From Myxococcota bacterium (GTDB lineage: Bacteria; Myxococcota_A; Polyangia; Polyangiales; Houyiibacteriaceae), in contig JANQQS010000090.1 in the NCBI GenBank assembly GCA_028284955.1, forward strand, positions 1 to 51,519: 51,519 bases of DNA. Direction: 5' to 3'. Below are positions 1 to 51,519 of this stretch, piece after piece. Below the pieces are notes generated by a model. It ran no database searches, had not been told where the DNA came from, and was given only the letters and a program-made list of their open reading frames with translations. The position numbers were made by a program, and so were the translations under genes. How positions within the stretch are numbered: the first letter of the stretch is position 1; the number at the start of each line of letters is the position of its first letter.

Positions 1-2
1 CC

Positions 3-47
3 AAAGTGTTACCCATGTCCCCGGTCTAAAGTGTTACCCATGTCCCG
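3..47. repeat. Two direct copies of a 19-bp motif
   Basis: The motif AAAGTGTTACCCATGTCCC occurs at 3-21 and again at 28-46, a 25-bp period, each copy followed by a CGG or GG step. It sits at the window edge, upstream of the hairpin array. From memory it resembles end sequences seen near integrase-type transposases, but no transposase is in view, so this origin is only a guess. Confidence 0.6.
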
Positions 48-53
48 GTTTGA

Positions 54-428
54 CACGCGGGTCGTACCCGCGTGGGGGAGGGTTTGCCTCAAACCCTCCG
101 AACAACACAACTCCCCCGCCAGGAGGCACGTGACCCGGTTTCGTGGGGTTGAGCTGCCGGGGCCCCGCGACCAAACGAACCCCGGCCAGCAAGAGCAAGG
201 GGGCGTAGGGGCCTCCGCGCAGCGCGAAGCGGCGTCAGGAGGGGGGCCCCGCGGAATCGTATTCCGTGGGGGGAGGGGCAGCGGCCAGCCCCTCCGAAAA
301 ACCAGCGGGGCCCCGCGGAATCGTATTCCGTGGGGGGAGGGTTTGCACCAAACCCTCCAAACAATACAGTCGGGAGGGGTCCCCACGCGGGTGTACCCGC
401 GTGGGGGGGGGTTTGCTTCAAACCCTCC
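54..428. repeat. Array of double-hairpin modules upstream of purD
   Basis: At least three complete modules, and a fourth variant, each pair a first hairpin with a second. First hairpins: 54-74 (9-bp stem, CGT-type loop), 247-271 and 311-335 (11-bp stems, loop CGT, identical copies), 381-406 (12 bp). Second hairpins follow at once: 77-99, 272-295, 336-358 and 406-428, mostly GGAGGGTTT paired with AAACCCTCC around a GCNNC loop. One stem change (A to G at 408) keeps a G-U pair, so structure seems conserved while sequence drifts. Each module ends in an A-rich stretch. Sequence between 100 and 246 is GC-rich and less regular. I see no convincing gene in 1-462. This could be a REP/BIME-like mosaic repeat or part of the purD leader. 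Confidence 0.75.
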
Positions 429-462
429 AAAGACGGAAGCCTAACGGACGAAAGCGCGAACG

Positions 463-1761
463 ATGAAAGTTTTGGTTTTGGGGGCAGGGGCTCGGGAACA
501 TGCCATCGCGAAACGGCTTCACGATGAGGGAGCGCGCGTGGTGGGCGCGCCGGGGAACGCCGGGATGGGGCAATGTGGAGAGATCCGTGATGTCGATCTC
601 AAGAACGTGGCTTCGATGGTCGATCTCTCGAAGAAAGAAGAAGTCGAGTTGGTGGTGGTGGGACCGGAGGCACCGCTGGCGTTGGGGGTCGCCGACGCAC
701 TGCGAGAGCAAAGTATTGCCGTATTCGGTCCGACGCAGCGTGCTGCGCAGCTTGAGTCGTCGAAGGCGTTTGCGAAGGAGTTCATGAAACGGCACCGAGT
801 TCCCACGGCTCCGTTTTGCGTGTTCACACAACCCGAGGAAGCTGAGGCGTACGTCCGCCAAGCAGATCGCCCGTTGGTGATCAAAGCGGATGGACTTGCC
901 GCGGGCAAAGGTGTGGTGGTCGCGGACGACACCGCGCAGGCGCTCGAGGCAATCGACCAGTTGATGCGAAAAAGGGCATTTGGGGATGCGGGCCAATCGG
1001 TCGTCGTGGAAGAGCGATTGGTGGGCCCTGAAGTGAGCTTTCACGTTATTTCGGACGGGGAATCGTTCTTACCGCTCGCGCCGGCGCAGGATCACAAACG
1101 CGCGCTCGACGGAGATCGGGGTCCGAATACCGGCGGTATGGGCGCATACTCGCCTCCTCCGATGGTGACCCAGGAGATTGAGCAGTTTATTTTGTCGCAG
1201 GTTGTCGAGCCCACGATCCGAGGTATGGCCAGCGAAGGTACACCGCTTAGCGGAGCGCTCTTTGTGGGACTGATGCTGACTGATGCGGGACCACGCGTGC
1301 TTGAATACAACGTACGATTCGGAGATCCGGAATGCGAAGTAATGCTGGCGAGGCTCGACAATCCTCTTCTACCGTTGCTCTTGGCGGCAGCTCAGGGACG
1401 CCTCGACGCCACATCGGTTTCTTATCGCGCTCCGGCGGCGATGTGTGTCGTCCTCGCGAGTGAAGGCTATCCCGGACCCTATGAAACTGGCGTGCCGATT
1501 CGCGGCCTTGACAGTGCGGCGAAGCTTGATGGAACGGAAGTATTTCATGCCGGCACGCGACGAGAGCAGGCTGAATGCGTCACCGCAGGGGGGCGCGTGT
1601 TGGCCGTTACCAGCGTGGGCGAGAATGTCGACGCCGCCGGGGAGCGCGCGTACCAAGCGGTGGAGCACATAGAGTTTCAGGGGAAGAGTTTTCGTCGCGA
1701 TATCGGCTGGCAGGCCCGAACGCGGCAACATTCTTCCAAATTGGCTAGATCCGAACCATGA
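463..1761 (+). CDS. purD: Phosphoribosylamine--glycine ligase (GAR synthetase)
   Basis: The 432-residue protein has the length and layout of PurD, which joins glycine to 5-phosphoribosylamine with ATP in step two of purine synthesis. It opens with MKVLVLGAGAREHAIA, the N-domain nucleotide-like fold. The ATP-grasp core holds VIKADGLAAGKGVVV, the substrate loop NTGGMGAYSPPP and the metal site LEYNVRFGDPE. The ATG at 463 follows a weak GGACGAA site. The 3' end overlaps the next gene by ATGA (1758-1761), so the two are probably translated together. The 5' flank is the hairpin array; no clear promoter is visible between it and the start. Confidence 0.97.
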   Translation: MKVLVLGAGAREHAIAKRLHDEGARVVGAPGNAGMGQCGEIRDVDLKNVASMVDLSKKEEVELVVVGPEAPLALGVADALREQSIAVFGPTQRAAQLESSKAFAKEFMKRHRVPTAPFCVFTQPEEAEAYVRQADRPLVIKADGLAAGKGVVVADDTAQALEAIDQLMRKRAFGDAGQSVVVEERLVGPEVSFHVISDGESFLPLAPAQDHKRALDGDRGPNTGGMGAYSPPPMVTQEIEQFILSQVVEPTIRGMASEGTPLSGALFVGLMLTDAGPRVLEYNVRFGDPECEVMLARLDNPLLPLLLAAAQGRLDATSVSYRAPAAMCVVLASEGYPGPYETGVPIRGLDSAAKLDGTEVFHAGTRREQAECVTAGGRVLAVTSVGENVDAAGERAYQAVEHIEFQGKSFRRDIGWQARTRQHSSKLARSEP

Positions 1762-3329
1762 CTCCTTCGCCCGCAGTATTTGAGGCGTTTCCGACTCCTG
1801 TATTCGCCGTCGCGGCGGATCGTGTGTGCTGGGTCAATCGAGCCGCGGCGCGCCTTCTCAAGCGCGAGCGGTCGTCGCTTGTCCTCTGCCCCGTCAGCGA
1901 GTTGATGAGCGAAGATGATCTCGCGGCGATCCGCAATCGCTTGGTTGGAGGTGGCGGCCCGCTGCGGCTTTCGCTTTTCGCAGGCGCGTCGCCGATCACC
2001 GTAGACGCTCAGGTCACTCCGGCGGAGGACGACGTATGGCTTCTGACATGTTCGGAGGCGCACTATACCTCGCGGGTGGAAAGCCTCATCGCGCGACTTA
2101 GCAGTCTTTATGTCCGGGGCGAAGGGCGAGCCATGGTCGAGCTCGATGTATTGATCGAGATGAGTCGATCGGTGTTTGAGGAGCTTGGTTGGACCGGTGT
2201 GATTTGGGAAATGAAACCGGAAGGAGCATTGTTTCGCACGAGCATCGCAGACCCATCGTCGGGGCGAGTATGGGCTCTCGGTCAGTGGCTCGAAGGTCGA
2301 GTGCTGCCTTATTCTCGGGTTTCCCGGTTGCTTCGGATTATGAAGACGCACCGCGGGGCGTTTCTCGACGATGCGGTGGCAGCGACGGTAGGGCTCGTGC
2401 GCGCGGTGCCCGAAGCTCCTTTTGCCGTGGATGAGATTGCCGAATCGATTCGGGCCACGGGGTGCGCTCGGGTGGCCTGGGCGCCGTCGATCGTTCGTGA
2501 TGAGGTTGCCTTTATTGTGGGTGTTACCGGCCCAAATCTTACCGAACGCGACTACGCCGCGGTCGAGCTGTTCGCTTCTCAAATTTCGGCGACGGTACAG
2601 CTCGGGGAGCTCAGTTCGGAGATGGCCCGCGAGCAGCGCCTGGCGGCGCTTGGTCAGATGTCGACGCTGCTCGCGCATGAGATACGAAACCCGCTCGCGG
2701 TGATGTTTCAAGCGCATCGAGAAGTCCGAAAACGCGCCGAGAATGGAGCGATTGATCCGCTGCTCGAGATCCTCGACGACGAAGCGAAGCGGCTTGAAAA
2801 GCTGATCGATAACCTCCTGCACTTTGCTGGGCCGGTGCAGCCGAAGCTGCAAACCGTGTTGCTTCCCCAAGTCGTCCGCTGGACGCTCGCGGGGCTTTCG
2901 GAGGCGTCGCCGGGACAGCCCATGCCTGGCGTACATGTCGATATTCCCGGCGCCGCATCTAAGGTGGTCGCCGACCCAGTGCTTCTTCGCCAGGCGTTCG
3001 CTCACTTGCTGAGCAACGCGTGCGCCCATGTGACGCAGGGAGGACGCGTCGATGTTCAGGCGCGCATCGTGCCCGACGGCCGGGTGCGACTTCGAGTTCG
3101 AAATGACTCGGAGCCACTTTCGGAGGAGGTCGCCTTGCGGGCGTTTGAGCCATTCTTTACGACCCGGGCAGCCGGAAGCGGCCTCGGTCTCGCGGTGGTT
3201 CGTCGGTTGGTGGAAGACCAAGCGGGAACAGTGACGCTGGATCGTGATGCGCAAGGAGTATCGTTTTCGATTTGGCTTCGCACACCGAGCCTTTTGACAT
3301 CGTCGCCGCAGTCCGGATACCTTCGTTGA
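1758..3329 (+). CDS. Soluble sensor histidine kinase (PAS/GAF-like plus HisKA/HATPase)
   Basis: The 523-residue protein has no membrane segment. Residues 1-100 look like a degenerate PAS sensor and 105-285 like a GAF domain (inference from pattern). The kinase core is clear: H-box ALGQMSTLLAHEIRNPL with His307, N-box with Asn420 in AFAHLLSNACAH, F-box FEPFF at 463-467 and G2 box GSGLGLAVV at 473-481. This resembles NtrB/AtoS-type kinases that pair with NtrC-type regulators. No response regulator is adjacent, so it is an orphan by position. The only response regulator in the window is the NtrC-type gene at 43422-44795. Its start overlaps the purD stop by 4 bp. Confidence 0.92.
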   Translation: MTPSPAVFEAFPTPVFAVAADRVCWVNRAAARLLKRERSSLVLCPVSELMSEDDLAAIRNRLVGGGGPLRLSLFAGASPITVDAQVTPAEDDVWLLTCSEAHYTSRVESLIARLSSLYVRGEGRAMVELDVLIEMSRSVFEELGWTGVIWEMKPEGALFRTSIADPSSGRVWALGQWLEGRVLPYSRVSRLLRIMKTHRGAFLDDAVAATVGLVRAVPEAPFAVDEIAESIRATGCARVAWAPSIVRDEVAFIVGVTGPNLTERDYAAVELFASQISATVQLGELSSEMAREQRLAALGQMSTLLAHEIRNPLAVMFQAHREVRKRAENGAIDPLLEILDDEAKRLEKLIDNLLHFAGPVQPKLQTVLLPQVVRWTLAGLSEASPGQPMPGVHVDIPGAASKVVADPVLLRQAFAHLLSNACAHVTQGGRVDVQARIVPDGRVRLRVRNDSEPLSEEVALRAFEPFFTTRAAGSGLGLAVVRRLVEDQAGTVTLDRDAQGVSFSIWLRTPSLLTSSPQSGYLR

Positions 3330-3348
3330 CCAGGGAGAACACAGGCAT

Positions 3349-3612
3349 ATGGCACTGATCGAGACCGAGGAGGCCGCGCGGCGACTGGCGAGGGCGATCG
3401 CCAGCGACTTGTCCTTGTACAATGAGGAGCGCATTGTCCAAGGCGTACAGTCCGACAACCTATTCGACGTGCTTTCTGACGAGATCGAAGAAGGACGGGC
3501 GCTGTTCAAGAGCCGAGTGGCACCGGAGCTCTACGCCAAAAACTATTACGATCGCGCAATCATTGACATTCTCGTTCGCTCCAAGGGCCATATCGCGTCG
3601 AAAATGTGGTAG
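3349..3612 (+). CDS. Small conserved-looking protein, unknown function
   Basis: The 87-residue protein is acidic, charged and predicted helical, with no signal peptide, membrane segment or cysteine. It begins MALIETEEAARRLARAIA and ends in SKGHIASKMW. It lies 19 bp after the kinase gene and 42 bp before the pseudouridine synthase gene, all on the same strand, so it is probably in the purD transcript. I do not recognise a function. Codon use and its placement between two well-supported genes argue that it is real. Confidence 0.7.
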   Translation: MALIETEEAARRLARAIASDLSLYNEERIVQGVQSDNLFDVLSDEIEEGRALFKSRVAPELYAKNYYDRAIIDILVRSKGHIASKMW

Positions 3613-3654
3613 TACCCGCCCCCGGGGAGTGCCCGCGGCGCGCGAACGCCCATA

Positions 3655-4613
<959 letters not shown>

Positions 4614-4617
<4 letters not shown>

Positions 4618-5267
4618 CGTTTCAGCTGTTTGAGGAGCTGCGTCGCGTTGACTTGCATATCGATGTTTCTGAATACGCAGAATATTGTTTCTTCTTCGAG
4701 CGCCAGGCAGTGGTCGCGCAGCCGCTGGATCGTGTCTTCGTCGTAGCGCGACCGCCGGCCCGCTGGGCCCGGGAGTCGAACGTAGGAGAGGCCGGCTTGG
4801 GAGGGGGGGGCGGCGTGTTTGAGCGGGTCGTACGCGGCGACGACCCGTGCGCTCGATGCGGATGCGACAACGTCCTCGGGTTTCCAGTGGGGAAGGTCGA
4901 TCACCACGGTGGCCAGCTGTTTCGGCAACCACGACGCAAACGCTTTGAGCGCCGCGCGAGTAGCCTTCCCCGGTTTGAACGACTCGTCGCCGACAAATAC
5001 GACTGCGCGTGCGTTCAGTTTTTCGGCAAGGTCGGCGATCGCCTCGACGTGGGCGCGATTGTCTTTGGTCTTGCGGAAACCCGATTCCCCGATTTGCTTG
5101 GGGGCGAGCGCTGTGAACGCGAACCCATCGGGGGCTTCGCGAATCCAGCGACGCACAGTTCCCGAGCCCGGCATCCCTAGTTCGGTGTCGGAAATCTCCA
5201 CCGCAGGAAACGAGGCCCAGTAACGGCTTACCGGCACCGGAAATCCAGAGCAGGCTACAAACAACAT
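4614..5267 (-). CDS. DUF72 family protein
   Basis: From the ATG at 5267 the protein is 217 residues, beginning MLFVACSGFPVPVSRYW. DUF72 features seen are the N-terminal CSG-W-type start, the strand EISDTELG, FAFTALAPKQIG, the motif YVRLPGP with a downstream Tyr (SRYDED), and a C-terminal VFRNID strand. DUF72 (YecE-like) proteins have a TIM-barrel-like fold and no settled function. The frame stays open upstream to 5459, but that stretch is the tandem 18-bp repeat and lacks a good site, so I prefer 5267. It ends tail to tail with rluD, the two stops sharing CTAG. Confidence 0.85.
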
Positions 5268-5310
5268 ACGCGTCCTGGTTTCAGACACGTCGACGTGGGA
5301 CGACGCGGCT

Positions 5311-5418
5311 CGTTCAAAAAGCAAAATACGTTTGCACAGATCGACCCGTTTGGACAGGTCAACACATTCGGACGGGCCCGCTCGCGTGGAAAGGCCAACA
5401 GGTTCGGACAGACAAACA
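5311..5418. repeat. Six tandem 18-bp repeats between divergent genes
   Basis: Six consecutive 18-bp units start at 5311, 5329, 5347, 5365, 5383 and 5401, with consensus CGTTYGGACAGGYCAACA. Units 2 and 3 agree at 14 of 18 positions and units 3 and 6 at 13. Because 18 is a multiple of three, every frame carries a six-residue repeat (for example TFGRAR / RFGQTN on the plus strand, VDLSKR / VDLCKR on the minus strand), yet no good start and site favour translation. The block lies between the divergent DUF72 gene (5267) and the OmpA-like gene (5533), so it could be a multi-site operator or a decayed repeat-coding remnant. Confidence 0.75.
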
Positions 5419-5532
5419 CGGCCGCGGAGTATACCGATTTTGAGCCGCTGTTCACACAATCAGGCAAGCGACGCCCCTTCTCCGCAATTTCCTTCATAAT
5501 CAGGCCCCTCCCAGGTATTAGAGAAAGGCGTC

Positions 5533-7167
5533 ATGAATGGCTTGCCTTTGCGCTTGGCGTTCGTCGCGATGTTGGCCGTGTTCCTGCCAACCTCCGGCGC
5601 GCGGGCGCAGTCCCAAGATTTGGACTTGCAACTGTTTCTTCCGACCCACGGGCCGGGAGCCACGTTCACCATTGCCCGGACGGAAGTCCTTCGGCACCTC
5701 ACCTATTCGCTGGGCCTTGCTGCCAATTTCAGCCACGGGGTGCTGGAGCGCTCCGATGATGGCCAAGATATCGTAGAGTGGCGAACCCAAGCCGAAGCGC
5801 TGGCTGCGCTCGGCTTGTTCGAGTGGCTCGAGTTCGGCGTGGCGGTGCCCGTCTCGCTGGTACGGCTCGACGAAGACATCGCGGCCACCAACCTCGAACC
5901 ATCCACCGAGTTCGCGGCTGGCGACGTTCGAATTTCGGCGAAGGTGCCCATCGTGCGCGGAGACTTTTCGCTATCGGGCCGCGTGGTCGTCAGCGTGCCG
6001 ACGGGTGACGGATCGCGCTTTGCGGGGCAGGAATCGTGGAGCGGCATGCCGAGCGTGATCGCTGCATACCGCACGGGGCCGGTCACGCTTACCTCGGAGC
6101 TTGGCTACCGATTTCGCGAGCGCGCGTCGATCGGCAATCTGGAATACGACGATGAGCTTCAGTGGGGCCTTGGGGGGCGCGTCGAAGTCGCCACGCAGTG
6201 GGCCGCCATTTTGGAGGGTCAGCTGCGCGCGGGGCTGGGGGGGGAGCACATTCGCGGCAACGAGGTTCCGGTGGAGATTGACGGCGGAATGCGGTTTCGC
6301 TCGCGACGAGGGCTCGTGGTTGATTTTGGGCTTGGCACCGGAGTCGTTTCTGGATACTCGGTTCCGGACGTTCGGGCGTTCACGATCGTTCGGTTCGTGA
6401 GCGAAAAAGAACCGTGCGAAGCCGGGCCTGAAGACTTCGATGGATACGAGGATGGGGATTTCTGTGCAGACCTCGACAACGACGGTGACCATATCGAGGA
6501 CGCACAGGATCAATGCACGAACGACCCCGAGGATGTCGACGGTTTCCGCGACGAAGATGGGTGTCCCGATACCGACAACGACGCCGATGGAGTCGCCGAT
6601 GCGACGGACCGCTGTCCTCTAGAGTCGGAAGATCGCGACGGATTTCAAGACGACGACGGATGCCCTGAGCCGGACAATGACGAAGATGGGCTTGCCGACG
6701 GAGTCGACCAATGCCCGATGGACCCCGAGGACAAAGACCACTACCAGGATGAAGATGGGTGTCCGGAGCCCGGGCCCGATCAGGCGGTTGTGACGGTGAC
6801 GGATTCTCGGATCTTGATCTCGGAGCGCATCTACTTCGACTTTGACACCGATACGATTCGTTCCGTCAGTCAGCCTTTGCTTGATCAGGTGGCGGAGGTC
6901 ATTCGGGATTTGCCCGCGCGGCGACGGATCCGGGTCGAGGGATACACAGATTCAGACGGTATTCCCGCTTACAATATGGATCTGAGCTATCGGCGCGCGC
7001 GCTCGGTGGTGACGTATCTCGTCGCGAAAGGCGTGCCCCGAAACCGATTTGAGTACGTCGGCTATGGAGAGAAAAACCCGGTTGCTCCGAACGACTCTCC
7101 CGAGGGCCAGGCGCTCAACCGGCGTGTCGAGTTTACCATTATCGAACCGACCGACCGACGTCCCTAG
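5533..7167 (+). CDS. OmpA-family outer-membrane protein with TSP3 calcium repeats
   Basis: The 544-residue protein has a signal peptide cut after ARA (about residue 25), then about 270 residues of beta-rich sequence likely to form an outer-membrane barrel. Residues 297-415 hold thrombospondin type 3 repeats of the form DxDxDG...CP, with acidic motifs such as DNDEDGLADGVDQCP that bind calcium in known proteins. The C-terminal OmpA domain (about 430-535) has YFDFDTDTI, RIRVEGYTDSDG and NRRVEFTI, so it should bind peptidoglycan. It probably links outer membrane and cell wall. GAGAAAGG lies just upstream of the ATG. The stop TAG falls inside the left end of the palindrome that follows. A longer paralogue is at 21017-23044. 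Confidence 0.93.
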   Translation: MNGLPLRLAFVAMLAVFLPTSGARAQSQDLDLQLFLPTHGPGATFTIARTEVLRHLTYSLGLAANFSHGVLERSDDGQDIVEWRTQAEALAALGLFEWLEFGVAVPVSLVRLDEDIAATNLEPSTEFAAGDVRISAKVPIVRGDFSLSGRVVVSVPTGDGSRFAGQESWSGMPSVIAAYRTGPVTLTSELGYRFRERASIGNLEYDDELQWGLGGRVEVATQWAAILEGQLRAGLGGEHIRGNEVPVEIDGGMRFRSRRGLVVDFGLGTGVVSGYSVPDVRAFTIVRFVSEKEPCEAGPEDFDGYEDGDFCADLDNDGDHIEDAQDQCTNDPEDVDGFRDEDGCPDTDNDADGVADATDRCPLESEDRDGFQDDDGCPEPDNDEDGLADGVDQCPMDPEDKDHYQDEDGCPEPGPDQAVVTVTDSRILISERIYFDFDTDTIRSVSQPLLDQVAEVIRDLPARRRIRVEGYTDSDGIPAYNMDLSYRRARSVVTYLVAKGVPRNRFEYVGYGEKNPVAPNDSPEGQALNRRVEFTIIEPTDRRP

Positions 7168-7331
7168 GAGGCTGGTGTCAAACGCTCCCGTCGGCACACT
7201 TGCGGCGGCAGGCCATTCGCCGCCATCCCCTCACGCTCGAAAATACTGCGGCATTCCTCGGTTCGCGGACGCGACGACTGGCCTACCGGCGCTGCGCGAC
7301 CCTCGGTCCGCGTTTGCACCAGCCTCCTAGG
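7163..7331. terminator. 169-bp imperfect palindrome between convergent genes
   Basis: The left end (7163-7184, CCTAGGAGGCTGGTGTCAAACG) is the reverse complement of the right end (7311-7331) apart from one extra T. A second block pairs at the same distance from both ends: 7207-7224 against 7270-7287 (GGCAGGCCATTCG with GGTAGGCCAGTCG). The element therefore folds on both strands as one long hairpin. It fills the gap between two convergent genes and contains the stop codon of the OmpA-like gene. It may be a bidirectional terminator or a small non-autonomous mobile element (MITE-like); no target duplication is evident. Confidence 0.7.
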
Positions 7332-7344
7332 AGACTGCACGAGT

Positions 7345-8025
7345 TCAGTCGGGGTCTTCGATTTTCCAAACATCGCCTTCGCGTACGAACTGCACCGCAA
7401 AGCGATCGCCGTAGGGCATTGTGGCGCGGTCTCCTACTTCTTCGATGGGATTGTCAAGATGGGCTTGGAGGTTGGCGATAAGTCGCTCGATTTCTTCGCG
7501 CGCGTCGCCCTCCCAGGATTGTTTCATGCGTTCGGGGCTCATGCCTTCGAGATCGGGTTTGGGGACAAACCGCATGACGACGTCGTAGCGTCGGCGCTCC
7601 ATGGCGCGCACGAACGATCGCAGCGCAGCCCGGGGGGTAGATTGATCGTAAAAGTCCACCACGTTGCCGACAATGCGCCAACGTTTTCCTTCGTAGACTA
7701 GTCGGAACTTTTCGCCGCCCGGGAGATTGGCTTCCGCAGTGATTTCGATATCATCGTGCTGTTTGCTGAGCAGTTCGGAGAGCTCTTCGGCTTCACCTTC
7801 GTGGTTCTTCAAGTACCGACGGAAGTCGGCGAGCGACACGCGGCGTCGGTAGTCTTCGGAGAGTCTCCGGTACGCTTCGCGGTATCGCTTCGCGCGCACC
7901 GCGGACGCAAATCGAGCGAGCGCCTGGTCCGGCCGACGATCTCCGCCTCGGCCGGCGCAGCTTGCCGTCGCAAGCACCGTCATGGATACGGCGAACGCGA
8001 GCACTCGCCTGTCTGCGCGCCTCAT
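7345..8025 (-). CDS. Probable lipoprotein with two NTF2-like repeats
   Basis: From the ATG at 8025 the product is 226 residues: MRRADRRVLAFAVSMTVLATASC, with a positively charged start, a hydrophobic stretch and a Cys that could be lipidated. The mature part has two similar halves of about 95 residues, each starting with a helix of the type ALARFASAVRAKRYREAYRRL or AALRSFVRAMERRRYDVVMRF and ending in a strand such as GKRWRIV or GDVWKIED. This is the layout of NTF2-like domains. The function is unknown. The frame is open to 8205 but that extension runs into the divergent TPR gene. Confidence 0.75.
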   Translation of the reverse strand: MRRADRRVLAFAVSMTVLATASCAGRGGDRRPDQALARFASAVRAKRYREAYRRLSEDYRRRVSLADFRRYLKNHEGEAEELSELLSKQHDDIEITAEANLPGGEKFRLVYEGKRWRIVGNVVDFYDQSTPRAALRSFVRAMERRRYDVVMRFVPKPDLEGMSPERMKQSWEGDAREEIERLIANLQAHLDNPIEEVGDRATMPYGDRFAVQFVREGDVWKIEDPD

Positions 8026-8083
8026 AAGGGCGCTTGTAGCAGAAAGGACGACCAACCGGCTAAACGTTTGATAAGATAGGCCC

Positions 8084-11000
8084 GTGTCGAACCTGGACGC
8101 CCGGCTGCTTCGTTTCCGGACCGATCCGGGCAGCGAGGACGCGCAGAGCCTGGCCGCTACGCTGGTGGATTCCGCGCGCGGCTCCGAAGCGCTCGAGGTC
8201 GTCAACTCGAAACTGGCTGAAGATCCTGCGGACGCGACGTTGTGGGTCGTTGCCGGGCGGGCCTGGATGCAAGAGGGAGACCTCGTGCGCGCCCAACAGT
8301 CGTTCCTGCGGGCCGCGCGCTTGACGCCTCAGAGCGGCTTACCCCTCCGCTGGCTCGGAGAGCTTCTGCTCAAGCGCGGAGATCCGCAGCGCGCCGCGAA
8401 AATACTGGAAAAAGCGGTGGCGATGGCGCCCGACGATGCCGACACCGCGAGGTTGCTCCAGCGCGCGCATCGGCTGTCGCGCATCGCCCAAAGCGCAGAT
8501 GCTTCGGACGTCTCTTCGGCGCCTATTGAAGGGGTACGGACCACCATTCGCTTGGACGACGCGGATGATTCAGTACCCACCACAAAACTTGCGTCCGCTC
8601 GGCCAGCTTCTTCGGATCTCGAAAGCGTGCCCACGACGATCCACCTCGGGGGCGACCCGCACACTCACGCGGACTCAGGTGATTCCGTCTCGTTCGAAGG
8701 TGATCTGGAACATTCGCCAACCACGATTCATCTGGGTGATAGCGCGAGGTTCGAAGACTTGGGCACCGACGACGAGGAAGCCGAGACGGTGATTCGGGCG
8801 GACGTTTCGGCGGTACTCGCGGACATTTCGCGGAAGGACGGGAAGACTCCTCGGACCAGCGCGCCCCCCAACCTGCCCAGACCGGCCGCCACTGCGTACA
8901 GCAGCCTGTTTCCACCGGAATCCTCTCCTGAAGCTCGTTCGGTGCGCCCCGGTCCATCGAAACGTGCCGGTCCGCCAATAAGTGCCGGTCCGCCAATAAG
9001 TGCCAGTCCATCAAAAACCGTATCGTACTCGGAGCCGAAGGCGATTCCGCGGGCGATGGACACGCCCACCACCCCAGACTCCGAAGTCTCTCTTGGACCA
9101 TCGCTGACTTCCGTGGAACGTCCCGCCGGCAAACGAGCAGCCACGCGGTCTTCGGGAGACGCCCGGCGGGGAGGCGCGGATTCTTCCGATGCGGACTGGA
9201 ATCTCGGCGACGAAATACAGACGCGACCGGATGCGCCGCACGCGGCCAAGGGCCATTCCGGCCGCGAACACGTAGACGCGATCCTAGGTTCGCTTCGTGC
9301 CCAGAACATGTTTGAGCCGCCCACCGTAGCGGCCGACGAATGGGCCATCGAGAAGCTCGTTCGGCGTCCTGGAACGCGGGTCCGCAATGCGCTGATTGGG
9401 TTGTGGGTGGGCGCGGCGGTGGTCGCCGGAGGCGCATATGTTGGATGGTCGCAGTGGGTGGCCCATCGGCAACGTCGTTCGGCAGAGCTGGTGGTTCAGG
9501 CTCGGGTGCGCGCGCTCTCTGGGGACCATGAAGATTTGGTAGAAGCAGAGCGAGAACTGCGGCTCGCTCGGGATATGCACCCCACCAGCGCGGATGCCCA
9601 GACGGTGCTGCTCTTGGTGCATGCTCAGCGGGCGCTGGAAGACGGGGCGTTCGATCCCGGGTTTTTGCGACCGACCATCGAGCGCGCGGAACGCGTTGAG
9701 GTAGCGCCGGGGCATGTCGCGGCGGCACGTTCGGTGTTGGCCATGGCAGCTGGCGACCGTCCGGGAGCCAACGATCATTTGAAGACTGCTCTGGAAAAGC
9801 GCTCTAAGGACGCGTTTGTGCTCTACATCGCCGGGCGAGTCGCCCAGCGTGGGGGCCGAGACGATGCGATTTCTCTGTTTCGGCGGTCGCTCAAGCAAGA
9901 GCAAAAGCTCAATGCCGCCAGTTTGGCGCTTTCCGAGGCGCTCTGGGAGCAGGGGCACGCCGACGAAGCGCGCACGATTGTCGATGGGCTCTTGAAAAGA
10001 GATCGCGACCATTTGCGAGGAAGCCTTTGGAAGGCGTTCCTGTCCGCCGACGAAGTCGAGCCGGATATTGGAATGCGCACGCTCGAGACGCTCAACGAAC
10101 GCTTGGAGGTTGGCGCTCCGACCGATCAGGTTTTGGCGCACCTAACTCAAGCGAGATTACTACGGCGGCAGGGCGCCTCGGAAGGTTCGAAAGATCAAGT
10201 CCGGCAAGCCGCGAAAGTCGGCGCGACGGAGCCTCGAGTGCTGGCGTTGCTCGCATCGGAGGCCCGATCGCTCGGTCAGCTTACCCGCGCCCAGACCGCG
10301 GCAAGCTCGGCGGTATCCGCCGCGCCGGGAAATCCGGAGTATCGAAAACTGTTGGCGGAAGTGCTGATCGCCCGGGGTTACGGCGCGCGGGCGCTTCGCG
10401 TGGTCGGCGCGCTCTCCGACAAAGACCCTGACGTTTTGCGATTGAGCGCATACGCGGCGCTGCTCGTTGGCGGCCACGATGCGCTTCACGCCACGAAATC
10501 TGCGCTGGACGGATTTGTCGCCGACGCCGAGGAGCCGAGCGTAGAAATCCAAGCTTTGCGCATTCGCACGATGCTTGAATTGGGCAATCGCCAAGAAAGC
10601 CTTCGGCAGGCCAAGGCTCTCGTGCGCCATTCCCGAGACGATCCTCACGCTGCGCGGGCCCTTATCGAAGCCGCGCTCGCGGCGCGCGACCCTCGGCTGG
10701 CAATGGAAACGATTCGCAAGCTCCTTCGCTCGAGTCCCGACGAACCGGACGCCCATTTCTTGCTCGGTCGCGCCTATCGCATGGCTGGCGACGCGAAGCG
10801 CGCTCAAAACTCGCTTCGTCAGGCCATCAAACTCAACCCGAACCACACCAAGGCGCGGGTGGCGCTTGGTTATCTGCTGCTCGACAGCGGTCAGTACGGG
10901 CAGGCGGATCAATTGTACCAGTCGATCGCGCAGACCCGTGGCACGGCATCAGGGGCGTCGACGGTTGCGCTCGGTCGTTTTGGACGAATCGATGCGTTGC

Positions 11001-11650
11001 TCGGCTTGGGAAAGGTCGAAGACGCGGTGATGCAGTTTAACGCGTTGCGGCCCGCGGATCGCAATACTCGCACCGCGCGCATTGCCGCCACGAGAATCGC
11101 GCTCGCGTCCGGGAAACCCAGTCGGGCGGCGGCGACGTTGCGGGCGGACGCCGCGCGAGAGGATGCAAGCGCGGACGTGATCGCGCTATTCGGCGACGCG
11201 CTGTATGCCGGCGGGGAGAACGCGGCAGCTGGGGCGCAGTACGCGTTGGCATTAGAACGAGACGGAGGTCATCCCGAGAGTTTGATCGGGCGCGCCAAGT
11301 TCCAGCTTCGCGCACGGCAACCCAAAGAAGCGCTCGCTGCCCTCGAGCGCGCGGAGGCATCTCTACAAAAACGTATTCGGCCTCCCGCGATGCTCGCGCA
11401 GATTCTTACGTTGCGGGGTCGCGCGCTTATTGATCGTGGCGGAAACCACATGGATGGCGCGCGCACAGCGCTCCGGCGCGCGACCAAGATAGATAGCGCC
11501 CCCGCGGAGTCGTGGTTTTATCTCGGGGAATCGCTCGCCGGGGCCAACGCGCCGGAAGCGCGATCCGCGTACGAACGCTATCTGACGTTGGCTCCGACCG
11601 GCCCGTTTGCTGCGCGCGCCAAACGCGCGGTGCGCCGCGAAGGTCGATAG
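8084..11650 (+). CDS. Large TPR-repeat membrane protein
   Basis: The 1188-residue protein starts at a GTG. Residues 1-135 hold an N-terminal TPR block. A linker (about 140-400) is rich in Ser, Pro and Asp and carries four related motifs: TTIRLDD, PTTIHLGGD, PTTIHLGD and ETVIRAD. One membrane segment follows at about 434-455 (ALIGLWVGAAVVAGGAYVGW). The remaining 730 residues are continuous TPR helices, for example DEPDAHFLLGRAYRMAGDAKRA, presumably in the periplasm. TPR arrays usually act as protein scaffolds. The TTIxL motifs may be phosphothreonine sites read by FHA domains such as those at 19157 (inference). The gene is divergent from the lipoprotein at 8025 and may lead the following operon. 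Confidence 0.85.
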   Translation: MSNLDARLLRFRTDPGSEDAQSLAATLVDSARGSEALEVVNSKLAEDPADATLWVVAGRAWMQEGDLVRAQQSFLRAARLTPQSGLPLRWLGELLLKRGDPQRAAKILEKAVAMAPDDADTARLLQRAHRLSRIAQSADASDVSSAPIEGVRTTIRLDDADDSVPTTKLASARPASSDLESVPTTIHLGGDPHTHADSGDSVSFEGDLEHSPTTIHLGDSARFEDLGTDDEEAETVIRADVSAVLADISRKDGKTPRTSAPPNLPRPAATAYSSLFPPESSPEARSVRPGPSKRAGPPISAGPPISASPSKTVSYSEPKAIPRAMDTPTTPDSEVSLGPSLTSVERPAGKRAATRSSGDARRGGADSSDADWNLGDEIQTRPDAPHAAKGHSGREHVDAILGSLRAQNMFEPPTVAADEWAIEKLVRRPGTRVRNALIGLWVGAAVVAGGAYVGWSQWVAHRQRRSAELVVQARVRALSGDHEDLVEAERELRLARDMHPTSADAQTVLLLVHAQRALEDGAFDPGFLRPTIERAERVEVAPGHVAAARSVLAMAAGDRPGANDHLKTALEKRSKDAFVLYIAGRVAQRGGRDDAISLFRRSLKQEQKLNAASLALSEALWEQGHADEARTIVDGLLKRDRDHLRGSLWKAFLSADEVEPDIGMRTLETLNERLEVGAPTDQVLAHLTQARLLRRQGASEGSKDQVRQAAKVGATEPRVLALLASEARSLGQLTRAQTAASSAVSAAPGNPEYRKLLAEVLIARGYGARALRVVGALSDKDPDVLRLSAYAALLVGGHDALHATKSALDGFVADAEEPSVEIQALRIRTMLELGNRQESLRQAKALVRHSRDDPHAARALIEAALAARDPRLAMETIRKLLRSSPDEPDAHFLLGRAYRMAGDAKRAQNSLRQAIKLNPNHTKARVALGYLLLDSGQYGQADQLYQSIAQTRGTASGASTVALGRFGRIDALLGLGKVEDAVMQFNALRPADRNTRTARIAATRIALASGKPSRAAATLRADAAREDASADVIALFGDALYAGGENAAAGAQYALALERDGGHPESLIGRAKFQLRARQPKEALAALERAEASLQKRIRPPAMLAQILTLRGRALIDRGGNHMDGARTALRRATKIDSAPAESWFYLGESLAGANAPEARSAYERYLTLAPTGPFAARAKRAVRREGR
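8964..9017 (+). repeat. Three tandem 18-bp units inside the TPR gene linker
   Basis: GTGCCGGTCCGCCAATAA is repeated exactly at 8964-8981 and 8982-8999, and a diverged copy follows at 9000-9017. In frame it encodes AGPPIS twice and then ASPSKT, in the disordered linker before the membrane segment. It looks like a recent slippage duplication. Confidence 0.85.
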
Positions 11651-11693
11651 CGAAGCGCAAGGGCAGCGAGATCACGATGAGGAAGCGGTAAGC

Positions 11694-12851
11694 ATGGATA
11701 CAAAACTAACCGAAGAGCAGGAGCTGATTCGCAGCATGGCGCGTGACTTCGCGCAGCGCGAGGTAGAACCCCTTGCCAAAGAGCTCGATCAAAAAGGCCG
11801 CTGGCCGAATGAACTGGTGGCTCGTCTCGGAGAGTTGGGGCTTATGGGTGTTGCTGTTCCCAGCGAACATGGCGGCGCCGGAGCCGATACGCTTAGCTAC
11901 GCGCTCGCACTCGAGGAGATTGCCCGAGCATGTGCGTCCACCGCGGTGATTATGTCGGTCAACAACTCGCTGGTGTGTGACCCACTGCTCCGTTTCGGAA
12001 ACGAAGGCCAACAAAAGGAGTTTCTCGCCCCGCTGGCAGCAGGGAAAAAGTTGGGCTGTTTTGGTCTGACGGAACCTTCGAGTGGGTCTGATGCCTCGTC
12101 GATGGCAACCGCGGCAGAGCGCGATGGTGCTTCGTGGGTGCTCAATGGCTCAAAAAACTGGATCACCAATGGGCCTGCAGCCGATGTGATTCTCGTATTT
12201 TGTGCGACGGATCGCAGCCTTGGGTCACGCGGTGTTACGGCGTTCATCGTTCCTACGGACGCTCCCGGATTCAAGGCGGAGACGCCGGACGAGAAATTAG
12301 GGATTCATGCGGCGCATTCATGCACGGTGTTTTTCGAAAACTGCAAAATCCCCGATTCGCTCCGCCTCGGCGAAGAAAACCAGGGCTTCAAAATCGCGAT
12401 GAACGCGCTCGACGGAGGGCGCATCGGGATTGCGAGCCAAGCCCTCGGCATCGCCCGGGCGGCGTACGAGAAAGCTCTCGCGTACAGCAAGGAACGGAAA
12501 TCGTTTGGAAAGCCGCTCGCCGAGAAGCAAGCGATTCAGTTCAAGATCGCAGATATGGCCACGGATTTGGAGGCTGCGCGATTGTTGGTGTGGCAGGCCG
12601 CGTTCCGAAAAGACGCCGCAAAAACCGACTCATCGATTCGGCACACCCGCGAGTCTGCAATGGCCAAGCTCGTTGCGTCGGAGATGGCCCATCGCGTCAC
12701 GCATCAAGCGCTGCAGATTCACGGAGGTTACGGATACTCTAAGGAATACGATCTCGAGCGGCACGTGCGAGATGCCCGCATCACAGAGATCTACGAAGGC
12801 ACCAGCGAGATCATGCGCATCGTGATCGCAGCGCAAGAGCTACGCAAATAG
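11694..12851 (+). CDS. Acyl-CoA dehydrogenase (short-chain/butyryl-CoA type)
   Basis: The 385-residue FAD flavoenzyme oxidises acyl-CoA to trans-2-enoyl-CoA. The ATG at 11694 has GAGGAAG in front of it; the frame is open further upstream, but that part has no homology-like features and overlaps the TPR gene. Family motifs are GCFGLTEPSSGSDASS (FAD and substrate loop), the GGRIGIASQALGIARAA helix, QIHGGYGYSKEYDLER and YEGTSEIMR. The catalytic base is Glu368 in YEGTSEI, the position used in short-chain dehydrogenases. No other beta-oxidation gene and no electron-transfer flavoprotein gene is adjacent, so the exact substrate stays open. Confidence 0.94.
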   Translation: MDTKLTEEQELIRSMARDFAQREVEPLAKELDQKGRWPNELVARLGELGLMGVAVPSEHGGAGADTLSYALALEEIARACASTAVIMSVNNSLVCDPLLRFGNEGQQKEFLAPLAAGKKLGCFGLTEPSSGSDASSMATAAERDGASWVLNGSKNWITNGPAADVILVFCATDRSLGSRGVTAFIVPTDAPGFKAETPDEKLGIHAAHSCTVFFENCKIPDSLRLGEENQGFKIAMNALDGGRIGIASQALGIARAAYEKALAYSKERKSFGKPLAEKQAIQFKIADMATDLEAARLLVWQAAFRKDAAKTDSSIRHTRESAMAKLVASEMAHRVTHQALQIHGGYGYSKEYDLERHVRDARITEIYEGTSEIMRIVIAAQELRK

Positions 12852-12887
12852 TCGCGGATGTTTTCTGAGGGAACGGGGAGGTTTTCT

Positions 12888-13649
12888 GTGAGAACGCGCA
12901 GATTTGCGGACGAGGGATTCGGCGTTGCGTTGGGTTCGATAGGCGTCCTCATCGTGGTCGCGACGGGTTCCGCGGCATGTGGGGGGTCGGCTCATACGGA
13001 ACAGCGCGAACCCACCGCACCGGCTTCAGTCAACGCCAGGGCGTCGGCCCCACGGCAGGACGACGGGATGCGGGTAGAGGGCTTGTCGGGGACGATTTCG
13101 GAGCGGGCCGTCCACGAAGGCATTCAGACACGCATGACCGACTTTATGAAATGTGTGTCAAAAGGCTACCGGCGTATTGATATGCTCGGCGGGAGCATCG
13201 AGTTGGCGTTTCGGGTTCGTCTGGATGGTTCGGTAGCGTGGGCATTTCCCAAGTCGTCCGATGTCGGTGATCGAGAGACAGAGCGATGCGTGGTGGATGT
13301 CGCTCGACGAGTCGTATTCGTGCGACCCCAGGGGGGCGAGGCAGAATTTACGCATCCTCTTTCGTTCGATCCCTTGGACGACGTACGGCCTCCCGTGCAG
13401 TGGTCGGCGGTTCGGCTAGAGGAAGTGATCGCCGAACGGTCGGATGAGGTCGCTTCGGCGTGTGGGCACGGGGAGTTTGTCGTCACGAGCTACGTCGACC
13501 GCGGTGGTCGCGTGCTCGGGGCAGGGGCCGCCACAACAGACGACGCGGCGGCGTCGAAGCTCGATTGCGTCGTGCGATCAGTACACGAGTGGACCATGCC
13601 TGATCCGGGCTCGTATCCGGCCAAGGTCACGTTCGCTCTATCTCTTTAG
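12888..13649 (+). CDS. Probable lipoprotein, AgmX/PglI C-terminal-like
   Basis: I place the start at the GTG at 12888 because GGGGAGG lies just before it and it gives a clean lipoprotein leader ending in GSAAC; an ATG at 12858 is the alternative. The product is 253 residues. A low-complexity linker (AHTEQREPTAPASVNARASAP) precedes a domain with FMKCVSKGYRR, ELAFRVRLDGSVAWAF and TERCVVDVARRVVF. That Cys-strand-GxV-ErC pattern is typical of AgmX/PglI-like proteins of myxobacteria, which resemble TonB C-terminal domains. A second, degenerate copy may follow (SACGHGEF, KLDCVVRSVHEW). A short direct repeat (GTTTTCTG twice) surrounds the ribosome site. Confidence 0.75.
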   Translation: MRTRRFADEGFGVALGSIGVLIVVATGSAACGGSAHTEQREPTAPASVNARASAPRQDDGMRVEGLSGTISERAVHEGIQTRMTDFMKCVSKGYRRIDMLGGSIELAFRVRLDGSVAWAFPKSSDVGDRETERCVVDVARRVVFVRPQGGEAEFTHPLSFDPLDDVRPPVQWSAVRLEEVIAERSDEVASACGHGEFVVTSYVDRGGRVLGAGAATTDDAAASKLDCVVRSVHEWTMPDPGSYPAKVTFALSL

Positions 13650-13807
13650 TTTCAGCTTCGGTTCGGAATTAGGTGGCGTTTTTTTGACGTCTACAGCGGT
13701 CTGTAGGATGCAAGAGATTCGTCTCTGGACTGCGCCGCGTTTCAGGATTGCGCTGCGGTGAGAGACGGGAAGATCAACTGGATGCGCCGCTGCGCTGGAG
13801 GTTTGGG

Positions 13808-14050
13808 ATGCCGGTACAAGAACTCAAGTCTACACTCCGAGAGTTGCTCCGCGATGTACTTCGCGCTCGTTTCGATGGTGTGCAGTACTCGAGGTTTGCC
13901 CGGATGCACGGCTATGCGGACGGCTACATGCGCGCGATGCTTGATGCAGGCCTTGTGGCTCGCACCGAGTTGCTTGACCTCGTTGGCGATGAGCGACATC
14001 GATTTATCCAGGCCAGCAGCGCTTCGCCCGAGTCGGTAAGCGTATCGTAG
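13808..14050 (+). CDS. 80-residue helical protein, unknown function
   Basis: The ATG at 13808 is preceded by GGAGG at good spacing, which is why I accept this short frame. The product starts MPVQELKSTLRELLRDVL and continues with FARMHGYADGYMRAML and ELLDLVGDERHRFIQ, all likely amphipathic helices, with no signal peptide or membrane segment. The 158 bp before it hold two small hairpins (13691-13706 and 13713-13726) and a run of seven T, but nothing I can call a promoter. I do not recognise the family. Confidence 0.65.
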   Translation: MPVQELKSTLRELLRDVLRARFDGVQYSRFARMHGYADGYMRAMLDAGLVARTELLDLVGDERHRFIQASSASPESVSVS

Positions 14051-14118
14051 ACCTGTTGCGTTCGCTCTCTGGCCGGCTGGCGAGGAATGGTCGGCTGGCG
14101 AACGAACGACGGCAGAGA

Positions 14119-15060
14119 CTACTCGGCGATCTCTACTCCGTGCGCGCTGAAACCGGCGTTCATGGCCCATGCGTTACAGTCCGTCATCGGGTCGCAGTCT
14201 AGTCGGCAGCCGGCTTCGTCGCATAGAGCGTCCGGCGGCGACATCCACTCCGACCGGTCGATATCGGTACAGAGCTGCGGAAAGTTGAGCGGGAAACCCG
14301 CGAGCATCGCGCAGAAATCCACGTTGATGAGCGGGCCGACGACGAGTTGCCGGCCTACCGAATCTTCAACCGTGATGTATGTTCGTAGCACCGCAGACTC
14401 GGTGGAGTACGCAAATCGGCTCTCGCGCGTGCCCACGCAAGTTCGATCCTCGGTCATGCTCATCTCAACAATTTCGAATTCGCGCAGTGGCAGTTCGAAA
14501 GAAAGCGATCCGTCGGCGTTGAACGCTGGGATGAAGACAGTTTGTTCGGCGGGCGTGGTGCGAAGCGTTTCGTCTGCGATGGTTCCGCGGACGGTGACCG
14601 CGTTCCAGCGCTCCGAGTCGCCGGAGTCTGTGGGAGCTACGCCTTCGACGAACGCAAAGTGATCATTCGCGTCGAGCTCTGCATGACCCAAGCGAACGGC
14701 GACGTCGGCCTCGGTCTCCGCGTCGACGTCCATGACCAGCACCATTCGCTCTTCGTCGATAAACGACCGAACCACGTCCACAATGAGCTGCATGCTGAGC
14801 ACGGGGGGCGAGGCCACCGACAGCTCGGTGAGTCGAAACTCGGGGGCGCCCAAGCGATCCGCGTTGGAGACACGCGCGCAACATGGGCCCGAAAGCTCGC
14901 TGGCTCGTCGGATATTGTCGCCCGAAGGGCAGTTGTCTTGCGCCACGCCGGCGTCGCGTTCCGTGGCGGCGTCAGGGGTCGGTTCGCCCCCTCCGCCCCC
15001 GCAGCCCGCGATGTAGGTTCCCGCGGCGAGAACAAACCCCCTCAACGTTTTGAAAGTCAC
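14119..15060 (-). CDS. Secreted lipoprotein, unknown function
   Basis: The 313-residue product begins MTFKTLRGFVLAAGTYIAGC, a standard lipoprotein leader with Cys20, followed by a Gly/Asp/Ala linker (GGGGEPTPDAATERDAG). The body is beta-rich and acidic, with several Cys (CCARV, DRTCVG, CDEAGCRLDCDPMTDCNAW) that suggest an extracytoplasmic disulfide-bonded domain. I do not recognise the fold. The start lies 10 bp after the PfkB kinase stop on the same strand, so it is likely the last gene of the minus-strand operon. Confidence 0.8.
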   Translation of the reverse strand: MTFKTLRGFVLAAGTYIAGCGGGGGEPTPDAATERDAGVAQDNCPSGDNIRRASELSGPCCARVSNADRLGAPEFRLTELSVASPPVLSMQLIVDVVRSFIDEERMVLVMDVDAETEADVAVRLGHAELDANDHFAFVEGVAPTDSGDSERWNAVTVRGTIADETLRTTPAEQTVFIPAFNADGSLSFELPLREFEIVEMSMTEDRTCVGTRESRFAYSTESAVLRTYITVEDSVGRQLVVGPLINVDFCAMLAGFPLNFPQLCTDIDRSEWMSPPDALCDEAGCRLDCDPMTDCNAWAMNAGFSAHGVEIAE

Positions 15061-15070
15061 CGACTACAGT

Positions 15071-15982
15071 CTAACCGAACCGAACGAGCTCACGAAACCG
15101 TTCCGTCCGCGCTTTGATTTCCTCAGATGTCAGACGGAACAGTCGTTCGGGTCCGATACCTTCGACGCAGAACGACGCCATGACGGATCCCGCGACCACC
15201 GCGCTGCGCATCGATTCGGTGTTGACGTCGCTCGCGGTGCAGAGCGAGCCCAGGAATCCGCCCGCGAAGCTGTCTCCCGCGCCAGTTGGGTCGCGAACTT
15301 CGTCGAGCGGATAGGCTGGCGCGTTAAACGCGTCGGCTTCGTCGACGAAGAGCATGGCGCCATATTCGCCTTGTTTGATGATCACATGGCGCGGTCCCAG
15401 GCCGAGCAGCGTTTGGGCGACGTGTTTGATGTGGTGGCGCTGCGCAAGCTGCCTCGCTTCCTCCTCGTTGATGACGAGCACGTCGATTCGGCGAAGGAGC
15501 TTTTTCAGCTCAGGCAGCTTGCTGTCGATCCAGAAGTTCATGGTGTCGGCGACGACGAGCTTCGGGCGGTCGACTTGGTCGAGCACCGAGAGCTGTAGCT
15601 CTGGGTCGATGTTTCCGAGCATGACAAAGGGCGCGTCGCGGAAATCGTCGGGAATTTTCGGGCGAAAATCCGCGAACACGTTCAACTCGGTTTTGAGGGT
15701 TTCGCGCGAGGTCAAGTCGTCTGAGTAGCGACCTTCCCAGTGGAACGTGTCGCCGGGGGCTACTTCAAGGCCTCCGAGGTCGATTCTGCGCTGGCGGAGT
15801 GACTCCACGACCTCGTCGGGAAAATCGCGTCCCACAACCCCCACGAGTTTGGGCTGGGCAAAAAACGATCCGCAGAGAGACGCGTATACCGCAGAGCCGC
15901 CGAGCACTCGGCGGTGGGTGCCGAGGGCGTTGTGAAGGGTATCGAAAGCGGTCGAACCCACGACCAACATAGAAGACATCAT
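15071..15982 (-). CDS. PfkB-family carbohydrate/nucleoside kinase
   Basis: The product is about 303 residues from the ATG at 15982 (AAGGAAA lies just upstream; ATG 15979 is equally possible). PfkB motifs are VLGGSAVYASLCGSFF (substrate side, near the N terminus) and the C-terminal DPTGAGDSFAGGFLGSL, which holds the catalytic Asp and anion hole. The substrate cannot be read from sequence. It follows mtnP by 45 bp, so adenosine, methylthioribose or a ribose phosphate made by the phosphorylase are natural candidates (inference). A direct 18-bp duplication fills the gap. Confidence 0.88.
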   Translation of the reverse strand: MMSSMLVVGSTAFDTLHNALGTHRRVLGGSAVYASLCGSFFAQPKLVGVVGRDFPDEVVESLRQRRIDLGGLEVAPGDTFHWEGRYSDDLTSRETLKTELNVFADFRPKIPDDFRDAPFVMLGNIDPELQLSVLDQVDRPKLVVADTMNFWIDSKLPELKKLLRRIDVLVINEEEARQLAQRHHIKHVAQTLLGLGPRHVIIKQGEYGAMLFVDEADAFNAPAYPLDEVRDPTGAGDSFAGGFLGSLCTASDVNTESMRSAVVAGSVMASFCVEGIGPERLFRLTSEEIKARTERFRELVRFG

Positions 15983-15991
15983 GCGGTTTCC

Positions 15992-16027
15992 TTGGTGAGC
16001 AAGAGACAATTGGTGAGCAAGAGACAA
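15992..16027. repeat. Tandem 18-bp duplication between mtnP and the kinase gene
   Basis: TTGGTGAGCAAGAGACAA is present twice without a gap (15992-16009 and 16010-16027). It ends exactly where the mtnP stop codon begins and lies in the leader of the PfkB gene. It is a perfect duplication, so probably recent. Confidence 0.9.
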
Positions 16028-16939
16028 TCAGGGAGCGGATGGCTCGTGAGAGGGGAGATAGCGTGCGATGAGGGGTTGAAGTTTTTCTCGGGCGGCGCTG
16101 TCGATGCGCTCTGGCGGGGTGAGGAGGGCGGTTTTGAGTGCGCTGGCGGCCGGGCTTTCGCTTGGGTCGGGAACGCCGCGTGCCACGTGAACGAGCGCTT
16201 TTTTGGCGAGCGCAACGTTGTCGCTCATGACCTGGAGTACCGCTTCCACGGACACGCTTTCTTCGTCTTGATGCCAGCAGTCATAGTCGGTTGCGAGCGC
16301 CAACGTGGCGTAGGGAAGTTCTGCTTCACGCGCGAGCCGGGCCTCCGGCAAACCGGTCATGCCGATGACATCTACGCCCCAGCTTCGGAACAACATCGAT
16401 TCCGCGCGGGTCGAAAACTGCGGGCCTTCGATGCATACGTAGGTGCCGCCTCGATGCACGGTGGCTCCCGCTTCGCTTGCCGCTCGGGCCAGACACTCAG
16501 ACAACGCAGCGTCGACGGGTTCGGCAAACTCTACGTGTGCCACCACACCAGCATCGTCAAAAAAAGTAGTGGGGCGGCTTCGCGTTCGGTCAATAAACTG
16601 GTCCACGATAACCACGTCTCGGGGGCGAATCTCTTCCTTCATCGAACCGACCGCGGAGACGCTGATCACCTGTTCGGCGCCCAGCTGCTTGAGCGCCAGC
16701 ACGTTCGCCCGATAGTTCACTCGGTGAGGAGGGATGCGATGTCCGCGACCGTGTCGGGGCAGGAACAGAAACCGCGTGGAGCCGAGTTCGCCAGCCGTGA
16801 CCTTGTCCGACGGCGCGCCGAAAGGGGTGGTGAGCTCCACCTCTTCGACGTTCGACAACCCTTCCAGAGCGTACAGGCCGCTTCCGCCAATGACTCCGAC
16901 GGTATGCCGATACGGGGATGTCGAACCATGCTGATTCAC
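16028..16939 (-). CDS. mtnP: S-methyl-5'-thioadenosine phosphorylase
   Basis: The 303-residue protein belongs to the MTAP/PNP-2 family that splits methylthioadenosine with phosphate to adenine and methylthioribose 1-phosphate. Seen: VGVIGGSGLYALEGL at the N terminus, LPRHGRGHRIPPHRVNYRAN (phosphate site), SAVGSMKEEIRPRDVVI, YVCIEGPQFSTRAE and VIGMTGLPEARLAREAELPY (purine site). It works in salvage of the polyamine or quorum-signal by-product; adenosine or inosine specificity is possible in bacterial members. It is 41 bp after the PDZ gene and before a PfkB kinase. Confidence 0.95.
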   Translation of the reverse strand: MNQHGSTSPYRHTVGVIGGSGLYALEGLSNVEEVELTTPFGAPSDKVTAGELGSTRFLFLPRHGRGHRIPPHRVNYRANVLALKQLGAEQVISVSAVGSMKEEIRPRDVVIVDQFIDRTRSRPTTFFDDAGVVAHVEFAEPVDAALSECLARAASEAGATVHRGGTYVCIEGPQFSTRAESMLFRSWGVDVIGMTGLPEARLAREAELPYATLALATDYDCWHQDEESVSVEAVLQVMSDNVALAKKALVHVARGVPDPSESPAASALKTALLTPPERIDSAAREKLQPLIARYLPSHEPSAP

Positions 16940-16980
16940 GGCGGGTGCTCTATCACGGGTCTGGCATGGCGTCGACGACT

Positions 16981-17373
16981 CTAACGATAGGGGAGGCGAA
17001 CGACCCGAATCGTTTCCAGTTTTTCGCCTCGGACGACTTCTAACGCGACCTCGGATCCGGCGTTTCCGCGCAAACGTTTGACCACGTCCACCATGGTGAG
17101 GCTGCTTACCCGTTCCCCATCGATCGAGACAATTCGGTCACCGACCACGAGTCCCGCGCGGCGGGCAGGGCCGGGTGGGACGTCGACGACTCGCAGACCG
17201 TCCGCCTCAGAATAGGCCATCCGCGCATGAATCCCCCCGAGGGTTCCGCCACACGCGAGCCCACACGCGAGCCCACACGCAAGCCCACGCGCAATCAGAG
17301 CGGCGAACCTGATTCGGACATCGGCGAGAGCACGGATACCGGCGCGGTCGGGTCGTCTCCTATTGACGTGCAT
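16981..17373 (-). CDS. Small secreted PDZ-domain protein
   Basis: From the ATG at 17373 the product is 130 residues, starting 7 bp after the VWA gene stop. The hydrophobic leader contains a threefold LACG repeat made by tandem 12-bp units. A single PDZ domain follows: LRVVDVPPGPARRAGLVVGDRIVSIDGERV, then VVKRLRGNAGSEVALEVVR. There is no protease domain. The fold is that of the C-terminal PDZ of DegQ or CtpA proteases, so it may be an adaptor in the periplasm. A longer frame from 17433 would overlap the VWA gene. Confidence 0.75.
   Translation of the reverse strand: MHVNRRRPDRAGIRALADVRIRFAALIARGLACGLACGLACGGTLGGIHARMAYSEADGLRVVDVPPGPARRAGLVVGDRIVSIDGERVSSLTMVDVVKRLRGNAGSEVALEVVRGEKLETIRVVRLPYR
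17252..17287 (-). repeat. Three tandem 12-bp units in the PDZ leader
   Basis: CACGCGAGCCCA is repeated at 17252-17263 and 17264-17275, with one change at 17276-17287. In frame it gives LACG three times inside the hydrophobic part of the signal peptide, altering its length and number of cysteines. Confidence 0.85.
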
Positions 17374-17380
17374 CTTCACG

Positions 17381-19054
17381 CTATACGTCGCCGATTTGAG
17401 CGTCGCGGATCTGTGCATCATCAGTCTGGGCATCGGACGAGCCTCCGTCGCGATTCAATACACCCGCGTCGGTGCCGGCGTCAGATGTGGGGAGGTTGGG
17501 AATCGCCGCGGGGACTCGGACGCGAATGATGTGCTCGCACAGTACGACGTCGTCGCCGACGATGTTGACGCGAACGCGAAAGACTTGTTCGTAGTCTGCG
17601 GACGGAATGAGGGTATTGCGGAGTCGCACCTCGAACGTCAGTTTCGTTCGTGCCCGCACATCGACGAATGTATCTTCGACGCCGTCGACCGGGCTTTGGT
17701 CGACGCGTGTCGCGTTTTCGGCTCCGCCTGATTCTGCCACCGCGGCGACCACCTGCACGAAGCTCAGCCGGTCGTCCTCTATGGAGGAGCGCACCGAACG
17801 GTAGCGGACGGTATCCAGCAGCCGCACGATCGCGTCTTCGATGACTCCGCTGAGCCCAGAGCCGTCGGGGTTGACGTCGAATACCAAGGGGCACGTCCCG
17901 GCTGCGGCCATTCGCGTTGCCCCTGCAATCCCGGTGGGACAACGCCCGTCTTCGGGTTCCATGAGCGCTTCGGTGGCGGTGGCGAGCGCCTCCAGATGTT
18001 CGCGTGCTCCGGGGCCGCTACTCACCCCGATGACGTGAATTCCGAGCGCGCGGAGCGCCTCGCTGGTTGCTTCGAGGCCGCGGGTCCCGGGAAACCGAGT
18101 TCCGTAGTCTGCGGGCAGGTGGGCGGGGGCGTCGGTGATGTGCATCACGGTACGCAGCGATCCTTCGCGAAAACCCACGCCGCCACCATCTTCGCGCTGT
18201 AGCGAGTCGAACGGGGCGATATACTCCACCGCGCCCGTTTCGTATCCGGTGCCCGTCGCGATCTGGTAGAGCGCCTCAAGCGATGCTTCGGGAGGATCCC
18301 CCCCTTGTCCGAGCGGCTGGTCCAGCGCCGCGATGGCCGAAGCGACGCGATCCCGGTCGACAGAGACCGGGCTGAGCAACTCAAAGGGTCGGTCCATCGC
18401 TTGGCCGAAGGGTTCCGCGGGAAAATCTTCGAAACGCGAGACGCCGAAGGCGACATCAGGAACCTGTGCGGTCAACGCGGGTACGATTCGGTCGCGTAGA
18501 TCGCCCTGGATCGTATCAATTTCGTCAGAAAAGCTGCTTGTCGTGTCGATCGAGAGGTGGAGGTCGAGCCTTCGAGGCGCGGCGTCCACCGCAATTCGCA
18601 CGCGCTCTTCCGCTCCTTGAAACGGGAGGACAACGTCGACGTCGGCGGCGGGTAGCGCTGGCGCTGCGCCGCGTATTTCGGCCCCCCTGGTTCCGCCATC
18701 CAAGGGTGCCTCCCTGGTTTCGGGGGGCACCGAGTCGGGGACCGACGGAGCGCGATCCGAACCGCAGGCGATGAGAAAACCCGCCGCCACAAGGACCAGA
18801 GATTTTCCTGATGCGACGAAAAGTGCTAGTTTTTTTCGACTGTTCGGGCCCCGTTGGACCGATTTCGGTCGGTTCGCGAGCCTCCAGCGTGCTGCGAGCT
18901 TATGTTCTGGCCTCGCCGTGCCCGGGGGGCTACGGGGCGACGGTGAGGGCTTGCAGATGAAATCCCTACCCAAAACGACCAATTTGAAAGCCGTGAGTGC
19001 TAAAGTGTATGACTCAAGGTTGTCATGGACGGACTTGGCATGCCACCGCGGCAT
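17381..19054 (-). CDS. VWA-domain lipoprotein (start uncertain)
   Basis: The clear coding part begins near 18840 with KKLALFVASGKSLVLVAAGFLIAC, a lipoprotein leader. The only in-frame ATGs are far upstream (19054, 19096), which would bury this leader, so the true start may be a rare codon; I extend to 19054 only as the nearest ATG. The body has a VWA fold: LDLHLSIDTTSSFSDEID supplies a DxTxS metal site, TVMHITDAPAH and IHVIGVSSGPG later strands. The last residues are an Asp-rich tail (DAQTDDAQIRDAQIGDV). VWA lipoproteins bind ligands through the metal ion. It heads the operon with the PDZ gene, mtnP and the PfkB gene. Confidence 0.7.
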   Translation of the reverse strand: MPRWHAKSVHDNLESYTLALTAFKLVVLGRDFICKPSPSPRSPPGTARPEHKLAARWRLANRPKSVQRGPNSRKKLALFVASGKSLVLVAAGFLIACGSDRAPSVPDSVPPETREAPLDGGTRGAEIRGAAPALPAADVDVVLPFQGAEERVRIAVDAAPRRLDLHLSIDTTSSFSDEIDTIQGDLRDRIVPALTAQVPDVAFGVSRFEDFPAEPFGQAMDRPFELLSPVSVDRDRVASAIAALDQPLGQGGDPPEASLEALYQIATGTGYETGAVEYIAPFDSLQREDGGGVGFREGSLRTVMHITDAPAHLPADYGTRFPGTRGLEATSEALRALGIHVIGVSSGPGAREHLEALATATEALMEPEDGRCPTGIAGATRMAAAGTCPLVFDVNPDGSGLSGVIEDAIVRLLDTVRYRSVRSSIEDDRLSFVQVVAAVAESGGAENATRVDQSPVDGVEDTFVDVRARTKLTFEVRLRNTLIPSADYEQVFRVRVNIVGDDVVLCEHIIRVRVPAAIPNLPTSDAGTDAGVLNRDGGSSDAQTDDAQIRDAQIGDV

Positions 19055-19084
19055 CCTTATACCCCCCGTCGGCGCGCAGTTCGT

Positions 19085-19112
19085 TGACACGACCAAGTAG
19101 AACTGTACCCTC
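19085..19112 (+). promoter_or_regulatory. Putative sigma-70 promoter of the FHA gene
   Basis: TTGACA at 19085-19090, a 16-bp spacer and TACCCT at 19107-19112 resemble -35 and -10 boxes. The start would fall near 19119, about 38 bp before the ATG at 19157. The -35 is perfect, the -10 is weak. Confidence 0.5.
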
Positions 19113-19156
19113 TCCTGGAAACCCTCTGCACGTGCGAACCGCAGAAGAGAAGCGCG

Positions 19157-20854
19157 ATGTTTAAGTTATTCATCGCGGACGACGAGGGGAAAACCACCGT
19201 CGTACCCTTGGTCCGGGAAGAGATCACGATTGGTCGGAAGGAGGGGAATACCGTCCGACTGACGGAGCGGAACGTCTCTCGGCACCACGCGGTGTTGCGC
19301 AAGAAAAACGGCGCATTCGTGCTTGAAGACCTGAAGTCGTACAACGGCATCAAGGTCAATGGCGAGCGGATCGATGGGGAAGTTGAACTAGAGTCTGGCG
19401 ACAGCGTCGGCATCGGCGACTACGTGCTGTCCCTTGAAGCCGCGGAGGAACCCGCCGCTCGTTCCGAGTCGCCTCCCGAGCCGGTAAGTCCCGAAGACCA
19501 GCCCCAAGTTGTGCCGGCGCGTCTCGTGATGCTCTCCGCGCCGGCGCCCGGGGCCGAGTTTGCGGTATCCGAGGGTGTACAACGAATCGGACGAGCCGAG
19601 GATCTGGATATCTGGGTCAATCACCGCTCCATCTCCCGCGAACATGCGGAAATCGAATCGACCTCGGAACGCATACGCATCGCCGACCTTCAGAGCGCCA
19701 ACGGGTTGCGCATCAATGGGCAAGAGATCGACGACGGGGAGCTGCAATCCGGAGATTTGGTTGAGCTCGGGCAAGTCCGGTTTCGCTTCGTGGCGGCGGG
19801 CGAGCCCTACGTGTTTGATTCCGATGAAGCTGCCCATACGGAAGGGGAGCTCCGTTCGAAACGCCGGCGGTGGCCACTCATCGCGGTTGCGGCGGTGATT
19901 GCATTGGCCATTGCAGTCGGCGGAGGTATCGCCATTACCACCGAACGGCGCGCGACCATTGCTACGCCGATCGCGGATGACCTGCCCGAGGTCCCCGAGC
20001 CGGCCGAAGCTCGTCCGCCCGAAACCGTGGAACCCGAACCTGCGGCAGAGTGGGTGGATGCGTGCGAAAAAGCGCTCGCCGAACAGGACTGGCCCGCGGC
20101 GGGAACGCATGCTCGACAGGCACTTTCTGTGGACCCGGAAAACGAGCGCGCGCAGCGGTGCAGAGATCGCGCACAAGCTGCTCACTCGGCGCAAGAGGCG
20201 TTTGAACGTGGGCAGACCGCCCTCGCGCTGGGAGACACCGACGGAGCTTATTTCGCATTTGAAGAGCTTCCCGAGCAGAGCGCGCTTCGCGAACGCCCCG
20301 AAGTAGCCAAAGCACAGCGACTTTTTGCGGAAAATCATCTGGAGTTGGCCCAGGAAGCGCTTCGGGATGATCCGGAGGAAGCCGCGCGGCACGCCAACAC
20401 CGTGCTCACGATGCCCGATCTGCAGGCCAAGGATCGAAAGCGAGCGCGCCAGTTACTGGCCAAAGCGCAGCGACGATCGGGGCGCTCGACAGCGGTTGCT
20501 TCAGCGCGCAAACGACCGGCACGCCCATCCAGAAGTTCGGCCCCCGCCCAAGAATCGCCTCCGCCCACGGCTCCTTCGCCGTCGGCTCCAGAATCGTCGC
20601 CTGAGCCCGCGCCTGGCGGCCTCGACGTCGCTCGGGCGTGTCTTCGGAGCGGAGACAACAGCTGCGTGGTGCGCGCGCTGGAGGGTGGCCGCGCGCGCAG
20701 TTCGGGCGCACTGGCGCTGCTCATCGAAACTTACCGCACGCTCGGCAACACATCGGCGGCCGTGCGTCATATGAAAACGTTCGTCAGGAGATACCCAGGC
20801 GACCGGCGAGCCTCTCGCTACCAGCAATTCTTGATCAACCAAGGCAGCAATTGA
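19157..20854 (+). CDS. Double-FHA, TPR-like membrane protein
   Basis: The 565-residue protein has two N-terminal FHA domains that bind phosphothreonine. FHA1 (about 1-95) shows ITIGRKEGNTV, SRHHAVL and SYNGIKVNG; FHA2 (about 118-215) shows RIGRAEDLDIWV, SREHAEI and SANGLRINGQ. The key Gly-Arg, Ser-x-x-His and Asn are all present in both. A membrane segment follows (about 238-260, LIAVAAVIALAIAVGGGIAI), then a Pro/Glu linker, two TPR-like helix pairs, a Ser/Pro linker, and a last TPR pair. It probably reads Ser/Thr kinase signals at the membrane; no kinase is in the window. TTIxL motifs in the TPR protein at 8084 could be ligands (inference). Confidence 0.9.
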   Translation: MFKLFIADDEGKTTVVPLVREEITIGRKEGNTVRLTERNVSRHHAVLRKKNGAFVLEDLKSYNGIKVNGERIDGEVELESGDSVGIGDYVLSLEAAEEPAARSESPPEPVSPEDQPQVVPARLVMLSAPAPGAEFAVSEGVQRIGRAEDLDIWVNHRSISREHAEIESTSERIRIADLQSANGLRINGQEIDDGELQSGDLVELGQVRFRFVAAGEPYVFDSDEAAHTEGELRSKRRRWPLIAVAAVIALAIAVGGGIAITTERRATIATPIADDLPEVPEPAEARPPETVEPEPAAEWVDACEKALAEQDWPAAGTHARQALSVDPENERAQRCRDRAQAAHSAQEAFERGQTALALGDTDGAYFAFEELPEQSALRERPEVAKAQRLFAENHLELAQEALRDDPEEAARHANTVLTMPDLQAKDRKRARQLLAKAQRRSGRSTAVASARKRPARPSRSSAPAQESPPPTAPSPSAPESSPEPAPGGLDVARACLRSGDNSCVVRALEGGRARSSGALALLIETYRTLGNTSAAVRHMKTFVRRYPGDRRASRYQQFLINQGSN

Positions 20855-21016
20855 CGGCCATATTCTGCTGCACGCGCCAACGTTGACGAATGGCTCCTCG
20901 GTCTCGTGTTCCCTGTTTCATAGAGTTTGTTAGGTCTCAGGATGGTTGCGCGAATCTTATAAGACGTGGTACTGCGCCCTGTGCTTTTTCAGAAGCGAAT
21001 CGGCTCTGCGAAGACC

Positions 21017-23044
21017 ATGAGAACGCCTACTACTGAACGGCCAACTACGAAGCAGGGAATCGCCCGGTATGCCCTCGGATGGATAGCCGGGGCGATGTGT
21101 GCGACGGCGGTCTTCGGGCATTCCGGAACAGCACACGCCCAGCCTTCGGCTAGCCTGACGAATGGCGGTATTGACTTGCACCTGTTCCGGCCCTCGATCG
21201 ACTCCAAGGGCCACTTCTCGGTCAACGGCTCTGAAGTTCTCGGGCACCTTGATTTCAGCTTCGGATTGGTGCTCGACGGCGGCTTCCGCATGCTTCACTA
21301 CAACGGTTTCGTCAACGACGACGAGCAACCGGTGGCCGACGCTGAGCGCACGACCAATCTTGTGGACCAGGCGTTCACAGGGACGCTGCAGCTCAATCTT
21401 GGTCTGATCAACCGAATCGTCGTGGGCGCCCAGCTTCCGGTCAGTTTCCTGCGCGGAGAAGCGATCGAAGTGCCCGGTGTATACAACGGAGCGGGCACTC
21501 CGACCGGGCTCGATGCGCAGGGCATCGGAGACATTACGCTGCACAGCAAGGTGCGCATTCTGCGGGCCGACGCGAATCCGGTGGGTCTTGCCGGCATCGT
21601 GCGGCTCCAACTGCCGAGCGGAAACGACAGCGAGTTCAATGGAGAACCGGGAGTTGCTCTTTGGCCGTCTTTGGTGCTCGAATGGCGCCCCATTCAGCGC
21701 TTGAGAATCTCCGCTGAGTTTGGCTATCGGGCGGTTTTGGGGGACGGCGCGGTGTTCCCCATCGAGGGCCGAACGGAGCCCGCGCTGGGGATCACGAACG
21801 CGACTGGAGCACGAATCACTGAGCCCGGGTCAGCCCTCGAGTACGACGACTTGTTGACTTTTGGTGTGGGTATTAGTGTCCGCGCCGCAAGCGCGCTGGA
21901 TATCGTCGGGGAGTTTTACGGAACTCAGATCGCCACCGCATTCGGAGATCGTGGAGCGATTTCGATGGAAGCTCTGGGCGGTCTGAAGATTTTCGTTCAG
22001 CGCAATAGCTTTCTGTATTTCGCGGCCGGAGCGGGTCTCCCCCCGACTGAAGGGTTTCAGTCTGCGGATATTCGCGGCGTGGTCGGATTCATTTTCGAGC
22101 CGTCGATCGGAGACCGCGATGGCGACGGCTATAAAGACGACATTGATAAATGTCCCGACGAACCGGAAGACTTCGACGGTTTTGAAGATGAAGACGGTTG
22201 TCCGGACCCTGACAACGACCGTGACGGAATTCCCGACGTAGACGACGAATGCCCGCTGGTACCGGAAGATCGTGATGGAGATCAAGACGAGGACGGGTGC
22301 CCTGAGGGACAAGAGGGAGACCGCGACGGAGACGGGATTTTGGACGCGGACGACGAGTGTCCCGATGAACCGGAGGATCGGGACGGGTTCGAAGATGAGG
22401 ATGGTTGCCCAGACCCCGACAACGACGGGGATGGTATTTTGGATACCGACGACCTCTGCCCCAACGAACCTGAAGACATGGACGGGTTCGAAGACGAAGA
22501 TGGTTGCCCAGATCCGGACAACGACCAGGATCGCATTCTCGATGTTGATGATTCGTGTCCAAACAAACCGGAAACGTACAACGGGTTCGAAGATGAGGAC
22601 GGGTGTCCAGACCGGGGCTCGGTTGTCATCGAGGACAACTCGATCATTATTCTTGAAAAAATCTACTTCGAGACCGACAGCGCTGTGATTCAAAAGCGCA
22701 GCTACTCCATTATTGATGCGGTTGCCGCGACGTTGAACGGGAACCCGCAGATTACAAAGGTCGAAATTCAAGGACACGCTGACGAACGAGGGGCGGATGC
22801 GTACAATCTTCGACTCACGCGGGATCGCGCGGCGTCGGTAGTCGAGGCGCTCGCTCAACGGGGAGTGTCTCGAGACCGGATGCGCAGCGCGGGCTATGGC
22901 GAACGGTGTCCGGTGGAACCCGGGCACAACGCGGCCGCGTGGGAGCGAAATCGGCGTGTCGAATTCAAGATCATTGCCACTGAGACGGGACCCACCGGTG
23001 TGGAAGTTGCTTGTCCTGCAGGTCGTCAGTTTATCCCGGACTGA
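21017..23044 (+). CDS. OmpA-family outer-membrane protein with TSP3 repeats (long paralogue)
   Basis: The 675-residue product from ATG 21017 has a long signal peptide ending in TAHA, a beta-rich region of about 310 residues, five to six TSP3 repeats and an OmpA domain. The repeats follow DxDxDGxxDxxDxCPxEPED. The OmpA part has IYFETDSAVI, VEIQGHADERGADAYN and RRVEFKI. A GTG at 20966 gives a 17-residue longer form, but a TATAAG-like -10 at 20958-20963 would place the transcript start after it. It shares its layout, including a HLFRPS...G start of the mature part and a FxFG-type barrel, with the protein at 5533 (DLQLFLPTHGPG), so the two are paralogues. Confidence 0.92.
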   Translation: MRTPTTERPTTKQGIARYALGWIAGAMCATAVFGHSGTAHAQPSASLTNGGIDLHLFRPSIDSKGHFSVNGSEVLGHLDFSFGLVLDGGFRMLHYNGFVNDDEQPVADAERTTNLVDQAFTGTLQLNLGLINRIVVGAQLPVSFLRGEAIEVPGVYNGAGTPTGLDAQGIGDITLHSKVRILRADANPVGLAGIVRLQLPSGNDSEFNGEPGVALWPSLVLEWRPIQRLRISAEFGYRAVLGDGAVFPIEGRTEPALGITNATGARITEPGSALEYDDLLTFGVGISVRAASALDIVGEFYGTQIATAFGDRGAISMEALGGLKIFVQRNSFLYFAAGAGLPPTEGFQSADIRGVVGFIFEPSIGDRDGDGYKDDIDKCPDEPEDFDGFEDEDGCPDPDNDRDGIPDVDDECPLVPEDRDGDQDEDGCPEGQEGDRDGDGILDADDECPDEPEDRDGFEDEDGCPDPDNDGDGILDTDDLCPNEPEDMDGFEDEDGCPDPDNDQDRILDVDDSCPNKPETYNGFEDEDGCPDRGSVVIEDNSIIILEKIYFETDSAVIQKRSYSIIDAVAATLNGNPQITKVEIQGHADERGADAYNLRLTRDRAASVVEALAQRGVSRDRMRSAGYGERCPVEPGHNAAAWERNRRVEFKIIATETGPTGVEVACPAGRQFIPD

Positions 23045-23063
23045 ATTTGAGTAGAATAGGGTC

Positions 23064-23648
23064 ATGGCGGGAGATCGCTCGAACTCGCGAAACAAGTTTG
23101 TTGAGCTCATGACGGAGGCCGTGGTCTTGCTTCCCCAGGACCTGAAGGCGTTGCTCCGACTAGTTGAAGATCAAGATATCGACGACGAGAGCAGGGTCGC
23201 GATCGCAGGGTCGATTCTGCACGTGCTCTCAGCGGGCAACGCGATTCCCGGGGTTCGAGGAATCCTTCAACACGTAGGCGATGTACTGGTGATTCGTCTC
23301 GTTCTTGCACGGGTCCGAGAGAAATCGTCGGATGACGTGCTCGCGAAGCACGTTCGCGATTCGCCGGAGCTTCTGGAGCCGCTCGACGAACAGCTTGAGA
23401 CCGCGCGAGAGTTCCTCGGCGACAACATCGAGGTGCTCCAGTCGGTGGCGAACTCGGTATCGTCGCTCAACCACAAAGGGCACAGCGCGAAGAAATGTGT
23501 GTTCGACACCGAGTCGGAGAACTGGCTCTACGATGAAGTCCACGAAGCCATCGTGGAGCAATTCGAGTTCGATCAAGAAGACGTCGATCGCGAAATGAAG
23601 AACGTCGATCGCATCATTGCGCCGCTTGCATCGCGAGTGACTCGATGA
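23064..23648 (+). CDS. DUF1232 (YkvA-like) family protein
   Basis: The 194-residue product has in its centre SAGNAIPGVRGILQHVGDVLVIRLVLARV, similar in pattern to the membrane-associated core of DUF1232/YkvA proteins (proline, then a GD turn, then a hydrophobic helix). Flanks are charged and helical. It sits 19 bp after the OmpA-like gene and may be co-transcribed. Function is unknown. Its last 76 bp are overlapped by the convergent gene at 23573-25201, so both 3' ends are antisense to each other. Confidence 0.65.
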   Translation: MAGDRSNSRNKFVELMTEAVVLLPQDLKALLRLVEDQDIDDESRVAIAGSILHVLSAGNAIPGVRGILQHVGDVLVIRLVLARVREKSSDDVLAKHVRDSPELLEPLDEQLETAREFLGDNIEVLQSVANSVSSLNHKGHSAKKCVFDTESENWLYDEVHEAIVEQFEFDQEDVDREMKNVDRIIAPLASRVTR

Positions 23649-25201
23649 CGTGTGAAACCGCCTAAGCTCGGCTTGTCGCAGTAGCGGACGCGGGCGTAAT
23701 GAGCCGAGCTTGACCCTTCGTAGACATCGACGTGCGCGTCGGTTAGGCGCCCTGCCTCATCGATATCAGTTCGAAAGTCGAACGCGAAGTGGGGTGCAGC
23801 GCGACTCTGTTTCATGCTGGAGCGGAGGATAAGGAGGCGCTGCTCGGGCGTGGAAGGTAAGAAATGCGGTGTACGGGTCAACATGATAGGTCCGAATAAG
23901 ACCGCCGCGAGCGCACCCGAACACCATACGAAAGGCTCCGAAAACGAAAACGCGTTGAGAAGTGTACACAGCACCACAATTGCTGTGAGGACCGCGATGC
24001 CTCCTCGTGAGGAGGCATCGAGAACACTCAGCGGCGCACGCCACGCCTGACGACGCAGCCGGCGGGCGCGTACGAAATCTGCGTTCATCGCGGTTCGAGA
24101 AATCGGGGCGTCGCGAGGATCGCTTCGCAAGGGGCATCGTTCACCGCTCAACAAAAGCAGAGAAAACCACGCGGCGACAGGAATCCACCAGGCCTTGGAT
24201 CCAGTGCCCACGACCCCGGTACACGCGCTGACCACCAGAACGTAGCGCAGCAATGAGTTCCCGAACCACGGTCGGCGGCGGAGGTTTTGCTCGCGGCATG
24301 CGCGTTCGAAGAGCCATTCTTTCGCGAGGATGATGGCGCCAAGGAGAAGCACGACCCACCAGGGGCCGTACGCCCGAAATGGTTCCGAGGAGATGCGCGG
24401 AGATGGTTTCGCGACCAGGTCTGCCGCGCGTGTTTTCGGAGCGCGCTCCGAACTTTCGGGGCGAGGAAGATCGACCAACACGCGCCACGGCAACGTTCGA
24501 GGAAGATGTATGCGTCGGAACCGAATCAGCGTTCCGCGATCCATAGTGTCGGCGGTGACGTGCCCTTGGTTCGTGTCAGGGTCGACGGCTTGGGCCCCGG
24601 CTTGAGCGATGATTTCGATCGAGACATTGTCGAGACCGTTTTGCCAAGGCGGCAAGCTCCAGGAGACCCGCAATCGATCCGAATGCGGCTGTTCCTCCGT
24701 CACATGAAGCATTTCAGAATAGAAGATCTTTGCTTCGTACTGTCCCCGAGTCGGTGTGTCATGACGAGAAAACGAGAGCCGTAGCCGGCCGCGACCGGTG
24801 TTGACGAGAGGATGATGCTCGGACCCGTCCGCGGCGGTCATGGTTGCGGGACGCTCAGGGTCAAGCTGCACGTGCTCGCCGAGACCGTCGATATCGAACC
24901 CTTCGACCCATCCTCGCTGCACCAAAATGCGCAAGCGTAGTTCAACCGAAACGCGCTCAGAGGAGCGCATGTCGAGGTGTGCCGAAACTTCGTGGACCGC
25001 TGCTTCGGTCCAAGCGTGTGCGGTGGAAAAATCGCTGCACACGACAATACATCCGGCGAGCACCGCAGCATACCGGTGCCCCGCAAGCGCACAGGGACGT
25101 TCTGCGCCACACCCTAGTTTCACCGGCAAAAACGTAGCAGCCCGAACAATCTGCGGGAAGTTTTCCGCCTTGTGCGAATCAAGTGATCGTTCTGGGCCCA
25201 C
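23573..25201 (-). CDS. Membrane protein with extracytoplasmic domain, unknown function
   Basis: The 542-residue product has an N-terminal signal region (hydrophobic YAAVLAGCIVVC, then STAHA), a beta-rich outer domain of about 220 residues, a membrane segment (PWWVVLLLGAIILAKEWLF), a second hydrophobic pair and further segments (GGIAVLTAIVVLCTLLNAF, GALAAVLFGPIMLT). The last 90 residues are soluble. It resembles in layout DUF2207-type membrane proteins, but I would not assign it. The start at 25201 is the first ATG. The gene ends antisense to the DUF1232-like gene (23573-23648). Confidence 0.7.
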   Translation of the reverse strand: MGPERSLDSHKAENFPQIVRAATFLPVKLGCGAERPCALAGHRYAAVLAGCIVVCSDFSTAHAWTEAAVHEVSAHLDMRSSERVSVELRLRILVQRGWVEGFDIDGLGEHVQLDPERPATMTAADGSEHHPLVNTGRGRLRLSFSRHDTPTRGQYEAKIFYSEMLHVTEEQPHSDRLRVSWSLPPWQNGLDNVSIEIIAQAGAQAVDPDTNQGHVTADTMDRGTLIRFRRIHLPRTLPWRVLVDLPRPESSERAPKTRAADLVAKPSPRISSEPFRAYGPWWVVLLLGAIILAKEWLFERACREQNLRRRPWFGNSLLRYVLVVSACTGVVGTGSKAWWIPVAAWFSLLLLSGERCPLRSDPRDAPISRTAMNADFVRARRLRRQAWRAPLSVLDASSRGGIAVLTAIVVLCTLLNAFSFSEPFVWCSGALAAVLFGPIMLTRTPHFLPSTPEQRLLILRSSMKQSRAAPHFAFDFRTDIDEAGRLTDAHVDVYEGSSSAHYARVRYCDKPSLGGFTRHRVTRDASGAMMRSTFFISRSTSS

Positions 25202-25207
25202 GCGGCG

Positions 25208-25244
25208 TATAATCGGCTGACAATTCTCGCTCGACGACCGAGAA
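25208..25244 (+). promoter_or_regulatory. Possible promoter and inverted repeat
   Basis: A perfect TATAAT box at 25208-25213 precedes the gene at 25297; no good -35 is seen at the usual spacing. Just after it, TTCTCG (25224-25229) and CGAGAA (25239-25244) form an inverted repeat with a 9-bp gap, a possible operator. It lies in the divergent gap with the gene ending its leader at 25201. Confidence 0.35.
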
Positions 25245-25296
25245 GATCGAACGGCTCGACGATGCCATTTCTTTGTACAAGAGTTGCTGCTCGCAC

Positions 25297-25989
25297 ATGA
25301 CTGGTCCTCTCGACTCTGAGCCCGTCTCCGCTCCGGCCACCGATGTCCACCGGGGGACCCCGAGTGCGCCGCCGTTGCCGTCGGAGACCGACACAGCCTT
25401 CGTCGCGGCGTTGCGAGATGCCAATCTGCTCCAAGATCTCACCGACAACTTGCTTCTCGTGTTGCTCGAGCGATTGCCTGCGCGAAAAGACGATAACGCG
25501 CGCCGGCTGGATTTGCTTGAGCTCTACTACTCTGCGGGGGACGACAAAGAGGTTTCGGAGCGTCGTGTGAGCGCGGATCGGTTTTTCATCCACAAAGATA
25601 TCGATCCTGTCGACGTCAAAGAGCTTGTTCGGCGCCTTCGTGTCCTCGCTCCGGAACTCGACGACGTACGCATCGAAACTACGGGGCGCGCCGAGACCCA
25701 GCTCGTCCTTCGTGCGGGGGAGTATTTGTGCCCTGTCGTTGAGGATGAAGAGATTGACGCGCCGAACTCGGGCGATGGAGAGCCGACCACGACTGTTCGC
25801 AGCGTCGTAGGCGCTTTGAACGTGCTGCTGGAGCGGCATGGCGTTCGGCGTCGACTTGTCGAGCTTCCGACCGACGGTCATCGCGAAGCCTATTTGGCGA
25901 CCCGCGTGGCTGATGCGATGAAGCTTTGCCAGCTGGGGCATTTGGAAGACGGCTCGCCCGAGCAGCTGCTCGAGTTTGCGGCCTGGTAG
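25297..25989 (+). CDS. Unknown cytoplasmic protein
   Basis: From the ATG at 25297 the product is 230 residues. It starts with a Pro/Ser/Asp-rich stretch and then has helices such as ALRDANLLQDLTDNLLLVLL and RRLDLLELYYSAGDDKE. There is no membrane segment or signal peptide. The central part (VDVKELVRRLRVLAPELDDVRIE) is a helix-strand element. The next gene, gor, starts 12 bp later, so the pair is probably one transcript. I do not recognise the family. Confidence 0.7.
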   Translation: MTGPLDSEPVSAPATDVHRGTPSAPPLPSETDTAFVAALRDANLLQDLTDNLLLVLLERLPARKDDNARRLDLLELYYSAGDDKEVSERRVSADRFFIHKDIDPVDVKELVRRLRVLAPELDDVRIETTGRAETQLVLRAGEYLCPVVEDEEIDAPNSGDGEPTTTVRSVVGALNVLLERHGVRRRLVELPTDGHREAYLATRVADAMKLCQLGHLEDGSPEQLLEFAAW

Positions 25990-26001
25990 CGATCGAGCGC
26001 G

Positions 26002-27396
26002 ATGACGTCGCAATACGATTTTTTCGTGATCGGAGCGGGTTCGGGAGGCGTGCGCGCGGCGCGCGTAGCGGCTTCTCTTGGCGCGCGAGTCGGAATTTGT
26101 GAAGAAAAAGATCTCGGTGGCACGTGCGTCAACGCAGGGTGCATTCCCAAAAAGTTATTCGTATACGCCTCACGCTTCCGCCACGAGTTTTCGCGTGCAG
26201 CCGATTTTGGATGGAAGCCAACTCTCCCAGAGTTCGACTGGACGACGCTTGTCGCGAACAAGAACCGTGAAATTGCTCGACTCAACGGCGTCTATGAAAA
26301 GCTGCTTCGCGATGCCGGCGTCGACATCTTCGTCGGGCGAGGCGAAATCGCGAGCGAGCACTCCGTTCGCGTGGCTGGACAACAAATGCAGTGCGACACG
26401 ATTCTCGTGGCCACGGGGGGAAGGCCATCTCGACCCGCTGTCCCGGGAGCAGAGTTGGTTCTGAGCTCTGACGATATCTTTCACCTCTCGTCTCTTCCCA
26501 AATCGATCGCCATTTACGGGGGAGGGTACATCTCGTGTGAGTTTGCAGGCGTCTTCCACAATCTAGGGATCCGCACTCAGCTCGTGCATCGCGGCGAACG
26601 TCTGCTGAGAGGATTCGACGATGACGTACGAAGCTTCGTTGGCGATCGGATGGCCAAGGCCGGCGTCGAGCTACATCTCGGGCGCACGCTTTCGCGGATC
26701 GAAAACGCAGCGGGCGTCAAGCGGGCCACGCTTGATGATGAGTCGGCAATCGAAGCCGATGCGCACTTCGCGGCGATAGGTCGCGTGCCCAATAGTGCGG
26801 GGATCGGCCTCGAGCGAGTCGGAGTTGAGCTGGGTCCTCGAGACGCGATCGTAGTGAACGAACGTTTTCAGACCTCGGTTCCTTCGATCTACGCGGTGGG
26901 AGACGTTATCGACCGCGTAGCGTTGACTCCGGTGGCGCTCGCGGAGGGCACCGTAGTGGCTCGGAGTCTGTTCGGAGACCAAAGCCCGCTTATGCGCTAC
27001 GACTACATTCCCACAGCGGTCTTTTCCCAGCCCGAGGTAGGAACCGTGGGGCTCACGGAGCACGACGCCCGAGCGAAACTGCCGAGCGTGCGAATATTTC
27101 GCTCGTCATTCACCCCGCTCAAGGAAACATTAGCTCCTCGCGACACGGATTCCGTGGACGGAACCCTAAGCGTTCATCGGAGCGAGGTGTTGGTGAAGTT
27201 GGTCGTCGACGGGGGTACGGACCGTGTCGTCGGTTGTCATATGGTGGGTTCGGGGGCCGCGGAAATCGTTCAGGGGTTGGCGGTCGCGATTCAAGCGGGC
27301 GCGACCAAAGCGGTGTTTGACGCAACGCTGGGCATTCACCCCACAACGGCAGAAGAATTTGTCTCGTTGCGAACTCCAATCGCCGACAATGCGTAA
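26002..27396 (+). CDS. gor: Glutathione-reductase-like disulfide oxidoreductase
   Basis: The 464-residue flavoprotein has the class I pyridine nucleotide-disulfide fold: FAD motif GAGSGGVRAA, redox pair in LGGTCVNAGCIPKKL (Cys42, Cys47), NAD(P)H motif AIYGGGYISCEFAG, the second FAD motif IYAVGDVIDRVALTPVA, and the dimer domain ending in LGIHPTTAEEF with the active-site His. The spacing CVNAGC and IPKK fit glutathione reductase, which reduces glutathione disulfide with NADPH. Trypanothione or mycothiol reductases share these motifs. It follows an unknown gene by 12 bp and precedes cysH, so a link to sulfur metabolism is plausible. Confidence 0.88.
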   Translation: MTSQYDFFVIGAGSGGVRAARVAASLGARVGICEEKDLGGTCVNAGCIPKKLFVYASRFRHEFSRAADFGWKPTLPEFDWTTLVANKNREIARLNGVYEKLLRDAGVDIFVGRGEIASEHSVRVAGQQMQCDTILVATGGRPSRPAVPGAELVLSSDDIFHLSSLPKSIAIYGGGYISCEFAGVFHNLGIRTQLVHRGERLLRGFDDDVRSFVGDRMAKAGVELHLGRTLSRIENAAGVKRATLDDESAIEADAHFAAIGRVPNSAGIGLERVGVELGPRDAIVVNERFQTSVPSIYAVGDVIDRVALTPVALAEGTVVARSLFGDQSPLMRYDYIPTAVFSQPEVGTVGLTEHDARAKLPSVRIFRSSFTPLKETLAPRDTDSVDGTLSVHRSEVLVKLVVDGGTDRVVGCHMVGSGAAEIVQGLAVAIQAGATKAVFDATLGIHPTTAEEFVSLRTPIADNA

Positions 27397-27419
27397 ACCC
27401 TATCTTTTTTATCAAGAAT

Positions 27420-27513
27420 TTGATGAGCGAATAAGACAAGGATATCAATGCTTTATTGTTCTGCTTGGCAGCGCGATTCGTAAGCGGTTGCAAATCCACA
27501 TTAGATTTGTCAA
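27420..27513 (+). promoter_or_regulatory. AT-rich leader of cysH with promoter and inverted repeat
   Basis: This gap is clearly more AT-rich than the flanking genes. TTGATG (27420-27425), a 17-bp spacer and TATCAA (27443-27448) form a plausible sigma-70 promoter. Between it and the cysH start, TTGCAAATC (27488-27496) and GATTTGTCAA (27504-27513) form an inverted repeat with a 7-bp loop. It could be an operator or an mRNA hairpin. Confidence 0.45.
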
Positions 27514-27525
27514 CTTAGTCGGGTG

Positions 27526-28278
27526 ATGCAGGCGCCCTCTTTGGTTAGACCCGCGTTCGATCTTGAGCAGGCAAACCATGACCTGAGCTCAGCTTCGGCG
27601 GAGGATGTTGTCGAGTGGGCGGTTGCGAGGTTCGGTCGGAATCTCATTATGTCGACCAGTTTTGGGGCTCACTCGGCGGTGATGCTCGACCTGGTGACGA
27701 GAATCGTGCCGCGAATTCCCGTCGTGTTCATCGATACGGGGTATCTTTTTCCGGAGACCTATCGCTTCGCTGAGGAACTCAAGCGACGCTTCCATCTCAA
27801 TCTCAAAGTCTACGTGCCCGAGATGAGCGCCGCTCATCAAGAAGCCATCTACGGAAAGCTGTGGGAGCAGGGCGAAGACGGAATCGAGCGATACCTCCAA
27901 ATCAACAAGGTTGAACCCATGCAGCGCGCGCTCGATGAGCTGGGCGCAGCAGCGTGGCTTGCAGGGCTTCGCGCGGACCAAACGGATCACCGCGCAAGCT
28001 TGCGGCCCGTCGACGTCCAAAACGGACGTGTGAAGATCCATCCGATTCTTCGATGGAGCGCCCAAGAGATTGACGCGTACATAGAAGAGCGAGATCTGCC
28101 CTATCATCCGCTCTATGCGGAAGGGTATCGATCGATTGGTGACCATCACTCTACGCTGCCGACCACCCCGGACATGGATCCTCGTGACGGGAGAATTCTC
28201 GGCCAAAAGAAAGAGTGCGGCCTGCATTTGCCGCTGTCGGAGGGTGAGGATCAGAGCCTCCGCTCAAGCGGCCTTTAG
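27526..28278 (+). CDS. cysH: Phosphoadenylyl-sulfate (PAPS) reductase
   Basis: The 250-residue enzyme reduces PAPS to sulfite with thioredoxin or glutaredoxin. Seen: the PP-loop-like STSFGAHSAVML, VFIDTGYLFPETY, GLRADQTDHRASL and the catalytic tail KKECGLH with Cys231. The segment GYRSIGDHHST lacks the Cys pairs that bind the Fe-S cluster of APS reductases, so it is the PAPS type. The start is ATG 27526; a GTG at 27523 would add one residue. No ATP sulfurylase or sulfite reductase gene is in the window. Confidence 0.93.
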   Translation: MQAPSLVRPAFDLEQANHDLSSASAEDVVEWAVARFGRNLIMSTSFGAHSAVMLDLVTRIVPRIPVVFIDTGYLFPETYRFAEELKRRFHLNLKVYVPEMSAAHQEAIYGKLWEQGEDGIERYLQINKVEPMQRALDELGAAAWLAGLRADQTDHRASLRPVDVQNGRVKIHPILRWSAQEIDAYIEERDLPYHPLYAEGYRSIGDHHSTLPTTPDMDPRDGRILGQKKECGLHLPLSEGEDQSLRSSGL

Positions 28279-28295
28279 AGCAGCGGCCTTTTGCC

Positions 28296-28381
28296 CTGAG
28301 CTTGGCTTACCTCCCCTGCTCGCCCGGACGAAGCACTAGTGTGCGTCATCCGGGCTGCGCTGCCGGGGCGCTCAAGCTCAG
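28296..28381. terminator. Nested hairpin between cysH and gspN
   Basis: CTGAGCTTG (28296-28304) pairs with CAAGCTCAG (28373-28381). Inside it GCCCGGA (28322-28328) pairs with TCCGGGC (28349-28355), and CACTAGTG (28334-28341) is a palindrome at the tip. The convergent genes cysH and gspN end on either side, so it probably stops transcription from both. An upstream GCGGCC-TTTAGAGCA-GCGGCC-TTTT block adds a repeat. Confidence 0.65.
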
Positions 28382-28417
28382 ACCAAAATTCCGCTGCTCT
28401 ACGGGACGCGACGTGGC

Positions 28418-29458
28418 CTATCGGCGTGACGTGGGAGCTCGGCCTGCCGGTACGGCGCGGATGCTGCCGCCAAACGATCCGCTGACGCGAAACTGCATCG
28501 AACCGTCCGGTGTTCGTGCGAGGCGAGTTTGTGGATTGAACTCGAGCAATGAGAAAAGGGCTCGGGTGCGGTCGCTTTTTTCTTTGTAGGAGTCGTTGAA
28601 TTTGGATCGGACCAGAAGATCCAGGCGGGTGGCTTTGATTTGTCGCGACAGGCGAATGGTGCCTGAGCCGTCGATTTCTACGTCGGGGCCTTTAGCCGAA
28701 AGCTGCTCGACTTTGGCGTTCCCTTCTTCCGCGGTCGCTCGAAGGGTAAGTGTGCCCGCGCGAATTTTGTCCACCGTGACCCCGTCGCTCATTCCGGGGA
28801 GCTTGAGTTTCGCTTTCCCGTCTCCAAGTTCAACACCGGTGATATCGAGTTCGATGGCACCTGATGTCTCGCTTGCTTCCTCGGCCAGCTGAAGTTCAAT
28901 CGCGCCTCCTGCGGTGCCTGAAACGGGCAAGCCCAGTGCGGAGCGAATGACTCCTAATCTTCGGAATTGAATTTCATCGAGCTCCACGTCGAGTTCGGTT
29001 TCGTCGCCGCTCTGGCTGTAGTCGCCTTCGACCTCACCTCCAGCGAGGGAAGCGTCGAAGCTGAGCGATGTGGTTCCGAAGAGCAACGATAGCAGCGAGA
29101 CTCGGATCGTGGCTTCGTCGATCAGAAGATCGAATGGCGAAGCGTCTGGTTCGAGAGCGGGTTTGGATAGGTGGACGCCGGATAATGTTACACCGGTGAA
29201 AAACGAAGGGCTCAGGTCAACGATCTGCAGTTCGTATCCGCTGGCCTGCCGTCGTCCGGTAGGGCCCATAGGATATTCGACTTCTTGCACGATGTAGTCG
29301 CGCAAGCGTTCGTAAGGGAACGTCCAATAGGCGAATACCAACAGACATGCCAAGAAGAACAAGGCATAGCCGATTTGGGAAAGAATCTTGGTTCGCCCCG
29401 CCTGGAGAAACGACGGCATGAAACGCGACAAGGTCGCCATGGAAACGTTGGATCGCAT
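28418..29458 (-). CDS. gspN: Type II secretion protein GspN
   Basis: The 346-residue product has an N-terminal membrane anchor (ILSQIGYALFFLACLLVFAYW) and a long periplasmic beta-rich part with an AsmA-like flavour (ATIRVSLLSLLFGTTSLSF, LRLSR-type strands). GYELQIVDLSPSFFTGVTLSG is characteristic of the delta-proteobacterial GspN. GspN is an inner-membrane accessory protein of type II secretion. It starts 4 bp after the gspM stop and is the last gene of the operon; a composite hairpin follows. Confidence 0.87.
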   Translation of the reverse strand: MRSNVSMATLSRFMPSFLQAGRTKILSQIGYALFFLACLLVFAYWTFPYERLRDYIVQEVEYPMGPTGRRQASGYELQIVDLSPSFFTGVTLSGVHLSKPALEPDASPFDLLIDEATIRVSLLSLLFGTTSLSFDASLAGGEVEGDYSQSGDETELDVELDEIQFRRLGVIRSALGLPVSGTAGGAIELQLAEEASETSGAIELDITGVELGDGKAKLKLPGMSDGVTVDKIRAGTLTLRATAEEGNAKVEQLSAKGPDVEIDGSGTIRLSRQIKATRLDLLVRSKFNDSYKEKSDRTRALFSLLEFNPQTRLARTPDGSMQFRVSGSFGGSIRAVPAGRAPTSRR

Positions 29459-29462
29459 AAGT

Positions 29463-30077
29463 CTATCGATTTTTTTCCTCGTCCTCGTCCTTCTTGCCTT
29501 TTGTTTTTTCGTAGGAGATCAGGCCCAGTTGCACGTTGTAGGTGTCTCCGGAGCGGAAGTTTTCGATTTGGATTTTCTCGATTGCGACGGGGAGCTGGCT
29601 ATTCTTGATGCTCGCGAACATGAGGATCGCAGGGCGCAGTCCGACTTTGGGCATGGTCGCGCGTACATGTTGTCGCTTGAATCCATCGACAATTTTTTCG
29701 GGCTGGTCGGTCACCTCGCGCAAGCTCAGCTGCTGCTCGCTTGCCTGAGCTTCGACGAAGCTACCGAGCGGAGGCGCAGGGTTCGCGTAGCGACGAATCG
29801 CGGCGGCTCGCTGGGCTTCTCGTTCGGCGAGTTTGCCCTCGGCCTTAGACATTTCTCGAAGTAGTGTGCTGATCTGCTGGTTTTCGGAATCGATGTCCGA
29901 GATCGCCGTGGTCATCAGATACACGGGGAGCAGGATGATGATCGATCCCAGCACCACTGCGAGACCGATGGCTAGCCGCCGCTCTCGCTCGTTGAGGCCT
30001 TCGAAGGCGACGCGCAATCCCGAGGTGGCGCTGTCGAACTTCGAGGCCAATGTCGCCATGAGCTCATTTGCGGTCAC
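29463..30077 (-). CDS. gspM: Type II secretion protein GspM
   Basis: I choose the GTG at 30077: GAGGAA stands just upstream and the start overlaps gspL by 14 bp. The alternative ATG is 30059. The 204-residue product has a short cytoplasmic N terminus, one membrane segment (LAIGLAVVLGSIIILLPVYL), a coiled-coil-like helix (ENQQISTLLREMSKAEGKLA) and a periplasmic ferredoxin-like domain. GspM partners GspL in the inner-membrane platform. The C terminus is a charged tail (KTKGKKDEDEEKNR). Confidence 0.83.
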   Translation of the reverse strand: MTANELMATLASKFDSATSGLRVAFEGLNERERRLAIGLAVVLGSIIILLPVYLMTTAISDIDSENQQISTLLREMSKAEGKLAEREAQRAAAIRRYANPAPPLGSFVEAQASEQQLSLREVTDQPEKIVDGFKRQHVRATMPKVGLRPAILMFASIKNSQLPVAIEKIQIENFRSGDTYNVQLGLISYEKTKGKKDEDEEKNR

Positions 30078-31725
30078 GGTTTTTTCCTCGTTTCTTTCGT
30101 CCGCGCGGCGAGGGGGCATCCGGGCAACGCAACTCGACTTCCAATCGATAGTTGAGTCCCTCGTTTTTCGGTCCGGGAGATGTAGCTCCTCGCTTGATTT
30201 CGTTGAAGCATCGGTGTTCTTCGAGCTTCGCCACGATTTTGTCGCGTTGTGCGATGCTGTCGACGGTCCCGTGAATCTCCATGCGGCCATCGTACGCTTC
30301 GTCGTCTACTTCGATGACGATGCGCCGAGTTTTGTGTTTGATTTCGGATGGAACGGCAGAGGAAACGGCATCCAGCGCGTCGTAGGCATCAAAACGAGGC
30401 AGTGGGTCTGGGTCTTTGCTGCCACCCGCGAACAAGATCCGAGCTTCGTCTACGTCGGTGGTTTCCTTGTCGAAGAGCTCAGCCGTCCGCATCGCGAGCC
30501 GGGCACGTAGCGTCTCGCGCTGCGCGTCGAGCACGTTCCAGCGAGCGAATACAGAAAACATGAACGACACCAACACGAGTGCTGCGCAGGCTCCGATCAG
30601 CTTCGCATGGCGCCTGAGATCCCCAAGCGCGCGCGAGGGAGCAAACTCTCCACGTCGCATATCGATGCGGCGCCCTCGAAGTGCGAGTCGACCTGCTAAC
30701 GCGGTGGCGCGTGCAAAACGCGGTCGATCGCTGTCCGCGGCGCCTGGGAGCGGGGGAAGTGGCAATACCTGCGCCTCGGTGTCGACGATTCGTCCGAGCC
30801 ATTCCGTGGCACTGGGGAGCGACGCTGCTTCGCCGGAAAGAAATACCTGAGTCGGCGTGTCGCCACCGCTCGCACGATAGCTTGACATGCAGCGCCGAAT
30901 CGCGACTTCGATCACTTGTCGACGTGAGGCGCGGACGACGTCCATTCCGCCCGTGACGGTGCGCGCCCACGAGCAACGACCTTGTTCCAGAATACAAACG
31001 TCAGTGGTGGTTTCGTCGATGTTGACGATGAGATTCGGTCCACCTTCTTCGAGCGTCGGGATCACCGTGCTCAGACCATCAAACGCGGGAGCGCCGACCG
31101 CGATTTCCCGCGGTTCGCAACCGATACGGTGCAGCTGGTCGATTTCTTCGGCGACTTGTGTTCTCGGCACCGCCGCTGCGAGCACACGCAGCTCTTTTTC
31201 GGTTTGTTCGACGTGTTGATGGTCGATGACCGCTTCCTCCAATTCGAAGGGGATAAGCGCTTCGACTTCGAAAGGAAGAACTTCGGCTGCTTTTTTGGCG
31301 GCCGCAAGAGGGAGTTCGACCAGGCGAATGGATGCCTTTTGCCCGTCGAGCGCGGTCACCAGCACATTGGCCCGTGGGTGAATCGAGGCGATCATGCTGC
31401 GGATGGCCGCGCGCACCGCTTGCTCGCGCTCAGAGAGCGGAGGATGGATTCCGTCGATCGGCCAGGCCGAGTCGCGCGCGCCAGTTTGGCTTTGTGAGAT
31501 ACCGGGATCTCGCTCAGCGATGGCTTCCGGATCGATCCGCAAGGGTGGAGGCGCGTCGTCCGAGGGAGCGGTGATGTCCTCATCCATGGGCTCAATGGGT
31601 GGCTCAATGGGCGGCTCAATGGGGGTTTCCAAATACTGGAGGAGCTCTGTTTTTCGCATCGCCGTGCGCGCAAGCACGCCACGGATGCGATCGGCTCCAA
31701 TATCGATGCCCAGGATCCGCGCCAT
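30064..31725 (-). CDS. gspL: Type II secretion protein GspL (PilM-like N domain)
   Basis: The 553-residue product starts MARILGIDIGADRIRGVLA, an actin-like ATPase strand-turn-strand as in PilM and GspL. The cytoplasmic part (1-365) has an LDGQKASIRLVELP element and NLIVNIDETTTDVCILE (second phosphate loop). One membrane segment at about 373-397 (KLIGACAALVLVSFMFSVFA) leads to a periplasmic ferredoxin-like domain. An IEPP tandem repeat lies near the N terminus. GspL recruits the GspE ATPase. The gspK stop and the gspL ATG share one base (TGATG at 31725). Confidence 0.88.
   Translation of the reverse strand: MARILGIDIGADRIRGVLARTAMRKTELLQYLETPIEPPIEPPIEPMDEDITAPSDDAPPPLRIDPEAIAERDPGISQSQTGARDSAWPIDGIHPPLSEREQAVRAAIRSMIASIHPRANVLVTALDGQKASIRLVELPLAAAKKAAEVLPFEVEALIPFELEEAVIDHQHVEQTEKELRVLAAAVPRTQVAEEIDQLHRIGCEPREIAVGAPAFDGLSTVIPTLEEGGPNLIVNIDETTTDVCILEQGRCSWARTVTGGMDVVRASRRQVIEVAIRRCMSSYRASGGDTPTQVFLSGEAASLPSATEWLGRIVDTEAQVLPLPPLPGAADSDRPRFARATALAGRLALRGRRIDMRRGEFAPSRALGDLRRHAKLIGACAALVLVSFMFSVFARWNVLDAQRETLRARLAMRTAELFDKETTDVDEARILFAGGSKDPDPLPRFDAYDALDAVSSAVPSEIKHKTRRIVIEVDDEAYDGRMEIHGTVDSIAQRDKIVAKLEEHRCFNEIKRGATSPGPKNEGLNYRLEVELRCPDAPSPRGRKKRGKNRDRK
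31589..31624 (-). repeat. Three tandem 12-bp units in gspL
   Basis: GGCTCAATGGG plus one variable base repeats at 31589-31600, 31601-31612 and 31613-31624. In frame it encodes IEPP in a row, in the loop of the cytoplasmic domain. Confidence 0.85.
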
Positions 31726-33071
31726 CAGTCCACCCGATAGTGGTGAAAAATCCCCAATCCGGTCATGCGGCCCGCATTAGGAGGAGGTGGAGTCCATCGT
31801 TCATGGAAGTTCATCACGGACTGAATGCGTACCTCAGCTCGGCCAACTAGGCCTGTGGAATGAATCGACAGAATTCGTGCCCCGGTGACAAAAGAGCGTT
31901 CAATATCGCGGCGCTGATCGTCCGGAATATTAACGGGACGAAATACGAGCCCGCTGTCCTCTCCAAGGAACCCTTTTAGCATAGGGTAGAGGTCTCGAGG
32001 GCCCCCTTTGCCCTCGATAAAGTTGAGAAAATCAGCCCGCCGGGAGAAAAACGGTACCGGGATAATGCCGCGAACCGTGCTGACGAGCTGTACAAACTTA
32101 GCTCCTTCGGTGGGATCGTCACAGAGCGGCTGGCCGTCTAGAAAAGAGCAAATTCGCGCAAGCAATACGCTGGCTGGAGCCTCATTGGCGTTCACCGCGC
32201 CCGAACCATACACCGTGACCGCGCGGCTGGTGGGGTTCCCTGGCTCAGGCTCGACCAGCGACGCCCAGAAATCGTCGCTCACCCCGCGAATCAGCCGTAT
32301 TTCTTCAAGCGAATCAAAGGGCGCGTTTTTGATTTCGTAGGGAGAATCCAAGCGCTGGTAGATGTTGTCTTCACCTCCCGATTGGGTGATGGAGCCGGCG
32401 CCGGGATCAAACACCGAGCGTTGCGTGTCCTGATCCCACCAGTCGATAAACGCGGAAATCACGTCTTGCCGGGAGGTGAATTGCCCGTCCGCGTCCCGTT
32501 TGCTGAAGAGCGGGTCATAGGCGCTTTGTGCTTGGTATCCGCCGGTGAGGGCAAAGAGCTGCATCGCCACGCTTCGGCGAGCGACGTCGCCACCGAGGGT
32601 CAGCGGCTGGTTCACATTGATTTTGCTGTTTTCGGCAAACGACACCACTTCACATGTGCCTGGCGCGTGGTCCAGCCCTTCCGCGTTGCGCCAGTCAATA
32701 CCTCCTGCGGCGCTGTTCTCCTTCGCATTTTTGTAGTCGCAAAAGGGAGCCAGCAGCTCATTCGCAAAAGACCATACCGGCAACATGGGGGGAGGGCGGC
32801 CCACGAGCAGTTGAAACATGGGGGTGACGATGCGGCGGATCTGAGGTTCTTGCGCCACGAGCAAACGCGTTAGATTGAGTCCGCTCTTGGCCATATATTC
32901 GGCACGCAGCGAGTCGCGTTCGTTGGTGGCAATCGCATGCGCGGTGCTCGTACTCTCGTGCATGTCTGCGAGCACCACGGTGAGGATCGCGACCGCGGAA
33001 ATCGCCATCACCAGCGCCACGCCGTCACGGCGACCGTCTTTTCGATGCTCCATTGTCGCTCGAGTCATCAT
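31725..33071 (-). CDS. gspK: Minor pseudopilin GspK
   Basis: The 448-residue product has a class III leader RRDG with the cut before VALVMAISAVAILTVVLADM. It lacks the usual Glu5, as is normal for GspK, the tip pseudopilin. It has the long inserted helical domain of GspK and the C-terminal TGRIL-like part (ARILSIHSTGLVG, VRIQSVMNF). It overlaps gspJ by ATGA and gspL by one base. GspK caps the pseudopilus with GspI and GspJ. Confidence 0.9.
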   Translation of the reverse strand: MMTRATMEHRKDGRRDGVALVMAISAVAILTVVLADMHESTSTAHAIATNERDSLRAEYMAKSGLNLTRLLVAQEPQIRRIVTPMFQLLVGRPPPMLPVWSFANELLAPFCDYKNAKENSAAGGIDWRNAEGLDHAPGTCEVVSFAENSKINVNQPLTLGGDVARRSVAMQLFALTGGYQAQSAYDPLFSKRDADGQFTSRQDVISAFIDWWDQDTQRSVFDPGAGSITQSGGEDNIYQRLDSPYEIKNAPFDSLEEIRLIRGVSDDFWASLVEPEPGNPTSRAVTVYGSGAVNANEAPASVLLARICSFLDGQPLCDDPTEGAKFVQLVSTVRGIIPVPFFSRRADFLNFIEGKGGPRDLYPMLKGFLGEDSGLVFRPVNIPDDQRRDIERSFVTGARILSIHSTGLVGRAEVRIQSVMNFHERWTPPPPNAGRMTGLGIFHHYRVD

Positions 33072-33772
33072 GGGTTGTAGATGGCGTGGTTCAATGCGTA
33101 GGTGATGGGAAGCACCGCGCGCGTTCCGAACGTCTGAGACGGTCCTTGCCCGCGGAGGTTGGGAATCGTGAGTCGGATCTTGATTTGGGTGGGTAGGCGA
33201 TTGGGCTGGCCTGCTGCTTGCGTTGTGTCCCAGCCGCGGACCCAGTTGGTGCTTAGCGGATCAAGATATTCGAACTCCAAGTCTTCGACGTCTCGCACCA
33301 AAATCGAGATGCGGCCGCCGCGCTGCGGCTGATCGTCCACTCGGTTCTGCTCACGCCGCGCCAGCACCGTGTTGCTCGAATCGTCAGGGTCCGGCATGAG
33401 AAAATAGCTCAATTCGTTTTGGTCGGATTCGTGGGCGTTTCGGTACAGCCTGCGATGCGAAAACGAAGTGAAATCAATTCGGTCTCCGCCCGTCCGGTCC
33501 TTTCCAACGAACGCCGTGATGACTGTCTGCAGCGCTTGGGTCCCATTCACGTGCGCGGAGACGAACGCCATGCTGAGCTCCCTCGCCATTCGCTCGAGCG
33601 CCGCGGTGACGACATGATGTCGATCCAGGTCGCGTTCAACTCTCTTCTTGTTGCGGGTGGTTTGCGAGAAGCCTCCCCACACCAGCGTCGCGATGATCGC
33701 CAGAATGGAGATCGCCACCATAGCTTCGATGATCGTGACACCGGACCGGCGGCTGCGACGTGCTTTGCTCAT
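33068..33772 (-). CDS. gspJ: Minor pseudopilin GspJ
   Basis: The 234-residue protein has a class III leader SRRSG followed by VTIIEAMVAISILAIIATLV, with Glu at +5. The body matches GspJ: VTAALERMARELS, then DRIDFTSFSHRRLYRN and RDVEDLEFEYLDP. It ends in a TFGTRAVLPITYALN strand. GspJ joins GspI and GspK at the tip of the pseudopilus. It overlaps the genes on both sides by 4 bp, typical of translational coupling. Confidence 0.88.
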   Translation of the reverse strand: MSKARRSRRSGVTIIEAMVAISILAIIATLVWGGFSQTTRNKKRVERDLDRHHVVTAALERMARELSMAFVSAHVNGTQALQTVITAFVGKDRTGGDRIDFTSFSHRRLYRNAHESDQNELSYFLMPDPDDSSNTVLARREQNRVDDQPQRGGRISILVRDVEDLEFEYLDPLSTNWVRGWDTTQAAGQPNRLPTQIKIRLTIPNLRGQGPSQTFGTRAVLPITYALNHAIYNP

Positions 33773-34506
33773 CGCGTCGCTCCCCCGACTCCCGAGTTGC
33801 TTGTGCCTGAACCCACGGAGTTCCCCGTCGACCCGGTGCTCGATTGGCCTGGCGAGGAAGAACCTTCGCCCTGTGTTTGAGACGGATCACCGACCGGATC
33901 GGTTTCCTCGGTCGACGCGGGCTGCTCCGCGACTAGGTACTGCACAACGTCGAAACTCTTTTCCCGAGTTCCTTCTTTCCACTTGATCTCTACCGTCGCG
34001 ACGCGCACCTGCTCTTCGATCGCAGGTTTGAGAATCGGGAACGCAATATTCATTGCCATCTCCGAAATTCCGCCTCCCGCGGAGTCGCCGCTAAGCAGTC
34101 CATCCACCGTCGCGTCCGCGTCTTCACCTTCGGCCTCGGTCAGTTCGCTGAGCGCGTCGGTACTCTCTTCGGTGCCTTCACCCTCTTCTCCAAAGTCGTC
34201 GGGAAGAACGACGCGCTCAATTTTCGACGCGCATTGATATCCCTCGATCTCTGCTCCGTCGCAACAACCGTCTTCCTCGGAATATTCGACGGCAGGCAGC
34301 CCTTCTCGTGCGACATGCTCCTCAAGCTCGGCCATCTTGCAGCGCGCGAGCAGCGTCGCGACCTTCATCTTCCTCGCGCGGTGTGCGGCCTTGATGGCGC
34401 CGCCCTGGGAAGAAAAAATCGCCGTGAGACCAAGCCCGAGGATCGCCACCGCGACCATCACTTCGAGGAGCGTAAAACCTTGCGTGCGATTTCGGTGGCC
34501 GTTCAT
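33769..34506 (-). CDS. gspI: Minor pseudopilin GspI with Ser/Gly tail
   Basis: The 245-residue product has a leader NRTQG with the cut before FTLLEVMVAVAILGLGLTAI; Glu is at +5. The body fits GspI (AELEEHVAREGLPAVE, RVATVEIKWKEG, SFDVVQYLV) but has an acidic insert (EEGEGTEESTDALSELTEAE). The C terminus adds about 50 residues rich in Ser, Gly and Thr (STGSTGNSVGSGTSNSGVGG), unusual for this family and likely disordered. It overlaps gspH and gspJ by 4 bp on either side. Confidence 0.88.
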   Translation of the reverse strand: MNGHRNRTQGFTLLEVMVAVAILGLGLTAIFSSQGGAIKAAHRARKMKVATLLARCKMAELEEHVAREGLPAVEYSEEDGCCDGAEIEGYQCASKIERVVLPDDFGEEGEGTEESTDALSELTEAEGEDADATVDGLLSGDSAGGGISEMAMNIAFPILKPAIEEQVRVATVEIKWKEGTREKSFDVVQYLVAEQPASTEETDPVGDPSQTQGEGSSSPGQSSTGSTGNSVGSGTSNSGVGGATR

Positions 34507-35285
34507 CCTGGGTCTCGAAGGCCTTCGTCTTCGTCTTCATCGAAGAGCTGCTCGGGTTCGTATTCCTCGGTGTGCACCGTACCTCGGCCGGTCAGCGCGT
34601 CGAGTTCAACCGTGTAGATGGTTCCGCGAGGGTCCGTGAGTTGTACCGCGGCGTGTTGTGTGAATCCTCCCGGGAAAAAGTAGATGGCGGTGCTTCCTTG
34701 TTCCCGCGGCTCCTCTTCGTGAGGTGTGTACACGCGGGTGAGGCGGACGCCGTCTGCGATCGCAGATGGGGTGTATTTTTTGAGCACGTTTCCGTTGATC
34801 CCGCGCATGGGCGAGAAAGGCGAACGTCCGTACGAAGGCTCGAACGTTTCTTCGAGCCGCGCTTTGGCTGCAGCCCATGGGTCTACTCCGGCGCCCGTTT
34901 CGGAATCTTCTTCGTTTCTATCTTCGTCTGAGCGCGCGAGCGTGACCTCGCCTTGCGCCTCTTCAAGCGACATCTTGTGTTCATCAAGATCGAGCACAAG
35001 ACGCACGGTGGTTCCTCGAGAAACCGCGCGGCTATAGGCAAAACGTGCCGCGGATACGATGCGCATGCATCCACTGCGAAGCTTGGTGCGGGTGAGCGCG
35101 CCAAACGCCATCGTGCTCCCCGCGGTAACCAGGGCGAGCAGAGCGATCACGACCATGATTTCGATCAGGGTGAACGCCCGCTCGCGCTGGCTGCGAGAGC
35201 GCGATGCGTTTCCGGAGAGGGCCCCCTTTCCAGCGAGGCCCGTCTTCTCCGAGAAAGCAATTCCGCGGTGGACGGTTTCGATCAA
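34503..35285 (-). CDS. gspH: Minor pseudopilin GspH
   Basis: I set the start at a TTG (35285) that overlaps the gspG stop as TTGA, with GGAGG about 10 bp upstream; the product is 260 residues. The leader ends RERA and the mature part starts FTLIEIMVVIALLALVTAG with Glu5. The residue before the cut is Ala rather than Gly, a tolerated but uncommon choice. GspH features are RIVSAARFAYSRAVSRGTTVRLVLDL. The C-terminal part has the strands TAIYFFPGGFTQHAAVQL. It overlaps gspI by ATGA. Confidence 0.87.
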   Translation of the reverse strand: MIETVHRGIAFSEKTGLAGKGALSGNASRSRSQRERAFTLIEIMVVIALLALVTAGSTMAFGALTRTKLRSGCMRIVSAARFAYSRAVSRGTTVRLVLDLDEHKMSLEEAQGEVTLARSDEDRNEEDSETGAGVDPWAAAKARLEETFEPSYGRSPFSPMRGINGNVLKKYTPSAIADGVRLTRVYTPHEEEPREQGSTAIYFFPGGFTQHAAVQLTDPRGTIYTVELDALTGRGTVHTEEYEPEQLFDEDEDEGLRDPG

Positions 35286-35683
35286 GGGATGTCGTCCTCC
35301 GACCCAAATTGGCCATCGGGTCCGGCCGACAGCACCGCTACATTGTCGCCGTCGCACTCAATCTGAAACTCGTTGCCCCAGGCGTCGGTGGTGCTCTTGC
35401 TTTTGTCGAGATAGTCACCGCTCACGAGGGCTTCGGTGGTTGGGCATTCGCCGCCCGCGTTCTCGGCGAGATAAAGAACCGATGCTGCGCGAACAGACTG
35501 TGCGTCGGTGCCGGTTTGCTTAATGCGCGACTTCTTCAACTGAGGAAGAACTGCGACGCCTACGGCAGTGCCGATTGCGGCGATGATGATCACGACGATC
35601 ATCACCTCAAACAGCGTCATGCCTGAGTTGCGCAGTCGCGAAATGCTTCGGGTACGATGGAAAGGGTGTTGTTCGTTTGTCAT
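35282..35683 (-). CDS. gspG: Major pseudopilin GspG
   Basis: The 133-residue product starts at ATG 35683, with GGAGG at good spacing. A 21-residue leader ends NSG, cut before MTLFEVMIVVIIIAAIGTA. Position +1 is Met instead of the usual Phe; Glu5 is kept. The rest matches GspG: DAQSVRAASVLYLAENAG, DYLDKSKSTTDAWGNEFQIEC, and the C-terminal calcium loop SAGPDGQFGSEDDI. GspG is the main subunit of the pseudopilus. A GspG-like gene precedes it by 17 bp. Confidence 0.93.
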   Translation of the reverse strand: MTNEQHPFHRTRSISRLRNSGMTLFEVMIVVIIIAAIGTAVGVAVLPQLKKSRIKQTGTDAQSVRAASVLYLAENAGGECPTTEALVSGDYLDKSKSTTDAWGNEFQIECDGDNVAVLSAGPDGQFGSEDDIP

Positions 35684-35700
35684 GGTTGCCTCCAAAGCGG

Positions 35701-36126
35701 TCATTGAATGTTGTCGTCCACGTGGAACGAGCCGCTCGGGCCCGCCGATATCACGTCGATGTCGCCCTGCTGAATTGGGCTCGGGCATCGGATCTTCAAG
35801 CGCCGCCCCCAGCCGTCCCTTGGCATCTCTCGTAGATACCGGCGGTGGGTGTGGGGAGGATGCGAAAGTTCGGTGGATGATCTCGGGCATCGCTCTTCCC
35901 GGTCGCGAAACGCGTGCGCGGCGCCTCGCACGTCGCGGATGGCGATGCGGGTGGCGCGGATTCGCCGCTGCTTTTCGGCGCTTCGAGAGAGAAAAACAAA
36001 CGCCGCGGCGGTGATCCCCACCAGACCGATGGTGCGCCATCGCGAGCCAGCAAAAAGGGCATGCAACCATCTCTTGCGCTGCTCCCAAGGAAGCGCGATA
36101 CCGCGTTTTTTTCGTCGACGCCTCAT
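35701..36126 (-). CDS. GspG-like membrane protein without prepilin leader
   Basis: The 141-residue product starts MRRRRKKRGIALPWEQRKRW, a strongly basic N terminus, then one membrane segment (about 32-50, TIGLVGITAAAFVFLSRSA). The C-terminal third copies the end of GspG: DGWGRRLKIRC and VISAGPSGSFHVDDNI beside DAWGNEFQIEC and VLSAGPDGQFGSEDDI in the neighbour. It has no G-FTLIE prepilin site, so the prepilin peptidase should not cut it. It overlaps gspF by ATGA and stands 17 bp before gspG. I infer a gspG duplicate turned into an anchored assembly or regulatory factor. Confidence 0.8.
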   Translation of the reverse strand: MRRRRKKRGIALPWEQRKRWLHALFAGSRWRTIGLVGITAAAFVFLSRSAEKQRRIRATRIAIRDVRGAAHAFRDREERCPRSSTELSHPPHTHRRYLREMPRDGWGRRLKIRCPSPIQQGDIDVISAGPSGSFHVDDNIQ

Positions 36127-37346
36127 TCCACAAACTCGTTGAGTTGAAGCAGCGGCATGAGAATCGAAAACGCGATTCCCGCGACGGTTCCGCCCATCAC
36201 CACGATGATGAGAGGTTCAATGAGCGAGGTCATCGCGGTCACTCGGTTGTCGATTTGCTGATCGTACGCGGCCGCGACGTGTTCGAGCATCTCCTCGAGC
36301 TGCCCCGAGCGCTCACCGATCGCGATCATATGGGTTACGATGGGCGGAAACCGTCCGCTTTGGCGCAACGGCTTGGCGATGCCCTCGCCCTCGCGAACGC
36401 TACTCTGGGCTTCTGCAACCACCCGCATCAGCTCTTCGTTTCCGAGTACGTTGCGGGTGATGTCCATCGCGGTGAGCACCGGGACCCCGCTACGCAACAA
36501 CGTTGCGAGCGTGCGCGAAAAACGAGAGACCGCCACCATGATGGTAAGCGCTCCAAAGAGCGGGAACTTCAGCACCGCTTCATCCCAGCGTTTTCGCCCG
36601 GCATCGGAGGCGAGCCATTTGCGAAACCACCAGATGCCGAGCCCCATCAACGCTCCGAGCAGCCACCAGTAGTTGCTCACGACGTTGCTCACCCAGATCA
36701 GCAGCTGTGTGTACCAGGGGAGCGTTTGTTGAAAACTCTCAAAAATCGATGTGACTTTGGGGACGACGACCACCATCATGAGCGCGAGAATGCCGATGCC
36801 GGTCACCGCCATGAATCCCGGGTAGTACAAGGCGCTTTGCACCTTGCTGCGAAGGCGCGCCTGGCTTTCTAAAAAATCGGCCAGCCGAGCCAGCACTGTT
36901 TCGAGCGTGCCGGAAGCCTCGCCCGCCGCAACCATGTTGACGTAGAGGCCTGAGAAAATCTTGGGATGCGCCTTGAGCGCGTTGGCGAAGCTCTCGCCTT
37001 CGTTGACGCGATCGCGGCTCGCGGTGAACGCGGCCTGTAAATCTGGTTGTTCCAGTTGTTCGATGAGCGCGCTGAGCGCTTCCACAAGAGGAATTCCGGA
37101 GCGCAAGAGCACGGCCAGCTGCCGGGTCGCCATGGAGATTTCCGCGGCGCCAACGCGGCGAAAAATCTTGGCCAAATCAATGTCGCGTGCTTTGCGCCGA
37201 GCTGCCTCGTTCTGCTCGAGCACCTCGGTTACCATCACGCCATCGCGTTTGAGCACCGCGCGCAGCGCTTTGGGGCTATCGGCGTCGCGCATGCCTTTGA
37301 CGTTTTTGCCTCGACGGTCGACGCCGCGGTATGCGTAGACACCCAT
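36123..37346 (-). CDS. gspF: Type II secretion inner-membrane protein GspF
   Basis: The 407-residue product starts MGVYAYRGVDRRGKNVKG, the standard GspF opening. Two T2SSF domains are present, with membrane segments (GIGILALMMVVVVPKVTSIF, LLGALMGLGIWWF, IIVVMGGTVAGIAFSILMPLL). MVAAGEASGTLETVLARLAD and MIAIGERSGQLEEMLEHVA are the paired signature of the family. GspF is the platform protein contacted by GspE. It starts 25 bp after gspE and overlaps the GspG-like gene. Confidence 0.95.
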   Translation of the reverse strand: MGVYAYRGVDRRGKNVKGMRDADSPKALRAVLKRDGVMVTEVLEQNEAARRKARDIDLAKIFRRVGAAEISMATRQLAVLLRSGIPLVEALSALIEQLEQPDLQAAFTASRDRVNEGESFANALKAHPKIFSGLYVNMVAAGEASGTLETVLARLADFLESQARLRSKVQSALYYPGFMAVTGIGILALMMVVVVPKVTSIFESFQQTLPWYTQLLIWVSNVVSNYWWLLGALMGLGIWWFRKWLASDAGRKRWDEAVLKFPLFGALTIMVAVSRFSRTLATLLRSGVPVLTAMDITRNVLGNEELMRVVAEAQSSVREGEGIAKPLRQSGRFPPIVTHMIAIGERSGQLEEMLEHVAAAYDQQIDNRVTAMTSLIEPLIIVVMGGTVAGIAFSILMPLLQLNEFVE

Positions 37347-37371
37347 CAGCGGCCTCGCTTTCGCCGCCGCA

Positions 37372-39198
37372 TCATCCGGCCTCCGACTCGCCCGCCTGCG
37401 TGGCCGCGAGCACCTCGTCGACGCTGGTGACGCCGGCGATGACTTGCCGCGCTCCATCCTCACGAAGCAGGCGCATTCCCTGCCGGCAAGCCACTCGCTG
37501 GATGGTCTTCGAATCGCTGTTCTTCAAGATCTCCCGACGAACAGGCTCGTCGATAACCATCATTTCGAAGATGCCGAGACGGCCGCGATAGCCGGTATGG
37601 CTGCATTCGTCGCAGCCTCGCGCGCGAAAAAAAACAGGAAGCGTGGGATCGCCGCCGAGGTTCGATGATTCGAACTCCGGCGGACGCACGAGCGTGGGGG
37701 CGTCTTCGAGTTCGCCGCTCGCATTTTTGGACTGCCCGAGCACGGTCGTAGCGGCGACCTGCTTGAGCGCGGAAATGGTTTCGTTGATGTGGTCGGTATC
37801 GACGCCGAGTTCAATGAGGTCTTCCCGAGTCGCGCGATAGGGTTCTTTGCAGCGGGAGCAAAGCTGGCGAACCAAGCGCTGGGCAAGCACCGCCATCACC
37901 GACGACGAAATTTGGAACGGCTGAATGCCCATATCGACGAGTCGCGTAATGGCCCCCGGCGCGTCGTTGGTGTGAAGCGTGGAAAGTACGAGGTGGCCGG
38001 TAAGCGAGGCGTGAATGGCAATATCCGCGGTTTCATGGTCGCGAATCTCACCGACCATGATCACATCAGGGTCTTGACGCAGAAAGCTACGCAGGCCAGA
38101 GGCGAACGTGAGCCCGATTTTGGGCTGAATCTGCATTTGCCCAATGCCCCCGAGCTCATATTCGACGGGGTCTTCAACGGTGAGGATGTTTTTGTCCGGG
38201 GTGTTGATCTTGTTGAGTGCGCCATAGAGCGTCGTCGTTTTTCCTGAGCCGGTGGGCCCGGTAACTAGAATGATCCCGTTCGGTCGTGCGACGAGATATT
38301 CGAACGTCTCAAGTTCCGCGCGCGCGAAACCGAGGTCGGCGAGGTCCAGCAAAATGTTTTGTTTGTCGAGCAAACGCATGACCACGCGCTCTCCGCGCGC
38401 GGTGGGAATGGTGGAGACGCGAACGTCGACGACCTTGCCGCGAATCTTTTTGGTGATGCGGCCGTCCTGAGGAAGACGTTTTTCCGCGATATTCAGTCCC
38501 GCTTCGATTTTTACGCGCGCGACGATCGACGACAGAAAACCTCGGTTCGCTTCTTTGCGATGGAACAGCCGGCCATCAATGCGATAGCGGACCACGACTT
38601 TGTCTTCGGCCGGCTCGATATGAATATCCGACGCGCGGTCCTGCACGGCGGTGTAGAAAAGGTTGTTTACCCAGCGAATGACCGGAGCTTCATCGGTCAT
38701 GTCGATCAGGTCGCGAAGTTCTTCTTCCTCTTCTCCTTCTTTGGCCTCAGCGAGCGCGGTTTCGTCTTTGCGTTCATAGACGCGGTTGATTGCGTCATCG
38801 ATGGCGTCCGCGGGCGCAGCCACCGCCTGCACGGGAACGCCAAGAAGCGCTCGCACATCGTCGAGCGGAAATAGGTCGAGAGGGTTGGCGAGCGCGATGG
38901 TGACCGAGCCTGCGTCGTCTCGAATGGGCAACACGTGATGCTGTCGGGCGAAATTGATGGGAACGCGATCGATCAAGTGCTCGGGGATCTGGTCCGCGTC
39001 GATCTGCGCGACAAACGGCATATCGACCTCTTCGGCCAGCGCACGGACCAACGGTTCCGCTTCGACGGCGCGAATGGCGAGCAATACATCCACCAGACTC
39101 AAACCTCGTTCGTCGGCCGCGGTCAGATAGTCTGACACTTTCTCCGGGGCCAAGACCCCTCGACGAACCAACACATCAGCGGTGTACTGTTGTTCCAC
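37372..39198 (-). CDS. gspE: Type II secretion ATPase GspE with enlarged zinc region
   Basis: The 608-residue secretion ATPase has an N-terminal GspE-N domain (1-130), the N2 domain, and the RecA-type core: Walker A GPTGSGKT (314-321), Asp box DIHIEPAE, Walker B VIMVGEIRD and His box LSTLHTNDA. A four-Cys zinc module is present as CSRC (447-450) and CDEC (529-532). The gap of 78 residues between the pairs is much longer than the 29 or so typical of the family, because of an Ala/Ser/Glu-rich insert with GQSKNASGELEDAPT. GspE powers pseudopilus assembly at the GspL/F platform. Confidence 0.95.
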   Translation of the reverse strand: MEQQYTADVLVRRGVLAPEKVSDYLTAADERGLSLVDVLLAIRAVEAEPLVRALAEEVDMPFVAQIDADQIPEHLIDRVPINFARQHHVLPIRDDAGSVTIALANPLDLFPLDDVRALLGVPVQAVAAPADAIDDAINRVYERKDETALAEAKEGEEEEELRDLIDMTDEAPVIRWVNNLFYTAVQDRASDIHIEPAEDKVVVRYRIDGRLFHRKEANRGFLSSIVARVKIEAGLNIAEKRLPQDGRITKKIRGKVVDVRVSTIPTARGERVVMRLLDKQNILLDLADLGFARAELETFEYLVARPNGIILVTGPTGSGKTTTLYGALNKINTPDKNILTVEDPVEYELGGIGQMQIQPKIGLTFASGLRSFLRQDPDVIMVGEIRDHETADIAIHASLTGHLVLSTLHTNDAPGAITRLVDMGIQPFQISSSVMAVLAQRLVRQLCSRCKEPYRATREDLIELGVDTDHINETISALKQVAATTVLGQSKNASGELEDAPTLVRPPEFESSNLGGDPTLPVFFRARGCDECSHTGYRGRLGIFEMMVIDEPVRREILKNSDSKTIQRVACRQGMRLLREDGARQVIAGVTSVDEVLAATQAGESEAG

Positions 39199-39208
39199 GA
39201 GGCGTTCT

Positions 39209-42130
39209 CTAGGGGCTTGGCGGCGGTTCCGCGTTTTGGGGAGGGGCGGCTGGAGGTTCGGCGGCTGGAGGTTCAGCGGCTGGAGGTTCAGCGGTCAGAG
39301 GAGCTGCCGAAGATTCGGGCAAAGGTGCCGACGAGGCGGCATCCGGCAACGGGGCAACCGTCGCCGACGAGTCGTTCGTCTGCTGTGCCTCGGGATCGAT
39401 CACCAAATCCCCTTCTCCGGGTGTGCCTTCAATGGCTCCTACCGGGCTGCGTGGCGCGTGCTCTTTTTCTGGTTCGCGTTCGGAGTCTGCCGCGAGCTCG
39501 GCTTTTTCGTCGATTTCGTCGATCTCGTTGATGATCTCCGTGACGAGGCCACGGGTCCGCGAGTAGTCGATGGTCGGTTCGTATTTGTGATCGCCAAACA
39601 CGAAGTATCGATCCAAGAACTCCTGCCGCTCGCGCATTTTTCGCTCAAAGATGGCCCGCAGATCGGCCTGCTCCCGAATGATGTAGGGCGTCAGAAAGAG
39701 AAGGAGGTTCTTCTTTTCTTTGGTCTTCCCGCTTCGGCTGAACAGGGCGCCCAAGAGCGGGATGTCGCCGAGGATCGGAATCTTCGTTTTGTTGGTGCCG
39801 ACGCGTTCTCGAATAAGCCCGCCGATCACGACGGTTTGCTGGTCGTCGACCATCACTTCCGTGCGCGCGGTATTCCGGTTCACGGAAGCTACGCCGAGAT
39901 TGCCTCCCGAGTCGGGCGGACCCCGATCGGAAATTTCTTCTTCGATTTCCAATCGGATTTGATCCGCTTCATTGATATGCGGCGTAATACGTAAAATGGT
40001 TCCGACGTCTTGGCGCGGAACCGCTCCGCCGACCGACCCGGCAAGTCCGGCGAGTCCGGCAAGCCCTTGCCCTTGCTGTCCTTGCTGTCCTCCCAAGCCG
40101 GCGAGGTTTCCGAGGCCTCCCAGTCCGCCGAGCCCCGGCACCGCGGACGTTTGCAACGGAACGTTCGCGCCGACACTGATTTCGGCTTCAACGTTGTCCA
40201 TGGCAATGATATGCGGTGTGGACAGCACATTGGAATCCCCTGACGTTGCCAACGCGTTGAGCACGACGCCAAACGCGGGGACAGAGATACCAATGCCCGA
40301 AAGCTGTTGGGAGTTGTCGATGTTGGGACCGCGAACGCCGAGCGCGAGCCCGGTAAGCGCGGTTTGGTCGGTTCCGGTAGGCGCGGCAATCGAGTTGGTC
40401 GCGCCAAAGCCAAGCACTGCAAGCGAGCCGTCAGCGGGAAAGTTCCCTGCGCCACCGTGATAGCTAAGCCCGAGGTCCGAAGAGCGATTGACGTCAACTT
40501 CCATGATCACCGCTTCGATGAACACCTGGCGGCGCGGCGCGTCGAGCTGTTCGATCACGGTCCGCAGCGCAGCGTAATCATGGAGCGACGAGGTAATCAC
40601 CAACGCATTGCTCGCTTCGTGCGCGGTGACTCGGATTTGGCCCTCGAATAAGTTCGCGGTGTTGCCTCCTCCCGACGCCGGTTGAGCCTGTCCTCCTCCT
40701 CCGCCTGGCGTTGCGCCGCGTCGACCTCCGGGGCTCCCGCCGCCGACCAAGCTCTGCAATGTGCTTGCGATTTCGGTGGCGTCCGCGTTTTGCACGTAGT
40801 GCACGTGCACGCGGCCTTCGCCTTCGAGCGGTACGTCGAGCTGCCGAATCATTTCTAGCAGCCGCAGGTATGCTCGTTCGGTGGCGAGGATCACCAGCGA
40901 GTTGGTCCGTTCGTCCGCGATCAAATTCGTGATTCGCGATTCGCCGCTTCGACTGCCGACGGTTCGCCCCGGGGTTCCGCCAGGGCTTGGGCTGTCAGTG
41001 TTTCCGGGTCGCGGCGGGGGGGGGCGCGCGGCGTTCGGTGCTCTTCCTCCGGAAGACGATTCGCCGCCTGCGGTGGGAAAGATTTCTTTCAGCCGCTCCG
41101 CGAGCTCCGATGCGTTCGCGTAATGAATCGGTTCGATCCAAATGCGATCGCCACCGCGCTCGACGTCCACGGCGCGAATCAGTCGCAGCATGCGCCGAAT
41201 CTGCGTTCCCGTGTCGGTGATGATCACCGTGTTGGTAGGCGCGTAGGCGGTGACACTTCCAGTGCGCGATTTGAAGCGATCGAGCAGCGTGACTACGTCT
41301 TCGGCAGAAATGTTGTCGAGGGCGTAGAGGCGCGTGACAAACCGGTCGGTGCCCGGCGTTCGGTTGCCAGTGTAGAGCGGAATGGGTTGGCCCTCGATAT
41401 TCTCGGTGTCGACGATCTTGAGATAGCGCCCGGCGGGCACCACCGTGAGGCCGTTCACCTCGAGAATGGAAAGGAATGCGTTGTAGGCTTCGGCTGCGGT
41501 GACCTTGGTGGGCGCGAATACCGTCGCTTTGATGTTCCGCACCTTGCCCGGAAGAATGAATCGTTTACCGGTGATGTTGGAGACCAAGCGAACAAGGTCC
41601 GGCAGGTCGGCTTCTTCAAGGTTGAATGTGACCCGGGCGCGCGGCGGCATGGGCCGGTACTCGATACCGCTTTCGAACGGTTTGGGGGGTTCGACGTCCG
41701 TTGCGGGAGGCGCTGCTGGTGGCAAGTTTCCCGGGGTGGTGGGCGCGGGAGCAGCGTTCTGTCCCGCCGGCGCCGCGGCCGCGGCGGGAACCGGCGCCTG
41801 AGATGCCCCCCCCGTAGCGGGCGCCGGGGCGGGAGGCTTGGCTTTTGCCGCGCGTCTTCGTTCTCGTCGCCGCTTCAAACGTTCGCGCACCCGTCGCTGG
41901 CGTCGTTCGCGCGCGGACTCCGCTTTCGTCTCCGTTGCGCCTGGTTCGTCGGCGCCTGGTTCGTTCGCTGGAGGGGGAGTCTTTTGGGGGGGCGCGTCTG
42001 AAGGCGGGGATGCAGGGTCCGTCGGCTGGTTGGTGGGCGGCGCGTCTTCTTGCGCGCGCGCGAGATGAAGTCCCGCCAGCATGATGCCCAGCGAAACCGC
42101 AAGAATGGGAATAGCGAGTCGAAGTCTCAT
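39209..42130 (-). CDS. gspD: Type II secretion outer-membrane secretin GspD
   Basis: The 973-residue secretin has a signal peptide ending ARA, then 130 residues rich in Pro, Ala and Glu with a basic stretch at 74-98 (ERRQRRVRERLKRRRERRR). N0 and N1-N3 domains follow (VTFNLEEADLPDLVRLVSNI, NNEVIG-like NTVIITD, ERTNSLVILATERAY, NADATEIASTLQSLV). The secretin core has VFIEAVIMEVDV, VLSTPHIIAMDNVEAEISVG and VPRQDVGTILRITPHIN. A Gly/Leu/Gln-rich insert lies at about 660-706. The C terminus adds an acidic, Pro/Ala tail. It forms the outer-membrane channel. It starts 49 bp after gspC. Confidence 0.94.
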   Translation of the reverse strand: MRLRLAIPILAVSLGIMLAGLHLARAQEDAPPTNQPTDPASPPSDAPPQKTPPPANEPGADEPGATETKAESARERRQRRVRERLKRRRERRRAAKAKPPAPAPATGGASQAPVPAAAAAPAGQNAAPAPTTPGNLPPAAPPATDVEPPKPFESGIEYRPMPPRARVTFNLEEADLPDLVRLVSNITGKRFILPGKVRNIKATVFAPTKVTAAEAYNAFLSILEVNGLTVVPAGRYLKIVDTENIEGQPIPLYTGNRTPGTDRFVTRLYALDNISAEDVVTLLDRFKSRTGSVTAYAPTNTVIITDTGTQIRRMLRLIRAVDVERGGDRIWIEPIHYANASELAERLKEIFPTAGGESSSGGRAPNAARPPPPRPGNTDSPSPGGTPGRTVGSRSGESRITNLIADERTNSLVILATERAYLRLLEMIRQLDVPLEGEGRVHVHYVQNADATEIASTLQSLVGGGSPGGRRGATPGGGGGQAQPASGGGNTANLFEGQIRVTAHEASNALVITSSLHDYAALRTVIEQLDAPRRQVFIEAVIMEVDVNRSSDLGLSYHGGAGNFPADGSLAVLGFGATNSIAAPTGTDQTALTGLALGVRGPNIDNSQQLSGIGISVPAFGVVLNALATSGDSNVLSTPHIIAMDNVEAEISVGANVPLQTSAVPGLGGLGGLGNLAGLGGQQGQQGQGLAGLAGLAGSVGGAVPRQDVGTILRITPHINEADQIRLEIEEEISDRGPPDSGGNLGVASVNRNTARTEVMVDDQQTVVIGGLIRERVGTNKTKIPILGDIPLLGALFSRSGKTKEKKNLLLFLTPYIIREQADLRAIFERKMRERQEFLDRYFVFGDHKYEPTIDYSRTRGLVTEIINEIDEIDEKAELAADSEREPEKEHAPRSPVGAIEGTPGEGDLVIDPEAQQTNDSSATVAPLPDAASSAPLPESSAAPLTAEPPAAEPPAAEPPAAPPQNAEPPPSP
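39246..39290 (-). repeat. Three tandem 15-bp units at the gspD 3' end
   Basis: GCGGCTGGAGGTTC plus one variable base repeats at 39246-39260, 39261-39275 and 39276-39290. In frame it gives AEPPA three times at the C terminus of GspD. Confidence 0.85.
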
Positions 42131-42179
42131 ACCTGCCTCGCGGGCGTATCGAACCGTTCGGACTTCACGAATGCCGTAT

Positions 42180-43169
42180 TCATTGGATGTTCATTTCCAA
42201 GTTGAGAGGTGATCCTCGGCGCACCAAGGCGACGCTGAGGTGGTCTGCGGATCGAAGCCTCGCGTATGCTTCGAGGGCGCTGTCCGGGCTGGTCAGATCG
42301 AAGCCGTTGATGGTGCGCAACATATCGCCATTTTGCATACCTAGGTGGCCCAGCAAGCTGTTTCGACGAATCCCATAAAGCTTCACTCCTACCACCCGGC
42401 CGCCTTCCTCCTGGGGTACGATCCGCGCTGTCCGCATAATTTCTGCTTGGTTTTCAAGCACTCGAGTCACCAAACCCCGTTGAATCGTGAAGCTCGTATC
42501 GCTGTTTTTGGTGATGCCTTCGTTGAGCTCGGCAGCGCCGATCCCTCCGGGGCGCACCGGTCGCTCGGGCAAGAGAGGCGTGTCTCCGCCTGGCGTGGGT
42601 GGAGGCGTGGGTGGAGGCGCCTGACGCGCAACACCTTCTTCGTCTTGGAACATCGCGAGAGCACATAGTCTCCCGCTGGTCGGACGCATCACCACCGTGC
42701 TCGGCTGTATTGCAACAATCTCCTGTCCGTCCACGTTGCCGCCCTGCCGATACAAGAGCGCCGTTCCTGCGCTTGATGCGATCGCCGCGTACGACCATTC
42801 GGGCGCGTGATAGCTCACCATGGCGCCGACCAGCTTCGTGGAACCACTGCAGGGTGGCGGGGGAGCGTTGGGGTCGTACTCCTCTTGCGGTCCTGCGTTC
42901 GCGTTTTCTTCCTTCGGCTCCTGATCGAGGGGGCCGGCAGCGGAGTCGAAAATGTTCTTTCGCAAAATCCCCGTCGCATCCCACCGTTTGGTGGCTGCGA
43001 ATGTCGGCGCTCTCCGGGCTCGGCGCGCGGGCTGCACGTCTTCGGCGTCTTCATCAAAGATCCACGCCGCCGCAAGCGACGTTCCACCCTGCGCAAAGAA
43101 GAGCGCACTGAGCGCGAGACTCCCGAGCAGAATCATGGTGATCATGCGGTGCTGTGGAATGCTGCCCAA
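42180..43169 (-). CDS. gspC: Type II secretion protein GspC (PDZ type)
   Basis: The frame is open to 43349, but the sigma-54 site at 43233-43248 puts the transcript start near 43222, so the true start is downstream: TTG 43169 with GGGAG 10 bp upstream, or ATG 43145. The product of about 329 residues has one membrane segment (MITMILLGSLALSALFFA), then an HR domain (LVGAMVSYHAPEWSYAAI, LYRQGGNVDGQEIVAI) that contacts GspD, and a C-terminal PDZ domain (LLGHLGMQNGDMLRTINGFDL). It is the first gene of the T2SS operon. Confidence 0.85.
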   Translation of the reverse strand: MGSIPQHRMITMILLGSLALSALFFAQGGTSLAAAWIFDEDAEDVQPARRARRAPTFAATKRWDATGILRKNIFDSAAGPLDQEPKEENANAGPQEEYDPNAPPPPCSGSTKLVGAMVSYHAPEWSYAAIASSAGTALLYRQGGNVDGQEIVAIQPSTVVMRPTSGRLCALAMFQDEEGVARQAPPPTPPPTPGGDTPLLPERPVRPGGIGAAELNEGITKNSDTSFTIQRGLVTRVLENQAEIMRTARIVPQEEGGRVVGVKLYGIRRNSLLGHLGMQNGDMLRTINGFDLTSPDSALEAYARLRSADHLSVALVRRGSPLNLEMNIQ

Positions 43170-43232
43170 TCGAAGAGTTCTCCCAAGACGGCCTCGGCTG
43201 GGAAACAGCCGGTGGCCGATGCAATTCAGTTC

Positions 43233-43248
43233 AGCAATGGTCGTGCCA
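43233..43248 (-). promoter_or_regulatory. Sigma-54 promoter of the gsp operon
   Basis: Read on the minus strand, 43248 to 43233 is TGGCACGACCATTGCT, an exact match to the sigma-54 consensus TGGCACGNNNNTTGCW, with GG and GC separated by 10 bp. The start would be near 43222, 53 bp before the TTG start of gspC. The upstream gene encodes a sigma-54 activator. I saw no other site this good on either strand by eye. Confidence 0.8.
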
Positions 43249-43354
43249 GTTGCCGTAACGGTCGTTCTGCGCGAGCCGTAGCGGATAACGCGCGATTCGA
43301 CCAGTTCATTTCCGCTGCCGCCCGGTTGCTTGGACGTAGGCCGCGGCAACTCAA

Positions 43355-43367
43355 TGACAAACTGTCA
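43355..43367 (-). promoter_or_regulatory. Perfect inverted repeat, candidate enhancer site
   Basis: TGACA (43355-43359) and TGTCA (43363-43367), separated by AAC, form a 13-bp dyad about 107 bp upstream of the sigma-54 promoter. That is the usual range for an enhancer bound by an NtrC-family dimer. No second copy was found near it, so this is a candidate only. Confidence 0.5.
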
Positions 43368-43421
43368 CGATTCAAAAACGAAGCGCGCACATGAGCGACA
43401 TATTGGCACGCGACTGAGGAA

Positions 43422-44795
43422 TCATTCGCGCTCCGCTCCCATTTTTCGGTAAATCGTGCGGGTAGAAATGCCGAGAAGTTGCGCGGCGAGGCGCTTGTCT
43501 CCGTGCGTGTGACGAAGCGTACGGTGAATGATTCGGGTTTCGATTTCAGAGAGCGGGGTGCCCAATGAAAACGTCATTTCGGAAGGCGGAGGCTCGTTTG
43601 CGTGTGCGATCGGATCGGGCAGGTCGGTCGTCTCGAGGGTCGTGTTCTTGCTCAGGACGACGGCGCGTTCGATCACGTTCTCCAGTTCTCGAACGTTTCC
43701 TGGCCAGGCATACGTGGTAAGTCGCTGCATCGCTTCACGGCCAACGTCAATGCGAGGCTTCTGGTTTTTCTGGCAGTAGAGATCGAGAAAGTGGTCCACG
43801 AGCAGCGGAACGTCATCCAGCCGATCGCGAAGCGGAGGAGTCGTTACCGCGATCACATTGAGGCGATAAAAAAGATCTTCTCGAAAATCACCGTCCCGTA
43901 CCGCGCCTGCCAAGTCGCGGTTGGTGGCCGCGATGAGGCGAAAGTCTGCGTACTGAGTGCTGCCACCGAGCGGCTCGTATTCCCCGTCTTGGAGCACGCG
44001 CAGGAGTTTCACCTGCACGGAAGGAGCGAGTTCGCCAATCTCATCGAGAAAAAGCGTCCCTTGGGCGGCTTGGGTGATTCGCCCTTCACGCCGTTGGCTT
44101 GCGCCGGTAAACGCGCCTCGTTCGTGTCCGAACAGTTCCGATTCGACAATCGTCTCGGGAATCGCGGCCAGGTTCAGGCTCACGAAGGGACCTGCGCGGC
44201 CGCTTCGCTCGTGCACATGACGCGCGAGCAATTCTTTCCCCGTGCCGCTTTCCCCCAAAATCAACAAAGTTGCGCTGGAAGGGGCGGCTTGGGTGGCGAC
44301 ATCCATCGCTTGGCGAAACGCTGGCGACGACCCGACCGCGCGTCTTCGCCGGAGCGCGGAGAGCTCCTTTTTTAGCGATTTGTTTTCCGCGACAAGGGAG
44401 CGCCGCTCTACTGCTTTGCGAACCGTCTTGACGATGTGCATGCGCTTCAGAGGCTTTTCGACGAAATCGTATGCGCCTGCGCGCATGGCCGATACGGCCT
44501 TTTCGATCGTCCCGTACGCGGTCATCATCACCACTTCGACGTCGGGGGACACTGTCTGCAGCGCTTTGACCAAATCGATGCCGCTCATTCCCGGCATCAT
44601 CAGGTCGCTCAGCGCGACGTCGACGACGTGTTGACGACAGAGTTCAAGTGCTCGTTGTCCTTCGGGCGCGGTAAGCACCCGATAGCCTTCGCGCTCGAAG
44701 ATTTTTCGAATCGACGTGAGGTTTGATTCGTCGTCGTCGACGACCAGCAAGGTAGCGTCGGAGGAAGCAGCCTTTACCGGAGCATTGTCGTCCAT
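43422..44795 (-). CDS. NtrC-family sigma-54 response regulator
   Basis: The 457-residue product starts at the ATG overlapping the VWA gene stop (TGATG). The receiver has acidic residues at VVDDDE and phosphoacceptor Asp64 in ALSDLMMPGMSG, and Lys in FVEKPLKR. The AAA+ domain has Walker A GESGTGKE (181-188), the sigma-54 contact ELFGHERGAFTGA (GAFTGA 227-232), Walker B GTLFLDEI and FYRLNV. A Fis-type HTH ends the protein (GDKRLAAQLLGISTRTIYRK). All residues needed for sigma-54 activation are present. It stands directly upstream of the sigma-54 promoter of gspC, so it is the likely activator of the T2SS operon. No cognate kinase is adjacent. Confidence 0.95.
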   Translation of the reverse strand: MDDNAPVKAASSDATLLVVDDDESNLTSIRKIFEREGYRVLTAPEGQRALELCRQHVVDVALSDLMMPGMSGIDLVKALQTVSPDVEVVMMTAYGTIEKAVSAMRAGAYDFVEKPLKRMHIVKTVRKAVERRSLVAENKSLKKELSALRRRRAVGSSPAFRQAMDVATQAAPSSATLLILGESGTGKELLARHVHERSGRAGPFVSLNLAAIPETIVESELFGHERGAFTGASQRREGRITQAAQGTLFLDEIGELAPSVQVKLLRVLQDGEYEPLGGSTQYADFRLIAATNRDLAGAVRDGDFREDLFYRLNVIAVTTPPLRDRLDDVPLLVDHFLDLYCQKNQKPRIDVGREAMQRLTTYAWPGNVRELENVIERAVVLSKNTTLETTDLPDPIAHANEPPPSEMTFSLGTPLSEIETRIIHRTLRHTHGDKRLAAQLLGISTRTIYRKMGAERE

Positions 44796-46111
44796 CAGAG
44801 CAAGACAACAGAACCGCACGGGAACGTCGCCCGAAGCGCCGCGCCGGCCTGCAGCTCATCGCACGCGTCGCCGAGGATCTCAATGCGCGACGGGTCTTGC
44901 GCTCGCCAATCGACGTTGCATTCAAGCTCGCGTTCGCCGAGAAGCACCGTGCCTTCGCAGGCCGCGTCCAGATTCTGAATGGCTCCTTCAAGCCGCAGCT
45001 CGCAGGATACTTGGTCGGCAAGAATGCCCGTCAGCGCGGCGCGCAACGCATCGGCATCGTCAGACTCGAAGAACGTGTCGGCGCCGCGCCCCGCGCGCGC
45101 CACATCGTTCATGTGGCTTCGGACATCGTCGGTGTTCGCAGGGCCAACGAAAAGCGCGTACGTCAACACTCCGAAGCGATCAAACGCGTCTTCCACAGCG
45201 TCGACGACCTCTTGGCGGGCGGCGGCGATTTCTCTCTCGCGAATCGTCTCGTCCATCTCTTGATCCGGGTCGCCATTTTCGCAGCGATCCGGCAGTCCAT
45301 CGGTTGCCAAGACGTAGACGACGGGGTCGTTGTTCGCGCTCGGCAGTTCGCCGCTGTCGACCAGCCATTGTGTCACCGCGGCGATTGAATCTCCCGTCGG
45401 GGTATCGTCGCCCACGAGGCCATCCACCGGCGGCATTACGACGTCGGCGTCTTCTTCTCGTCGCCATGAGCGCGGCAGATAGGATGCATCGATCGCGCTG
45501 AGATTGTTCAGCGCGGGCGCAGTGCGGTCGAGCATCGGGCATTCGCCCACGGCAGGAACCGGCTCGAACACTTCGTTGGTCGCGGTGTAGAGCGCGGTGC
45601 CAAAACGAATCTGCTCTTCGAGGGGCGGGAGCACTCCCGTATCAGGGTCAAGCAGAACGCTGCGCACAGTATCCCAGCGGCTTTCTTCGTCATCGGAGAC
45701 AGTTCCCCCTTCGAAGTCCTCTGGCATGCTGGCTGATTTATCGACGACCAAGATCACGGTGGGCTGAACTCGCTGCGCCGGAACATCGACTTCGGCGCAA
45801 ATGGACGACGCGTCCTCAGAAAACACCGAGCCATCCGGGACTCCAGACGATTCGGGCACGCACTGGCCGTTGTTTGCGCATCGCTCTCCGGCGTTGCAGC
45901 CGCCCGCGTCGGCGGTGCATTCCGCGGTGCACACCATCTCCGCGCTGCAGAAGAGCCCTTCCGGACATTCGCGCCCTGCGTCGCTGCACGGGTTGCCGCA
46001 TCCTGAAAGCGATATGGAATCGGGGCAGCCCGACGAATCATCGTTACAACTACAGCCCGCCAGCGTCACCGCTAAGATCGACAGCGGCACAATTCGAAGC
46101 ACATCATCCAT
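44795..46111 (-). CDS. VWA lipoprotein with Cys-rich N-terminal region
   Basis: The 438-residue product begins MDDVLRIVPLSILAVTLAGC (lipidated Cys20). A Cys-rich region (about 22-85, e.g. CGNPCSDAGRECP and CTAECTADAGGCN) resembles small disulfide-rich modules. The VWA domain has a full metal site: DKSASM (Asp124), the Thr in GDDTPTGDSIA and ATDGLPDRCE. The C terminus is Cys-paired, ending CDELQAGAALRATFPCG. Extracellular VWA domains bind ligands by a bound Mg ion. It is about half identical to the upstream VWA gene. The response-regulator gene starts on its stop codon. Confidence 0.9.
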   Translation of the reverse strand: MDDVLRIVPLSILAVTLAGCSCNDDSSGCPDSISLSGCGNPCSDAGRECPEGLFCSAEMVCTAECTADAGGCNAGERCANNGQCVPESSGVPDGSVFSEDASSICAEVDVPAQRVQPTVILVVDKSASMPEDFEGGTVSDDEESRWDTVRSVLLDPDTGVLPPLEEQIRFGTALYTATNEVFEPVPAVGECPMLDRTAPALNNLSAIDASYLPRSWRREEDADVVMPPVDGLVGDDTPTGDSIAAVTQWLVDSGELPSANNDPVVYVLATDGLPDRCENGDPDQEMDETIREREIAAARQEVVDAVEDAFDRFGVLTYALFVGPANTDDVRSHMNDVARAGRGADTFFESDDADALRAALTGILADQVSCELRLEGAIQNLDAACEGTVLLGERELECNVDWRAQDPSRIEILGDACDELQAGAALRATFPCGSVVLL

Positions 46112-46168
46112 GGCGCGGAGTATACATCGCTCCTGCGCCGTTTCGAGTTCAACGAAAAGGCGGGATTT

Positions 46169-47467
46169 CTACAGTAATATCACCGCATCGCAAGGGAACG
46201 TGGCGCGCAGTGTCGCGCCGGCTTGCAGTTCATCGCAGGCGGTGCCGAGAATTTCGATTCGGTTTTCTGAAACGGCCATCCAGTCGGTTCCGCATTCCAG
46301 GGCGCGGCCGTCGAGCGACACCGTACCTTCGCACGCTCGACTCAAATCCGGGATGCTGCCTTCGAGGACGAGTTCGCACGATACTTGTCCGCGAACAATC
46401 GCGCTGATGTCGTCGCGGAGATCGGCCGAGCCCGTGGCCTCGAAAAACTGGCCCGTACCCCCGGTTCGCGCGACGTCGGTCATATGGCTGCGAATGGTAT
46501 CGTTCATTGTGCGGCCGACAAAGAGCGCGAACGTTCGAACCCCGTAGGTGGTGTTTGCGTTGCGCACGGCGTCGATCACCTTTTGTCGCGCTTGGGCCCG
46601 GCCTTGTTCGCTGCTGGGGTCTCCGTCCTCGCAGCTATCTGGCTCGCCGTCGGTGGCGAGTAGATACACAACGGGGTCATCCGATGGGCTGGGTATTGTG
46701 CCCGCGTCGGCGAGCCTCTGCGTGACCGCGGCAATCGAATCGCCGGTTGGCGTATCTTCGCCGACAAATCCATCCGGATCGGGGGGAGCGACCTGGGTGT
46801 TGTTCTGAGATACACGTCGCCACGACCGGGGCTGGTAGCCAGCCTCGATCGCGTCGAAGTTGTTGAGGTCGGGCGCGATCGTTTCGATGATGGGGCATGG
46901 GTCTTCGGCGGGCCCCGAGTCGTCGCCTCCGTTCGTCGCGGTATAGAGGGAAACGCCGAAGCGGACTTGGTCTGCGAGCGGCGCCACGACACCATCGGTC
47001 GGGTCGAGCAGAGTCTCGCGCACCGCGTCCCATCGGCTCTCACCGCTTTGTCCAGTGGACCCACCAGCGAAGGCAAGGGGCATCGTGCCCGACTTATCGA
47101 CGATCATGATAATCGTCGGCGTCACACGGCGCGCGCCGACTTCCACCTCTGCGCACACGTTGGAGCTGTCTCCGTTGAAGGTTGAGCCGTCGAACGTCGA
47201 AGAGGGTACACACCGACCTTCGCTCGTGCATCGTTCATTGCTTCCGCACCCGCTGCCGTCCGAGCTGCAGTCGGCGGTGCACGTGAGGTCCGACCCACAA
47301 AAGAAACCGGAGGGACATTCCTGCCCGTCGTCGCAGGGCTCGCCGCATCCATCTGCTACGGGAGTGACGTCGCAGGGGCCGGGCCCCCCGTCATCACTGC
47401 AGCTGCATCCGGGCCAGAGGTTGCTGCAAAGCAGAACCGAGAACAAGCAAACGAATCGACGCATCAT
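46169..47467 (-). CDS. VWA lipoprotein with Cys-rich N-terminal region (paralogue)
   Basis: The product of about 432 residues (start ATG 47467 or 47464, GGAG just upstream) has a leader ending NLWPGC with a lipidated Cys. It shares with the next gene the Cys-rich part (CGEPCDDGQECPSGFFC), the VWA metal site (here DKSGT), GEDTPTGDSIAAVTQ, ATDGEPDSCEDGDP and CDELQAGATLRATFPC at the end. The gap to the paralogue is 57 bp. This looks like a tandem duplication. Both probably reach the cell surface and are co-transcribed with the sigma-54 activator. The function is not known. Confidence 0.88.
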   Translation of the reverse strand: MMRRFVCLFSVLLCSNLWPGCSCSDDGGPGPCDVTPVADGCGEPCDDGQECPSGFFCGSDLTCTADCSSDGSGCGSNERCTSEGRCVPSSTFDGSTFNGDSSNVCAEVEVGARRVTPTIIMIVDKSGTMPLAFAGGSTGQSGESRWDAVRETLLDPTDGVVAPLADQVRFGVSLYTATNGGDDSGPAEDPCPIIETIAPDLNNFDAIEAGYQPRSWRRVSQNNTQVAPPDPDGFVGEDTPTGDSIAAVTQRLADAGTIPSPSDDPVVYLLATDGEPDSCEDGDPSSEQGRAQARQKVIDAVRNANTTYGVRTFALFVGRTMNDTIRSHMTDVARTGGTGQFFEATGSADLRDDISAIVRGQVSCELVLEGSIPDLSRACEGTVSLDGRALECGTDWMAVSENRIEILGTACDELQAGATLRATFPCDAVILL

Positions 47468-47601
47468 AGGACTCCATACAGGCGGCAAACTACAGTCTAC
47501 ACAGAATCAGCCCAGGTACGCACTTAGAGCTTAAGTTCCTGACCAAAACGTCCGTTGGGATCGGACAATAACAGCGAAGCGGTTGCTAATTGGGTGGAAT
47601 C

Positions 47602-49188
47602 GTGGCAAAGCGTGGTGCCAGTCACACAAATCGCGGTCACACGAGTCGCAGGGGTCGCTCGCGAAGCGTCTCGCAAACCAAGGCGCTCGCGCATGCACGT
47701 GCGCGGCTGAATCGGGGCGATACCGCGGGCGCGATCGAAGTGCTGTCGGCTGCGGTGCGCCGCGACCCGACGTGCGTCGCGGCTCATGAGGCGCTCGGCC
47801 GTTTGCTCGAGTCGACCGATCCTGGTCGGGCACGGACTGCGTTCGAAGCCGTGATTCGAACGTGTCGCGACAGCGTAAGAGGTCAGGTGGCGCTCGCGAA
47901 ACTCCATCTGCTTTCAGGACGGCACGATCTCGCGATCGGTCCGTTGTCCCAGGCGCTTCGTCAAGAGCCTGAAAAACCTCTTCGGTGGCAAGAGCTCGGC
48001 GATGCGCTGGCGCTGCTGGGAGAATTTGACCGGGCTCGCGACTGTTATGAACGCGGACGATTCCTCGCTCCGAATGCTTCATGGCCACTTGTCGGTTTGG
48101 CCACGGTGTGTGAGCGAACCGGTGAACCTGCCCATGCGCGGTCGCTGCTTGAACCGCTCATCAACCGCGGATGCCGCGAAGCCAGGGTGCTGGTGGCGTG
48201 GGCTCGAGCTTGCCGACGTGCCGGGCGACCGGACGAGCCCATCGCGCTCTTGACCGAACATCTATCCGCCATCGACGAAGCCGAGGCTCGTGCGCGATTG
48301 GGTCATGTGCTCGGCGAATGTTTTGACGCTGTGCAGCAGTGGGCGGAAGCGTTTCAAGCGTTTCAGGCCGCGAACAATGCACGTCCCGCGACGTACGACA
48401 AAGGAGAGTATGGGAAGTTTGTAGACGCGCTGGTGCAAAGTTGGTCGTCGGATGCGAATTCATTCTTCACGGATGCGTCGAACGTTCAGACAGAAAGGTT
48501 CGGTGCGCGCCCGTTGTTGATCGTGGGGATGCCGCGTTCGGGAACGTCGCTCGTAGAACAGATTCTGAGCGCCCACGACGCCGTGTACGCAGGCGGGGAA
48601 CGAGAGACGATGGGCGATCTCGTACGCGAATTCTTCCCTCGATATGCGCCGAGCGATATCGACTCTGCGCGTGCCGCCGAGTTTCGCGATCAGTATCTCG
48701 CATCTTTCGAGACGCCAGATTCCGCGCAGCTCTTCACCGACAAACTGCCCGACAACTACGTCCACCTGGGCATGGCGGCGCAGTGTTTGCCCGGACTTCG
48801 TGTGATTCACTGTCGACGCGACCGCTACGACACTGCGTTTTCGTGTTACGCACAAGACTTCGGTTCGCGTCTTCGCTATACGCGCCGCCTGGATGCATTG
48901 GCCGCACGTGGCCGAGACGAAGAGCGGCTCATGGACCACTGGAAATCGGTGTTGCCCGTTCCTATCCACACGGTTCAATACGAATCATTGGTTCGCGAGC
49001 CGGAGCGTGAAATACGCGCGTTGCTTGAGTTCTGCGGTCTGCCGTGGACCGAAGCGTGTCTGCATCCCGAACACCAAAAACGCGTGGTCGCCACCGCATC
49101 GTACGCTCAAGTCTCGCAGCCGATGCATACCCGCTCCATTGGTCGAGCGCGGCCCTACATGCAGTGGCTGGAGTCCGATTTCGACTAG
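47602..49188 (+). CDS. TPR sulfotransferase-family protein
   Basis: From the GTG at 47602 (weak GGTGGAA site) the product is 528 residues; a TTG at 47590 is an alternative. TPR repeats cover about 30-270 (ALAHARARLNRGDTAGAIEV, KPLRWQELGDALALLGEFDR). The C-terminal half is a sulfotransferase: PLLIVGMPRSGTSLVEQIL (PAPS 5'-phosphate loop, about 305-322) and RVIHCRRDRYDTAFSCYAQ (3'-phosphate site). The combination of TPR and sulfotransferase is common in proteobacteria; its substrate is unknown. It is divergent from the VWA genes, sharing a 134-bp gap. Its stop shares CTAG with the next gene. Confidence 0.9.
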   Translation: MAKRGASHTNRGHTSRRGRSRSVSQTKALAHARARLNRGDTAGAIEVLSAAVRRDPTCVAAHEALGRLLESTDPGRARTAFEAVIRTCRDSVRGQVALAKLHLLSGRHDLAIGPLSQALRQEPEKPLRWQELGDALALLGEFDRARDCYERGRFLAPNASWPLVGLATVCERTGEPAHARSLLEPLINRGCREARVLVAWARACRRAGRPDEPIALLTEHLSAIDEAEARARLGHVLGECFDAVQQWAEAFQAFQAANNARPATYDKGEYGKFVDALVQSWSSDANSFFTDASNVQTERFGARPLLIVGMPRSGTSLVEQILSAHDAVYAGGERETMGDLVREFFPRYAPSDIDSARAAEFRDQYLASFETPDSAQLFTDKLPDNYVHLGMAAQCLPGLRVIHCRRDRYDTAFSCYAQDFGSRLRYTRRLDALAARGRDEERLMDHWKSVLPVPIHTVQYESLVREPEREIRALLEFCGLPWTEACLHPEHQKRVVATASYAQVSQPMHTRSIGRARPYMQWLESDFD

Positions 49189-50210
49189 TTCTTCGACTCG
49201 TTGCCGATGCGCCTGGTGATCATGGCGTCTCGCCGTAGCTCTTCGATAAATGCGCGCTCTTGTTTTCTCATCGCGGAGTCGAGCATTTCGCGTTGAATGC
49301 GTTGCTTGGCTTCAGAGTAGGGCGGCATGTTGCTACCGCCTTGTTCCTGTTCGTGCAGCAAGAATACATGGTAGCCCGCGGTTCCACGAATCGGTTCGCT
49401 GATTTCGCCGGCTCGCAGCGCGAGCAGGGCGTTCTCGAGTGCTTCGGGGAGGTCGCCCTGGCGCAGCCATCCCAAGTCGCCCCCTTCGTATTGCTCGATA
49501 GCCTCGGGGAAGTTGTCGACCGAAAGTTGGTCGCGCACTTTCTTGGCTTGGGTGCGAACTTGAGCAAGCTCCGTTGCGCTGGCCCCTTCAGAAAAGGGAA
49601 ATACAACATGCGACGCACGGAATCGCTGCTGCCGATTCGCAGACCGCAGTGATTCTTCGTACTTTCGGCGAATATCGTCTTCGGTGATATTCACCCGTCC
49701 GCGTACTCGTTCGTTGACGATCTTGAGCCGCAGAAGTTGTTTGCGTACGTCGGTTCGATATTGTCCTTCGGAAAGGCCTTGCTCCGCTACGGCCTGCCAA
49801 AATTCTTCTTCGTTTAGTCCGTTTTGCTGTCGAACGTTGTCGATCGCCCGATCCACGTCGTCGGAGCTTACGCTGATCGACATCTTGTCTGCCGCTTGCT
49901 GGAACAGCTCTTCGTCGATGAGCATGGTGAGCAACTGGCCGTAGAGCTGCGACAGTCGTGAAACGCGATCGCCCTCGCTGCCGCTGGACATGACTTGGGG
50001 CAAGAACGGAACGGCTCGGCGTCGAAGGTCGCTAAGAAATATCGCCTCATCGTTCACCACCGCGACCACGCGTTCAACGACGTCTGCGCGTGCGGTTTCA
50101 GCGGGCGAAAGCGCAACGAGACCTGCCGCACCGAGCCCGTATCCGCATGCCAGTGCGAGAAATCGGATGCGCAAGGGGATGAATCTCGCGCTTCTTGGCC
50201 GTCGTCTCAT
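49185..50210 (-). CDS. SurA-like periplasmic peptidyl-prolyl isomerase
   Basis: The 341-residue product starts at ATG 50210, a basic signal peptide cut after ETARA. The SurA-type N domain (VERVVAVVNDEAIFLSDLRRRA) leads to a PpiC/parvulin domain (FRASHVVFPFSEGA, GGDLGWLRQGDLPEALENAL, AGYHVFLLHEQEQ). It has one isomerase domain, where E. coli SurA has two. Such proteins help outer-membrane proteins fold in the periplasm. Its gene starts 10 bp after the previous PpiC gene. The stop overlaps the convergent sulfotransferase gene through CTAG. Confidence 0.9.
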   Translation of the reverse strand: MRRRPRSARFIPLRIRFLALACGYGLGAAGLVALSPAETARADVVERVVAVVNDEAIFLSDLRRRAVPFLPQVMSSGSEGDRVSRLSQLYGQLLTMLIDEELFQQAADKMSISVSSDDVDRAIDNVRQQNGLNEEEFWQAVAEQGLSEGQYRTDVRKQLLRLKIVNERVRGRVNITEDDIRRKYEESLRSANRQQRFRASHVVFPFSEGASATELAQVRTQAKKVRDQLSVDNFPEAIEQYEGGDLGWLRQGDLPEALENALLALRAGEISEPIRGTAGYHVFLLHEQEQGGSNMPPYSEAKQRIQREMLDSAMRKQERAFIEELRRDAMITRRIGNESKN

Positions 50211-50220
50211 GGCCGCAGTC

Positions 50221-51279
50221 TCACTGCCCGGCCGCAGGTGCCTTGGTGTCATCCGAAGGAACGCGAACTTGTGCCAGCGCGTCATCGAACTCTTCGACTT
50301 TCGCCGTTTTACGAAGTTCGGCTACGTAGCGCGCGATGGCTTGCTCTCGTTTTTCGCGCCAGAGCCGATTCCGAATGGGGCGGGACGCCTGTTCAAGAGT
50401 TCGCTTGAGCGCAGCGCGTTTTCCGGTGAGCTTGACCACGTGAAACCCGGCATCGCTTTCGACCAGCTCCGAGTGAACGTCGCCGATGTTTTTTAGACGA
50501 AACGCCGCTTTGGCGACTGCTTTGGGAACCTTGATAGGCGGGGCGGCCGATGATCCGGCCGCGGCCTGTTGCCCGGTCTCTTCCGGTTCACGTCCAAAAA
50601 ATCGAAGGTCGCCTTGCTGCGCTTTGGTCGCCTCGTCTTCGTTGTGTTTATCCGCGAGCTTCCGGAAAAGCGCGGCGTCATCTTTTTTGGCGAGCACCTG
50701 GCCGAGCACACGCGCGGCGGCAGCTGGGCTCTTGATCTGAATATGGCTCGCGCGAATCTGCTCTGGTTTGTCGAACTCGTCGGGGTGTGCCTCGTAGTAG
50801 GCTTTCACTTCCTTGTCGCTGACGTCTGAAAGCTTGATCTTCTCTTCAAACTTTTCCTTCATCAGCTGCTGAATCATCACCTGCTTCCGAACCCGCTGAA
50901 CTTCGGCCAGCTTGTCATAGCCGCGTCGCCGAGCTTCTGCCGCGAGCAGCTCAAAACGAACCATGTTGTCCAAGAACTCACGGCGTCGCTCCGGGCTATT
51001 GTAGCGCGCACGCACGTAGGGCGATTGCCGCGCAAGCTCATCCGCGAATTCGCCCACTGTGATTTTTTTGTCGCCGATTTGAACCAATACCTCAGCCGCC
51101 TGCTCGGCAGTCAGTCCGTGTCGCGCGCCGACCTTTGTGTCTGTTTCTTTGCCCGGTTGCGATTTCTTGTCGTTGCCGCAACCCCAAGCAGCACCAACGG
51201 ACAGTGCCAGGAACAAAACCGAAGCGGAAACGAGTCGTCGTCGCGGTTTGCTCCCGTTTTTCATCTCGCCGAGGTCCAT
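50221..51279 (-). CDS. PrsA-like lipoprotein peptidyl-prolyl isomerase
   Basis: The product of about 352 residues starts at ATG 51279 (GGGAG just upstream) or ATG 51264. The leader ends GAAWGC, a plausible lipidated Cys. A SurA-like N domain (QIGDKKITVGEFADELARQ, RREFLDNMVRFELLAAEARR) is followed by a PpiC domain (IRASHIQIKSPAAAARV, QGDLRFFGR, DAGFHVVKLTGKR) with an Ala/Gly insert. This matches PrsA-type lipoprotein chaperones. It precedes the surA-like gene by 10 bp, so the two foldases form one unit. The promoter is probably in 51280-51519. Confidence 0.88.
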   Translation of the reverse strand: MDLGEMKNGSKPRRRLVSASVLFLALSVGAAWGCGNDKKSQPGKETDTKVGARHGLTAEQAAEVLVQIGDKKITVGEFADELARQSPYVRARYNSPERRREFLDNMVRFELLAAEARRRGYDKLAEVQRVRKQVMIQQLMKEKFEEKIKLSDVSDKEVKAYYEAHPDEFDKPEQIRASHIQIKSPAAAARVLGQVLAKKDDAALFRKLADKHNEDEATKAQQGDLRFFGREPEETGQQAAAGSSAAPPIKVPKAVAKAAFRLKNIGDVHSELVESDAGFHVVKLTGKRAALKRTLEQASRPIRNRLWREKREQAIARYVAELRKTAKVEEFDDALAQVRVPSDDTKAPAAGQ

Positions 51280-51356
51280 AAGCTCCCAATGACGCCGAGC
51301 TAGCATACCGCAGCCCACACAGCAATTGGCACCAGAGCACTGATCTTCTGGCCTGA

Positions 51357-51493
51357 TTGCGGCTGGACTAGGGTCCTTCGGACCCGTACTGCGTCTAGAC
51401 CTGTGCAGCTCCACGGACTACGTCCGCTCCGCCTTGCACAGCTCCAGCCGCAACAACCTCCTCGCTCTCTCCCTGCGAAAGGCTCGGAGCCTT
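51357..51493. other. Multi-hairpin non-coding element
   Basis: TTGCGGCTGGA (51357-51367) and TCCAGCCGCAA (51443-51453) form an 11-bp outer stem. Inside are GGGTCC-TTC-GGACCC (51371-51385) and CTGTGCA/TGCACAG (51401-51407 and 51435-51441) with a nested CGGAC-TAC-GTCCG tip (51414-51426), giving a three-way junction. A palindrome GTCTAGAC (51393-51400) lies between them. A further hairpin AAGGCT/AGCCTT follows at 51479-51493. No open frame explains it. It could be a mobile repeat or the leader of the foldase operon. Confidence 0.7.
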
Positions 51494-51519
51494 CCTCAGT
51501 CGTTCGCTGTGGGGGCGCT

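Follow-up and report, generated by a model that had tools for sequence, protein, structure and literature searches.

We have found that a Myxococcota bacterium encodes, between the genes for the T2SS platform protein GspF and the major pseudopilin GspG, a second GspG-like membrane protein that has no prepilin cleavage site. This protein, here called X, is conserved in nearly every relative in the order. We propose, with about even confidence, that X is an old GspG paralog that now stays in the inner membrane for good as a subunit of the T2SS assembly platform, with its head on GspG and its tail on a platform protein. The gene lies in contig JANQQS010000090.1 of assembly GCA_028284955.1 (GTDB lineage Bacteria; Myxococcota_A; Polyangia; Polyangiales; Houyiibacteriaceae), and the window referred to below is the whole stretch analysed, positions 1 to 51,519 of that contig. 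The features of the window that concern us here are the following.

37372..39198, minus strand: gspE ATPase, named from its translation and its position ahead of gspF
36123..37463, minus strand: gspF, T2SS platform protein (Pfam T2SSF, 3.7e-62)
36123..36126, minus strand: ATGA, 4 bp in which gspF ends and X begins (sequence)
35701..36126, minus strand: X, GspG-like membrane protein without a prepilin site, 141 aa (ORF, Pfam, BLASTP, AlphaFold2)
36070..36126, minus strand: X residues 1-19, basic tail, predicted to be cytoplasmic, with LPWE at residues 12-15 (column counts)
35896..36045, minus strand: X residues 28-77, continuous predicted helix, comprising the membrane segment and a pilin-type alpha-1 (AlphaFold2, alignment to GspG structures)
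35704..35895, minus strand: X residues 78-141, GspG-like head, predicted to be periplasmic, with Cys80/Cys114 and the C-terminal loop SAGPSG...DDN (alignment)
35282..35683, minus strand: gspG, true major pseudopilin with a G-MTLFE prepilin site (Pfam T2SSG and N_methyl)
34503..35222, minus strand: gspH-like pseudopilin (Pfam GspH and N_methyl)
31725-33071: GspK-like gene of the window (Pfam search)
30064..31725, minus strand: gspL, with a PilM-like cytoplasmic part (Pfam PilM_2 4e-8, T2SSL 0.005)

X is read on the minus strand, from 36126 to 35701, and starts with an ATG that is the earliest start codon past the upstream in-frame stop; the protein is MRRRRKKRGIALPWEQRKRWLHALFAGSRWRTIGLVGITAAAFVFLSRSAEKQRRIRATRIAIRDVRGAAHAFRDREERCPRSSTELSHPPHTHRRYLREMPRDGWGRRLKIRCPSPIQQGDIDVISAGPSGSFHVDDNIQ. 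An earlier note on this DNA had placed the gene between gspF and gspG with a 4-bp overlap with gspF, and the ATGA shared by the two genes confirms this arrangement. The gspG ATG follows at 35683, 17 nt past the X stop, and is preceded by GGAGG. Around X the same strand carries a T2SS set made up of gspC (GspC_delta), gspE, gspF, X itself, gspG, gspH, gspI/J/K-type genes, the PilM-like gspL and gspN. The cluster ends with this last gene (28418-29458, minus strand), whose product belongs with the Leptospira-type GspN proteins (match to NCBIfam TIGR04411 at 1.1e-52). In the GspH-like pseudopilin (34503-35222, minus strand), Ala replaces Gly at position -1 (ERAFTLIE).

By the signal that defines the class, X is not a pseudopilin. 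The Pfam prepilin model N_methyl recognises the true GspG and has no match in X, no prepilin-type motif occurs in the X frame under any start codon, and an aligned Gly(-1)/Glu(+5) pair is found in none of the 57 X orthologs. The earlier note had named a functional prepilin site under a different start as a finding that would speak against its description; there is none in the frame, and an alternative start restoring such a site is ruled out, as the ATG is the first after the stop and the frame is without the motif. We also searched with a relaxed pattern, GxxxxE ahead of a mostly hydrophobic stretch, in which the hydrophobicity filter was loose. This gave 6 scattered matches in the 57 X orthologs versus 79 of the 79 GspG proteins; the six lie off the GspG site, and those inspected are broken by charged residues. 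When sequence and structural alignments are taken together, residue 24 of X corresponds approximately to position +1 of mature GspG and residue 28 to Glu5. Near this Glu5-equivalent position Arg29 is almost invariant (46/57 X orthologs), and X has basic residues where the hydrophobic helix of a prepilin would start. One prepilin peptidase was detected in the genome, so the processing enzyme is present. Cleavage by signal peptidase I or as a lipoprotein was also considered and set aside: a lipobox is absent from the X of the window, and a small-x-small pattern was not consistent when judged by eye. The basic N-terminus, the one membrane segment and the lack of a cleavage site support the earlier proposal of a membrane-anchored protein, and anchoring, which we predict to be permanent, is well supported at the level of sequence.

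What X does share with GspG extends along much of the protein. In the Pfam search residues 53-133 reach 25 bits with T2SSG, where the cut-off is 21 (E = 2e-5), and BLASTP aligns X with the neighbouring GspG at 30% identity over 94 aa (E = 6e-9). Together with the absence of an N_methyl match and the motif search in the 57 orthologs, these matches bear out the description of X as a GspG-like protein without a prepilin site. The resemblance to the C-terminal end of GspG on which that description was based is real, but it is not confined to this end: since the BLASTP alignment covers 94 aa, the likeness also spans the amphipathic helix. Against the NCBIfam equivalog TIGR01710, X scores 21.1 bits where the cut-off is 88.85, a threshold that the real GspG of the window also falls below (40.9 bits). 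The AlphaFold2 model of the window's X, built with 20 orthologs, has a mean pLDDT of 83 and a pTM of 0.65, and consists of a tail helix (13-26), one helix spanning 28-77 and then a small sheet. The top Foldseek match for the model is E. coli GspG, and superposition on V. cholerae GspG (3fu1) gives Z 11.3 and 2.0 Å over 89 residues (VIA-align); the GspG of the window, modelled as a control, comes out with lower confidence than X (pLDDT 74) and reaches Z ≤9.8 against GspG structures. The structure prediction and superposition that had been suggested for X thus return a GspG-type pilin fold, as modelled, and not the unrelated fold that the note had named as its other possible counter-evidence. 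From the basic tail and the one helix at 28-77, X is predicted to be a single-pass anchor with a cytoplasmic N-terminus and a head on the periplasmic side.

X also carries conserved features of its own. In non-redundant orthologs the predicted cytoplasmic tail contains the motif [LFM]PWE (P13 in 38/46, W14 in 39/46 and E15 in 39/46), whose conservation exceeds that of the membrane segment. PWE sits within the part that a prepilin peptidase would cut off, and this position offers a reason why the prepilin site was lost and has been kept lost. Some X orthologs are without PWE (f17, f18, f2 and genus g34), so docking via this motif would not be universal. The head of X, too, departs from GspG. 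With PulG numbering transferred by alignment, the window's X has S/D/N at D117, D124 and D125, which are the calcium ligands of GspG, and its calcium-loop equivalent has thereby changed D117 to S and D125 to N. X orthologs mostly have S/D/N or D/D/R at these positions, with all three Asp in 1/57; in the GspG comparison, the pattern S.G.D...DD[IV] is found in 69/79. Mutating the calcium-site aspartates of GspG impairs the T2SS (review PMC10574481). The Cys80/Cys114 pair of X is also present in the local GspGs, which suggests, from the sequences, a disulfide in both proteins and a common origin. Cys80, Pro81, Asp104, Ser127 and Gly129 are invariant or near-invariant in X, and an HPP...YL loop is conserved as well.

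Most genomes from the family and order of this bacterium have an ortholog of X, as a rule 41-51% identical. The earlier note had proposed searching relatives for the same arrangement, and across 132 genomes of the order, each at least 90% complete, a profile search (E < 1e-10) found an ortholog in 126, in single copy and usually between gspF and gspG. Among the misses, G090 has an ortholog just under the cut-off, and G012, G020, G027 and G046 are without a detectable T2SS gspG (within these four, gspF runs past the end of its contig in two and there is no close T2SS gspF in two). The sole checked miss in which gspF is directly followed by gspG and X is absent is G008 (L119), a natural knockout of X that could be used for comparison. 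Beyond the order, two families of the class, f17 and f18, have X as well, likewise between gspF and gspG, and most other families of the phylum that we examined have gspF and then an ordinary GspG. Named loci in the comparison are those of Sandaracinus, Sandaracinaceae, Polyangiaceae and Myxococcales. Conservation over an order excludes a chance ORF, and as nearly every relative in the order has it, X is probably a fixed part of the T2SS.

The coupling of X to gspF is close in most loci: in 23/29 the distance between the gspF stop and the start of X is -4 to +12 nt, with start codons of our own choosing. A different layout is seen in genus g21, whose small genomes (L127, L128 and L129; G042 and G047) have T2SS genes dispersed over several contigs. 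In G042, gspF, X and a gspG-H-I-J group are on three separate contigs, and because X is apart from gspF there, the linkage of the two genes is not strict. In G047, gspF adjoins X, gspL lies beside gspF on the opposite strand, and gspG is on a different contig. In these two layouts X is thus retained though detached from gspG, in one case beside platform genes. An RNase III-like gene adjoins X in both genomes, in G047 directly after X.

We built a tree from 108 domains of X and GspG over 132 columns. A branch with weak support (75/84) sets 43 X proteins apart from all GspGs, and the GspGs from X-bearing genomes form one group (99/90). By this split, X would be an old GspG paralog rather than a recent copy of each neighbour; the deep branching is uncertain, as there are 132 columns for 108 rows. 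One of the 43 X rows is a lipoprotein-like protein (L115) on a long branch and of unsure placement. This short protein (L115:2408-2812, minus strand, genome G068) has a lipobox-like LLLAGC at its start, resembles GspG in its C-terminal part, and is possibly a lipoprotein-anchored GspG head. A separate case is G364 (f22; L105:2771-3209, also L113), in which a second GspG-like copy after gspG has lost the prepilin motif. This copy is sister to its own GspG (100/98), and its motif loss is independent of that in X, a convergent loss of cleavage.

How might such a protein act? The partner and role that we infer for X are these. X would not be pulled into the pseudopilus and would remain in the inner membrane, because its leader is not removable and Glu5 is missing. 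Its tail would lie in the cytoplasm, docking on GspF, GspL or GspE, and its head in the periplasm would meet GspG sideways. At the foot of the growing pseudopilus, the head would in this way place or hold the GspG that arrives, or else the last subunit. Prepilins need processing before assembly, and in filaments the partner of Glu5 is the N-terminal amine of the subunit beside it (review PMC10191384). Of the roles that the earlier note had offered as conjectures, cap, regulator or decoy, a tip cap is unlikely: without cleavage, a subunit would not be expected to join the filament. Two-hybrid assays show GspG binding to GspF, with the bacterial proteins as with the mitochondrial ones (PMC8134430), which makes a contact of X on the GspF side plausible.

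The main rival to a platform subunit, and an unlikely one in our judgement, is that X serves as a terminator or decoy: it would mimic GspG at the growth site and, being unextractable, stall or limit elongation, so as to set the length of the pseudopilus or reset the machine at each stroke. The GspG-like head, the changed calcium loop, the loss of Glu5 and the near-invariant Arg would all suit such a brake. So would sub-stoichiometric X, which a weaker ribosome-binding match than that of gspG would mean; the mean longest match is 3.2 for X versus 4.6 for gspG, in the direction of more GspG, in a comparison that is biased because the best among several gspG starts was used. A pure brake, however, would be expected to disappear more readily than an obligate subunit, and X is in nearly all T2SS-bearing genomes of the order; the conserved cytoplasmic PWE requires a partner. 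A constitutive platform subunit fits the evidence better than a decoy, because of the PWE motif, the coupling to gspF, the association with gspF and gspL in G047, and the retention of one copy of X wherever the T2SS is kept.

It is also rather improbable that X is an adaptor with no direct role at GspG, its anchored head recruiting lineage-specific substrates or joining the platform to GspC/GspD. The conserved HPP...YL loop and Cys pair, and the persistence of X although its calcium site is altered, could be read in this way, but we have no link from X to substrates, and the fold and gene order indicate the platform and the pseudopilus. There is a slim chance that X is a true minor pseudopilin, processed by another peptidase, or cut non-canonically close to the membrane boundary, and then incorporated. 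Such a protein would be expected to look like X in its complete pilin fold and retained alpha-1 length, and GxxxxE strings are scattered near the tail in a few orthologs; but X is without the aligned Gly/Glu and has basic residues at the helix start, cleavage would discard its conserved tail, and we detected just one prepilin peptidase in this genome. That X is without function, as a decaying gspG duplicate or an annotation artefact, is hardly credible. It has lost the GspG cleavage site and calcium ligands, but the frame is open and one-copy, the identity in the family and order is that given above, and there are near-invariant residues and a new motif of its own. Conservation across the order rules out a pseudogene.

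A platform subunit with a pilin head would combine traits of two known groups of proteins. X resembles GspG / PulG / EpsG (PF08334 T2SSG) in its predicted fold, alpha-1 length, domain match and gene neighbourhood, and the local GspG in its Cys pair, but it is without a prepilin site or Glu5, keeps a conserved tail, has a broken calcium triad and forms a separate old branch. With GspL / GspM / GspC and T4P PilN it shares a predicted N-in single pass, with the head in the periplasm and, on the cytoplasmic side, a short motif that is conserved. These platform proteins have ferredoxin-like or PDZ/HR domains, whereas the head of X is a pilin. PilN of these genomes begins (R)INLLP, which loosely resembles the [IVF]x[LFM]PWE of X, a weak and partial likeness that we keep as a lead; the N-terminal INLLP peptide of PilN docks in PilM. 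The GspL of the window retains its own juxtamembrane segment. Like X, the tip pseudopilin GspK is without Glu5 and is the known exception in this respect, but its leader is cleavable. The mitochondria of jakobids and heteroloboseans have GspG homologs, and GspO is not identifiable there; like X, these homologs have an N-terminal extension, but unlike X they keep Glu5 and processing features and are probably processed (PMC8134430).

The domain, the fold and the machine are thus already known. The new part is that a GspG paralog which is conserved and uncleavable forms a component of the T2SS throughout an order; we found no description of this in the open literature searched. For annotation, this means that a T2SSG-domain assignment would count two 'GspG' genes at this locus, of which only one has the pseudopilin signal. 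For the machine itself, we tentatively entertain the rather doubtful idea of a Polyangiales-type T2SS with a stationary pilin-fold platform subunit, whose tail would be held by the motor or platform and whose head would be a fixed template or base for GspG addition. X could be either the docking partner of GspG or its built-in brake, and it provides a handle on how the T2SS platform selects and holds GspG before insertion.
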